A DNA stretch of 41,581 nucleotides from a virus. Under the pieces are notes generated by a model. The model saw only the letters and a list, made by a program, of their open reading frames with translations. It was not told where the DNA came from and ran no database searches. Shown here piece by piece: positions 1-41,581 of this stretch. Every line of letters begins with the position of its first letter. Positions within the stretch are counted from its first letter, which is position 1. The stretch spans positions 1-41,581 of the IMG/VR virus record IMGVR_UViG_3300042484_000751; one strand, written 5' to 3'. The position numbers were made by a program, and so were the translations under genes.

Positions 1-1345
1 AAAATTCTGATATAATGTCTCTATCAAAAACCAGTAGTTTATTTTCTTCTACCAAAGATTTTAAAGTTGCACATCCTATGCGCTTAACTTGTTTTGTTGT
101 TCTTACACCCAGAATAGAACTTCTTCCAGAACTAGATAGAACTTGTCCGTATCTGGCATCGGATCCGACCCAGATCATATTCTCGTACTCTAAGTCGTTG
201 TGAATAATATCGGCAACTTGTTGACCAATATCATTAATCTCAACCAACACATATGCAGTGTTATAATCCTTGGATACCTTGTGAATTACAGTGGGGTATA
301 ATAGAGGACTAATCTTATTGTTTCTATATTTAGCTACAATTTTATAAGGGTATTCTGTAGTATCTATTACTGTAAAGGCAGAATAATCTCCTCCAATACC
401 CCTCGATGTATCTACGGTTGTAAAGTATACGTGACCTGGTACAGGGTATTCTAAAATATCTAATCCATCCTTTTCATGCATGAAAGGTATTGGAGACATC
501 CTGGCAATAGTATCCGGGGCAATTAAAGTATTAGATGAACCAAGGAAAGCACATAATACTTCTTGGTTAAATTTAAGTTCACCTAGGACTGATTTCTGTT
601 CATCAGCCCACTTCTGATCTCTACCTGGAATCTTCCAGTAAGGTATTTGTAATGCTACAAAGCCGTTACGACCTTCCTGGGCATCATTCCAATACTTCCA
701 GAAGTGATTATAACCTAGAGGTGTAGAAGTAAGCAACACCTTTGTGGTCTCACCAGCCATAATAGTTGGATATGTAGAGGTAAAGAATTCTTCAGCAACG
801 TTATTAGGTATAATTGCCGCCTCGTCAATGTACAACCAGTTAACCGACTTACCTCGAATACCAGAGGTAGAAGTTGCAGATGTGAATACCTTAGAACCAT
901 TTTCTAATTCAACGTCACCTTTGTTCCAGGTCTTAATACCTTGTTGCATCCAAAGGGGTAAATTTTCGTACATAATCTGGTAACGTGACAGTACTTCTCT
1001 GGCTGCTGTTGACTTGTTGGCTAAAATAGCAACAGTCTTATTAGAACTAAAAATAGTGTAATGAAGAATACAGGCAGCCGATGTAATGGTCTTACCCTGT
1101 TGACGTCCTTCCATCAGAATAACTTTTCTGTTATTCATAATGACATCTACTTTTTCTCTCTGACAGTCATACAGACTAAAGAGAATTAAACCTCTATCTA
1201 AAGAAACAATATAACAATAATTTTCAATAAAGTATATTGGGTCTTCTTTGCACTTCATTAACTCCTTTACCTGCTCGGAGGTAAACTGCATCTCAAAGCC
1301 GGCTGGCTTGAGTAGGTCGTTTCCATTATAAGAATTATTTTCCAT
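1..1345 (-). CDS. 17: Terminase large subunit gp17 (partial, C-terminus beyond window)
   Basis: Packaging motor ATPase and headful nuclease that docks on the portal and pumps DNA into the prohead. The 448 visible codons were read from the minus strand; the frame is open to base 1, so the C-terminus is missing. Visible motifs are Walker A EGRQQGKT (about residues 79-86), Walker B LYIDEAA (D174, E175), the coupling motif TSTP (206-209), and the RNase-H-like nuclease acidic residues D312 (VDTSRGIGGDYS) and E369 (VEINDIG). The third nuclease acid expected in T4 gp17 would lie past the window edge. The ATG at 1343-1345 overlaps the end of gp16 by 11 bases, as expected for translationally coupled terminase subunits. 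The identification rests on both enzyme domains and on synteny, and is firm. Confidence 0.97.
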   Translation of the reverse strand, partial: MENNSYNGNDLLKPAGFEMQFTSEQVKELMKCKEDPIYFIENYCYIVSLDRGLILFSLYDCQREKVDVIMNNRKVILMEGRQQGKTITSAACILHYTIFSSNKTVAILANKSTAAREVLSRYQIMYENLPLWMQQGIKTWNKGDVELENGSKVFTSATSTSGIRGKSVNWLYIDEAAIIPNNVAEEFFTSTYPTIMAGETTKVLLTSTPLGYNHFWKYWNDAQEGRNGFVALQIPYWKIPGRDQKWADEQKSVLGELKFNQEVLCAFLGSSNTLIAPDTIARMSPIPFMHEKDGLDILEYPVPGHVYFTTVDTSRGIGGDYSAFTVIDTTEYPYKIVAKYRNNKISPLLYPTVIHKVSKDYNTAYVLVEINDIGQQVADIIHNDLEYENMIWVGSDARYGQVLSSSGRSSILGVRTTKQVKRIGCATLKSLVEENKLLVFDRDIISEF

Positions 1346-1736
1346 TAATCATCTTCATAAGATCGGATGTAGAGCCAGCAAACACTATGTTGTTTTGCTG
1401 TTTAATATTTTCCATCTTACCGCTTGCCTTATCAATATCTTTTTTAGTTTTATGTAGACCAATTAACTCTTTTGTGATAGCAGTTTGTGCCGATATTAAT
1501 TGCCCGGCAACTTCAAATGCTCTAGGGTTTTCAGAGTTTTTAGCAATATGAACCAACTCAGTCATTACATCTTCATTTTTATTGATTAAACTACGAAGGG
1601 TGTTGCGAGCCAATTGAAAGTCATCTTCTTGATCTAACTCAGAAGGATTATACGCAACAGGCATACTTGTTGGAATAGGCAAATCAACGTCTGTCTCAAC
1701 ATTAAAGACATCGTTAATTCTGTTAAGTGATTTCAT
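1335..1736 (-). CDS. 16: Terminase small subunit gp16
   Basis: This 133-residue protein lies directly upstream of and overlaps gp17. It would form the DNA-recognition ring that regulates the large terminase. The centre (about residues 40-115) is a run of helices with little Gly or Pro, including a stretch rich in Leu, Ala and Gln (EVAGQLISAQTAITKELI) and then a Lys-rich helix. This matches the helical core of gp16-type proteins, which have no enzymatic motif. Length and position agree with cyanophage-type gp16; T4 gp16 is slightly longer. Its start shares one base with the gp15 stop. The assignment depends more on synteny and general composition than on a diagnostic motif. Confidence 0.88.
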   Translation of the reverse strand: MKSLNRINDVFNVETDVDLPIPTSMPVAYNPSELDQEDDFQLARNTLRSLINKNEDVMTELVHIAKNSENPRAFEVAGQLISAQTAITKELIGLHKTKKDIDKASGKMENIKQQNNIVFAGSTSDLMKMINGK

Positions 1737-2488
1737 TAGAAGTCCTCAAACGTATCTGTAATACCAATAGTATCACCAGGGACAGCGGTACCGGGAGTAA
1801 TTGTTGCGGTGTATGAGGATTGTTTATTAGCTAGTGCGGGGTCTGAGAATGTATTAACGTTTGTAGTTCTGATAATGCCCTGTCTGTTGATAGGACCGTA
1901 AAAGTTAAGTTTCATTGTAAAGTTGAGTGTCCAAATAATGGCTCTTCTTTGAGTAAAGTCACCCTCATACTCATCTTCGTAGGTAATGTTATCTAGTATA
2001 ATAGGTAAGTCATTCTTAATGCCCATTGCTGGGATTGCATTAAGAGTCAAGTTATAGTCAGGATTAAAGTAAGGTAGAATCTGTTCAATGATTTGTAACC
2101 CATCATCCTGGTTCTTTGTATACACATACAAAGTCATCGCAATGTTATATGGTGTAGGGGCATACTGGGCGTTCAAAGAAGTAGTAGACGAACCGTTTAA
2201 TGCTCTATTTTGCTGAACCAGGCTAACTCTTCTATTAGGATCATAAGTCAAGCTTATCATCTCAAAACCAAGTCTTGGTAAAAAGGTCTGAAAGCTTTGT
2301 TCAAAAGATTGAGGTTGCGCGGCAATTCTAGCTAAGAACTTTTGTTTAGGAGAATAAGCCAAAGGAACCCGAAGAGTTTGTGTAATACCTCCACTTGAAT
2401 TTAATCTATCAATATGAATATTATTGAATATATTACCAAAAGCTACTATTGACTTTCGTATTGTTCCGTGATAGAATTTATCAAACAT
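1736..2488 (-). CDS. 15: Tail sheath stabilizer and completion protein gp15
   Basis: This 250-residue protein corresponds to the T4 gp15 hexamer, which caps the tail tube and sheath and joins the tail to the neck. Recognisable features are the N-terminus (MFDKFYHGTIRKSIVAFG), the LAYSPKQKFLARI segment and the LTYDPNRR region, all typical of the family, with normal length. The C-terminal 40 residues are Thr/Pro/Gly-rich and probably flexible. It overlaps gp14 by eight bases upstream and gp16 by one base downstream, so gp14-gp15-gp16-gp17 are read as a tightly coupled late operon. Confidence 0.93.
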   Translation of the reverse strand: MFDKFYHGTIRKSIVAFGNIFNNIHIDRLNSSGGITQTLRVPLAYSPKQKFLARIAAQPQSFEQSFQTFLPRLGFEMISLTYDPNRRVSLVQQNRALNGSSTTSLNAQYAPTPYNIAMTLYVYTKNQDDGLQIIEQILPYFNPDYNLTLNAIPAMGIKNDLPIILDNITYEDEYEGDFTQRRAIIWTLNFTMKLNFYGPINRQGIIRTTNVNTFSDPALANKQSSYTATITPGTAVPGDTIGITDTFEDF

Positions 2489-3224
2489 TTATTTCTCCGA
2501 ATGGGTTTCTCTCGGAGAAGTCCAGTACGGATATCTCACCTCTAAAGTCCTCATTATCTACATTAGGGAAGATAGTACTTAAGTTATAAGATTGAAGAAT
2601 GATACCAGCCGGACTATATTCTTCAAGTAACGCTCTATCACCATTCTGAAGTAATAAGTTAAATGCATTGATGTCAGCAGATCTATCAGCGGAAATATCA
2701 TCTATTTCAGATACCCCTGTATCAAACATCTCAGAAGAGTACTGCATCAACTCACATTGGAGTTTATAAACGTATAATTTACCTACCTGGAAAAAAGGGT
2801 CGGTTGATTCAACTCTTTTAATTTCAAAGAAAGCTTTAGTTAGAGGAAAATAAACTACATCACCTTCAGCCGGTCTAGTAGTTAAGACAGCATCTCCGGA
2901 ACTAGCGATCACTTCATCCCATCTTCTTCTTGCAACAACGAAAGTAGCGGTATCTCTAATCTCTACACCGAACTTAGTCATAAGGTCTCCGTCACCCTCA
3001 AACCCGGTAACGTTTTGCATATACATCTCTAATGGGTATGCTGATGCGTACTTATTAAGTACATCTTCTCCCAAAATCATATCCTCGCTAACAGCCTGTC
3101 TAGGAATATAATAAGTATCAAATCCGTATATTTTAAGGCACTCTATTATAATGTCTTCCATGAGCAATTGCTCTGAAGATCGGCCTCCAGGTATACCAGA
3201 TTGAAAATAAAAGTTCGTTGCCAT
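2481..3224 (-). CDS. 14: Neck protein gp14
   Basis: Head-completion/neck protein that, with gp13, closes the portal after packaging and provides the tail docking surface. The 247-residue product begins MATNFYFQSGIPGGRSSEQ and carries the family-typical segments EDIIIECLKIYGFDTYYIPR and FVVARRRWDE in the first half. The C-terminal NPFGEINV also resembles homologues. The ATG at 3222-3224 overlaps the stop of a possible 26-codon ORF (TAATG), and the C-terminus overlaps gp15. The position between gp13 and gp15 is as in T4. Confidence 0.94.
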   Translation of the reverse strand: MATNFYFQSGIPGGRSSEQLLMEDIIIECLKIYGFDTYYIPRQAVSEDMILGEDVLNKYASAYPLEMYMQNVTGFEGDGDLMTKFGVEIRDTATFVVARRRWDEVIASSGDAVLTTRPAEGDVVYFPLTKAFFEIKRVESTDPFFQVGKLYVYKLQCELMQYSSEMFDTGVSEIDDISADRSADINAFNLLLQNGDRALLEEYSPAGIILQSYNLSTIFPNVDNEDFRGEISVLDFSERNPFGEINV

Positions 3225-3304
3225 TATTCGGTATATCCACGTGGATTAGTTGTTGCCTTGATGGTATAATCCATAGGTGGGCTGATGAGATAAGCTAAAA
3301 ACAT
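3224..3304 (-). CDS. Possible 26-residue ORF between gp13 and gp14
   Basis: An ATG at 3302-3304 opens a 26-codon frame that starts just after the gp13 stop (TGATAATG arrangement) and ends in TAATG, overlapping the gp14 start. The peptide begins MFLAYLISPP and ends KATTNPRGYTE. An internal ATG at residue 11 could start a 16-residue form. It fills the only sizeable gap in the gp13-gp17 cluster, and coupling at both ends is what a real microgene would show. There is no strong Shine-Dalgarno sequence, so it could be only a coupling device or chance. I do not recognise a family. Confidence 0.4.
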   Translation of the reverse strand: MFLAYLISPPMDYTIKATTNPRGYTE

Positions 3305-3306
3305 TA

Positions 3307-4266
3307 TCAGCCTGTAAAGAAGTCAACAGGGAGTTCATAGGTAGATCTAACTTCATCCTTTAACTCTTTTATCTCTTCCATAGCCTCGTCAAAGATCTTT
3401 TGACCATTCAACGTTACCCCACCTGGTAATTGAACACCTTCAAACTTCTTAAGATTAATACCCCATTGACGCTTAATTAAAGCAGTTGTGTATCTCTTTA
3501 GATAACCATCGTTATATACATCGGTAAACGTATCTGGGTCAAGCATACGATAAGCTTCAATGATAATATAATCCCCGATAGCCAGATCTCCCCCATCCCC
3601 CCAGGTAAGATCGATATGCAATCTATTCATATGACGATTAAACCTAACAGGCTTTTGTCCTGTCATCAAGTCATTTATTAAATTTATATGCATCTTTAAC
3701 ATCGTAAAGTACTGAATATCAGTATTAGTCAAAGATTGAATGTTATTAAGCATCAGCTGATATTTGGCATCAAAGAAACTAATGCTGTTAGATCTACTCG
3801 ATAGCGGTAACGTTCTTACCACACTCAATACAGAATCATTTAAGGTAACGTATTTGTTATCAAAATTACCAAGTGTAATAGAAGATAAGGTAGCAGAGGT
3901 ACCGGAAGAAGCACCAACAATTGTCTCACCAGCTGTGAACGTACCTGCAGTGTTCTTTACATTTACACGATTAGCAGATACGTTTGCATGAACGAATGTA
4001 GTAGCACCAGAGGTGGAACCTGTGATCTTTTCTCCAAGAGAAAAAGATGCAGCATTAACCCCGGTGATCTGAATTAAAGAAGCCGTGATTTGTTCTTTGA
4101 GGTATACAGATTCAACCGCATCATAATGAAAGTCTCTGTAAAACTGTATAGCCTCGTCAACACGGTCTTCTAACTGATCTTCATCCACGTTAATTTCGAG
4201 GACGGGAAATCCTAGTGAGCGAAGGCAATAATCTATAAGGTTTTGTCTGGATGAAGGTGAAGACAT
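3307..4266 (-). CDS. 13: Neck protein gp13 with beta-repeat insertion
   Basis: Head-completion protein that binds the portal and, with gp14, forms the connector gate. Family features are the N-terminal helix (RQNLIDYCLRSLGFPVLEI, with VDEAIQFYRDFHYDAVE), the segment LINDLMTGQKPVRFNRHMNR, and the C-terminal AYRMLDPDTFTDVYND and LIKRQWGINLKKFEG. Residues about 60-130 hold an extra Gly/Thr/Ser-rich beta segment with two copies of a GExIxGxxSG unit, absent from T4 gp13 but of a kind common in aquatic T4-like phages. A perfect TATAAATA late promoter lies 26 bases upstream of the ATG, making this the first gene of the neck/packaging operon. Confidence 0.93.
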   Translation of the reverse strand: MSSPSSRQNLIDYCLRSLGFPVLEINVDEDQLEDRVDEAIQFYRDFHYDAVESVYLKEQITASLIQITGVNAASFSLGEKITGSTSGATTFVHANVSANRVNVKNTAGTFTAGETIVGASSGTSATLSSITLGNFDNKYVTLNDSVLSVVRTLPLSSRSNSISFFDAKYQLMLNNIQSLTNTDIQYFTMLKMHINLINDLMTGQKPVRFNRHMNRLHIDLTWGDGGDLAIGDYIIIEAYRMLDPDTFTDVYNDGYLKRYTTALIKRQWGINLKKFEGVQLPGGVTLNGQKIFDEAMEEIKELKDEVRSTYELPVDFFTG

Positions 4267-4291
4267 TGTATCTTTCCTAATTTATATGGTA

Positions 4292-4299
4292 TATTTATA
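4292..4299 (-). promoter_or_regulatory. T4-type late promoter (TATAAATA) for the gp13-gp17 operon
   Basis: A perfect TATAAATA on the minus strand lies 26 bases upstream of the gp13 ATG and just downstream of a stem-loop terminator. In T4 this octamer alone specifies late promoters read by gp55-RNA polymerase with the gp45 clamp. Position and recurrence before other gene blocks in this window support function. Confidence 0.82.
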
Positions 4300-4302
4300 A
4301 GG

Positions 4303-4322
4303 AAAGGGCCCTGAGGCCCTTT
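4303..4322 (-). terminator. Intrinsic terminator after the 56-residue gene
   Basis: A perfect 8-bp inverted repeat (AAAGGGCC / GGCCCTTT) with a 4-base loop lies between the small gene ending at 4341 and the gp13 late promoter. In the minus direction the stem is followed by TTTCCTTA. The same stem recurs at 20020-20039 with one loop base changed. Confidence 0.75.
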
Positions 4323-4340
4323 GTAAAGATTTTAATAACA

Positions 4341-4511
4341 TCAGTGTTTATTACTGTCTGTAGACGGGGGTTCGGGTTTAGCTACTTGATTTTCCCCTTG
4401 TTCTTTGATCTTAATAATCAAAGGCCAGGCACCTGATTTACTAGGCAATTCACCCAATACACCAATGACATAATTAACTTCTTCAACTGTAAGTTTCAAT
4501 TCAATATCCAT
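4341..4511 (-). CDS. Conserved small phage protein, 56 residues, unknown function
   Basis: Starts MDIELKLTVEEVNYVIGVLG, followed by ELPSKSGAWPLIIKIKEQGE and a polar, Pro-rich tail. The LTVEEVNxxxxxLGxLPxxxxxxLIxKIxxQ pattern is one I associate with small proteins found repeatedly in aquatic tailed phages, with no established function. It would form two amphipathic helices joined by a Pro turn. The ATG at 4509-4511 has a GGAG ribosome site seven bases upstream, so the longer TTG-initiated version from 4523 is unlikely. It sits alone between a sigma70-like promoter (4542-4570) and a terminator (4303-4322), which suggests its own expression timing. Confidence 0.75.
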   Translation of the reverse strand: MDIELKLTVEEVNYVIGVLGELPSKSGAWPLIIKIKEQGENQVAKPEPPSTDSNKH

Positions 4512-4541
4512 AATTTTCTCCAAATAAAAGGTTCAATTGTT

Positions 4542-4570
4542 ATTATATACTTATACTGAATAAAATGCAA
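4542..4570 (-). promoter_or_regulatory. Sigma70-like promoter upstream of the 56-residue gene
   Basis: On the minus strand there is TTGCAT (4565-4570), a 17-base spacer, then TATAAT (4542-4547), about 30 bases upstream of the ATG at 4511. This is a full-consensus -10 with 4 of 6 -35 matches at ideal spacing, unlike the TATAAATA late motifs elsewhere. It could drive early or host-polymerase transcription. AT-rich sequence makes chance -10 boxes common, so confidence is moderate. Confidence 0.5.
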
Positions 4571-4603
4571 TTATAGTTCTATTTTACTCAGGCTAATTGC
4601 TCT

Positions 4604-5440
4604 TTATACCTTGACAATATAAGGTTGTTTTATTGCAAAATTTGGTACCTCTGTACTTACTGATGACGTTCGCCAAAACTCTTTACCTCCATACTTGTCC
4701 CAAACTGATTTAGGCAGGATTGATGGGCGCTCTTGCCATGTAACTTCTTTACGTACTGTGTGCAGACTTTTCATATTCAAAGCTTTGTCATAAACTTCGT
4801 TTTCATACTCAACATTCTTAAAGTCATGATTGTAATAAGGTTTGTTAATGAACCCGTAGATTTCCTGCATTACGCTTTGAGGCTTTTTGCAAAGAGATTC
4901 ATACTCCACCAGCATAATCATATCTGGATTTAACATTAAGCCTTCTTCTAAGAAATAATATGGCTTGACCACTTGGCCTTCTTTTTTTACATCCATCAGC
5001 GCATCGCACCTTGTTGTAACTGTTTGCCTAGCTTCATCATCTGTTAATGCCGCACCATACAAGGAGTTCTTAGCTGAGATGCGTTCAAAGCTGTCCAGTA
5101 TCCAAGGCAAGTCCCGCACACAGCAAATTATCTTAGTCTGAGGGTATAGATCTTTGAGGAGTGAGGTCTTAGAAGTCCAGCCCCTGCTGGTGTCAAACAC
5201 AGTGTTTGGAGTAACTGCTTTGTAGTAAGCATTAATTACATCCTTAAGTATCTGCTTGCGTCTTTCTTCATCAATAAGGTGGTTACTCTCACTGCCCGTG
5301 ATAACTCCAATAGTTGATGCCACCAAGCTTTGTACAGGAGAAGTAATGTCAGCGTAAAACTCAGGGTTTTGGCTCAAAATTGCTGAGAGCAAAGTTGATC
5401 CTGACCTTGGTAAACCTGAAATAAAGAAAAATTCTTTCAT
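4604..5440 (-). CDS. Sulfotransferase-family protein
   Basis: Predicted PAPS-dependent sulfotransferase (P-loop fold) of 278 residues. The 5'-phosphosulfate loop is SGLPRSGSTLL (residues 8-18) at the extreme N-terminus, and the 3'-phosphate-binding segment is CVRDLPWILDSF (107-118, with R109 and S117). Further family-like pieces are the YESLCKKP stretch and FINKPYYNHDF near residue 200. Start and upstream stop overlap as ATGA (5437-5440), so it is translated together with the fibre-associated gene before it. Position at the end of the fibre operon suggests modification of a fibre, capsid or host-surface glycan. The acceptor cannot be inferred from sequence. Confidence 0.85.
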   Translation of the reverse strand: MKEFFFISGLPRSGSTLLSAILSQNPEFYADITSPVQSLVASTIGVITGSESNHLIDEERRKQILKDVINAYYKAVTPNTVFDTSRGWTSKTSLLKDLYPQTKIICCVRDLPWILDSFERISAKNSLYGAALTDDEARQTVTTRCDALMDVKKEGQVVKPYYFLEEGLMLNPDMIMLVEYESLCKKPQSVMQEIYGFINKPYYNHDFKNVEYENEVYDKALNMKSLHTVRKEVTWQERPSILPKSVWDKYGGKEFWRTSSVSTEVPNFAIKQPYIVKV

Positions 5441-5862
5441 GCCTGTGCAATCCAGTTGACTGTGGCCTCATTCCATTCATAGCGCACATTACCACCGTTC
5501 ATAATTGCATCTACGGGCCTAGGTACAGGCGCACTCCATGTCATTGTGTCTGGATAACCAATCCAAGATGGATAAGGTCTACGAGCCAGATGTTCAGCGG
5601 CTTTAGCGGTGTTAAATTCTTCTTCTGTTAGAACTTGCAACACACCAGCAATAGTTGTGTCGGCGTCGCTATCGCAAGTTCCGTAGTATCTTGGTGCTCT
5701 CAGGTACGTACCATCAGGAGCAACTTCTACAGGCCAAGTAGAGCTATCATGCCAAATATAAGCCCAGCCTTTGATAGCTGGCATTGATGGGCCTGTGCGC
5801 TGGGGCTCGGCTGTGCAGACTATTTTAGTTACTTCATCAACTTCGGTTATGCAAATGTACAC
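5437..5862 (-). CDS. Fibre-associated protein with PYPSW / YxWNE motifs
   Basis: A 141-residue protein with no enzymatic motif. The C-terminal half carries RRPYPSWIGYPDTMTWSAPV followed by PRPVD and YEWNEATVNWI. This arrangement (PSW, then WxAPxPxPxD, then YxWxExxxxW) recurs in small proteins next to tail-fibre genes of aquatic phages and resembles fibre-assembly or chaperone modules; the role is inferred. The start is a GTG at 5860-5862 with AAGGAG eight bases upstream, which I prefer because no in-frame ATG covers the conserved part. It lies between the DUF1566-like adhesin and the sulfotransferase. Confidence 0.7.
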   Translation of the reverse strand: MYICITEVDEVTKIVCTAEPQRTGPSMPAIKGWAYIWHDSSTWPVEVAPDGTYLRAPRYYGTCDSDADTTIAGVLQVLTEEEFNTAKAAEHLARRPYPSWIGYPDTMTWSAPVPRPVDAIMNGGNVRYEWNEATVNWIAQA

Positions 5863-5883
5863 TGTGCTGCTCCTTTTAAAAAT

Positions 5884-6579
5884 TTACACAGCTACTCTGC
5901 GAACTGCTCGGACAAATCTAGCAGTAGAAGTTTTTGTTGCGTTGTACTGATAACCAGTTTCAAAATTTGTAGCTCTGGCATAACCAGTACGGGGGCTAGC
6001 TGCTTGCGTACTAGACCAATAACTAGCTGGATTTGCGCCATTTAAATAGGGAAACGCTTCAGCATTTCCAGTTTTAAAGATAGTTGCAGCTGTTTGTGCT
6101 GGATTGCCGCTAGTGTATGCGCTTGCCCTGCTTGGCACAGCGTTAGAATTTGAGCCATTTGGAAAACCCATTGGCTCTGCACCGCCAGTGTAGTTGCTGT
6201 TTGTTGAAGGTTTTAGGTTGAAATAACAAATTTCTAGTTCGTTAATAGCTGGCAAATACCAATCAGAAAACCCACCAATTGTAAGACCTTCACAGAATTG
6301 GGCGGCAGGATGATCTGCGTCATTTATTGAGGCACTGTTTGCTGGCCCATTAATAAGTGATAAAGCACCCGGGTCGTCGGTATTGCTGGTTTTAAATCTT
6401 AAACCTGTTGCATTATATGCAGAGGCCATTGGGCCAACCACCAAATAATGCGTAGGAACACCACTAACTCCAATTTGACCTGCGTAATAGCCGCCACCAA
6501 ATGCTTGACCTATAACTGTAGGTGCTGGTTCACCAAAACTTCTTTGGTTTTGAAATACAGCTTGTAGTGCACCACTCAT
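5884..6579 (-). CDS. DUF1566-like (C-type-lectin-fold) adhesin
   Basis: A 231-residue protein. Residues about 100-231 show the DUF1566/Lcl-type pattern: GGFSDWYLPAINELEICY, then YWSSTQ, a GYARATNFETG stretch and RFVRAVRRV at the C-terminus. This fold is related to the C-type-lectin domains used as ligand-binding tips in phage fibres and adhesins. The ATG overlaps the stop of the 842-residue fibre as ATGA (6576-6579), so the two are translated as a pair. It probably forms a receptor-binding tip or accessory of that fibre. No reverse transcriptase or template repeat was seen nearby, so a diversity-generating system is not supported here. Confidence 0.78.
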   Translation of the reverse strand: MSGALQAVFQNQRSFGEPAPTVIGQAFGGGYYAGQIGVSGVPTHYLVVGPMASAYNATGLRFKTSNTDDPGALSLINGPANSASINDADHPAAQFCEGLTIGGFSDWYLPAINELEICYFNLKPSTNSNYTGGAEPMGFPNGSNSNAVPSRASAYTSGNPAQTAATIFKTGNAEAFPYLNGANPASYWSSTQAASPRTGYARATNFETGYQYNATKTSTARFVRAVRRVAV

Positions 6580-9104
6580 GTTAATCCACTACCTGAAATG
6601 ATCCAGCTTGTTGAAGTAATCTTGATTGCAGTTGCAGAACCATATTGTGCAAGACTTCGTGAGCCAGTGGTGCCAGCAGAAGACAAATACATGGTATCGG
6701 TAGTAATCGCTATTGTTACTACTTGACTTGTCATGTTAATAAATGTAATTGCAGTACCAATTGGATAAGCTACAGAACTATTTGCAGGGATCGTGAATGT
6801 CCTTGCATTGGCATCACCTGATGGATGTAGTATGTGTTTTCCAGCGTCATCCAAAACTAATGTGTAAGCCGCCGATTGACTGTTTTGTGGAATGTTTAAA
6901 TAACCAATATTTTTAGTTGCGTCTCCACCTGCAATCGAAGTCCATGTTGGAGCCGCCGCAGAACCGCCAGAGGTCAGCACCTGACCGCTTGTGCCGTAGT
7001 TAGCACCTGATAAGCCAAATGCACCATCTTCAGTAATACGCAGTCTTTCTGTTGAACTGGATGATGAATTGTTGGTAAATAACATCATACACCCACCACT
7101 TGATGCATTAATACCGGGTGCGGAGGCTAATGTTGCCTGTACTTTTACTTCTGCGGCAGTGTTTTTTCCCCAAAAATCTAAAAATGTTTTTACTACTCCC
7201 TGCGAACCTGTATCGGTGTTTGCAATTACACTATGAGTTCCACCACTACCAACAACAGCAAGCTTTCCATATGACGATGGACTTGTAGTCCCAATACCTA
7301 CATTACTATTAACATCCATAGTAATAATAGGACCATTAATACCTAACTGAAATAATGCTGATGCGGCAGAACCTGCTGTTGGTATTATGAAATCAATAAG
7401 AGCATCTGCAATTGTTCCGGCGTAATCTTCAAACTGCAACCTAGTTGTTCTTGCAGTAGCATTTGTGCCTCTTATTCGCATGACCGCACTAGTACTTGTA
7501 CCAGTGTCACCCCTTACATCTAATGGCGCATTGGGCGCAGAAGTACCAATTCCTACAAGACCTGCGCTTGAAATACGCATACGCTCTGTTTGAGCAGAAT
7601 AAAAAATGATACCTTGATGACCATACGCACCAAGACCATCATCATTCCCCGAACCAAGGTTAACAGCTTTAAACCCAATACCCCCAGCACTACTTGGGCT
7701 AATCGAGTTCCTCAAAGTAATGTAGTTATTTGTTGGGCTTGCAAATCCATCTACACATAAAGAGCCGTTAATATCTAGTTTGTGGTCAGGCGAACTTGTT
7801 CCAATACCTAAATTCCCACTTGCATCCAGAGTCATCGCCTCGGTAAAGGTGATATCGGCCCCTGCCGTTCCTGATGCGGCTGTGGAAAATTGAAAACCCC
7901 CACCTGAAGCAGATAATCGAGAAGCAAAGCCGGTTATTGCGTATGTTTGAGTATTTGAACTAACTTTTTGAACTGTATTAACGCCTAAATATGGAAATCC
8001 AGAACTTGTTGACGAAGCAAGTGCAATAGGGAAATTGCTTGCATTGAATTGGGTTTGAATACCGTTAACTGCATTGTTGCCTGTGTAGACATGAACTCTA
8101 CTTTGTCCAGTTGGAGTAAGTCCTAAACCTAAATTAGTCCCGTCAAACAACAGCCCAGACCCAGTAGCCAATGCGCTTGAACTAGATGCGTACACCACAC
8201 CATTGGCAGTGAATGATGTTAGGTTTGTACCGCCATTGGCAGTTGGTAAAGTTCCTGTCACTCCAGTTGTCAAAGGCAAACCAGTTGCATTAGTCAATGT
8301 TGCGCTTGTTGGTGTTCCAAGAATAGGTGTAACGAAAGTTGGGCTATTTCCAAATGATGTCAGACTTGAAGATGTGATACCTGAACCTAGAGTAGACCCA
8401 CTTAGTACACTGGTACCATTTATTTTTAAAACTTTACCGGTTAATAGATTAAGATCTTCTGAAGACGTCCACGCGGTTGTAGCTGAAACCCAGTTAAATG
8501 TCTTATCTGTTGCACCTTTAAGAGTAATACCCCCATTATCTGCAGTTACATCAGATGGGGTTGCAACAGAACCTAATTCAATATTCTTATCGTCAACAGT
8601 TAAAGTCGTAGAATTTATTGTGGTGGTAGTACCATTGACTGTTAAGTCACCACTTAGAGTTATATTGGCGGCAGCAACTGTACCGGTAAAAGTCGGTGAA
8701 GCAGAAAATACTAAACTACCTGTACCAGTTTCATCACTGATTAAGGTGGCAAGTTGAGCAGAAGTGGTAGAGGCAAATTGCGATAAAGAATTCGCTGTAG
8801 TAGCGAAACTGGTTAATTGCGCATTAGTAGCATAAGAGGCAAGCTGAGCATTAGTAGCATAGGAACTAAGCTGTGCGTTGGTGGCATAACCAGAAAGAGC
8901 GCCCCCGGTAATGTAACCTAACTGGGTAACATTAGCGTATACTCTTGCATTTGAAAAGTATTGATTAGAGCCCTCCGGTACCACCGAAGTATTAAGAGAG
9001 CCCCCTGCGGATAGTGCCCATGCCTCACCATTGTATGTCCAGGTCTTACCGCTGAACGTATAAGTGGTATTTGCACTCGGCGAGGAAGGAAAATTTAAAG
9101 CCAT
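6576..9104 (-). CDS. Tail fibre protein, 842 residues
   Basis: Long modular fibre. Residues 1-35 (LNFPSSPSANTTYTFSGKTW) match the N-terminus of the 2009-residue fibre and are probably its virion-attachment module. Next come three or four tandem YATNAQL units (about 75-105), a TTSAQLATLISDETGTG unit, and an NGTTTTINSTTLTVDDKNIE beta module, also shared with the larger fibre. The centre has GIGTSSP-type repeats (NLGIGTSSP, LVGIGTSAP, NVGIGTTSP), typical of triple-stranded fibre shafts. The C-terminus (from about 755: AYTLVLDDAGKHILHPSGD) is a compact beta domain rather than an S74 chaperone. It is headed by a late promoter and a stem-loop, and is ATGA-coupled to the DUF1566-like gene. Confidence 0.88.
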   Translation of the reverse strand: MALNFPSSPSANTTYTFSGKTWTYNGEAWALSAGGSLNTSVVPEGSNQYFSNARVYANVTQLGYITGGALSGYATNAQLSSYATNAQLASYATNAQLTSFATTANSLSQFASTTSAQLATLISDETGTGSLVFSASPTFTGTVAAANITLSGDLTVNGTTTTINSTTLTVDDKNIELGSVATPSDVTADNGGITLKGATDKTFNWVSATTAWTSSEDLNLLTGKVLKINGTSVLSGSTLGSGITSSSLTSFGNSPTFVTPILGTPTSATLTNATGLPLTTGVTGTLPTANGGTNLTSFTANGVVYASSSSALATGSGLLFDGTNLGLGLTPTGQSRVHVYTGNNAVNGIQTQFNASNFPIALASSTSSGFPYLGVNTVQKVSSNTQTYAITGFASRLSASGGGFQFSTAASGTAGADITFTEAMTLDASGNLGIGTSSPDHKLDINGSLCVDGFASPTNNYITLRNSISPSSAGGIGFKAVNLGSGNDDGLGAYGHQGIIFYSAQTERMRISSAGLVGIGTSAPNAPLDVRGDTGTSTSAVMRIRGTNATARTTRLQFEDYAGTIADALIDFIIPTAGSAASALFQLGINGPIITMDVNSNVGIGTTSPSSYGKLAVVGSGGTHSVIANTDTGSQGVVKTFLDFWGKNTAAEVKVQATLASAPGINASSGGCMMLFTNNSSSSSTERLRITEDGAFGLSGANYGTSGQVLTSGGSAAAPTWTSIAGGDATKNIGYLNIPQNSQSAAYTLVLDDAGKHILHPSGDANARTFTIPANSSVAYPIGTAITFINMTSQVVTIAITTDTMYLSSAGTTGSRSLAQYGSATAIKITSTSWIISGSGLT

Positions 9105-9120
9105 ATTCTTTCAAAGAAAA

Positions 9121-9149
9121 ATCAGGGAGGTTCTTACACACTCCCTGAT
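9121..9149 (-). terminator. Stem-loop in the leader of the 842-residue fibre
   Basis: A perfect 9-bp inverted repeat (ATCAGGGAG / CTCCCTGAT) with an 11-base loop, followed in the minus direction by TTTTTC, resembles an intrinsic terminator. It lies after, not before, the TATAAATA at 9152-9159, so a late transcript would start with this hairpin. It may terminate read-through from the 2009-residue fibre, or protect the 5' end of the late mRNA. Confidence 0.65.
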
Positions 9150-9151
9150 TA

Positions 9152-9159
9152 TATTTATA
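9152..9159 (-). promoter_or_regulatory. T4-type late promoter for the 842-residue fibre operon
   Basis: Perfect TATAAATA on the minus strand, 48 bases upstream of the ATG at 9104 and only five bases beyond the preceding stop. The expected start site falls at the edge of the 9121-9149 stem-loop. Confidence 0.75.
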
Positions 9160-9164
9160 ACGTA

Positions 9165-12100
9165 TTAAGGATGTGTCTTTTTGTATGCCTCAAAGTCTGC
9201 TTTCAATTCCTTAATGGCTTCAACCAGAACACCAATCACGTTGGTATACTTAATACCCATGTAACCGTCATCATCAGTTGTTACTACTTCTGGTAAGACT
9301 TCTTTAACTTCCTGGGCAATCATACCGATTGCAGATGTATTGCTGTCTTTCCATGTGAAGGTAACACCGCGTAGAGCATCAACAGCATCCAAAGCACCCG
9401 TAACAGTCATGATATTCTTCTTCAATCTCTTATCTGATGAAGAATTGTAATCAGTAGATGTTAACAAACCTGTAGAAGGATTAAAGAACAGCTTAGTATT
9501 AGAAATAGTTTGCGGAAGGTTACCAGATGTTGACGAGACGAAAGTTGGAAAAAAGCTTGCGTTGGTTGAGGTATCGTTAGTAATAGCAGTATTGGTAGCG
9601 TTTGTTGCCGCAGCTACCGTACCAGATACGCTTACGGTAACGGCTCCTGTTCCTCCACTTACAGAAATATTAGTACCAGCTACCAGGCTTGTTACACCGG
9701 TATTAGTAATAGTTTGATTTGGAAAACTTCCTGATACGCTTATAGCCGTTCCTGCAACTGTGGCAGGAGAAGAAGTTCCTGTACCTCCATTAGCTACTGG
9801 TAATGTACCTGTAACGCCAGACGATAATGGTAATCCCGTTCCACTAGTCAATACAATAGCTGAAGGGGTCCCTAGTGCTGGAGTAACAAGAGTTGGGCTA
9901 TTTGCAAATACCAATGCACCTGAACCAGTTTCATCTGAAATAACTCCTGCTAATTGCGAAGATGTTGTTGCTCCAAATTGAGCTAGAGTTCCTGCAGTTG
10001 TGGCAATTCCTGTCACTGCTCCTGAACTACCGTTAACAGAGATGACCCCGGTGTTAGTAATAACAGGTGTTGAACCTTCTCCGGTAGCTGTACCTACTGT
10101 GATACCACTACCAGCAGTCATTGAGGTTACATAATCTCCTGTTGTATCTGTACCAAGACGAACAGAATTAGGTTGAATACTTGCATTAAATGTACCGCCA
10201 TCGGCAGTACCAATAGTAAAGGTGTTACCTGAAGCGCTGAAAGTTGATACACCAGCAACGTTAACGTTAGCTGCGCTGGTAATTCGACCGAAGGTATCAA
10301 CCGTAAATACTGGTACCTTGGCTGCACCGCCGTATGTATTAGCTGTAACACCGGATGCTCCAGCAACTGTTGTACCATTAATTTTAAATACTTTACCTGA
10401 AGCTAGATCTATGTCTTGGCTAGATGTCCAAGCATTAGAAGTACTATTATAAAGATAAGTTGCATTTGCTCCAGCAACAGCAATACCGGCGCCATTAGCG
10501 GCTGCGCTATTAGTAGAGCCGCTGGCAACTGTAATAATCTTATCGGCGGTGGACAGTGTAGCAGAGGATACAGTTGTTGTGGTACCTGTAACTTGCAAGT
10601 TACCAGTTATTATCATGTCATGATTGACCGTGGTAGAACCGGTGGCTGCTCCCACTGACAATGTAGTAGCTGCTTTTGCAAAGTTAACCGTTGTTGCAGT
10701 TGTATTAATTAGATCAAATGATGCACTCGGGGTAGTAAGTGATGTTGTAATTGCTGGGCTTGTACCAAATACTAATACACCGGTACCGGTCTCATCGGTA
10801 ATTAATGTACGTAAATTAGCACTTGTAGGTTCTTGACCTAAGAATGTAGCAACTCCAGTACCAAAACCAGTAATATCTGTATCAAGACGAACAGAATTAG
10901 GTTGGATACTAGCATTAAATGTACCGCCATCTGCTGTACCAATTGTAAACGTGTTACCAGAGGCTGCAAATGTAGAAACACCGGCTACATTAACGTTAGC
11001 TGCGCTAGTAATTCTACCAAAGGTATCAACTGTAAATACCGGTACCTTGGCTGCACCGCCGTATGTATTAGCTGTAACACCGGATATTGCTAAAGATATG
11101 GTAGGTGTAGCATCTTCAGTACCAAAATTCGTACCCGTTAGACCTGTTCCAGGTACAACATTAGAAAGATAATTACCAGTAGTATCTCTACCTAGAACAA
11201 CTGAGTCTGGTTGAATACTTGCAGAGAATGTACCACCATCGGCAGTACCAATTGTAAACGTGTTACCAGAGGCTGCAAATGTAGAAACACCGGCTACGTT
11301 AACGTTAGCTGCGCTGGTAATTCGACCGAAGGTATCAACTGTAAATACTGGCACCTTGGCTGCTCCACCGTAAGTATTAGCAGTAACTCCAGAGGCTCCA
11401 ACAGCTGTTGTACCATTAATCTTCAGCACTTTACCAGAAGCAAGATTAATATCTTGGCTAGAAGTCCATGCAGTAGTTGCATGTACGTAGTTAAATGTAG
11501 CACTTGCACCATCAACGGTAATACCAGCTCCATCAGCAGCAGTACTGTTGGCAGCACCCTTGGCAATAGTAATGTTCTTATCAGCAACCTCAAGGGTTGT
11601 AGAAGAAACTGTAGTTGTCGAGCCAAGGACGATTAAGTTCCCATTAACAGTAACATTACCAGCTGTTAGATCACCAGCTCCGGATCCGCTTGGCGTTACC
11701 ACCGACAAGCCCCCGGCATTGTTGGTAAGTTGCAAACCACCCAGGTGAATAGTATTACCAGCTAGATAAAGATCTTTAAACTGATTAGTTGGGCTACCCA
11801 GGCTTTGAATTAAATTACCTGAAGGAATTAAATTACCAACCGTAATATTCTGTCCAGTTAATGCAGTTGCAAGCATTACATTAGAGATTGCACCGGTTGA
11901 ACCTCCAACCGATTCTACCAATGCGCTAACAATTATACCAGTTGCCTGTTCAACCCACTGTGAACTTGTACCATCGTCAAAGTATAAGTACGTAGTTCCG
12001 TCATCTTCATCAATCCATTGATCACCAATGTTCGGTGAACCAGGAGCATTTGCAGATACGGTAACATTTGCAATATTGGTAAAGTTAAATACACCAGTAC

Positions 12101-15100
12101 TGTTATTATATTGACCTTTAGTACCTGTTATAGATAAGGCAGCTCTTGCATTAGCATCGGTATATGTACCAGATGCAGATATGATACCGTTTGCAGTATC
12201 ATATGTAATACCAGTACCGGCTGTTATAGATTGTCTGGATCTAGCATTTGTAAAATACAGATTTGTTAATTCGGCAACATCAGCTGTAGTAATTGTACTT
12301 ACAGGTTTCTGTATAACAATATTACCAACCATTCCTGCGTGAACGGAGCATTGATAGACATATGTACTGCCGTTTAATGAATATGGTACTTTCCAAAATA
12401 ATTTACCAGTAACCTTGCCTTGAGCAGAAGAACCGGTTGTTACAGTTCCATCAGTTGCTACATGTGTTAAACCTGTATCGTAATTTGATCCTCCAGATGA
12501 TACTCTGATCATGAAAGGGTGACCGGTAACATTTAAATCAAATGATATAGTTTCCCCGGCAGTTACATAAATTGTAGGATTATTGCCAGAATATGAATCT
12601 AACAAAAAGTTCATTCCACTATTAGTAACCGCTAGTTGTGTTACTGCTGGTATTTCTGCAAGTATAGCTCTTGAATTAGAAAAATATAGATTAGTTAATT
12701 CAGCTACGTTTGCAGTCGTTAATACACCAGAAGATGTAACGGCAGAAGCAAGTTGTGCATTAGATACAGCACCGGTTGCTCCACCAACAGAAGAAACGCC
12801 TGATACAAGGGCTACGTTGGCAGCAGATGTAATTCTACCGAATTCATCAACGTTAATAACAGGAATATTCAACGCACTACCATATGTAGTAGCAATAACA
12901 CCTGTCTTAGCTTCACCGCTCAACAACGTTGCAACGTTACCGCCCAGACCAGATACCCCGGTACTGATTGGCAACCCTGTTGCATTGGTAAGAGTAGCTG
13001 AAGAAGGCGTTCCAAGTGCTGGAGTTACCAACGTCGGGCTGTTACTAAACACTACATTACCAGAACCTGTTTCATCGGTAATAGCAAATGCAAGCTTAGC
13101 ACTTGTTGGATCTGCCAAGAACGTTGCAACGTTAGCACCAAGACCGCTGACTCCAGAACTAATTGGCAATCCAGTTGCATTAGTCAATACCGCTGTTGAA
13201 GGAGTACCGAGGTTAGGTGTTGTAAGTACTGGGCTTGTTGAGAATACAACGTTACCGGTACCTGTCTCATCAGAGATTAAAGTAGCAAGTTCAGCAGATG
13301 TGGTTGAAGCAAATTGTGAAAGACCGTTAGCAGTGCTTGCAATACCGGTAACAGCACCAACTTGTCCATTAACAGATGTAACTTTAGCAGCTGTGTACGT
13401 GGTGCTGATTTCAGAACCATTCCACACACCAGTAGTAATAGTACCAACTGATGTTAAGTTAGATGCAACAACGTTAGGACCAAGGCCAGTTGCACTCAAT
13501 ACCTGGTTATTGTTTACTTTGTAAACCTTACCAGTAGCAAGATCAACATCTTGGCTAGAAGTAAATGCTGTAGTGGCGTGCACGTAGTTTAACGTTGCAT
13601 TAGCACCATCGATTGTGATACCTGCACCATCGGCGGTTGCGCTATCAGCAGCGCCTTTGGCTAAAGTAATATTTTTATCTGCAACATTTAATGTTGTGGA
13701 TGATACAGTTGTTGTAGTACCTTGAACAACCAAGTTACCAGCAATAACCATATTATTTAATATGTTAGTATTACCAGTAGCAGCACCAATGTTAACTGTA
13801 GTACCTGCTCCAGCAAAATTAACTGTAGTCGCACCTGTATTAACTAAGTCAAAAGATCCACTAGGTGTAGTTAATGATGTAGTGATTGCTGGACTCGTAC
13901 CAAATACCAATGCACCGGTACCGGTCTCATCAGTAATATAAGCTGCTAAGTTAGCGCTTGTAGGTTCTTGACCTAAAAATGTAGCTGTACCAGTACCTAA
14001 ACCACTGACACCAGTACTGATTGGCAGACCAGTCGCGTTTGTTAGAGTAGCAGCAGATGGTGTTCCTAAGTTAGGAGTAACCATGACTGGTGAGTTAGAG
14101 AACAGAATATTACCTGTTCCTGTTTCATCGGTGACTGCAGCTGCAAGATTAGCAGAAGAAGGCGTTGCTAAGAAAGTTGCTACACCAGTACCGAGTCCGC
14201 TGATACCTGTTGCGACTGGCAAACCTGTTGCGTTAGTCAATACTGCGTAAGAAGCTGTACCAATGTTAGGAGTAATTAAAACTGGGCTATCAGAGAATAC
14301 CAAGGAACCAGAACCGGTTTCATCTGAAACAAGAGTTCTAACTTCTGCGGAAGTAGTAGAGGCAAATTGTGCTAGTGAGTTAGCTGTGGTTGCAAAACCA
14401 GTAGCATTACCTGTCTGACCGTTAACAGACAAAACACCAGAGTTATTAATAGTAGGTGTTGTACCTTCGTTACCGAGACCGGAAATTGTAATACCGGTAC
14501 CAGCAACCAAGTTACTAACATACGCACCAGTAGTATCACGACCTAAAGTAACAGAATCTGGCTGAATAGAGGCAGAGAATGAACCGCCATCGGCAGTACC
14601 AATTGTAAAAGTATTACCAGAAGCGGTAAATGTTGAAACACCTGCAACACTGACGTTAGCGGCAGAAGTAATTCTACCGAATGTATCAACTGTAATAACT
14701 GGGACTTGAGAAGCACCACCGTAGGTGTTGGCAGTGACACCAGATGTATTTAAAGAGACATTACCTGTTGTAGCATTGTATGCAATTGGACCACCAGCAG
14801 CTGCATCAATTGAATTGCGTGCTCTTGATGTGGTGAAATACAGATTACCACCTTCGGCAACATTAGATGTATTCAATACACCTGATGCGGTAATACCAGC
14901 TGCCAATTGAGCATTTGATATAGCACCAGTAGCACCACCAACCGAAGTAACACCGCCGGTAATTGTAATTACACCAGTAGTATTATCATAGGAACCAGCG
15001 CCAGCAACTGAAATTGCAGCTCTTGCTCGCGCATTTGTAAAGTACTGATTAGTACCTTCAGTTACTGTGGTTGTGGTAAGAGCGGTGGAATTTAATTTCC

Positions 15101-15194
15101 ATGCTGAACCATTGTATGTCCAAGTCTTACCACCAAATGCATATGTATCATTGGTATTTGGACTTGATGGAAAATTAAGTGTTGCACCTGACAT
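9165..15194 (-). CDS. Giant tail fibre with internal cupredoxin fold and C-terminal S74 chaperone
   Basis: A 2009-residue fibre. Residues 1-36 repeat the LNFPSSPxxNxTYxFxGKTW module of the 842-residue fibre. Most of the chain is alternating repeat modules: SDETGTGxLVFxxSP with TNATGLPxxTGxSGLG, TYGGAxxVPVxTVDTFGRI, and NLxVxGTTTTVSSTTL. About residues 855-965 form a plastocyanin-like domain with H892 in GHPFM and C949, H952 and M955 in CSVHAGM. About 1045-1085 is a GDQWID...YFDDG...WVE module also found in the 501-residue fibre. The last 90 residues are an S74 intramolecular chaperone (SSDKRLKKNI, predicted dyad S1920 and K1925), which would trimerise the fibre and cut itself off. It has its own late promoter and an AAGGAA ribosome site. 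Confidence 0.92.
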   Translation of the reverse strand: MSGATLNFPSSPNTNDTYAFGGKTWTYNGSAWKLNSTALTTTTVTEGTNQYFTNARARAAISVAGAGSYDNTTGVITITGGVTSVGGATGAISNAQLAAGITASGVLNTSNVAEGGNLYFTTSRARNSIDAAAGGPIAYNATTGNVSLNTSGVTANTYGGASQVPVITVDTFGRITSAANVSVAGVSTFTASGNTFTIGTADGGSFSASIQPDSVTLGRDTTGAYVSNLVAGTGITISGLGNEGTTPTINNSGVLSVNGQTGNATGFATTANSLAQFASTTSAEVRTLVSDETGSGSLVFSDSPVLITPNIGTASYAVLTNATGLPVATGISGLGTGVATFLATPSSANLAAAVTDETGTGNILFSNSPVMVTPNLGTPSAATLTNATGLPISTGVSGLGTGTATFLGQEPTSANLAAYITDETGTGALVFGTSPAITTSLTTPSGSFDLVNTGATTVNFAGAGTTVNIGAATGNTNILNNMVIAGNLVVQGTTTTVSSTTLNVADKNITLAKGAADSATADGAGITIDGANATLNYVHATTAFTSSQDVDLATGKVYKVNNNQVLSATGLGPNVVASNLTSVGTITTGVWNGSEISTTYTAAKVTSVNGQVGAVTGIASTANGLSQFASTTSAELATLISDETGTGNVVFSTSPVLTTPNLGTPSTAVLTNATGLPISSGVSGLGANVATFLADPTSAKLAFAITDETGSGNVVFSNSPTLVTPALGTPSSATLTNATGLPISTGVSGLGGNVATLLSGEAKTGVIATTYGSALNIPVINVDEFGRITSAANVALVSGVSSVGGATGAVSNAQLASAVTSSGVLTTANVAELTNLYFSNSRAILAEIPAVTQLAVTNSGMNFLLDSYSGNNPTIYVTAGETISFDLNVTGHPFMIRVSSGGSNYDTGLTHVATDGTVTTGSSAQGKVTGKLFWKVPYSLNGSTYVYQCSVHAGMVGNIVIQKPVSTITTADVAELTNLYFTNARSRQSITAGTGITYDTANGIISASGTYTDANARAALSITGTKGQYNNSTGVFNFTNIANVTVSANAPGSPNIGDQWIDEDDGTTYLYFDDGTSSQWVEQATGIIVSALVESVGGSTGAISNVMLATALTGQNITVGNLIPSGNLIQSLGSPTNQFKDLYLAGNTIHLGGLQLTNNAGGLSVVTPSGSGAGDLTAGNVTVNGNLIVLGSTTTVSSTTLEVADKNITIAKGAANSTAADGAGITVDGASATFNYVHATTAWTSSQDINLASGKVLKINGTTAVGASGVTANTYGGAAKVPVFTVDTFGRITSAANVNVAGVSTFAASGNTFTIGTADGGTFSASIQPDSVVLGRDTTGNYLSNVVPGTGLTGTNFGTEDATPTISLAISGVTANTYGGAAKVPVFTVDTFGRITSAANVNVAGVSTFAASGNTFTIGTADGGTFNASIQPNSVRLDTDITGFGTGVATFLGQEPTSANLRTLITDETGTGVLVFGTSPAITTSLTTPSASFDLINTTATTVNFAKAATTLSVGAATGSTTVNHDMIITGNLQVTGTTTTVSSATLSTADKIITVASGSTNSAAANGAGIAVAGANATYLYNSTSNAWTSSQDIDLASGKVFKINGTTVAGASGVTANTYGGAAKVPVFTVDTFGRITSAANVNVAGVSTFSASGNTFTIGTADGGTFNASIQPNSVRLGTDTTGDYVTSMTAGSGITVGTATGEGSTPVITNTGVISVNGSSGAVTGIATTAGTLAQFGATTSSQLAGVISDETGSGALVFANSPTLVTPALGTPSAIVLTSGTGLPLSSGVTGTLPVANGGTGTSSPATVAGTAISVSGSFPNQTITNTGVTSLVAGTNISVSGGTGAVTVSVSGTVAAATNATNTAITNDTSTNASFFPTFVSSTSGNLPQTISNTKLFFNPSTGLLTSTDYNSSSDKRLKKNIMTVTGALDAVDALRGVTFTWKDSNTSAIGMIAQEVKEVLPEVVTTDDDGYMGIKYTNVIGVLVEAIKELKADFEAYKKTHP
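10312..10356. repeat. 45-base direct repeat, copy 1 (fibre gene)
   Basis: Identical over 45 bases to 11041-11085. It encodes part of the TYGGAAKVPVFTVDTF module and belongs to a longer diverged unit that includes 10190-10360. Confidence 0.85.
10936..10988. repeat. 53-base direct repeat, copy 1 (fibre gene)
   Basis: Identical over 53 bases to 11245-11297, at a 309-base offset, inside a longer near-identical unit (about 10921-11085 against 11230-11394). It encodes the ASGNTFTIGTADGG region. Confidence 0.85.
11041..11085. repeat. 45-base direct repeat, copy 2 (fibre gene)
   Basis: Second exact copy of 10312-10356, 729 bases away (243 codons), so recombination between the copies would stay in frame. 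Confidence 0.85.
11245..11297. repeat. 53-base direct repeat, copy 2 (fibre gene)
   Basis: Second exact copy of 10936-10988. The 309-base spacing is 103 codons, so unequal exchange would lengthen or shorten the fibre without a frameshift. Confidence 0.85.
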
Positions 15195-15231
15195 TTTATT
15201 CCTTATTGATTGGAAATTATCGTTATTCGTT

Positions 15232-15239
15232 TATTTATA
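15232..15239 (-). promoter_or_regulatory. T4-type late promoter for the 2009-residue fibre
   Basis: Perfect TATAAATA on the minus strand in the 74-base gap between the LamG-like gene and the giant fibre, 38 bases upstream of the ATG. Confidence 0.8.
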
Positions 15240-15268
15240 CTATTCAGACTGTCAAAAAATTAATTATG

Positions 15269-15970
15269 TTATATTCCAAATCTTGCTCTGTCTGCTTGAA
15301 AATTCTGTGAAATTTGTTCTGCTGATAAAGCTATGTTATAAAGTTGAGCTATTGCTATGTTGCCATTAAAATATCTACCGCCAAGATCATCTTGACCAAT
15401 TTTTATATCATCCAGGGTAGCGCTAGTATGAGATACTGTATTAGTGGCTGAAGTAATTCCTCCAGATTGACACAAATATGCCTTTGCTGTTGTGCTGGTA
15501 ACAGAAACTGCAACCATACACCATGTTAAATCTGGAATTAGTAGTCCACTATCCCATGTATACGTATTAACAGCATCGCTCCATGTATATGAAATTTTAT
15601 TAGTGGTACCAAAAAACGATATTCCTGTAGCAGTTGCGCTTCTAGAATACATGATACCATCAAAATCATCCTGGGGTCCGTTTCGTCTTATCCAGATTAC
15701 AAATGTAGCTGCTGTAGCTGTAAGTGAACCTGAACATTGAACAAAATCATTTGAACCATCAAAAACAATAGACCCACCATTTGTAGCACTATAAGCTGGC
15801 CCGTTAGTTAGTGTGCCATTTCTACCATTGCCACTTAAATCAGTCCAAGCTGTTCCTGAACCTGGATAACTTGAAGCCTTACCTGCATCTAAGTATAATT
15901 GTAATCCTGAAGATACAATAGGTAGATCAACCACCGTTACCCCATTAAGAGAAACACCTTGTATGATCAT
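15269..15970 (-). CDS. LamG / concanavalin-A-like lectin-fold protein
   Basis: A 233-residue protein. Residues about 20-230 carry the LamG-like signature: LQLYLDAGKASSYPGSGTAW, WTDLSGNGRNGTL, GGSIVFDGSNDFVQ, a central FVIWIRR strand, and YFNGNIAIAQLYNIALS with EISQNF-like residues at the end. Such domains bind carbohydrates and are common at phage fibre tips. The ATG at 15968-15970 overlaps the preceding fibre stop as ATGA, so I prefer it to the longer TTG start at 15988. Tight coupling suggests it is a receptor-binding partner of the 501-residue fibre. Confidence 0.82.
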   Translation of the reverse strand: MIIQGVSLNGVTVVDLPIVSSGLQLYLDAGKASSYPGSGTAWTDLSGNGRNGTLTNGPAYSATNGGSIVFDGSNDFVQCSGSLTATAATFVIWIRRNGPQDDFDGIMYSRSATATGISFFGTTNKISYTWSDAVNTYTWDSGLLIPDLTWCMVAVSVTSTTAKAYLCQSGGITSATNTVSHTSATLDDIKIGQDDLGGRYFNGNIAIAQLYNIALSAEQISQNFQADRARFGI

Positions 15971-17472
15971 AGGGTGACATAGCCCCAATATACTGTTTGA
16001 GATGATCCACTAGAATTGTTAATACCAAAGTCAAATCTATTGGTAGTTGCACTGGGAGCAACACTGCTGCGAACTATGGTGTTGGCAGTGCCTATAAATT
16101 GATTGGGTATGCTGGTAAAGTCAATTGGCGACCCACCGCCGTTGTAGACCCAGGCATACTGAACACCCACAACAGGCACATTAGTGTTTGTAACTACCGC
16201 AGTAGCACTATATGCTATAATACCATTAGGTATATTACCTCTAACCCATATTTGATATGTGCCGCTGGCAGGAACTGTAATGCTGTAGGTATTTGTTCCA
16301 GTAGTCACAGTCCATGATCCTAATGTTGTTAAGGCAACTCCAGTCAGGCTAGAGCCGCTACCAACAAAAGTACCAGGAATAGTTAAGTTACCAGTATTAT
16401 CAAATGTTGCAGTATACGAACCAGCAACTAAGGAGACATTTGCGCTTGTACCAACTACATTACCTGTGATAGAAATATTACCAACAAAATTAGATGCGAT
16501 AACATTACCTGATACTGCTAAATTGCTTAAAGATGTATTGGTAATGGCAGCAATTGCCCTTGCATTAGTAAAGTATAAGTTAGTTAATTCTGCAACGTTA
16601 GCTGTCTTAAGATCGGCAACGTTTGCTTTTAGAGCAACGTTGGCATTGGTAGCATAACCTAATAATAACACGTTAGAATCACCGTAGGTTGAAGAACCCC
16701 CGGTGGCAGTAGAATTAATTCTACCATTGGCATCAATAGTAATACTTTGACCGGCGGTTAATGAGGCAACAGCTCTTGCATTAGTAAAATATAAATTATT
16801 TACCTCAGTAACGTTAGCTGTCGTTAATATACCTGTTTGAGAAATACCAGATGCTATTTGAACATTGGATACGTTTCCAGTAACACCAGCTACTGTAGAT
16901 CCTGAACTACCTGTACTTGGTTCTCCTAGTTCAACCCATTGAAATGTATCCCCATCACCAAAGAATAGATACTCAACAGCAGTGTCTGCATGAATCCACA
17001 AATCACCTACATAGGGGTTAGTTGGAGCATTAGAGGAAACAGTTACATTAGCGGCATTAATTGATATAACACCAGTAGCGCTATCGTAAGAACCCTTACC
17101 ATTTACATTACCAGAGGCAATGGAGATGGATTCTCTTGCCCTAGCATTAGAAAAATATAGATTAGTTAATTCAGAAATATTAGCTGTAGTTAGTAACCCG
17201 GAAGAGGTAATACCGGAAGCCAATTGAATGTTAGATACATTACCGGAGACCCCGGCAACGGTGAAAGCTGCGGCCACATTGGCGGCATTAAATGCTAAAG
17301 ATGCAATAGTAGAGGCATTACCGGAACTGATAACAACAATATTACCGCTGTTATCCTTGGTATACAGTATCCTATCAACCAGGTTAAATACTGGTTCTCC
17401 AACCAAAACATTAGCGGCACCCGGAATTTGCCCAGATATATAAGACCGTTTTAGTTGAATTTCTGTTGCCAT
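15967..17472 (-). CDS. Tail fibre-like virion protein, 501 residues
   Basis: The N-terminus (MATEIQLKRSYISGQIPGAA, then GEPVFNLVDRILYTKD) matches the IQxKRS...GExxY type of the 457-residue neighbour and is probably a baseplate or fibre attachment module. The middle has repeated AELTNLYFTNARA segments, a PTNPYVGDLWIH / QWVELG module shared with the 2009-residue fibre, and short beta repeats such as ASNFVGNISITGNV. The last 110 residues (from about 390) are a distinct beta domain (SITVPASGTYQIWVRGNI) ending VYWGYVTL and could be a tip domain. The ATG shares a base with the upstream stop (TAATG), and the stop overlaps the LamG-like gene, giving a three-gene coupled unit. Confidence 0.82.
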   Translation of the reverse strand: MATEIQLKRSYISGQIPGAANVLVGEPVFNLVDRILYTKDNSGNIVVISSGNASTIASLAFNAANVAAAFTVAGVSGNVSNIQLASGITSSGLLTTANISELTNLYFSNARARESISIASGNVNGKGSYDSATGVISINAANVTVSSNAPTNPYVGDLWIHADTAVEYLFFGDGDTFQWVELGEPSTGSSGSTVAGVTGNVSNVQIASGISQTGILTTANVTEVNNLYFTNARAVASLTAGQSITIDANGRINSTATGGSSTYGDSNVLLLGYATNANVALKANVADLKTANVAELTNLYFTNARAIAAITNTSLSNLAVSGNVIASNFVGNISITGNVVGTSANVSLVAGSYTATFDNTGNLTIPGTFVGSGSSLTGVALTTLGSWTVTTGTNTYSITVPASGTYQIWVRGNIPNGIIAYSATAVVTNTNVPVVGVQYAWVYNGGGSPIDFTSIPNQFIGTANTIVRSSVAPSATTNRFDFGINNSSGSSQTVYWGYVTL

Positions 17473-17972
17473 TATTTGCTAGACATCCCAGCCATTTCAG
17501 CTTTTAGTCTTCTTATTTCTTGCAATAAAGTTTCGTTTTGATCTTTTAAAAAACTTGAACCACTATTAAACTTGCTCTCTAAGTCTGTGTTTTTATCTTG
17601 TAGAACCTGTATTTGCTCAACATATTTCTCTTCTAATACTCTTAAATTCTCACTGTTACTATTTTCAAGCGTTCTTATATTTTCATTGCATGTATTCTGT
17701 AATGATTCAACTAAACTTTTATAGGTAGAAATTTCTTCTTGAGCTTTATTAAGTTCTTTTTGACAATGTTCAAATTCTTTTTTCAAATCTTCAAACGCTG
17801 TAATGTTAAAATTCAAAGCGGGTAATTCTTCCACATATTTTTTATATGTGTCCTTCTCATCATTAGCCATTTGGAGTTGAGACTCAAGCACAATAATTTG
17901 TGCTTGAAAAGAATTTAACTTTTGATTTGTTTTATCTATTATTACATTAAAAAACTTGCTTGGATCTTCCAT
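17472..17972 (-). CDS. Coiled-coil protein, 166 residues, unknown function
   Basis: Starts MEDPSKFFNVIIDKTNQKLN and is almost entirely predicted coiled coil (about residues 10-155) with heptad-like Leu/Ile spacing (QAQIIVLESQLQMANDEKD, LEEKYVEQIQVLQDKNTDLE), ending RRLKAEMAGMSSK. The ATG at 17970-17972 has GAGGTGAG just upstream, so the longer TTG start at 17993 is not needed. It has its own TATAAATA promoter at 18003-18010 and is TAATG-coupled to the 501-residue fibre. A whisker/fibritin-like trimer or fibre-assembly factor is plausible, but there is no recognisable fibritin foldon. Confidence 0.7.
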   Translation of the reverse strand: MEDPSKFFNVIIDKTNQKLNSFQAQIIVLESQLQMANDEKDTYKKYVEELPALNFNITAFEDLKKEFEHCQKELNKAQEEISTYKSLVESLQNTCNENIRTLENSNSENLRVLEEKYVEQIQVLQDKNTDLESKFNSGSSFLKDQNETLLQEIRRLKAEMAGMSSK

Positions 17973-18002
17973 ACTCACCTCATAAAAGTACAATTAATAA
18001 TA

Positions 18003-18010
18003 TATTTATA
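18003..18010 (-). promoter_or_regulatory. T4-type late promoter for the coiled-coil / 501-residue fibre / LamG unit
   Basis: Perfect TATAAATA on the minus strand, 31 bases upstream of the preferred ATG at 17972 and ten bases beyond the stop of the 457-residue gene. Confidence 0.8.
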
Positions 18011-18019
18011 ACAAGTTTT

Positions 18020-19393
18020 TTAGTATGTTCCGCCGTCTATTCCACCGTATACGGGTGTACCATCGATACTTGCTTGTAATACTTGACCGTAGGTTCCAGC
18101 TGCAGTCACCTTCAAGGCACCTGTAGCATTACCAAACAAGATACCGTTAGTAGTAAATGTACCACGTCCAGTTCCGCCATCTCCAACAGCGATATTAGCA
18201 GTCAAACCAGATACTGTTCCACCCGTTAAATTGGCAACTAATGAGGCAATTGTATAGTCAGCAACAGAGACAACGTTACCTGTTGGGTTAGAAGTAAGAT
18301 TATTAAATAATTTAAATATACCAGAATCAGAAGCATCTCGGAACAAACCGGCGTACTTGGTACCTGAATTAACGTATTCACCAAAGAAGCCAATGTCTAA
18401 TGCATCTGATGGGTTAGAATTACCAAACTTAACCAGTGGATCTTCAACTATTAAGGTTGCTGTACTTAAAGTAGTTGCATTACCGAGTACAATTAAATCC
18501 CCGTTAACAGTCAGAGTGTTACCAATTGTAACATCATTTGGCAAACCAATTGTAATAGCGCCGTTAGCTGAGCTAACTTCAACCTCGTTAGCAGTACCTG
18601 TTAGACTCGTAACACCGAGGTTGGTAACGGTAATCGTATTATCTGTAACAGCAGTACTTATCCCCGTTCCACCGGTAACTCGAAGTGTATCCCCGCTGTT
18701 AAATGTGTCGGCGGTACCGGTATCAGCAGCTAAGTTAAACGATGTAGATATGGCTGCATTAGCTGCAGATGTAATTCTACCGAATGTATCAACTGTAATT
18801 ATAGGTATGTTAGTTGTTCCGCCATATGTTGAGGCAGATACACCTGAGGTAGATAGGGCTACAGTGATGTTAGAGGACTCACCTGCTTGCCCTGTTAAAG
18901 TAATACCTGAACCGGATGTTAGATTAGCAACATAATCCCCAATTGTATCAGTACCTAAGGTAACAGAATTACTGATTACATTTGCAACAATGGTAACATC
19001 TGTTGTACCATCAAATAGTACATTACCTTCAAGATCACCACTCAGATTAATTCGTCTGGCTGTAGTTAATTTTTGTGCAGAAGTAGCTGTAATATCACCA
19101 ACAAAAGAATTGGCAGTAATAGTGTTTGCAGAAAAATTACCTAGAGAATCACGAGCAACTAAAGTGCTTATAGTGTTAGCACTGGTTGCAGCATCTACCC
19201 TGGATGTATAGTATCTACCACCAATGGTATGAATTACTTCCCCGCCCCCGGAGTCTTGTACTTCAATATACAGTTTGGCGTTAGCGCCATTGTTACTTTT
19301 GTCGTAAGAATAGGCTAATTCCCCTTCCAGCAGATCTGCAGTGGTTGCTGCTGTTACGTTGGGGGAGCGTTTAATTTGAATAGTGGTTGCCAT
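18020..19393 (-). CDS. Tail fibre-like virion protein, 457 residues, ending in IDGGTY
   Basis: The N-terminus MATTIQIKRSPNVTAATTAD, then LLEGELAYSYD and KLYIEVQD, is the same attachment-module type as the 501-residue fibre. The centre carries SGDLEGNVLFDGTTDVTI, a STYGGTTNIPIITVDTFGRI module shared with the S74 fibres, and an NGDLIVLGNATTLSTATLIV module. The C-terminus runs GTYGQVLQASIDGTPVYGGI and ends IDGGTY, nearly the same last six residues as the next small protein (IDGGIY). No enzymatic domain is visible. It is probably a side-fibre or collar structural protein. Confidence 0.8.
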   Translation of the reverse strand: MATTIQIKRSPNVTAATTADLLEGELAYSYDKSNNGANAKLYIEVQDSGGGEVIHTIGGRYYTSRVDAATSANTISTLVARDSLGNFSANTITANSFVGDITATSAQKLTTARRINLSGDLEGNVLFDGTTDVTIVANVISNSVTLGTDTIGDYVANLTSGSGITLTGQAGESSNITVALSTSGVSASTYGGTTNIPIITVDTFGRITSAANAAISTSFNLAADTGTADTFNSGDTLRVTGGTGISTAVTDNTITVTNLGVTSLTGTANEVEVSSANGAITIGLPNDVTIGNTLTVNGDLIVLGNATTLSTATLIVEDPLVKFGNSNPSDALDIGFFGEYVNSGTKYAGLFRDASDSGIFKLFNNLTSNPTGNVVSVADYTIASLVANLTGGTVSGLTANIAVGDGGTGRGTFTTNGILFGNATGALKVTAAGTYGQVLQASIDGTPVYGGIDGGTY

Positions 19394-19415
19394 GATGGTT
19401 CCTGGTTATTATTGT

Positions 19416-19652
19416 TTAGTAAATTCCACCATCAATTTCAAATGCTGCAACTGTTACAGGTTGAGCTACCCACTTATTAGTTGTTGTATCATAAATTAAA
19501 GTATACCCATCTTGTAGATCAGTGGTATTAACATTACTTAAAGATTGTAAAGTACCACCTGTTGATTTGTTAACTGTAATACTGCCGGTTGCTCTTGAAC
19601 CTTGTGCAACAGAAATACCAGTATTAGTATTTTTTCTGACTGTAATTGCCAT
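19416..19652 (-). CDS. Small virion protein, 78 residues, ending in IDGGIY
   Basis: Begins MAITVRKNTNTGISVAQGSR and continues with TGSITVNKSTGGTLQSLSNV, then YTLIYDTTTNKWVAQPV and the terminal FEIDGGIY. The YxLxYDxxTNKWV stretch is a short beta hairpin module often seen in fibre-associated proteins. It lies between two structural genes with only about 20 bases on the downstream side, and abuts the 110-residue gene upstream. Function is unknown; the shared C-terminal tag with its neighbour suggests the same binding partner. Confidence 0.72.
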   Translation of the reverse strand: MAITVRKNTNTGISVAQGSRATGSITVNKSTGGTLQSLSNVNTTDLQDGYTLIYDTTTNKWVAQPVTVAAFEIDGGIY

Positions 19653-19985
19653 TTATTTTGTAGCCTCAGGGTAAACAGTGACTATACCTTCAACAAGTCT
19701 TTCGACTGTTGCAACGTTAGAAACTAATTCAACATCATATACATACCTACCGGGTTTAAGGGCACTGGTTTGTGTAGAGGTTAAGTCCAAGGACACTGTA
19801 CCATCGGCAGGACTAGCAATGTTGGCTGAAAAGGCAACATTGGCATTTGTATAATATGACCTTCTCATCTGGGAACGAACGGTGTAGTTGGTCAAGTTCC
19901 TTGCCGAACCCGTATCATCAGTTACAGTAATAGTAATACTATAAGTTGTACCTTGGTCGATTGCTAGGTTAGAGATAACAGCCAT
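19653..19985 (-). CDS. BppU-like / Ig-like virion structural protein, 110 residues
   Basis: Begins MAVISNLAIDQGTTYSITIT and has LTNYTVRSQMRRSYYTNANV, LDLTSTQTSALKPGRYVYDV and RLVEGIVTVYPEATK. This is the pattern of the small beta-sandwich N-terminal domain of baseplate upper proteins and of stand-alone structural proteins in aquatic T4-like phages. The ATG at 19983-19985 has GAGGAA upstream, so the TTG start at 19997 is rejected. A TATAAATA lies 24 bases upstream, making this the first gene of the 110/78/457-residue unit. Confidence 0.78.
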   Translation of the reverse strand: MAVISNLAIDQGTTYSITITVTDDTGSARNLTNYTVRSQMRRSYYTNANVAFSANIASPADGTVSLDLTSTQTSALKPGRYVYDVELVSNVATVERLVEGIVTVYPEATK

Positions 19986-20008
19986 TTTATTCCTCAATAT
20001 TTATCGTA

Positions 20009-20016
20009 TATTTATA
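20009..20016 (-). promoter_or_regulatory. T4-type late promoter for the 110/78/457-residue gene unit
   Basis: Perfect TATAAATA on the minus strand, beginning directly after the T-run of the terminator at 20020-20039 (T-tract and promoter are contiguous) and 24 bases before the ATG at 19985. Confidence 0.85.
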
Positions 20017-20019
20017 AAA

Positions 20020-20039
20020 AAAGGGCCCTAAGGCCCTTT
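20020..20039 (-). terminator. Intrinsic terminator after the tail-assembly-chaperone-like gene
   Basis: Perfect 8-bp stem AAAGGGCC / GGCCCTTT with a 4-base loop, followed in the minus direction by a run of seven T residues in total that leads straight into TATAAATA. It sits 17 bases past the stop of the 153-residue gene. It is the strongest intrinsic terminator in the window. Confidence 0.85.
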
Positions 20040-20056
20040 CTAAACAACGCTTAAAT

Positions 20057-20518
20057 TTAATTATAAGCGTTTAAGAAGTCCATTATTTCCGGAATAGCAG
20101 GCCACGTAGGATTAAATACATCACCAGTTGTAGTAATGTCTCTCAGTGCTTGTCGATATGTAGAAATAGTAGTCTTTTGCTCTTGGGTATAGGTCTCCCA
20201 TCTGTCGATAACTACAGCTCTATCAGAAGCTGACAGTAAAATATCGCGTTTTTCTCTCAAAAATATCAAACCCACCTCTACTGCTACAGGCATGACTCTA
20301 TCTAGCTCTGCCTGAGTTACACCTTTGGCAAGAGCTGCTTCTTTTGACAAGAAGCCCTCGTTATGACCAGCCCAGTTCATGTCAGCAATAGTAGCTTCAT
20401 CAACTAAAGATGTTGCGTTTAGACCCGATACATTACCCCAGCTATCTAGAATTTGCGTATATTCTATAGCCGTCAGATTTTGTAAGTTAATACGGTAATA
20501 CCATTTTTTATTTTGCAT
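20057..20518 (-). CDS. Tail assembly chaperone-like protein (Phage_tail_APC type)
   Basis: A 153-residue protein. The C-terminal half shows the Phage_tail_APC pattern: LREKRDILLSASDRAVVIDR, then YRQALRDITTTGDVFNPTWP and AIPEIM. In the family this region reads LRxxRxxLLxxSDW...YRQxLRDxP...WP. The Trp after SD is replaced here by Arg-Ala. The N-terminal half (YYRINLQNLTAIEYTQILD) is not recognised. These proteins accompany fibre genes in many myoviruses and are thought to assist fibre or tail assembly. It is followed by a strong terminator and so ends the transcription unit containing the oxygenase. Confidence 0.75.
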   Translation of the reverse strand: MQNKKWYYRINLQNLTAIEYTQILDSWGNVSGLNATSLVDEATIADMNWAGHNEGFLSKEAALAKGVTQAELDRVMPVAVEVGLIFLREKRDILLSASDRAVVIDRWETYTQEQKTTISTYRQALRDITTTGDVFNPTWPAIPEIMDFLNAYN

Positions 20519-20526
20519 AAATGCTC

Positions 20527-21249
20527 CTATTTTCTTGGTTCTCTAAGCTCGCTATTATAAACACTATGTCTAGCGCATTGTTTAGCTTCTAATTTTTTAT
20601 TTTTATTAATTTCATTTACAGTTGACACTCTTACTTTAACAGATCTTGGAATATTTTTTCTTTTAAAAGGTATTACTGTTACCAAGGGTGTCCCGGCCTC
20701 TAATGTTCCATCAAAATCTTTAATATGCCACATTGCGGGGAAGTTTATTGTCTGATCAAATACATCCGTGTCAACAACTCCAGATAAGCACGTGAATCTA
20801 GGATCAAAGTGATTAATCGGGGGAATAATTAAAACAGAATAACCAGGCGCAGTCTTAATGAACCATCTATTTATAAACTTTAAAGGCATGGTAGGTGATC
20901 CAGGGTAATTATTACCTACCTGTGCAATATGGTGGGTTTGAATTGCAGGTATCGGTATTTCAGGTATATCTAATAATTTACCATCCTTACTTACTCTTAA
21001 ATTAATAGTACCAGATAACGGGATTATATAACCTAAAGACATAGCATCTAATAAAGGTAAACATTTTTTAGCTGTAGTCATCTTGCGGCCCCAAGTATCT
21101 CTCGGGACACTTGGATCTTCAATATGCTGAGGTAGTCTTTTAAACCAATCAGGTATATCTTTATATGCAGGAATCGGCTCTGGTATTACTCCAAAAAATT
21201 CTGGTTTACAATGAAACTCAATAATATCATCTTTAAAAAAAATACTCAT
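20527..21249 (-). CDS. DUF6065-like conserved protein, unknown function
   Basis: A 240-residue protein resembling a family I recall as DUF6065, found in phages and bacteria near 2OG oxygenases. Characteristic segments are IPDWFKRLP (near residue 34), TTAKKCLPLLDAMSLGYIIP, KFINRWFIKTAPGYSVLIIP, LSGVVDTDVFDQTINFPAMW, and GTPLVTVIPFKR. No known catalytic motif is visible. The ATG at 21247-21249 overlaps the oxygenase stop as ATGA, so I prefer it to the longer ORF from 21273. The coupling implies that the two products act together, perhaps with this one as substrate-recognition partner, which is inference. Confidence 0.72.
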   Translation of the reverse strand: MSIFFKDDIIEFHCKPEFFGVIPEPIPAYKDIPDWFKRLPQHIEDPSVPRDTWGRKMTTAKKCLPLLDAMSLGYIIPLSGTINLRVSKDGKLLDIPEIPIPAIQTHHIAQVGNNYPGSPTMPLKFINRWFIKTAPGYSVLIIPPINHFDPRFTCLSGVVDTDVFDQTINFPAMWHIKDFDGTLEAGTPLVTVIPFKRKNIPRSVKVRVSTVNEINKNKKLEAKQCARHSVYNSELREPRK

Positions 21250-21845
21250 TTTAGTTTTGGCCCATTTACCCATGTAACAAGAGTCTTTCTTTCTCCTGCA
21301 GTCACATTTGTTACAGTGTGAGGTATATGAGAATAAAATAATAACATGTCTCCACGTTCTAATTCATACTCAACGTGCGTATCCGGGTTACCGCTAAAAT
21401 TAAATAGAAGATTACCACCTTCATATTCTTCCTGTTTAGAAAGCATTACAATTATAGAGAGCTTTCTAACATAACCCTCTTCGTTAAGTTTATTTGTAGA
21501 ATCAATGTGCCATTTATAATGACTACTTTCTTCCGATTTATACTTAGAAAATTGAATACCATCAAAATTAATTAGATCTAGTTGAAACTTATCATAGTTT
21601 ATTTTTGCAACTATTTCATTAATTTTTTTAAAGAGCCATATATTGTCTTCATCAGGTTGTATCCATGTTACGTTGACGTCTCTAATATCAAGATCTTTAG
21701 ACTCTTCATCCGCAGATCCAATAACACCCTTAGTAAATTCTGCATACTCCCCTATAGTATCAATAGTTTGCAAGTCCTCTTCATTAAAAGCTCCACGCCA
21801 CAATACTGCTTGCTCAATATCCGAAACATATTTAAAAATCTTCAT
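21246..21845 (-). CDS. 2-oxoglutarate/Fe(II)-dependent oxygenase (PKHD/prolyl-hydroxylase type)
   Basis: A 199-residue predicted dioxygenase with the full facial triad: H113 and D115 in YKWHID, the distal H176 in SHIPHTV, and the 2OG-binding R186 in GERKTLVTW ten residues later. The EEYEGGNLLF and ERGDMLLFYSH segments are typical of the PKHD-type double-stranded beta helix. Substrates of phage members are unknown; protein side-chain hydroxylation is most likely by family. It lies inside the fibre cluster and is ATGA-coupled to the DUF6065-like gene, so a virion or host-surface target is a reasonable guess. Its ribosome site is weak. Confidence 0.9.
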   Translation of the reverse strand: MKIFKYVSDIEQAVLWRGAFNEEDLQTIDTIGEYAEFTKGVIGSADEESKDLDIRDVNVTWIQPDEDNIWLFKKINEIVAKINYDKFQLDLINFDGIQFSKYKSEESSHYKWHIDSTNKLNEEGYVRKLSIIVMLSKQEEYEGGNLLFNFSGNPDTHVEYELERGDMLLFYSHIPHTVTNVTAGERKTLVTWVNGPKLK

Positions 21846-21875
21846 TTCATATCACTTTCTTTAATTTAAAAATTA

Positions 21876-22442
21876 TTAATAATTACCAGTTATATTATCA
21901 ACAGTCACATATCCCCCTGTAGGAACCGTTATGCTTAAAGTTGTGGAACTTTCATATTTTAGTGAGGATGCTGTCTGACCAATTACAGGGGCCGATGAAC
22001 CTGCGTTCCCACCTGGAAAAGTAATACCTCCAATTGTAGCTGAGGAGCCAGCATTACCAGGCGTGGCAGGATTAAAATATTGTTGACCCGGTGTAAAACT
22101 AGAAGATTGATAATTATAGTAACAAGTATAAGCTGCTGGTTCATAACCGCTGTAAGTTACATAATTACCTCCACCCCCTGGAAAGTTTCCAGCAAATTGA
22201 AAATAATAATTGCCGAAATATCGATACACGCAATGCACTGTATAGTAAGAAGTAGTTAGTCCTGGATTAGAGTATGAAAAGTTACCCGGGGTAGTAGGAT
22301 TACCTGACGCACCTCTACCACCAATACGAACAACAGTCTTTCCGTAAGGTAATGTATAGGTACCGGGAGAGTTAAACGTAGTGGATGTTGTAACCCCTAC
22401 ATTGGTCTTCTCTTTTAAAAGATTTGAGCCAAATCGTGCCAT
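21876..22442 (-). CDS. Gly/Tyr-rich fibre-tip or adhesin protein
   Basis: A 188-residue protein starting MARFGSNLLKEKTNVGVTTS. After a beta strand of the type TYTLPYGKTVVRIGGRGASG, the middle is rich in Gly, Tyr, Pro and Ser (NFPGGGGNYVTYSGYE, AATPGNAGSSATIGG-like stretches), and the end returns to beta structure (SLKYESSTTLSITVPTGGYV). Gly-rich loops framed by beta strands recall T4-superfamily gp38-type adhesins and tail-collar tips, where they form the receptor-facing surface. It follows the 127-residue fibre-associated gene by 12 bases. Confidence 0.7.
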   Translation of the reverse strand: MARFGSNLLKEKTNVGVTTSTTFNSPGTYTLPYGKTVVRIGGRGASGNPTTPGNFSYSNPGLTTSYYTVHCVYRYFGNYYFQFAGNFPGGGGNYVTYSGYEPAAYTCYYNYQSSSFTPGQQYFNPATPGNAGSSATIGGITFPGGNAGSSAPVIGQTASSLKYESSTTLSITVPTGGYVTVDNITGNY

Positions 22443-22454
22443 ACTAAACTCCTA

Positions 22455-22838
22455 TTAACTTGCATTAATAATAGCAAGAGACCCGTAGTACGTGCTATTA
22501 TCATAATAAAAAGACCACACATCTACGGCACCGCTTGCTGTAGTTCTAGGGGGTAATGTCCCCCCTGCATATTTAATTGTATTGCCAAATGCAATGGAAT
22601 AACCAGCACCTGAATTTGTGGTAATCATGACCCAGGATTGACCTTGCTGCGGGTTAGAAAAGGTAATGGTTGTACTTGCCCCCACTGCTACTCTGTAAAT
22701 ACTTGCGTCATCAGCAGAAAGATCTATTGATGTTGAACTCCCGCTGACCGTTACAGCTCGGGCAGCATCACAAAACTTTGTATTTGTAATTAATCGAGCA
22801 TTTGTAATTACTGTTGTACCTGCGACTTGAATTGCCAT
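22455..22838 (-). CDS. Fibre-associated small virion protein, 127 residues
   Basis: Starts MAIQVAGTTVITNARLITNT and continues as a compact beta domain: SIDLSADDASIYRVAVGAST, TITFSNPQQGQSWVMITTNS, then SFYYDNSTYYGSLAIINAS. The MAIQVAGTTVI opening and the TxITFSNPxxGQxWxxxxxN stretch are like the C-terminal beta domain of the 842-residue fibre (TAITFINMTSQVV) and many phage fibre proteins. A GGAG ribosome site preceded by nine A residues lies before the ATG. It is probably a stand-alone fibre module; the function is not known. Confidence 0.7.
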   Translation of the reverse strand: MAIQVAGTTVITNARLITNTKFCDAARAVTVSGSSTSIDLSADDASIYRVAVGASTTITFSNPQQGQSWVMITTNSGAGYSIAFGNTIKYAGGTLPPRTTASGAVDVWSFYYDNSTYYGSLAIINAS

Positions 22839-22885
22839 CTTCGTTCTCCTTTTTTTTTATGAACTCGGCATAGTATAATTATATA

Positions 22886-23830
22886 CTATTTATTTGTTTT
22901 AATCTCTTGTATTTCTCGTTTTAGGTCTTTAATTGCTTCAATTAAGAACGCAGTAAGATTCATATAATTAATACCTTTAGTACCGTCAGGTCTATTTTTG
23001 ACGATTTCAGGTATTACTTTTTCAACTTCTTGTGCAGATAAGCCGTAGGCTTTCTCTTTACTATCTTTCCAGGTAAATCCAAATCCAGTTAATTGGTTAA
23101 TAATATCTAGTGGGTTTTGAATAGATGTAAAGTCTTGCTTTAGCGTTATATCCGAGGACGAATTATAATCTGTGGAAGTTAAAAGCCCTGTATTTGGATT
23201 AAATGTTAATTTAGTGGTAGATATACTCGCACCGGAGGCAGAGCCTGAAGTAAGGGAAGTAAATGTAGGATAAAACGTACTATTAGTTGTTGTATCATCA
23301 CTAATCGTTAGTCCAGATATCACTGATATATTTGAAGCTGATGTTATTCTACCGTAAGTATCGATAGTAATGATAGGGATAGCCGTACCCCCACCATATG
23401 TTGTAGGAGTAACACCTGATGATGCGTTACTTCCGAGCAATGTTGCTTGCCCGGATCCCAATCCAGTAATACCAGTTGAAAGAGGCAGGCCTGTAGCGTT
23501 TGTTAAGACTATAGCAGACGGTGTACCAAGAGCGGGAGTTGTAAGGGTCGGAGAGGTTGAAAATACTAAATTACCTGTACCTGTCTCATTAGAAATAACG
23601 GAGGCAAGTTGAGCTGAAGTAGTTGAACCAAACTGACTTAAATTGCCTGCTTTAATCTCATTAACAGCATTGACAACGTTAGCCTGGGTAATAGTTGTTA
23701 AGTTAGTTAAAACACCAATATTAGCGTTTACAACATCTCCAAACGTGTTTAAATTAGAGAAGTTATTATCTACTTCTATATTTGTTAACGGCGTACCTTT
23801 GACCGTTCTTAAAACCAGTGTTGCTGCCAT
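22886..23830 (-). CDS. Short tail fibre with C-terminal S74 chaperone
   Basis: A 314-residue fibre. Residues 1-35 (RTVKGTPLTNIEVDNNFSNL) form a third type of N-terminal module, distinct from the LNFPSSP and IQxKRS types. The shaft has SDETGTG-like, TNATGLPLSTGITGLGSG and TYGGGTAIPIITIDTYGRI repeats shared with the 2009-residue fibre. The last 89 residues are an S74 domain beginning SSSDITLKQD, with the Ser-Lys dyad at S226 and K231; the Arg common before LK is Thr here. The preceding LLTSTDYNSSSD is identical to the large fibre, indicating recent shared ancestry. A 7/8 late promoter lies 29 bases upstream. Confidence 0.88.
   Translation of the reverse strand: MAATLVLRTVKGTPLTNIEVDNNFSNLNTFGDVVNANIGVLTNLTTITQANVVNAVNEIKAGNLSQFGSTTSAQLASVISNETGTGNLVFSTSPTLTTPALGTPSAIVLTNATGLPLSTGITGLGSGQATLLGSNASSGVTPTTYGGGTAIPIITIDTYGRITSASNISVISGLTISDDTTTNSTFYPTFTSLTSGSASGASISTTKLTFNPNTGLLTSTDYNSSSDITLKQDFTSIQNPLDIINQLTGFGFTWKDSKEKAYGLSAQEVEKVIPEIVKNRPDGTKGINYMNLTAFLIEAIKDLKREIQEIKTNK
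22887..22894 (-). promoter_or_regulatory. Near-consensus late promoter upstream of the 127-residue gene
   Basis: AATAAATA on the minus strand (7 of 8 matches), 49 bases upstream of the ATG at 22838, next to a small AT-rich inverted repeat at 22871-22888 (TAGTATA / TATACTA). Weaker than the perfect sites. Confidence 0.4.
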
Positions 23831-23858
23831 TTAATTTACCTTGCTGTATTCGTTTGAA

Positions 23859-23866
23859 TATTTATT
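23859..23866 (-). promoter_or_regulatory. Near-consensus late promoter for the 314-residue fibre
   Basis: AATAAATA on the minus strand (7 of 8 bases of TATAAATA), 29 bases upstream of the ATG at 23830, a spacing close to that of the perfect sites. GATAAATA follows shortly upstream. Confidence 0.5.
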
Positions 23867-23868
23867 GT

Positions 23869-24114
23869 TTATTTATCTGTCTTAGTTTGACTGATTAAAA
23901 TACGAAGCATATCTTTAAGTTCATCAAGTTCTTGCTTCATATTTAACATCTCTTTTTCAAGACCTTCGGTAGAAGTAGCAGTCTTTTGAGCCAGAGTTCT
24001 CTGGTTAATGTAGTTCTGTCTTGATGTTTGATCTACTACTAAAATAGCCTTTGAGTTAGGGTCTCTATAAAGTGTAGGGTGATCTCTCACCTTTAATACC
24101 TGGTTGTTAATCAT
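23869..24114 (-). CDS. Small coiled-coil virion-associated protein, 81 residues
   Basis: Starts MINNQVLKVRDHPTLYRDPN, then SKAILVVDQTSRQNYINQR, then a heptad-like helix (LEKEMLNMKQELDELKDMLR). The VRDHPxLxRDPxSxAIL opening followed by a coiled coil is a pattern I associate with small proteins beside baseplate genes in cyanophage-type T4-like viruses. The function is unknown; a bundling or docking role in the baseplate is plausible. It overlaps the 611-residue structural gene by four bases (ATGA-type). Confidence 0.78.
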   Translation of the reverse strand: MINNQVLKVRDHPTLYRDPNSKAILVVDQTSRQNYINQRTLAQKTATSTEGLEKEMLNMKQELDELKDMLRILISQTKTDK

Positions 24115-25946
24115 TCTAGGGCAATAATTCTAAGGTCTTTTACCTTGGGGTACGCTGCAATACTGGTAGACTTAAGTACTATTTTAATTACAAATGCACT
24201 GAAGGAGGCTAAACTATCTACAAACTTTTCAATATCTACAAACTGACCATCAACAGTATTTTTAATTGTACCAAGATCTAATTGGGTATATTCTTTGGTA
24301 TCGAATCCAGATGCCTCATTACCATTTTGAAGTTTAAAATAGACTTCAATATCGGCGCCTGCCGGTTTAGATACTGCCAATCTTACAAGTAAGCTGGTGG
24401 CGGGAGTGGCAAGTTCAATTTTTCTGGTCACATAATTTGCACGAGTACTACTTCCCGAAGCTGCTTCATCAGATACAAACATCGGTCTGTATACAATACT
24501 GGTTACGTTGCCAGAAGGAACAGCATTAGAGACTGGTATACTAAAAGATGAACCTTCATTAGAGACCGCTGTCAACCTAAATGTACCGTTATTGGTAACC
24601 GCACCAGAAGTTGTGATAGTAACAAAGGCCCCGGGCACCATGGTTTTTACGTTTGCTTTTTCTAATGCACCGCCTATAGTTACATTACCTGCACCATTAA
24701 ATGAAATAAGGGTATTAGCATTAGCAATAGTAATTAAATCTGTACTTAAGTTATCAGCAGTAGAAGGAGAATTAATATCAGGTGTTATAAACAATGCACT
24801 GGAGAAAGGAAGATCAACTGCGGGGGATACAAAACCATCGCTGGTCTTTAATTCTAACCTGTAAATAAAACTCTCCGCTCCTGCCATAGAAATAGAAGCG
24901 TTTTGATTATCTACTAATAATCTTTCAGTATTAAAATAAATAGTATCTGGATTAAAAGATTCAAAATTACTAACCGTAAAAGACGTATCAGTAGTTTTTA
25001 ATTTATGGTTTATAGTAGTTCTTGGTGGTGTAGAGGTACTAATTGCTGGATAGATAGCAGAAAATTTACGAGGAGTAGTAGCTGTAATACCGCTACCTCC
25101 AAATCTACCACTTGTTATATTACCAGTAATAAAAGAGTTAGCTGCTGTAGCAACTGTATAACCATTAGCAACCACATTACTTACCGATAGATACGTATTT
25201 GCTAGTAAAAGAGTAGGTATGTTGCTAATAGATACTGTATTGCCTGATGTATTAGCTTCATACGCAAAATGTCCAGGTATACCATCGTACTTAACAACCG
25301 AACCATTTGTAAACCCGTGGTTTTTATGATATACTCTTAAAATGGATTGACCATTAAACGCTTGAAAGGGATTATTTTCAAGCAAAGCCAAAGTAGGCTG
25401 CTTAAGAGAATTTTTAGAAACAATTAAATCAACAGTAGCTACCTGGGAGGTAACGTTGGCGCGGTATATTTTAAACTTTACATCACGAGTCTGGTCTTCT
25501 GTCCAATTAACACCATTGGTAGACATAAGCATAACCCCAGAATAGGGTTGTTTAAAGATAATTGAACCAGTAGCATTATCTTCTCCCCCTATTTGTCCAA
25601 CATATACCTTGTGTTTTTTGCTATCAGAGGATAAAGCAAAACAGTATTGTCCAGACTCTAAATTTATAGGTACAGGAAATGTAAAACTAGTAGCTACAGC
25701 TGCATTTGCAGACGTGTTAATATTATCTGAATCAACTACAACTATTGAGTTAGGTAGGATAGATGAACTGGGAATACCATTTTCAAGTTTTCTAACAGAA
25801 AGTTCTACAGGTAGTTTATCATGTTTATCACTAAAAAATAAATCAATTTTAGTTAGAAGTAAGTTTCTGTCGACAAAAAAGGATTGAGCAAGTGTGTCTG
25901 AGTAACCACTTAACCCTGTTCCCCCGTCTGCATTTAGACTAGGCAT
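24111..25946 (-). CDS. Baseplate-periphery structural protein, 611 residues
   Basis: The N-terminal part (about residues 1-170) has the pattern LAQSFFVDRNLLLTKIDLFF, LPVELSVRKLENGIPSSSIL and FTFPVPINLESGQYCFALSS, a beta-sandwich seen in large virion proteins of aquatic T4-like phages. The middle is repetitive and Thr/Asn-rich (YHKNHGFTNGSVVKYDGIPG), and the C-terminus (SLLVRLAVSKPAGADIEVYF, with AYPKVKDLRIIALE) is another beta domain. Location directly after the DUF4815-type protein, where T4 has gp9-gp12, suggests a fibre-attachment or gp10-like role. The exact T4 counterpart is not certain. Confidence 0.75.
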   Translation of the reverse strand: MPSLNADGGTGLSGYSDTLAQSFFVDRNLLLTKIDLFFSDKHDKLPVELSVRKLENGIPSSSILPNSIVVVDSDNINTSANAAVATSFTFPVPINLESGQYCFALSSDSKKHKVYVGQIGGEDNATGSIIFKQPYSGVMLMSTNGVNWTEDQTRDVKFKIYRANVTSQVATVDLIVSKNSLKQPTLALLENNPFQAFNGQSILRVYHKNHGFTNGSVVKYDGIPGHFAYEANTSGNTVSISNIPTLLLANTYLSVSNVVANGYTVATAANSFITGNITSGRFGGSGITATTPRKFSAIYPAISTSTPPRTTINHKLKTTDTSFTVSNFESFNPDTIYFNTERLLVDNQNASISMAGAESFIYRLELKTSDGFVSPAVDLPFSSALFITPDINSPSTADNLSTDLITIANANTLISFNGAGNVTIGGALEKANVKTMVPGAFVTITTSGAVTNNGTFRLTAVSNEGSSFSIPVSNAVPSGNVTSIVYRPMFVSDEAASGSSTRANYVTRKIELATPATSLLVRLAVSKPAGADIEVYFKLQNGNEASGFDTKEYTQLDLGTIKNTVDGQFVDIEKFVDSLASFSAFVIKIVLKSTSIAAYPKVKDLRIIALE

Positions 25947-25975
25947 TTATTTTCCTTGATATACATTTTATTAAA

Positions 25976-28900
25976 TTAGGGATATTGACTTGCGACACCA
26001 TTAGTTCTTAAAGTGTCCCAGGCTGAGTTTCCTGATGCTCCATCTTCAATAATACTTAGGGTAATAGCTGCAGCATAATTTGCGATCGCTGTTTGTACTC
26101 CCGCTTCAGTATTGGGGAAAGAACCGTTAGCAAGTCCAACTTCCCAGAACGAAAGCATATCGGCAGTAGGGGTACCAGCATCGACAATTGTTGCTACCGT
26201 TTCTTTTGTTGCTTCAAAAATTGGAACAATTGTTGTATTAAAATCAGCGCCTGTTATCGAAGCAACTCTTTCTGTAAAGCCATTACCACTACTATCTGTA
26301 GCAGAGAGAATGTTGGTTGCAGTAAGATAATTATTTACAGTAAGCCCGTTTGGTAATACGTAACCGGGATCTGCTAGTGCAGATGTAGGGTTAATTGCAG
26401 CAATGACAGGCCCGGATTGGAAGTTATATTGAGTGCCTCCATCGTTCGCTACCACTTCTCTATTAAAATCATAACCTGCAGGGGTATTGACTGCAGCTTG
26501 TTGTATAACAGTAAGTGAGCTACCTCTCTCAGCAGCATATGCTGCAACAGCATCCCTATACGCTTGCGCCGCTGCTGGATCAGAACACCAATTATAATTA
26601 GCTCCAGCTCCTTCATTGTATAATGCACCTACCACAATGTAATCTAAAGCTATTACAGGCGCCTTTGGTGGCGGGGGAGGCGGAGGTGGCGGTACGGGTG
26701 GTACGCCACCTTCAGTATATACTGGTGGTTGATATACAGGTGAAACTGTATTTGCTGGAGGCGGGGAAGGGGTGTCTACAAAAACTACTGGCGGTGAATA
26801 TACCACCCTTGGAGGTTCAGTATATGAAATTGTACCGCTTGCTGTATATATAGCGTCAGCAAAAGATTCTTTATCACTGCTATCAGTTGGAGAATCGGTG
26901 AGTCTAAATTTAACCGAGCCAGCAGGGATCCTAAGACTGTTTATATCTAAGTTATAGTTAAACGTACCTGTAACTGTACCTTTATCATCGGTAATTATGT
27001 CAGCATTTGCGGTAAGAAAATCACCTGTAAATGTAACATTTGAAGTAGTATTAGCACTCTTACAGAAATCGGTAACATTGTATTCATTAAAAAAGGCAAA
27101 CATTTTTGTATTAGGTTTAAGCTTTTTGGCTGTAAATCTAATCGATGCGCTACGTAGGAATGGAAAAACTGCATTGGTAGAGCTACCAGTGGTGCTAGCA
27201 TCTGTAATTACTACCCCACCTTGTACTGCCTTAGCAGCATCTTTGTTTGTTGGTGTGTACCAAAACTGCTTCCAAGATCCCCATACAGAACCATAGGTTG
27301 CTTCCCCTACAGAATCTGGAATAAAAGTATCGTATGCACCAGTATCATCTCTGTATATTAATGGTTTATCTGAGGTACTAAACCATGTATCCCCTGGTGG
27401 GGAAAGTGTCATTGATCCTGTAAAAGTATAATTGTCATAAGGATTAATACTTTCGACCGAATCAGAAAAATCATTTACAATATATGGTAGCTCTTCATAC
27501 TGTAACATTACAGTATTATTCTTTACTACATACCCGTTATTAGTTCTATTTGCTGCAGTAGGAGTTTGTTCGACTAATTTAAAATTATCTTGAATAAAAG
27601 CAGGTTTTAATTCTCCGCTATCAAAATCCATAGAAATATTATAATCTAAATTACGTACATCACCTATACCATGACCTTTAAATGCTTCTACAACAAAACC
27701 ATTTTTAAATCTATCTAATCCAAAGCTATCTTTGACTGAAAATACTGCTGTATCTAATTCTAATAAAGACAAGGTTGTATAGTATTCAAGATTTTTAATA
27801 CGGTTTTCTAGTTTACCAATATCTTTCATAGTATAGCGTTTTTGGTCTATAGCATAAAAGATTGAGTCTCTATTAATATTAAAACCGTATGCAGGGTGCT
27901 CTACAACGTATAGTGGCATAGCTTCAGCAGGTATTAAAGGCTCTACAGGCTCCAGGCTTGATATACCTTCCTTATACGTTATCTTACCATCACTGGTAAT
28001 AAAGATTTTATCAGTTCTAGGTAAATAATAAGAATAGTCAGTTTGAAAATCATTCGCAAAATCTAAAAATTCATTTCTTACCGCTCCAGTGTTTTTAAAG
28101 TTTACACCGTCGTTTGAAATTCTCGGTCTTAAGTCAATAGAGTCTCTTAATGAATAAACTATACCTTGATCCTTAAAGGTAGGTATAGTATTATAATCTG
28201 GGTATGATTCAGCGCTAAAATAATCTCCTGTACCATGGGTAAAGTAATCATAATGAATTTTTATAGGGCCTTCAGGTGCAGGTTTACCAGGTTTTAATTT
28301 AATCTTAGAAATACCGTAATAAGTAGAAGTTTGTCCACTCTCTAAAGTATAGTTATCTGAAATATCAATTGAATTGCTTTCAAGATAGGACGTTCCAAAA
28401 GCATTAGCTGACATTCTTACATTAGATACTTCGTAAACATCAGCAACACCTAGAGAGATGACGGTTGCTTGACAATCGGTTCTAGTAGTATAGGTGGCAG
28501 ATGAAGAGGTAGAAGTTTTTGCTTTTGCTGAAGGGTTGTTCTTGATAATTGTGGTATAAACTAATACGTCTTGATTAGTTAACCCGTAGTCAGAAAGATC
28601 AATGGATATGTTACGATTAGTTGGTGCGTCGGTGAATGTAATTTCGTCAGATTCTATTTTATAAATTTTACCAGCCGTACCACCAGTAACAGCAACTGCA
28701 AAGTAATCCTGATCGGTCCTAGATGCAAAGGTAGAACCTACAGCTGTAGTTAAGGCTACAACGTTAGCAGTAAGGGTACCAAAAAATACTCTTCTTGTAC
28801 GAATAGTTATATCACTAAGTTCTTTTATAACATCGTTAGGCATCGGGAAGATATATGACGCTTTATCATTATCAACCAATACCGCTTCATCCCTAGTTGT

Positions 28901-30535
28901 ATTTACCCCAAAAACATTAGATAGTGGGTAATTTCTGTCTATAGTTAAAGCAGAATTTGTAGTGACTGCAGTGACTCGATATGAATTAGAAGTATCTGAA
29001 TTAAATTTAATATAATCACCGACCTCTAAGTCAGTGGTAAATACTGAATTAAGGCCTACAACAGCAGCACTTCCATTGGTGAGAGTAACCGTACCGGTAA
29101 CAGAAGTATTTGTAGATGGTACAATGTTTGCTGTAAAAGCGGTTGAAACATAACCAGTATCTGATACGCTTGCATGGTATAACTGTTTTACATCTCTTTC
29201 AAACGTATACCCGCTATTCATACTAATATCAAATAAGAAGGTATTAAAGGTGGAGGCAGCCAACATAGCGTTGCTTGAAGGAGATTCAAACCCTCTAACC
29301 TTTGCATTACCTACCAATGTACCTGCAGGAGAGCCAGGAGTAGCAGTATACTGATCGTATAAATTAATATCTATTAAATTAGAAGTAAAATTAGGAATAC
29401 CGAATGCATCTTTTACTTCTACGTAGTTACCAATAGGAGTTCTAACTACAGCATTAGTAACGTTAGCGGTATCTCTAGGTTTGCTAAAAGGAAAATAACG
29501 ATTTGATTGAGTTTCAACTTCATACCCTTTTACATAACTTTTACCGGGTGTTAAAATAGCAATAGCAAGACTGGCGTTACCTTGAGCGTTCCCTGAATAC
29601 CCGGTGAGATCTGCAGAGGTGGCAGCATGCTCAATAAATTTTAAATTAAATGGCTTAACAGTATAATCACCAGATTCGTCAAAAGTACGACGTGCAAGCT
29701 CATCTTGCAATACGCTATAACCTGGCTTATCGACAATGTCCACAAGGGAGCCATTTTCAATACGAAGCAACTCAATAAAATTATCAGATGTAGCAGAAGA
29801 AATAGAACGTTTATTTAAAATTAATTCAATTTTATATCTATCTGCACCTGGAGCAAAATAGTTAAATGTACCAATAGCGGGATCTAAAAGTGTTTCATCA
29901 TCATCGCTGTTAACAGTAGTTTCAGATACTTCTAATCCTACCCTGTAGTTAGAATTAATAAGATACTTGTCAAGAATAATATTATTGGAAAATACTTTTA
30001 CAAAGTGATCTTTAACAAAATACACACCGTCGGTGATACTTGCCCCTAAGCACTTACCAGTTGAAGAAACGGTTGCGCTGTAGGTAGTACCAGTATCATT
30101 AGTAACAATGTTTTCAGCTGCACTGAATGCACCTGCAGTTCTACTGGTACCTGAGTCTAGATATTTTACAAAAATTGTTGGTGGGTCTGTAGCAGTACCT
30201 TCTTCAACATTTATTACCTGTGCTCTTACCCCGGATGTCTGTCCAATCATCTCTCTGTTAAGATAATTAGCAACCTCAATATCTTCTGAATTAAAGGTAG
30301 TAAGTAGTTTTACAAAGTTTACATTCTTATCAAATTTAATGTTACCAGGTATAACTAATGAACCGGGCTTAAATACATGATTACCAAATCTTGATACTTG
30401 ATTTTGTAGTATTGTTTGAAGTTGATTTAATTCTCTTGATTGAACAGCCACCCCTGGTTTAAAGAGAATGCGGTGAAAGCCATCTGCTTCACTGTAATCA
30501 TCAAAGTACGGGTCGGTGTTAAAATTAATCGCCAT
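25976..30535 (-). CDS. DUF4815-type large virion protein with polyproline linker, 1519 residues
   Basis: The N-terminus MAINFNTDPYFDDYSEADGF, then HRILFKPGVAVQSRELNQLQ and LQNQVSRFGNHVFKPGS, is the DUF4815 signature of large structural proteins in cyanophage-type T4-like viruses. The body is beta-rich with LEDNRI-like helices near residue 905 (LENRIKNLEYYTTLSLLELD). About residues 1225-1290 form a Pro-rich linker (YSPPVVFVDT, SPPPANTV, nine consecutive Pro). The last 230 residues after it (AGANYNWCSDPAAAQAYRDA) are Ala-rich and unlike the rest, possibly an exchanged terminal domain. Probably a baseplate arm or fibre-connector. It begins 12 bases after gp8 with an AGGTAAGAG ribosome site. Confidence 0.85.
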   Translation of the reverse strand: MAINFNTDPYFDDYSEADGFHRILFKPGVAVQSRELNQLQTILQNQVSRFGNHVFKPGSLVIPGNIKFDKNVNFVKLLTTFNSEDIEVANYLNREMIGQTSGVRAQVINVEEGTATDPPTIFVKYLDSGTSRTAGAFSAAENIVTNDTGTTYSATVSSTGKCLGASITDGVYFVKDHFVKVFSNNIILDKYLINSNYRVGLEVSETTVNSDDDETLLDPAIGTFNYFAPGADRYKIELILNKRSISSATSDNFIELLRIENGSLVDIVDKPGYSVLQDELARRTFDESGDYTVKPFNLKFIEHAATSADLTGYSGNAQGNASLAIAILTPGKSYVKGYEVETQSNRYFPFSKPRDTANVTNAVVRTPIGNYVEVKDAFGIPNFTSNLIDINLYDQYTATPGSPAGTLVGNAKVRGFESPSSNAMLAASTFNTFLFDISMNSGYTFERDVKQLYHASVSDTGYVSTAFTANIVPSTNTSVTGTVTLTNGSAAVVGLNSVFTTDLEVGDYIKFNSDTSNSYRVTAVTTNSALTIDRNYPLSNVFGVNTTRDEAVLVDNDKASYIFPMPNDVIKELSDITIRTRRVFFGTLTANVVALTTAVGSTFASRTDQDYFAVAVTGGTAGKIYKIESDEITFTDAPTNRNISIDLSDYGLTNQDVLVYTTIIKNNPSAKAKTSTSSSATYTTRTDCQATVISLGVADVYEVSNVRMSANAFGTSYLESNSIDISDNYTLESGQTSTYYGISKIKLKPGKPAPEGPIKIHYDYFTHGTGDYFSAESYPDYNTIPTFKDQGIVYSLRDSIDLRPRISNDGVNFKNTGAVRNEFLDFANDFQTDYSYYLPRTDKIFITSDGKITYKEGISSLEPVEPLIPAEAMPLYVVEHPAYGFNINRDSIFYAIDQKRYTMKDIGKLENRIKNLEYYTTLSLLELDTAVFSVKDSFGLDRFKNGFVVEAFKGHGIGDVRNLDYNISMDFDSGELKPAFIQDNFKLVEQTPTAANRTNNGYVVKNNTVMLQYEELPYIVNDFSDSVESINPYDNYTFTGSMTLSPPGDTWFSTSDKPLIYRDDTGAYDTFIPDSVGEATYGSVWGSWKQFWYTPTNKDAAKAVQGGVVITDASTTGSSTNAVFPFLRSASIRFTAKKLKPNTKMFAFFNEYNVTDFCKSANTTSNVTFTGDFLTANADIITDDKGTVTGTFNYNLDINSLRIPAGSVKFRLTDSPTDSSDKESFADAIYTASGTISYTEPPRVVYSPPVVFVDTPSPPPANTVSPVYQPPVYTEGGVPPVPPPPPPPPPKAPVIALDYIVVGALYNEGAGANYNWCSDPAAAQAYRDAVAAYAAERGSSLTVIQQAAVNTPAGYDFNREVVANDGGTQYNFQSGPVIAAINPTSALADPGYVLPNGLTVNNYLTATNILSATDSSGNGFTERVASITGADFNTTIVPIFEATKETVATIVDAGTPTADMLSFWEVGLANGSFPNTEAGVQTAIANYAAAITLSIIEDGASGNSAWDTLRTNGVASQYP

Positions 30536-30547
30536 CTCTTACCTATG

Positions 30548-32686
30548 TTATAATTTGAGTACTGTTCTAAGAGTAACTAATTGTTGTTCGCTGTAACTTA
30601 CCGCTGTTCTATTATCTATAAACAACAAGTCACCGCTAAATTTATTTATATCGGGAGTTCTATCAATTACGGTCACTACATAATTAAGATTAGAAGTTTC
30701 ATCAGTTAAAACATTACCTACTACTAATGCGTAATTATTTTTGTCTTGAAGTAGTAATTGATTAGAAGAACTTGTAATCTCTACGACTTCATAGTTACGC
30801 TTAGCTCCATGTATTGTAATAGTTAAAATATCGTCGCGAGCAAGCCCAGAAACAGTATCGGTAGTTACCAAATAGCATGCGCTCCCGGTAACGTTAGCAT
30901 ATGCTTGATCGTTTGTAAACTTATCTATATCTCTTATGATACCAAACTGTCTGTAATCATTCTGTACCAAGACACCATGATTCTTTTCATTATTTATAGT
31001 AGATGTAAACATCAAAGTATCTGCAAATAATTCTTTAACTGGATCACTTCCATGGCCTCCAGTAGGAGAAATAATAGCTGATACATTAGCGTTTGCACCA
31101 TTACCAGTTATGGTTACATTAGCAAACGTATACCCTACCCCTGGTGCTTGCACGGTAATATAACTGATGGTGTTATTTGCAAGCACTACGTTACCTGCAA
31201 ATCCTACCCCGTCTCCTGCAACTACTACATTGGCATAAGAATAACCACTACCTACATTGGCAATTCTAAAAGCATGAATACCTCCATCAATAGCTGATAA
31301 TTCAACCACCGTCTGTAAAGTATCTAGATCATCTACTGAAAGATTAGGAAAGGCATTAGCACCACTTCCTGTAGCGCTTGCAAAAGTTATTTCTAAATGA
31401 GTATAACCATTACCGCGTTCTTCAATTATAACATCTTCAACTTGTCCAGCGGCATTAACAAACGGAGTTAAAACTGCACCAGTACCATCACCTATTAAAG
31501 AAATGGTAGTATTTAAATTTGAGGAATAATTAATGCCACCATCTTCAATTAGCACTCTTTCCAATTGCCCATTAACCAATACAGGGGTAAGAACTGCGCT
31601 GGTAGAGAAGTTTAAATTAGCAGTAGCATTTGAAGTTGGTTGACTGCTACCGGTCGTTGCTATACTGATGGTGGTATTTGATCTTGCATCAGGCGAATAA
31701 CCATAGCCTTTATTAGTTAAAGTAACCCCTACTATTGAATTACTGGTACTACCATAAACAAGACTTGCAAATGCATTAGCCGTTGGCTGAAAGGCACCAG
31801 TAGTTGCTATAGTTACAGTAGTATTATTTCTTACATTTGTAAAGTATCCAGCTCCTGTGCTGTAAATACTGACATTACTGATATTATTAAATTCACTATG
31901 CCCAGAATAACCAGAATTGTTTATTCTTATATTTGCAGATTTATATTTTGCGCCAGCATTATCTATCAATACCTTAATAAATTCACCAGATGTATTAAAT
32001 ACTGGTCTAATATTAGCAATTGAATTACCTGAGCCTCCAGTAAATTCACCAAGAACCGAAAGTGAAACCAATGCGTTACCGGTGTAGCCTGAACCGTTAC
32101 TATCTATAGTTATACTACTTACTTCACCTCTAGAATAAAAAGCATTAGTTACCGCTCTCTGCACCGGCATAAATGAAGCTGTAAGAAATCTATTCTGAGC
32201 CGATAGGGGGATAGTATACATATACTTCCAAACATATCCATCGGCTGTAGTAAGAGTGGTAACGTCTTGCCCGGAGGGTTCAACGGTTGAAGCTGCTCCA
32301 TTATTATTAAAAATACACTTATATACTGCAAAGGTACTGGTCAGTACATAAAATTGAGATGCCTTTAAACTAGTTGCACCAGATTCGGAAGTAAAAGTTG
32401 AACTGTAATTACCATCGTATTGATCATATACGGTACCTGTTTCCCAATCATATCTAGGTACTACAAAAGATACGTCTCTTAAGTTTATTCTTTTAATACT
32501 TAAAATACCATTTCGCGTATAATGTTCGTAGTCCTGGGTTACCTCAGGTGTCTGGGGGGTAGCAGGTACAGCCCATTCTAAAATATTACCAATAAAATAG
32601 TAATAGTTAGCTCTACGAGACAAAAACTCATTATAAACCGATTCCACCAATGAGCGGTGAATGGTATCCTTTAAAAGAAAAGACAT
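30548..32686 (-). CDS. 8: Baseplate wedge protein gp8, enlarged
   Basis: The N-terminal 190 residues match gp8: RANYYYFIGNILEWAVPATP, NGILSIKRINLRDVSFVVPR, then FAVYKCIFNNNGAASTVEPS and TTADGYVWKYMYTIPLSAQN. At 712 residues it is about twice T4 gp8 (334). The extra length comes from a series of imperfect beta repeats (about 200-560) built on GxGYxxxxxVxxxG: NGSGYTGNAL, GAGYFTNV, GYGYSPDA, GNGYTHLE, GSGYSYAN and GVGYTFAN. The family end resumes with KELFADTLMFTSTINNEKNH. It would form part of the wedge that contacts gp7 and gp10. Two perfect TATAAATA octamers (30643-30650, 30991-30998) fall inside its 3' part. Confidence 0.9.
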   Translation of the reverse strand: MSFLLKDTIHRSLVESVYNEFLSRRANYYYFIGNILEWAVPATPQTPEVTQDYEHYTRNGILSIKRINLRDVSFVVPRYDWETGTVYDQYDGNYSSTFTSESGATSLKASQFYVLTSTFAVYKCIFNNNGAASTVEPSGQDVTTLTTADGYVWKYMYTIPLSAQNRFLTASFMPVQRAVTNAFYSRGEVSSITIDSNGSGYTGNALVSLSVLGEFTGGSGNSIANIRPVFNTSGEFIKVLIDNAGAKYKSANIRINNSGYSGHSEFNNISNVSIYSTGAGYFTNVRNNTTVTIATTGAFQPTANAFASLVYGSTSNSIVGVTLTNKGYGYSPDARSNTTISIATTGSSQPTSNATANLNFSTSAVLTPVLVNGQLERVLIEDGGINYSSNLNTTISLIGDGTGAVLTPFVNAAGQVEDVIIEERGNGYTHLEITFASATGSGANAFPNLSVDDLDTLQTVVELSAIDGGIHAFRIANVGSGYSYANVVVAGDGVGFAGNVVLANNTISYITVQAPGVGYTFANVTITGNGANANVSAIISPTGGHGSDPVKELFADTLMFTSTINNEKNHGVLVQNDYRQFGIIRDIDKFTNDQAYANVTGSACYLVTTDTVSGLARDDILTITIHGAKRNYEVVEITSSSNQLLLQDKNNYALVVGNVLTDETSNLNYVVTVIDRTPDINKFSGDLLFIDNRTAVSYSEQQLVTLRTVLKL
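30643..30650 (-). promoter_or_regulatory. Possible internal late promoter before the DUF4815-type gene
   Basis: Perfect TATAAATA on the minus strand within the end of gp8 (codons of DINKF), 108 bases upstream of the DUF4815-type gene. It could give extra late transcription of that gene, or be a chance codon match. Confidence 0.35.
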
Positions 32687-32687
32687 G

Positions 32688-33128
32688 TTATGCTACAGTA
32701 ACGTTCCAGGTAATAACAATAGTATCCCCAGCTGCCTTATTAACCGTACTAAAGGTTGTACGGCATAGCATATTACCTGTAGAGGCTGCATTTAAAATAG
32801 CTGCCTCAGTCAAAGCACCTGTACCGGTACCTGCAGGAAATGTAGCAATATATGTAAGAACGTTAGATACACGGGTTGTTGAATCTAATACTACTCGACC
32901 TAATTCTCCCCCTAATGCAGTTTGACCGGTAGCAGCAGCAGTAGCATCCGAACCCACTGCCATATGACTAGGAACTGCAATAGTATTACCAACCAGGCGA
33001 GCTGCAATAACTTGCTTTCCCACTGCTACTACAAGGTTATCAATTCTACGATAATCTTTTTGAATACCTTTTTCATCCAGAAGAATAACTTCCAGATTAC
33101 CTTTTATACTTACTGATTCTGTAAACAT
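32688..33128 (-). CDS. Small virion structural protein, 146 residues
   Basis: Begins MFTESVSIKGNLEVILLDEK and shows IDNLVVAVGKQVIAARLVGN, then HMAVGSDATAAATGQTALGG and TGALTEAAILNAASTGNMLC, ending DTIVITWNVTVA. This is a recognisable small beta-rich family of tail or baseplate proteins in aquatic phages, with no enzymatic residues. It has its own perfect late promoter (33156-33163) and an AAGGAA ribosome site, and ends one base before gp8. It sits between the gp7-position protein and gp8, so it is probably a wedge accessory. Confidence 0.75.
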   Translation of the reverse strand: MFTESVSIKGNLEVILLDEKGIQKDYRRIDNLVVAVGKQVIAARLVGNTIAVPSHMAVGSDATAAATGQTALGGELGRVVLDSTTRVSNVLTYIATFPAGTGTGALTEAAILNAASTGNMLCRTTFSTVNKAAGDTIVITWNVTVA

Positions 33129-33155
33129 GTTTTTTCCTTAAAAAGTTCTTTTATA

Positions 33156-33163
33156 TATTTATA
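33156..33163 (-). promoter_or_regulatory. T4-type late promoter for the 146-residue protein and gp8
   Basis: Perfect TATAAATA on the minus strand, 28 bases upstream of the ATG at 33128, in the 38-base gap after the gp7-position gene. Confidence 0.8.
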
Positions 33164-33166
33164 TTA

Positions 33167-35305
33167 TTAAAATACAATCACTGATGACCCAGCATAAATT
33201 TCATCAAAGTAATCTATCGCATAATCTACAAGTATGCCTGAGCCAGTATCAGTGATTGAAACATTACTTATATTATTATCAATATTCTTATTAAATACTT
33301 GCGAAAGCTCTTCAGATAATGATAAGCTATCATTTACTAATGAACTTCCTGATATATCATTTAAAATAGATAGTACATTTACATTATCAGAAAATGCGTC
33401 AAGTGTTTGAACTATGTTAATGGATTCAGAAATAGTTACAGTATCAGATACTGGTTTAAACACATTTAATGATATAAAACTATCAGATATACTTACTACA
33501 TTTGCAAGTGGTTTTTGCAATTGATATGCTCTACTATCCAGCGTACTGAATACACTGTTAAGTTGTGTAAATACATTTTTAGCAGAAACCACTTCCACAT
33601 TGGCACTAACATTCGCAATAGTAGTCAGGGCTCTATTTACAAATAAATTAGTACCAGCTTGATGTACCAATTTTTTAACAATATTATAGAAAACACTTAT
33701 ATCAAGCTCAGATTCAACTTGGTATGCAAATGGCTGATACAGATTCTTATCTTGTAAACGTACATCAGGTTCGGATAAAAAGCCCTGAGTCGCCATATAT
33801 TCACCTGGATACTTTGCAATAGCTCCTATATCAAACGTTATGATAGCATCAGAGGGGTTAGAAATACCTACAGAGGTTGCTGAAATAATTGCTTGAGAAG
33901 TCGTACTTGAAGAAGCTAATAAATTACCAGTATATGCAAAAGGTGTAACATAATCTGAATCAAAATATCTGGTTGAGTCAGTTGTAGAATGAATTCCTAT
34001 TAAAGTAAAACTTTCTTGGAATCCTCCTGCAGTAGTAGCAAAATATTTAGTAGATGTGGCCACTCCCAATGCATTGGATAAGGTAATAGTAAAATTACTA
34101 CTATAATTATAACCAAAATTAATAAACTTTAAAGTTTGAATTGATCCGTTAGATCCAACCTTAGTAATTCTAACTAAAGTATCTTGACCTCCGATGGTAA
34201 GATTAAATACTTCTCCTACTCTAAATCCCGTACCCCCGAAACTAACTTGGTATGAAGTAGTAGTTGGTTTTACAATACCAGTGAAAATAGTACTAGTTAA
34301 GCTTTTTACAAATACATTATCATCTATTTCAAAAGGAACATCAACTAAACTCTTATAAAATATTTCATAAAGATTTGTAGCTAGAGTCTTTACTCTGACT
34401 ATTTCAACAGTATAAGCAATATTATTTTTTACAAGATTTAAAAACCTATCTTGAAGGTTAGTTACGCTACCAGAGGTTAATAGTACCCGTATAGATGTAC
34501 GGAAACTCCATTTTCCATCGGATGGTCTTAATACAAAATCATAAGGATGACTGGTAGTTGCAACAGTATCATATAAAACTTTAAAAAGTGTTTCTATAGA
34601 AAGGGTACTACCCTTGGCCTTATACAACCCTTCTATCTTTTTAACTAAGAGTGATTTGTTAACTTGTAGACTTATAGGTAGGTCACTTGCATAATTAGTT
34701 AAAAAATAATTTACAAAACTAGATGTAGTTTTATCTATATCACTGTACTGTCTGGCATTTTGTACTAATTCAAGAGCACCTTGATCTTGCTCTAAAAATT
34801 TATAATAATACTCTAAAAACGCCACAAAGGTGGTATAGTCAGACCTGATAAACTCAGGTAGCTGACTGCTTATTAAATCAGATACTCGGTCTTTTATTCT
34901 TTCAGTACTTACGGTATTGGTATTAGGGGTATTATCAATGTAAAGTATACTCAATGAATCATTTATTATAGAACTATCGGTGAGAGATTGTTCTACTACC
35001 GTGCCACTTATACTCAAGACTCCCTGCATGCTGGAATGAATTTGACAGATATAGTATAAGGTAGAGGGGGCATCATTTGGAACTGTGAAGGATATTGTTC
35101 CAACAGCAACCCCATTATTAGTAACTCCATCATTATAAGCACTACCTGTACCAGTTACTGCAGCTGTCTTTATCCAAAAAGGATGACCAGTTGCATTAAC
35201 GTTAAAGGTATAGGTATTTCCTCTGACTAAATTAAGAGTTGGATTACTATTACCATCAATGCTATAGGCTCCTGCGCCTACATTAGTTACTGCAAATGTG
35301 GTCAT
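33167..35305 (-). CDS. Baseplate wedge (gp7-position) protein with N-terminal cupredoxin fold
   Basis: A 712-residue protein between gp6 and gp8. Residues 1-103 are a plastocyanin-like beta sandwich with all four type-1 copper ligands: H41 in GHPFW and C87, H90 and M93 in ICQIHSSM. About 130-270 is the helical segment seen in cyanophage-type wedge proteins (LPEFIRSDYTTFVAFLEYYY, then KFLEQDQGALELVQ and IEGLYKAKGSTLSIETLFKV). Beta repeats follow (FGGTGFRVGEVFNLTIGGQD), and the C-terminal 150 residues are low-complexity Asn/Ser/Val/Asp-rich. T4 gp7 is longer (1032) and I do not claim strict orthology. It starts one base after the gp6 stop, so the two are coupled. Confidence 0.82.
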   Translation of the reverse strand: MTTFAVTNVGAGAYSIDGNSNPTLNLVRGNTYTFNVNATGHPFWIKTAAVTGTGSAYNDGVTNNGVAVGTISFTVPNDAPSTLYYICQIHSSMQGVLSISGTVVEQSLTDSSIINDSLSILYIDNTPNTNTVSTERIKDRVSDLISSQLPEFIRSDYTTFVAFLEYYYKFLEQDQGALELVQNARQYSDIDKTTSSFVNYFLTNYASDLPISLQVNKSLLVKKIEGLYKAKGSTLSIETLFKVLYDTVATTSHPYDFVLRPSDGKWSFRTSIRVLLTSGSVTNLQDRFLNLVKNNIAYTVEIVRVKTLATNLYEIFYKSLVDVPFEIDDNVFVKSLTSTIFTGIVKPTTTSYQVSFGGTGFRVGEVFNLTIGGQDTLVRITKVGSNGSIQTLKFINFGYNYSSNFTITLSNALGVATSTKYFATTAGGFQESFTLIGIHSTTDSTRYFDSDYVTPFAYTGNLLASSSTTSQAIISATSVGISNPSDAIITFDIGAIAKYPGEYMATQGFLSEPDVRLQDKNLYQPFAYQVESELDISVFYNIVKKLVHQAGTNLFVNRALTTIANVSANVEVVSAKNVFTQLNSVFSTLDSRAYQLQKPLANVVSISDSFISLNVFKPVSDTVTISESINIVQTLDAFSDNVNVLSILNDISGSSLVNDSLSLSEELSQVFNKNIDNNISNVSITDTGSGILVDYAIDYFDEIYAGSSVIVF

Positions 35306-35306
35306 A

Positions 35307-37154
35307 TTATACTGAAGAGGTTACAGTAATAGTTGTACCGGCAACCAAGCCCCCGGCCTTATTAGTTGTAGTATCATCTAGTAGTAAAATTTCATTTCTT
35401 GAAACAGTCAAATTATAATTAGCTTCCTGTATAGTTCCTGTAATCCGGATATCCGTTACTCCGGCTGGAATACCCGATGGAGTAATACCAGTTAAAGAGA
35501 TAATTCCTGTTCCATAATCTACTGTACCGACATTTGAAGATACAATAGCATTATTAACGATATTAACAAGCCTTAGTACACCAGAGCCGTTATCGTTTGG
35601 AGGGGTATCATTTGGAAGATCTGTAATTTTTACCAGCGTCGAAACTCCACTAACAGAGATAAAAAAGAAGCTAGAAAGTATAGACCCAGGCTTTAATGGA
35701 TTTCTAAATTTTACAGCGGTATCCCCGGTAAATAAATTAGTAGTATTTAAAACAGGTATAATTCTACGTTGTAACTTAAGAGTAAGCAAGGCGCTGGTAA
35801 TAGAGTTATTAGTACTGAGAATATCTTTTATCAAAGCTGAATGAATATAATTCTTATTAAACTTTTGTACGTTATTAGTAAAGAAGTTAGTTATGGTAGT
35901 ATTAACCTGGGCTCTTATTTGTTCAGAAGATAAGGTAGTAATAGAAGAATTAAACTTTATATCAGCAGTAAGATTTACAAAGAATAATGAAGGATCAACA
36001 AAGACTGGGGTAACAGTAATACCTTGTTTAGACTTTAGAATATTATTTTTGATTGATTCTTTAGTAGCATCAGAAATAGTAAAAGAGGAAAATGGTTTTA
36101 AGGATATAATTACTCTACCATAATAGGGAGGATCATTATCCTCACCACCCCATACCGAAACAGATTCTGCTCCTGCATAATTAGCTAAGATCAACGCCTC
36201 ATAATCGGTAGCAGTAACTGCTCTGTTCTTTGCTGCATTAACCCTGGGAGCATTAAACTTAATTGAGGTAATGCTTTCAGCATCCGCGCCACCTGTTGAA
36301 TTACTGTTAACGGTAATTGCAATACTACTTGATCCCCCTATTGTGGTTCCGGCGGTAAAGGATTGAGTTATCGTACTTGATACGTTAACTACAGAACCTG
36401 TAGCAACCATGTATTGTATAGTAACGATATTACCAAACGTTAAACTCTTACCTAATACTCCGTCACCGAAAAATATTTGATACTTACCCTGGGGATTCTG
36501 TTCAAGAAAATAGATTTCTGATGTATCACTTATCCCGGTAATATCGGTAGATAGGGAATAGGTGGTAGTTGTGGTATCAGAAGATGAGGTCTGTACGCTG
36601 ACTTTAATAGTAGTTGTATCTACCGATTCACTGGGTATCTCGTATTTTGCATTAGGTGTGATATCGGTAACAACATAACTAAAAGACAGCAAAGTACCTT
36701 CCGTAACATCGGTATCAGCAAAAGTGTAGGTTGTACCTACCCTGGAAGCAGTCTTAGCCTCGGTGGTAAGGAAAGTATATGATATCCCATCTACTGTAGA
36801 TGTAAAGGGAGTATATCGATCCATTGTCAAGGATGCAGGCAAGTTAGATGGATTGGTAACTACTATGTCTAAGTTTGCTACTGCCCCCCTTGCCGATACC
36901 GGTGTATAACCTAAATGCTTGGCAATAGAAACTGCAGAAGATCTCTTAACTGCAGAATCTAAGAACATCTCATTTACCACCATATTAGCCAGATAAGCGT
37001 TGTAATGGGTATTATAGGCTAAGATATCCAATAGAGTAGATAATCCTGATCCTTCAAAATCATAATCGGTAAATTCGGTTTGAGCGTTTAAAAACGTTTT
37101 TAAGTTTGACTTAATTTGATCAAAATCAAGTTCGGCTATTCTTAGATTAGACAT
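35307..37154 (-). CDS. 6: Baseplate wedge protein gp6
   Basis: The central wedge component, a baseplate J-like protein that joins neighbouring wedges in the inner ring and supports the sheath-to-hub switch. The 615 residues start MSNLRIAELDFDQIKSNLKT and include FTDYDFEGSGLSTLLDILAY and NTHYNAYLANMVVNEMFLDS, the strongest family signature, followed by GYTPVSARGAVANLDI. A J-like core segment is VNAAKNRAVTATDYEALILA followed by VSVWGGEDNDPPYYGRVIIS. T4 gp6 is 660 residues. The ATG shares one base with the gp25 stop. Confidence 0.95.
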   Translation of the reverse strand: MSNLRIAELDFDQIKSNLKTFLNAQTEFTDYDFEGSGLSTLLDILAYNTHYNAYLANMVVNEMFLDSAVKRSSAVSIAKHLGYTPVSARGAVANLDIVVTNPSNLPASLTMDRYTPFTSTVDGISYTFLTTEAKTASRVGTTYTFADTDVTEGTLLSFSYVVTDITPNAKYEIPSESVDTTTIKVSVQTSSSDTTTTTYSLSTDITGISDTSEIYFLEQNPQGKYQIFFGDGVLGKSLTFGNIVTIQYMVATGSVVNVSSTITQSFTAGTTIGGSSSIAITVNSNSTGGADAESITSIKFNAPRVNAAKNRAVTATDYEALILANYAGAESVSVWGGEDNDPPYYGRVIISLKPFSSFTISDATKESIKNNILKSKQGITVTPVFVDPSLFFVNLTADIKFNSSITTLSSEQIRAQVNTTITNFFTNNVQKFNKNYIHSALIKDILSTNNSITSALLTLKLQRRIIPVLNTTNLFTGDTAVKFRNPLKPGSILSSFFFISVSGVSTLVKITDLPNDTPPNDNGSGVLRLVNIVNNAIVSSNVGTVDYGTGIISLTGITPSGIPAGVTDIRITGTIQEANYNLTVSRNEILLLDDTTTNKAGGLVAGTTITVTSSV

Positions 37155-37549
37155 TATCTTATTCTTGTTATTAATGTGGTTAAAGTAATGGGTCTATCGG
37201 AGTTATTTAATCTAAAAATTATATCGCAAATAATATCATTTTCATCGACTTTTTCTCGCAAACTTATTTCTAATACCGTTACTCTAGGCTCGAACTTAGA
37301 AATTGTATCTATAATAGTCTTTTTCATGACCTGTACTGTTACAGGGTTAAAGTTCTCAAATAAAAGACCATGTATTTGACAACCAATCTCTGGATGAAAG
37401 GGACGCTCGTAATGTCTCGTAGACACTAAATTTCTAAGAGATTGCTTGACTGCTTCTTCATCGTTCTTTTTTAATACGTCGCCGGTGACCGGATGAATAG
37501 AAAAAAGAAGATTTAAGTCTGAATATTGTCTGGTATTTCTGGTAGCCAT
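37154..37549 (-). CDS. 25: Baseplate wedge protein gp25
   Basis: The 131-residue GPW/gp25-family protein links the wedge core to the first sheath disc and starts sheath polymerisation. It begins MATRNTRQYSDLNLLFSIHP and carries the family hallmarks RHYERPFHPEIGCQIHGLLF, ENFNPVT and the FEPRVTVLEI strand. The ATG at 37547-37549 was chosen over the GTG at 37594 because the longer form would overlap the PAAR gene and adds a tail not seen in the family. No Shine-Dalgarno sequence precedes it, and a perfect TATAAATA ends only five bases upstream, so late mRNA may be leaderless here. It is TAATG-coupled to gp6. Confidence 0.93.
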   Translation of the reverse strand: MATRNTRQYSDLNLLFSIHPVTGDVLKKNDEEAVKQSLRNLVSTRHYERPFHPEIGCQIHGLLFENFNPVTVQVMKKTIIDTISKFEPRVTVLEISLREKVDENDIICDIIFRLNNSDRPITLTTLITRIR

Positions 37550-37554
37550 GTTTA

Positions 37555-37562
37555 TATTTATA
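37555..37562 (-). promoter_or_regulatory. T4-type late promoter directly before gp25
   Basis: Perfect TATAAATA on the minus strand, beginning immediately after the PAAR stop codon (37563-37565) and ending five bases before the gp25 ATG. The predicted start site coincides with the ATG. Confidence 0.7.
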
Positions 37563-37808
37563 TCAGTTTGCGAAGGTATTCGAGCTTCCTTCACGGATAC
37601 TATCGTTTCTTGTGTCTCTATCTCCTATTCTACAAATCCCTCTTCCGTTTGCAAAAACTTTAGAGCTTCCCCCTACCATTGTATCCAGGCGTGTATCCCT
37701 ATCACCGATTCTAACAACACCAAACCCGTTTACAAAAACGGTAGAGCTTCCATTATTCTTAGTATCGTTTCTGGTGTCTTTATCACCAATTCTTGCAATC
37801 CCAGCCAT
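37563..37808 (-). CDS. PAAR-type spike tip protein with three internal repeats
   Basis: The 81-residue needle tip corresponds to T4 gp5.4. It is made of three near-identical units of 27-28 residues, each RIGDxDTRxDxxxxGSSxxFxNGxG (RIGD at residues 6, 33 and 60). This would give the pseudo-threefold fold that caps a trimeric spike with a single chain. It contains no His, so the usual PAAR zinc site is not evident. The only candidate ligand is Cys59. It starts on the last base of the spike gene (37808) and is followed directly by the gp25 promoter. Confidence 0.88.
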   Translation of the reverse strand: MAGIARIGDKDTRNDTKNNGSSTVFVNGFGVVRIGDRDTRLDTMVGGSSKVFANGRGICRIGDRDTRNDSIREGSSNTFAN

Positions 37809-40096
37809 TATGCTAATTGTGTTAGACCCTGGGAGTGGGTCTTATGGTTATAGAAAGTTAATACCTGACTTCTATTCTTAACAGAATAGGAAATATGAAT
37901 CCAAGGATTTTTTGCATAGCTGCAATACTCTAATATCATTTGATCGTATTTAAGAACTTTTGCAAGTTTAGTAGCTATTTCAAAATATTCTTTCTTTGTA
38001 ATGCCTTTAAATTGTATATCTACGCCTTGACCGAGAGGGTGCTGGGAGGTCTTAGCATTAGATGCATTCCCTGGATCCCTGAAGGCTGATGTAACAAACA
38101 TATTAGGGTATATCTTCTTTACTGGTTCAAGCACATTAAGCGCTATAGCCTGTAGATTAAAAATGATTTCCCCGTAAGTAGCTTTTTCATGACCCCGGAT
38201 AAGGTCCCGGGTAACTGCTGCTTTACTTGATAACATCTCAACTGTAAAGTTTGGCGATAGATTATAATTACCTGGCAATTGCGTTACAGTTTTTAACTTA
38301 ACATCTGGTTCAACAAAGTTCTGCTGCTCAGATTCCACTGTTGCATTATCTACTGCAGTCGGTGGTTCTGATAAATCAGCTGCATTAGCAAATCCTTCAC
38401 TTATAATTAAATTCTTTTGACTATTAAAGTCTTCTAGAGATTGAGTTTCTTCTTCTAATGCAATCGACCGACTATCGGCTAAAGAAAGAACCAAAGGATC
38501 ATTTTTATCGTTATCGGTTATATCTTTGCGGCCTGCAATCACCCCAATCTTAGAAGATCCTGCAATAATGCTTTCTTGAGATTCAGAAGCAGCACCGGCA
38601 TTACCTGATTGTAGGTGTGTTTCACTGCCATCGAGATTAACGCTATTACTAGCTAGTAAATTAATTGCTGCACCAGAATCAATATTAGTATTATCTCCAG
38701 CTTTAATATTGATAGCTCCGGCTGCTTGAGTGTAAACAGTATCGGAAACAAAGTCATAGAGATTTGTTGCTTGCACTTTAATATCAGCATTACTACGCAT
38801 ATGCATATTTTCCTTTGAATGCATATTTAATGTAGTAGCTTTTTGATTCATGGTATAGTATGCTTCAATATTTACATTACCACTCGCTATATTAAACTCT
38901 TCTACAGCTGAAAGATTAAACGTGCCTCCTGCCTGGGCGGTAATATCGTTATGACAGGTTAAGTTAACGTCACCCTCTACCTCAATATTAGCATCATTAC
39001 CAACAAAAATATTACACGCACCATTAATTGAAATATCTGCTTTACCAGCTATTGATATTTTTCCATTACGATCAATAATTTCATATGAAGATCCTTTTGT
39101 TCTTTTAACCATCGAGCCATTAGCATCTATTTCAATATAGGTACCAGACTTATGATAAATGTGAAGACGTTCTGAACCTGGGGTATCATCAATTTCAATA
39201 ATATGACCAGATTCAGTTTGAGTTACTTTATTATACGGATATGCACCACGGTAAGCTGACTCGGGTTCATCCCATGCCTCACCTCCAGGGAGTTTGGCAC
39301 CCTTCATCCTATTATTATTTTTTTCTTGAACTATTGTACCCCGGGCATCACCCTGGGCAAGTTTATTAGTCTCTGAAATACCCGCATACTCTTTAGTAGG
39401 GTAATTAGCATTAGGGTCGGTAAACCCTCTTTCTAATACTTCTAATTTTTCTCTATTTTCAGTAGAGTTAATATCAAACTGTTTAGCCTCTTGTAGAGCA
39501 GAATTAGCACCACTTGATACAAATATTTCATCTGCTTTATTTAATGCTTCTTCAGGAGGAAAGTTACCAAATAAAGTTTCAATATTATTAGTTGTTACTT
39601 TAGGTTTCTGACCTCTACCAAATATAGCATCTGCAAAGCCCCCGACTGCAGTAGTAAGAGTCTTTCCAACAGTTGGTGTAATGCCCTGGATTAAGCTTGC
39701 TGATAATGCATCAAAATTTATAATACCTAATTTATCAGTAGGTAGAGATAGTCTTAATTGAGATTGTAATTTACTAACTATCTTATCGGTAGTTTGTAAA
39801 AGTAATTGCTGTTGAATAATACCATCAATGTTATTGCTGATGGTAGTAGGGCTATTATTATTATTAGTAATATTTACCGGATTTATAGATCCAATAATAT
39901 TTTTAGGTATATCGGTAAGTTGTTGATTCGAGGCTTGACTTACCTGCCTTACAATATCAACTGCCCCTACCTCAGCCACCCTCGATATTACCGCCCTTAG
40001 TATAGGGTTAGGTATATTTAAGTTGAGAGCAATAATCTTGTTAAAGATACTGTTCTCAAGTACACCTTGTATTTGTTTAGTTATTAAGGGATCCAT
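37808..40096 (-). CDS. Central spike beta-helix protein with C-terminal M15 peptidase
   Basis: A 762-residue needle protein. Residues about 1-260 are helical and Gln/Asn-rich (LQTTDKIVSKLQSQLRLSL) and may bind the hub. About 295-520 match the gp5/VgrG-type spike: GHIIEIDDTPGSERLHIYHK, SGTYIEIDANGSMVKRTKGS, then repeated short beta strands (SINGACNIFVGNDANIEVEG) typical of a triple-stranded helix. About 600-762 are a D,D-peptidase (M15) domain with zinc ligands H686 and D693 (HPLGQGVD) and H734 (WIHIS), and catalytic E723. T4 has the spike and a lysozyme in one gp5 chain; here the spike is separate and carries a different hydrolase. TAATG-coupled to the upstream OB/hydrolase gene. Confidence 0.88.
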   Translation of the reverse strand: MDPLITKQIQGVLENSIFNKIIALNLNIPNPILRAVISRVAEVGAVDIVRQVSQASNQQLTDIPKNIIGSINPVNITNNNNSPTTISNNIDGIIQQQLLLQTTDKIVSKLQSQLRLSLPTDKLGIINFDALSASLIQGITPTVGKTLTTAVGGFADAIFGRGQKPKVTTNNIETLFGNFPPEEALNKADEIFVSSGANSALQEAKQFDINSTENREKLEVLERGFTDPNANYPTKEYAGISETNKLAQGDARGTIVQEKNNNRMKGAKLPGGEAWDEPESAYRGAYPYNKVTQTESGHIIEIDDTPGSERLHIYHKSGTYIEIDANGSMVKRTKGSSYEIIDRNGKISIAGKADISINGACNIFVGNDANIEVEGDVNLTCHNDITAQAGGTFNLSAVEEFNIASGNVNIEAYYTMNQKATTLNMHSKENMHMRSNADIKVQATNLYDFVSDTVYTQAAGAINIKAGDNTNIDSGAAINLLASNSVNLDGSETHLQSGNAGAASESQESIIAGSSKIGVIAGRKDITDNDKNDPLVLSLADSRSIALEEETQSLEDFNSQKNLIISEGFANAADLSEPPTAVDNATVESEQQNFVEPDVKLKTVTQLPGNYNLSPNFTVEMLSSKAAVTRDLIRGHEKATYGEIIFNLQAIALNVLEPVKKIYPNMFVTSAFRDPGNASNAKTSQHPLGQGVDIQFKGITKKEYFEIATKLAKVLKYDQMILEYCSYAKNPWIHISYSVKNRSQVLTFYNHKTHSQGLTQLA

Positions 40097-41181
40097 TAGG
40101 TAATCAATTTAAGTAGTGCTTGTTTTTCTGATTGATAACGCGATTTAACACCAGCTCGTATAGATTCCGAACTTGATTTAAATAAAGTATCGACGTTATT
40201 AATTTTATATTCGCTTACCAGGGTTACGATGTCTTTATCTGTAAGGGTACTTTTATCTCTTAACGCCTCGGTAAAAGCCTTAATATTAGCAGGACCAAAT
40301 TGTACTGCCCCTGACCAAATTAAATCCTGGACTGCAGGCCCGTACTTAGTTAAATCTAATCCTTTTCTTTGCAGATTTGATACTGCTACATCGTAATATT
40401 TCTTTTGAATATAATCGTGTTGTTCTTTTTTAAAGTCTGCAGCATTTGTAGTTGCAATCTCTTTCCATTTAGCATCAAAGGCAGCCGTGGCAGGTTCTAA
40501 CCCTGCAAATTTTTCTTTAAACTTAGAGTTGTTTAAAAATTGAATAACAGGAGAGTTTTTAGCTGATGGTCTTGCTTTACCTGTTGACATAACTGCTGGT
40601 AAGAAAGATGCAAGTTGATAGGTACCGTAAGATGCACCACCTAGATCGCCACCTGCACCTCCATTGTACGCATTAATCGTACCTGGACCCTTGCCACCGG
40701 ATTCATATTTTTCAGATGTTTGACCAAGCTCCCAACCTTCAACAGTTGGTGTACCGACCTTAACTGGCTCACCTTGACCGTCAACAACTATATTACCTGA
40801 ACCGTCTTTAAGTACTCCATCGTTAGGGTTAGATACTTGAGGTTTTTCTTCTAGTACTCTAAATGCTTTATTAGCTGCCTTGGTTGCAATAGTACCAAAG
40901 ATGGCCGGTTGCTGCATGTCTTCACCATCAAGGAAGAATCCAATGACCCATGTACCTTCAACAGGCCCTAGCGGTGAAGAACCAATACCTGAAATGGCAG
41001 CCGAGGTGATAGGTTGTATAGGAGTTGCCCAGGGAAGATCTTTTGTAGGAAGAATTACTTTATTGTCTGTATGATAGCCGTATATACGAACTCTACATCT
41101 ACCCATTTTTTCAGGATCCATGCGATCTTCTACGACCCCAATCCACCAATTAAAACCATCCTTGTTAAAAATTCTTTGCAT
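40096..41181 (-). CDS. 5: gp5-like hub OB-fold protein fused to a VgrG3-like cell-wall hydrolase
   Basis: Residues 1-100 are the gp5 N-terminal OB domain (WWIGVVEDRMDPEKMGRCRV, LPWATPIQPITSAAISGIGS, then GTWVIGFFLDGEDMQQPAIF), which mounts the spike on the hub. After a Gly-rich linker, residues about 150-361 resemble the C-terminal hydrolase of VgrG3: YESGGKGPGTINAYNGG and GGDLGGASYGTYQLAS, with probable catalytic acid E160 and conserved D179. This replaces the T4-type lysozyme of gp5 and would cut the peptidoglycan glycan chain. The spike gene starts on its last base. Confidence 0.9.
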   Translation of the reverse strand: MQRIFNKDGFNWWIGVVEDRMDPEKMGRCRVRIYGYHTDNKVILPTKDLPWATPIQPITSAAISGIGSSPLGPVEGTWVIGFFLDGEDMQQPAIFGTIATKAANKAFRVLEEKPQVSNPNDGVLKDGSGNIVVDGQGEPVKVGTPTVEGWELGQTSEKYESGGKGPGTINAYNGGAGGDLGGASYGTYQLASFLPAVMSTGKARPSAKNSPVIQFLNNSKFKEKFAGLEPATAAFDAKWKEIATTNAADFKKEQHDYIQKKYYDVAVSNLQRKGLDLTKYGPAVQDLIWSGAVQFGPANIKAFTEALRDKSTLTDKDIVTLVSEYKINNVDTLFKSSSESIRAGVKSRYQSEKQALLKLIT

Positions 41182-41183
41182 AA

Positions 41184-41581
41184 TTAAACTTTCTCAATAC
41201 TTTCTTGATCGACAAATAAAGAATCTTTTATTACTTCCATTACCATTTGATGTTCAAATTTATTTACTTTATGATGTATAGCAGTAATAAGATAGTACCC
41301 AGAATATAGTTTATCTTGAGCAGTTGAACCGGTATCACTTTCACTTTTACCACCCATTGAAGGGTACTCAAAATAAATTAATCTCCCTACTTCTGCATCC
41401 GTTCTACCTGGTACAGTCATATTCATTTTAATATTGGTAAGTTCAAGCATACTTGATAAACGATTACCATGAATCTCGCCCATTTTTTCGCTTACGTTAT
41501 CAGCATAGTCATTAAATAGTTTTGGATTTTTAGGGTAAAAACTTATGTTGGTTGCAAAATTTCTAAATGTTTCATTATTAA
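41184..41581 (-). CDS. Baseplate hub protein, gp27/gpD-like (partial, N-terminus beyond window)
   Basis: The frame is open to the window end, so only the last 131 codons are seen. The fragment reads FYPKNPKLFNDYADNVSEKM, then LTNIKMNMTVPGRTDAEVGR, LIYFEYPS and YSGYYLITAIHHKVNKFEHQ, ending in KDSLFVDQESIEKV. The pattern NMTVPGRxDxEVGRLIxxxxP...SGxYLIxxIxH is typical of hub proteins of the gp27 / VgrG-N / gpD superfamily. It ends two bases before the gp5-like gene, as expected for the hub that carries the spike. The internal Met at 41483 is not the start. Confidence 0.65.
   Translation of the reverse strand, partial: NNETFRNFATNISFYPKNPKLFNDYADNVSEKMGEIHGNRLSSMLELTNIKMNMTVPGRTDAEVGRLIYFEYPSMGGKSESDTGSTAQDKLYSGYYLITAIHHKVNKFEHQMVMEVIKDSLFVDQESIEKV

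Follow-up and report, generated by a model that had tools for sequence, protein, structure and literature searches.

A cupredoxin domain with a very probably selected metal-ligand set in a baseplate wedge protein of an uncultured aquatic T4-like phage

The DNA analyzed here (41,581 nucleotides, called the window throughout) comes from a linear virus record of 41.6 kb. The genes around the locus of interest are arranged in the order gp5, gp25, gp6, a gene for a 712-aa protein, a gene for a 146-aa protein, and gp8 (Table 1). Because of this gene order, and because its residues 137-412 match phrog_17744, the 712-aa protein was assigned as the gp7-position baseplate wedge protein. Lying between gp6 and gp8 and matching a wedge profile, it belongs with the T4-type wedge protein gp7; its score against PF23786 was under the cut-off (20.3 versus 27). 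The nearest relatives of the gp6 encoded in the window, at 39-43% identity, came from Kyanoviridae phages that infect Pelagibacter and Methylophilales. The source is an uncultured aquatic T4-like phage. The gp5 of the window is apparently split in two (37808-41181, minus strand): 40096-41181 encodes the N-terminal part, and 37808-40096 a hub protein, the C-terminal portion of which matched an M15-type peptidase/endolysin (phrog_894, 1.1e-17). A separate OB-domain gene is also present in phage Melnitz. The tail region of the window additionally contains a 2OG-Fe(II) oxygenase-like gene (21246-21845, minus strand; phrog_61, 2.7e-32).

Table 1. Features of the gp7-position locus and of the tail-fibre copy, in window coordinates
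Feature	Position	Strand	Evidence or motif
gp7-position baseplate wedge protein, 712 aa	33167..35305	-	ORF, start at 35305; phrog_17744, 4e-42
Baseplate wedge part of gp7-position protein, residues 137-412	34070..34897	-	phrog_17744 "baseplate wedge subunit", 4e-42
Cupredoxin domain, residues 1-103	34997..35305	-	Model pLDDT 95.5; PDB fold matches; phrog_677 C-terminal domain, 2.7e-25
H41 codon, first His ligand	35183..35185	-	In GHPFW
C87 codon, Cys ligand	35045..35047	-	In CQIHSSM
H90 codon, second His ligand	35036..35038	-	In CQIHSSM
M93 codon, axial Met ligand	35027..35029	-	In CQIHSSM
gp6 baseplate wedge (context)	35307..37154	-	phrog_219, 1.1e-157
gp8 baseplate wedge (context)	30548..32686	-	phrog_438, 3.3e-105
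Second, diverged cupredoxin-like copy in 2009-aa S74 tail fibre (9165-15194)	12309..12641	-	37% identity, 7.8e-10

The N-terminal domain of the 712-aa protein was modeled with AlphaFold2 from an alignment of 54 domains (A1). The model was all-beta and of high confidence (pTM 0.88; pLDDT in Table 1). When it was compared with the PDB by Foldseek, all 44 matches at E<=0.001 were copper proteins of the cupredoxin fold, among them AcoP, rusticyanin, plastocyanin, three-domain copper nitrite reductase, multicopper oxidases, and CuA domains, with TM scores (query) of about 0.43-0.64. Model and PDB matches thus agree on the Greek-key beta-sandwich that defines the superfamily. In the model, H41 lies in the loop directly preceding strand 43-46, C87 closes strand 82-87, and H90 and M93 are both found in the loop ahead of the final strand. 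As judged by strands and loops, the predicted placement of the four ligands is the usual cupredoxin arrangement.

A second approach relied on sequence profiles. The window domain itself matched none of the Pfam or NCBIfam copper models (PF00127 Copper-bind; plastocyanin, amicyanin, halocyanin, pseudoazurin), and a single-sequence search of the PDB gave nothing relevant. Copper-bind was matched weakly by nine of the 54 relatives (best 0.0015), and a homologous bacterial carrier (L124) scored above the Pfam cut-off for this model (24.5 versus 21.2 bits). Searched against the PDB, the A1 profile matched a copper nitrite reductase (4e-4). Matches to PF25489 (At5g54830-like) and DUF4352 were at or under the cut-off. 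The family profile was then aligned with PF00127 Copper-bind domains taken from bacterial genomes. Against the short plastocyanin-like domains, the alignment extended over 78 columns (probability 91.5, E 8.5e-7 for one comparison) and paired H with H, C with C, H with H, and M with M at the same positions. Against the longer azurin/AcoP-like domains, hhalign aligned the C-terminal loop alone, with low probability. The cupredoxin domain and the intact type-1 ligand set proposed in the initial annotation are hence borne out by the fold search, by the profile alignments, and by the conservation seen among homologues (see below), and the assignment of the fold to residues 1-103 is close to certain.

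The ligand residues named there, H41, C87, H90, and M93 in the motifs GHPFW and CQIHSSM, were all found in the translated open reading frame. Plastocyanin has a C-x2-H-x4-M loop and amicyanin a C-x2-H-x2-M loop; the spacing of C87, H90, and M93 is that of amicyanin. The likeness to amicyanin concerns the site only, as the NCBIfam amicyanin model was not matched by the window protein. In classical blue-copper sites the residue after the first His is usually Asn or Ser, and in this family it is a nearly invariant Pro (177 of 178 domains). His, Cys, His, and Met or Gln occupy the equivalent positions of the superfamily, each ligand being present in at least 173 of 178 relatives.

Some members of the cupredoxin fold bind no metal. 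The first viral scan used query peptides that included ligands and the bacterial scan required GHPF, so that neither set was free of bias. In a second viral scan, the seed was the ligand-free stretch of residues 43-86 (alignment A2). The initial annotation had named conservation in homologues as one of two points on which its copper site would stand or fall, and H, C, H, and M were all present in 52 of the 55 unique new domains obtained in this way. A chance motif was ruled out by this conservation in a ligand-blind sample together with the fold.

Among the pooled 178 domains, H41 was lost in four, C87 in five, H90 in five, and M93 in one, where it is replaced by Gln. All five losses of C87 were to Ser and coincided with the five losses of H90, and the four H41 losses all fell within the same five domains (hypergeometric p, ancestry ignored: 7e-10 for C87/H90 and 1.2e-7 for H41). 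On the tree, two of the C87-less domains (L165 and L073) grouped together and the other three stood apart, many forks being weak; at least four separate joint losses are thus the safer count. An intact second copy was also present in four of the five carriers of C87-less domains. M93 was retained where the other ligands are gone, consistent with its being a weakly bound axial ligand or a residue that contributes to packing. Another conserved pair, Y32-L83, covaried more strongly than the ligands, and covariation as such is therefore not unique to them; the Y32-L83 signal is probably a subfamily effect.

Cysteine is otherwise scarce in these proteins. C87 is the sole Cys among the 712 residues of the window protein, which has only five His and three Met; this scarcity, too, speaks against a chance motif. 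Of the 111 Cys residues inside the domain in 93 viral carriers, 109 were the ligand, leaving two non-ligand Cys in 11,129 residues. Outside the domain, Cys made up 0.19% of residues, and 42 of the 93 carriers had none there.

These observations bear on the idea that the domain is a metal-free scaffold, an adhesin or spacer in which the four residues are kept solely for packing or hydrogen bonds. Such a scaffold would agree with the equal conservation of the non-ligand residues P42, Y85, F43, and K46, with the existence of ligand-less copies that are still found in tail fibres, and with the shuffling of the domain to many positions, as seen for other beta-sandwich modules of tails. It does not account well for the set-wise loss of the ligands in several lineages or for the near absence of Cys elsewhere, and we regard it as unlikely. 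The same holds for the dead fold serving as an adhesin scaffold, a role offered in the initial annotation: dead copies do occur elsewhere, but the gp7 copy is unlikely to be one. Conservation and joint loss of the ligands instead point to a metal site kept by selection within a shuffled tail and baseplate module. It is highly likely that the ligand set is maintained as a metal site, and the copper-type site of the gp7 domain is very probably real and selected.

The window contains a second copy of the domain in its S74 tail fibre. This copy keeps H, C, H, and M, and no Cys other than its ligand, residue 949, occurs among the 2009 residues of the fibre. Its model was poor (pLDDT 76.2) and gave no significant PDB match; the copy is thus identified by sequence only. 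Beyond the window, the domain was matched in 354 phage records, mainly of Synechococcus and Prochlorococcus phages, as well as in hundreds of viral contigs and in secreted bacterial proteins. A search of plasmids for the domain gave no match. In cyanophages such as S-ShM2 (L140) it forms the C terminus of gp9 (phrog_677), and residues 1-100 of the window domain aligned with positions 305-409 of the 412 in that profile. In P-SSM2 and Bellamy it lies within fibre-like proteins, and in the podoviruses P-SCSP2 and P-GSP1 near the N terminus of tail-region proteins. The N-terminal gp7 arrangement of the window recurred in one contig (L009). In HTVC008M, Melnitz, and Mosig, no copy was found in the gp7-position gene; in Mosig, the domain is found in the gene next to it. 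Thus, the gp7-position carrier named in the initial annotation stands, but the domain is not peculiar to one baseplate wedge protein: it is a module that has been shuffled widely among the tail proteins of phages from marine and fresh waters, the C terminus of cyanophage gp9, which lacks annotation, being one instance. In BFVD, 59 viral proteins matched the model at E<=0.001. Giant-virus "beta-sandwich proteins" of Pithovirus and Marseillevirus (A0A481Z6J5, A0A481Z7Q7, and A0A481YVH3) matched it by fold.

In the tree, bacterial and viral copies were interleaved. With the seed GHPF[WY]IK, the reach of which is limited, the near genome relatives were secreted proteins of Acidobacteriota, Myxococcota, Bacteroidota, Alphaproteobacteria, and others. 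Capture of a host plastocyanin is unsupported, since the near relatives found with this seed of limited reach are non-cyanobacterial secreted proteins. Marine alphaproteobacteria also encode a conserved protein of ~430 aa that contains two cupredoxin-like domains, of which the first is of a distant type (L086, L088, L089, L091-L093, L096, L098, L100, L104, L106, L108, L111, and L112). In an acidobacterial relative (L084:3001-3279), the axial Met is replaced by Gln, a stellacyanin-type variant.

Taken together, the locus is probably best explained by a mobile cupredoxin module with a selected metal site. We envisage that aquatic phages and some bacteria have joined this module, with its intact type-1-like site (H41, C87, H90, and axial M93) maintained by selection, to exposed proteins: to the N terminus of a gp7-like wedge here, and to the gp9 C terminus or the body of tail fibres elsewhere. 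The domain would be a rigid beta-sandwich, its loop end clamped by a bound metal ion, presumably copper once the particle is outside the cell, where the medium is oxic, and possibly zinc when the protein first folds in the cytoplasm. Clamped in this way, it could provide a stable, disulphide-free surface for decoration or adhesion at the tail tip. That the domain turns up in so many unrelated places makes a metal-clamped surface module the simplest interpretation. We favour a structural or adhesive role over redox chemistry, although we give it no more than an even chance.

A redox-active or sensing copper site would have the domain exchange electrons, or sense redox state or copper at the host envelope, and so help trigger the baseplate. 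The complete type-1 ligand set, the nearest folds, which are electron carriers (rusticyanin, AcoP, and plastocyanin), and the location in a gp7-position wedge protein and in gp9 of cyanophages are in keeping with such a function. Its position is highly variable, however, and the closest isolates have no domain in gp7, which places the domain outside the conserved baseplate trigger. Many carriers are moreover long fibres, and no partner is known. Redox triggering or sensing accordingly appears quite improbable.

The identity of the metal is a separate matter. Free copper is very low in the cytoplasm, so that either loading must occur late or the metal loaded there must be a different one. Phage proteins fold in this compartment, where zinc outcompetes copper, and cupredoxins produced there can acquire zinc. 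Zinc or another metal might thus be the physiological ion, in a structural site on the cupredoxin fold. The axial Met and the loop of amicyanin length are typical of copper sites, and the secreted bacterial relatives retain the same ligand set, one with Gln, which makes this a possible but doubtful alternative; the physiological metal is more probably copper. A different role for the metal would be that of a bait, bound copper mimicking a ligand of host copper uptake in the manner of the "Trojan horse" role suggested for iron in tail fibres. There is no receptor evidence, and type-1 copper, being buried and firmly bound, would make a poor bait. Abundance of the domain among aquatic phages and the analogy with iron sites proposed for tail fibres (PMC11705849) speak for a bait, which we nonetheless consider very improbable.

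The recurrence of a domain whose ligands are conserved and lost together suggests that a metal centre missed by annotation is present in many phage particles. Were the site loaded, metal centres overlooked by standard annotation would be present in the virions of abundant aquatic phages, cultured cyanophages included; copper would then influence how stable phages are and how they adsorb, and phages would be a possible copper ligand in natural waters. A far-reaching version, which we put forward only tentatively, is that the particles of many tailed phages from marine and fresh waters are copper metalloproteins, with several to dozens of working type-1 centres per virion on baseplate, fibre connector, and fibres that serve host attachment or redox-gated triggering and form a pool of copper ligands in natural waters. 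The question can be approached directly: the domain is small and might be blue, and ligand-less natural copies and cultured carrier phages exist.

Among known systems, the small blue-copper proteins (rusticyanin, AcoP, plastocyanin, and amicyanin; PF00127) share the sandwich, the His-Cys-His-Met order, and the loops with the window domain. They are free carriers, whereas the window domain is part of a phage structural protein, has a near-invariant Pro after the first His, and has no direct Pfam or NCBIfam match. The C-terminal domain of cyanophage gp9 (phrog_677 "baseplate wedge tail fiber connector", phrog_9158) is homologous to it and retains the ligands in S-ShM2, but is attached at the opposite end of its carrier; copper is unmentioned in the phrog_677 family record. 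The bacterial single-domain relatives (L114, L118, L084, L085, and L126) are up to 69% identical and share the ligand set, L084 with its axial Gln resembling stellacyanin; they have a signal peptide or lipobox where checked and lack a phage part. Cyanophages carry plastocyanin (petE) as a metabolic gene (PMC3037559). This protein is also a cupredoxin and occurs in the same phage group, but is a free photosynthetic carrier, whereas the window domain is a virion module. A literature search covering few subscription journals or preprints returned no paper that connects cupredoxins with phage tails. What came nearest in the literature found was the proposal that HxH motifs hold iron in tail fibres of the T4 gp37 type (PMC11705849). 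Those fibres resemble our proposal in placing a metal in a phage tail protein, and differ from the window domain in using iron and His pairs in a trimeric fibre with no Cys and an unrelated fold.

Follow-up and report, generated by a model that had tools for sequence, protein, structure and literature searches.

In the window analyzed here (41,581 nucleotides of an uncultured T4-like virus, IMG/VR record IMGVR_UViG_3300042484_000751), two neighboring genes share the coding of a gp5-type needle, and the predicted wall hydrolase differs between them. ORF A (40096–41181, minus strand, 361 aa) and ORF B (37808–40096, minus strand, 762 aa) overlap by one base, their stop and start codons being read together as TAATG (40094–40098, minus). 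ORF B likewise shares one base with the gene for a PAAR protein (37563–37808, minus; PAAR_motif, 1.1e-08), which is probably the needle cap and the counterpart of T4 gp5.4. On the other side of the pair, the window ends within a gp27-like tail hub gene, of which it contains the 3′ part (41184–41579, minus; phrog_350 positions 312–431 of 436, 3.6e-21), and gp25 and gp6 genes complete the hub synteny around the two ORFs.

ORF A starts with a gp5-type OB barrel (aa 1–104; 40870–41181, minus), recognized through Pfam Gp5_OB (5.9e-18, profile positions 13–76) and a PDB match to residues 6–91 of T4 gp5 (2.4e-23); in the AF2 model, its strands stop near aa 98. Further along, a VgrG3-like glycosidase (aa 148–361; 40099–40740, minus) covers the full T6SS_VgrG3-like_C profile (PF21277, 1–183 of 183, 2.2e-55) and matches the VgrG3 structures 4noo and 4nso by sequence (~1e-42) as well as 4nso by structure (Foldseek, 4.5e-13), in agreement with the initial annotation, which had proposed an OB fold fused to such an enzyme. 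The predicted catalytic residues E160 and D179, found in 67/67 and 68/68 aligned glycosidase domains, respectively, align to an acidic pair in 4noo that we take to be E827/D842 of VgrG3, a numbering that fits the spacing in this structure. Among the annotated phage records searched, none showed OB paired with VgrG3. According to a Pfam scan, no T4-lysozyme-type domain lies between OB and spike, and VgrG3-like and M15 domains are present instead; since many gp5 proteins do without it, the T4-lysozyme-type domain is not required for the wider gp5 family.

ORF B had been described as a separate spike gene with an M15 peptidase, and both domains were found, although this description was incomplete, as the protein also includes a helical domain (aa 1–212; 39461–40096, minus) and an OB-tail segment (aa 221–265; 39302–39436, minus), while lacking an OB barrel of its own. 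The helical domain is modeled with pLDDT mostly between 70 and 91 and displays a dN/dS of 0.14, and no relative of it was detected in 50,697 phage records (tblastn) or by hhalign. Helices of CNOT1 and efflux pumps (VIA-align, Z 6–9) were rejected as homologues, since scores of this height are to be expected from any helical bundle. The OB-tail segment (GFTDPNANYP...TNKLAQGD), which corresponds to positions 78–119 of the Gp5_OB profile and is homologous to residues about 111–140 of T4 gp5, is nearly invariant among relatives. Next in the chain is a predicted trimeric beta-helical spike (aa 275–520; 38537–39274, minus), for which residues 275–369 align to T4 gp5 376–469 (1.7e-18), alongside matches to phrog_430 and to T4-type gp5 structures (Foldseek, 4e-05 to 1e-04). 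A variable linker of low conservation and low model confidence (aa 521–599; 38300–38536, minus) then leads to the M15 peptidase (aa 600–762; 37811–38299, minus). The AF2 models of the two ORFs are overall of modest confidence (pLDDT 66.6 and 70.3), and no relative of ORF B turned up when bacterial genomes were scanned.

The M15 domain is weak in Pfam (0.0098; Peptidase_M15_3 at 16.5 bits vs a cut-off of 23.2), but Pfam scores are equally low or absent in its homologues of Caulobacter phage Cr30, Synechococcus phage BUCT-ZZ01, and the Melnitz phages. Its identity is supported by these homologues, by a structural match to the zinc DD-peptidase 1LBU (Z 11.1, rmsd 3.3 over 128 residues), and by conserved residues (R673, H686, D693, E723, and H734). 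A Pfam score under the cut-off might be read as a sign that one or both enzymes are inactive and now act only as structural or wall-binding domains. We consider this unlikely, as E160, D179, and the zinc-ligand set H686, D693, and H734 are invariant in the aligned sequences (120/120 distinct M15 domains for the latter), E723 is retained in 117/120, and no other part of ORF B is as constrained as M15 (dN/dS 0.025). Hence the loss of catalytic residues in homologues, which would have spoken against the initial annotation, is not what these domains display, and the co-occurrence in one hub of two predicted cutters, one for glycan and one for peptide, is borne out by both domain matches and residue conservation.

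The break between the two genes falls inside the Gp5_OB Pfam domain, with the barrel on ORF A and the conserved GFxDP...YP tail on ORF B, and the point at which the profile is interrupted (~76/78) is common to the window, its split relatives, the split Melnitz phages, and the single-chain BUCT-ZZ01. The single polypeptide typical of the T4 gp5 family was not found in any homologous IMG/VR locus: 106/106 (56 distinct junctions) encode two genes without fusion, so that this represents a split variant of the family, as initially proposed. The same or a similar junction occurs in all scored homologous loci, some relatives having a 1–3 nt gap in place of the overlap, and every part of both ORFs is under purifying selection (median dN/dS 0.03–0.14); together with the number of split loci, this places the arrangement beyond chance.

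Because T4 and the nearest single-chain relatives, BUCT-ZZ01 and Cr30, have an undivided gp5, we considered whether an error at 40096 in assembly or sequencing could have divided one frame into ORFs A and B. The likelihood of this is negligible: independent assemblies yielded 56 distinct sequences with the same junction type, no related contig fuses OB–VgrG3 with the spike, and 43 distinct Melnitz-like junctions, together with Melnitz isolates sequenced from culture, are also split. In addition, at 23 of 48 distinct junctions, frame B stays open no further than one codon ahead of its ATG. This last pattern also bears on a programmed frameshift near the overlap, by which some A–B fusion would be made as the single functional chain, and which could draw on the overlap of the genes in different frames and on an A-rich stretch ahead of the ORF A stop codon. 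As about half of the distinct junctions have frame B closed immediately ahead of its ATG, some relatives have a gap rather than an overlap, and the sequences inspected revealed no slippery site common to all relatives, we rejected this as highly improbable. The split arrangement is real and conserved across many aquatic phages.

Another possibility is that ORF B alone forms the spike, ORF A being either an accessory hydrolase whose OB barrel makes some other contact or a vestige in the course of being lost. This could accommodate the presence of the whole beta-helix on ORF B, as well as Rhizobium phage RHph_N34 (MN988534/NC_070884), in which OB-CHAP and spike genes lie ~32 kb apart. However, ORF B has no OB barrel, the OB of ORF A is strongly constrained (dN/dS 0.03), and the RHph_N34 OB-CHAP gene adjoins structural and neck genes. 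Moreover, four long relatives (70–160 kb) each encode one OB locus and one spike locus, with no other full Gp5_OB match. A needle without ORF A is therefore unlikely in our estimate, and the same single loci led us to reject a second intact gp5 elsewhere, the window itself being a 41.6-kb fragment. A cyanophage host was likewise not retained, on the weak negative evidence that no psbA-type gene was detected in eight related contigs (41–160 kb).

A close precedent in culture is found in the Melnitz phages EXVC039M/040M/043M/044M of Methylophilales (MZ577095–MZ577098), which share the split layout and in which the genes are annotated as “OB domain protein” and “baseplate hub subunit/tail lysozyme”. 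As in the window, an OB-plus-enzyme gene overlaps by one base a gene encoding OB-tail, spike, and M15, followed by PAAR. Unlike in the window, the Melnitz OB half bears a VanY-type M15 peptidase and no glycosidase, and the spike protein has no helical N-terminal domain. Since the Melnitz OB half thus carries a second peptidase, the combination of glycan and peptide cutting does not hold for split hubs in general. The Melnitz paper makes no mention of gp5 or of a gp5 split, and no paper on a split gp5 was found in the open-access literature. In RHph_N34, OB and spike are also on separate genes, but CHAP replaces the VgrG3-like domain and the spike has no M15.

Among single-chain hubs, gp5 of BUCT-ZZ01 (ON615601, 939 aa) matches the order of the window (OB, GH19, tail, spike, M15), with its hydrolase at the same Gp5_OB profile position, although the enzyme is GH19 rather than VgrG3-like and there is no match to the ~212-aa helical domain. 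Cr30 gp5 (NC_025422, 701 aa) combines lysozyme-type and M15 domains in one hub followed by PAAR, but uses Phage_lysozyme2 (PF18013) and shows no OB-tail match. In the hub protein gp15 of cyanophage A-1(L), both endoglucanase and peptidase activities have been shown for one contractile-tail hub (PMC10966104), although there the enzymes sit on the hub protein rather than on OB and spike proteins, and there is no T4-type gp5. M15-tipped spikes are recurrent in T4-like phages, and the C-terminal domain of Vibrio cholerae VgrG3 (4noo, 4nso) is ~42% identical to the window glycosidase, although it extends the C-terminus of the needle protein in VgrG3 and lies directly behind the OB barrel here. Taken together, dual glycan and peptide hydrolases in one hub already have precedent, and the window represents known parts rearranged, in a manner already present in cultured phages, rather than a new kind of machine. 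The helical domain, the break inside Gp5_OB, the BUCT-ZZ01 enzyme site, and the other split phages had not been part of the initial annotation.

The contrast with T4 that had initially been drawn holds for the genes but was overstated for the proteins, as the mature T4 hub is composed of gp27, gp5*, and gp5C, with OB-enzyme and needle as separate chains (PMC3004832, PMC7650644); similarly, the window does carry two predicted hydrolases, but so do the single-chain hubs of BUCT-ZZ01 and Cr30. T4 shares the OB barrel, a wall hydrolase, and the beta-helix, but has one gp5 gene whose product is cut after Ser351, a T4-lysozyme-type enzyme located behind the OB-tail, and no M15. From gene layout, domain homology, conservation, synteny, and fold matches to VgrG3, T4-type gp5, and 1LBU, we estimate a probability of about 80% that ORFs A and B, as neighboring genes for the two chains of gp5, make up the central hub and needle of a contractile tail of the T4 type. 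The best reading is a hub that resembles the processed gp5*/gp5C of T4 without proteolysis, and whose OB half carries an exchangeable enzyme.

In such a two-chain hub, ORF A would be seated on the gp27-like ring, placing three glycosidases beside the needle, while ORF B would form the trimeric needle (helical domain, OB-tail, beta-helix, and M15), bound non-covalently to ORF A in a 3+3 assembly, probably via the conserved OB-tail. M15, on its ~80-aa linker, would lie near the PAAR-capped tip. Upon tail contraction, the needle would pass through the outer membrane; peptide stems or cross-links would be cut by M15, glycan strands by the glycosidase. The 1-base overlap could couple translation and keep A:B near 1:1, although it is weak evidence of coupling, since absent Shine-Dalgarno motifs are common in the window. 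Cleavage between lysozyme and needle as in T4 would have no counterpart, because the enzyme half and the needle half are separate chains from the outset; from the gene layout, gp5 proteolysis would not be needed. The site behind the OB barrel is, in this reading, an exchangeable one, occupied by VgrG3-like, VanY, CHAP, or GH19 enzymes depending on the phage.

When the window and Melnitz splits were constrained to one clade, AU tests gave p 0.12 (OB+spike) and p 0.048 (M15), and the trees do not clearly unite the two clades. We tentatively speculate that splits of gp5 arose repeatedly among T4-like phages, in each case separating the needle from an OB-borne enzyme cassette, and that in the window and Melnitz phages the OB-tail clips the needle to the OB ring in trans; such a proteolysis-free two-chain needle might have its enzyme swapped for a new host wall with the needle untouched. 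The arrangement suggests that a covalent hub–needle link is dispensable in T4-type tails, and that the site behind the OB barrel accepts different wall hydrolases. With a split gp5, nature provides a way to ask why T4 first produces a single chain that it later cleaves, and by which segment the needle is held to the hub, and the cultured Melnitz phages make the split-hub question testable. Finally, annotation treats such gene pairs as unrelated proteins or labels them duplicate “gp5”; in RHph_N34, both genes are annotated as baseplate hub and tail lysozyme.

The 41.6-kb IMG/VR virus fragment (G+C 38%) carries T4-type baseplate genes on its minus strand, ordered gp27-like gene, ORF A, ORF B, PAAR, gp25, and gp6, and its hub is a two-gene T4-type needle whose OB half bears a VgrG3-like enzyme. 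ORF A (40096–41181, minus strand, 361 aa) joins an N-terminal gp5 OB barrel, matching T4 gp5 residues 6–91 at 2.4e-23, to a VgrG3-like glycosidase (PF21277, 2.2e-55; about 1e-42 against PDB 4noo/4nso), the combination proposed in the initial annotation; its AlphaFold model, of modest confidence (pLDDT 66.6), recovers VgrG3 and T4 gp5. This pairing was absent from the phage record collection searched, with no place covering 80% of ORF A. ORF B (37808–40096, minus strand, 762 aa) combines an N-terminal domain (aa 1–212, ~212 aa; 39461–40096, minus strand), confidently helical in the model, with a short conserved Gp5_OB segment (profile 78–119) and a beta-helix of T4 type (1.7e-18), and ends in an M15 domain. 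Its similarly modest model (pLDDT 70.3) recovers T4-type gp5 and matches the zinc DD-peptidase 1LBU (Z 11.1). The initial annotation had recognized the spike and peptidase but overlooked the helical domain and OB segment, and its interpretation as a whole is supported in part. Outside the window clade, the helical domain had no relatives among 50,697 phage records, and hhalign did not match it to the inserts of other gp5 proteins. In gp5 of cyanophage ACG-2014d, Xanthomonas X1, and IME-SM1, a long insert likewise separates OB from spike, with no detected homology to the ORF B domain.

The gp5 split is genuine. Searches with both proteins recovered the A–B pair at 106 IMG/VR loci (56 distinct junction sequences), and every scored junction had an overlapping stop/start (TAATG or ATGA) or a 1–3 nt gap; in the window, the genes share a single base (TAATG). 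No fusion, which would have pointed to an assembly error, was found among these junctions. In 23 of 48 distinct junctions, the ORF B frame is open for at most one codon upstream of its ATG, which leaves hardly any room for a frameshift product in those cases. Each of four relatives of 70–160 kb has a single OB locus and a single spike locus and lacks an additional gp5. Single in-frame stops were seen in the spike gene of three contigs (L018:2842 TAA, L094:8274 TAA, L097:2861 TAG), and stops or frame breaks in four others (L026, L061, L065, L083); positions differ between contigs, sister contigs are intact, and these are probably sequencing errors.

Both enzymes retain their predicted catalytic residues: E160 and D179 in 67/67 and 68/68 distinct VgrG3-like domains, and, including phages outside the window clade, H686, D693, and H734 in 120/120 M15 domains and E723 in 117/120. 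Median dN/dS was 0.03 (OB) and 0.06 (VgrG3-like) for ORF A, and 0.14 (helical), 0.06 (tail and spike), and 0.025 (M15) for ORF B.

The gene break divides the Gp5_OB Pfam domain, with profile positions 13–76 on ORF A and 78–119 on ORF B. The barrel itself looks complete on ORF A, since the OB strands of the AF2 model fall before residue ~98. The portion on ORF B is the conserved GFxDPNxxYP...TNxLA tail, which in T4, by alignment, lies upstream of the lysozyme as part of the OB half (residues 1–129 in PMC7650644); in the window it is carried by the needle chain. The tail part is likewise on the second gene in the cultured Methylophilales phage Melnitz and three long relatives; in the fourth, the barrel part alone exceeds the threshold.

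Extending homology and gene layout, we propose that the OB barrels of ORF A are probably seated on the gp27-like ring, glycosidases alongside the needle, while an ORF B trimer would form the needle, with a PAAR cap and the M15 domain on a flexible linker close to the tip. The two proteins are probably attached non-covalently, and the OB tail is the best candidate contact, being nearly invariant and retained by the needle chain in each of the two split clades. As separate, non-covalently joined chains, they would have no counterpart to the T4 cleavage step. The mature T4 hub also has separate OB-enzyme and needle chains (PMC3004832, PMC7650644). Genes without a Shine-Dalgarno motif are common in the window, and thus the overlap only weakly suggests coupled translation.

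Melnitz has the same two-gene layout, its OB half bearing a VanY-type M15 peptidase instead of the glycosidase; 52 survey loci, including Melnitz, share it (43 distinct junctions). In the Melnitz hub (L118:2862–5905), the OB protein and the spike protein each bear an M15-type peptidase, and the two peptidases differ. Neither the OB-plus-spike tree nor the M15 tree grouped the window clade with Melnitz. A single split was not rejected on OB plus spike (p 0.12) and was borderline on M15 (p 0.048), so two split events are somewhat favoured. The one-chain protein of Synechococcus phage BUCT-ZZ01 (OB-GH19-tail-spike-M15), with its enzyme at the same Gp5_OB profile position, suggests that enzyme insertion may have preceded the gene split. 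Other arrangements include OB-lysozyme-spike-M15 in one chain (Caulobacter phage Cr30), OB-spike-M15 (pf16), and, in Ackermannviridae-type Vibrio phages and Pseudomonas phage Milchi, a PAAR protein that bears the M15 domain in place of the spike; gp5 of HTVC008M, Mosig, and ACP17 has no recognized hydrolase. Two active wall hydrolases in one hub were shown biochemically for cyanophage A-1(L) (PMC10966104), where they sit on a different hub protein. With a relative in culture, it becomes possible to test what the covalent link in gp5 does, which gives the finding moderate interest.

In Rhizobium phage RHph_N34, about 32 kb separates the OB-CHAP gene (L130:3058–3825) from the spike gene (L131:1444–3999), and both carry the annotation baseplate hub and tail lysozyme. 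This phage's spike protein likewise starts with a long region of its own, including a possible lysozyme-like stretch (aa ~320–500) unnamed by Pfam. Elsewhere in the window, gp25 is listed with a GTG start (37154–37594, minus strand) and a 32-base overlap with PAAR; an ATG 15 codons inside (MATRNTRQYSDLN) is the likelier true start. A 2009-aa virion protein (9165–15194, minus strand) matches phrog_6002 in seven stretches, and its C-terminal region resembles baseplate wedge initiator and tail fibre proteins.
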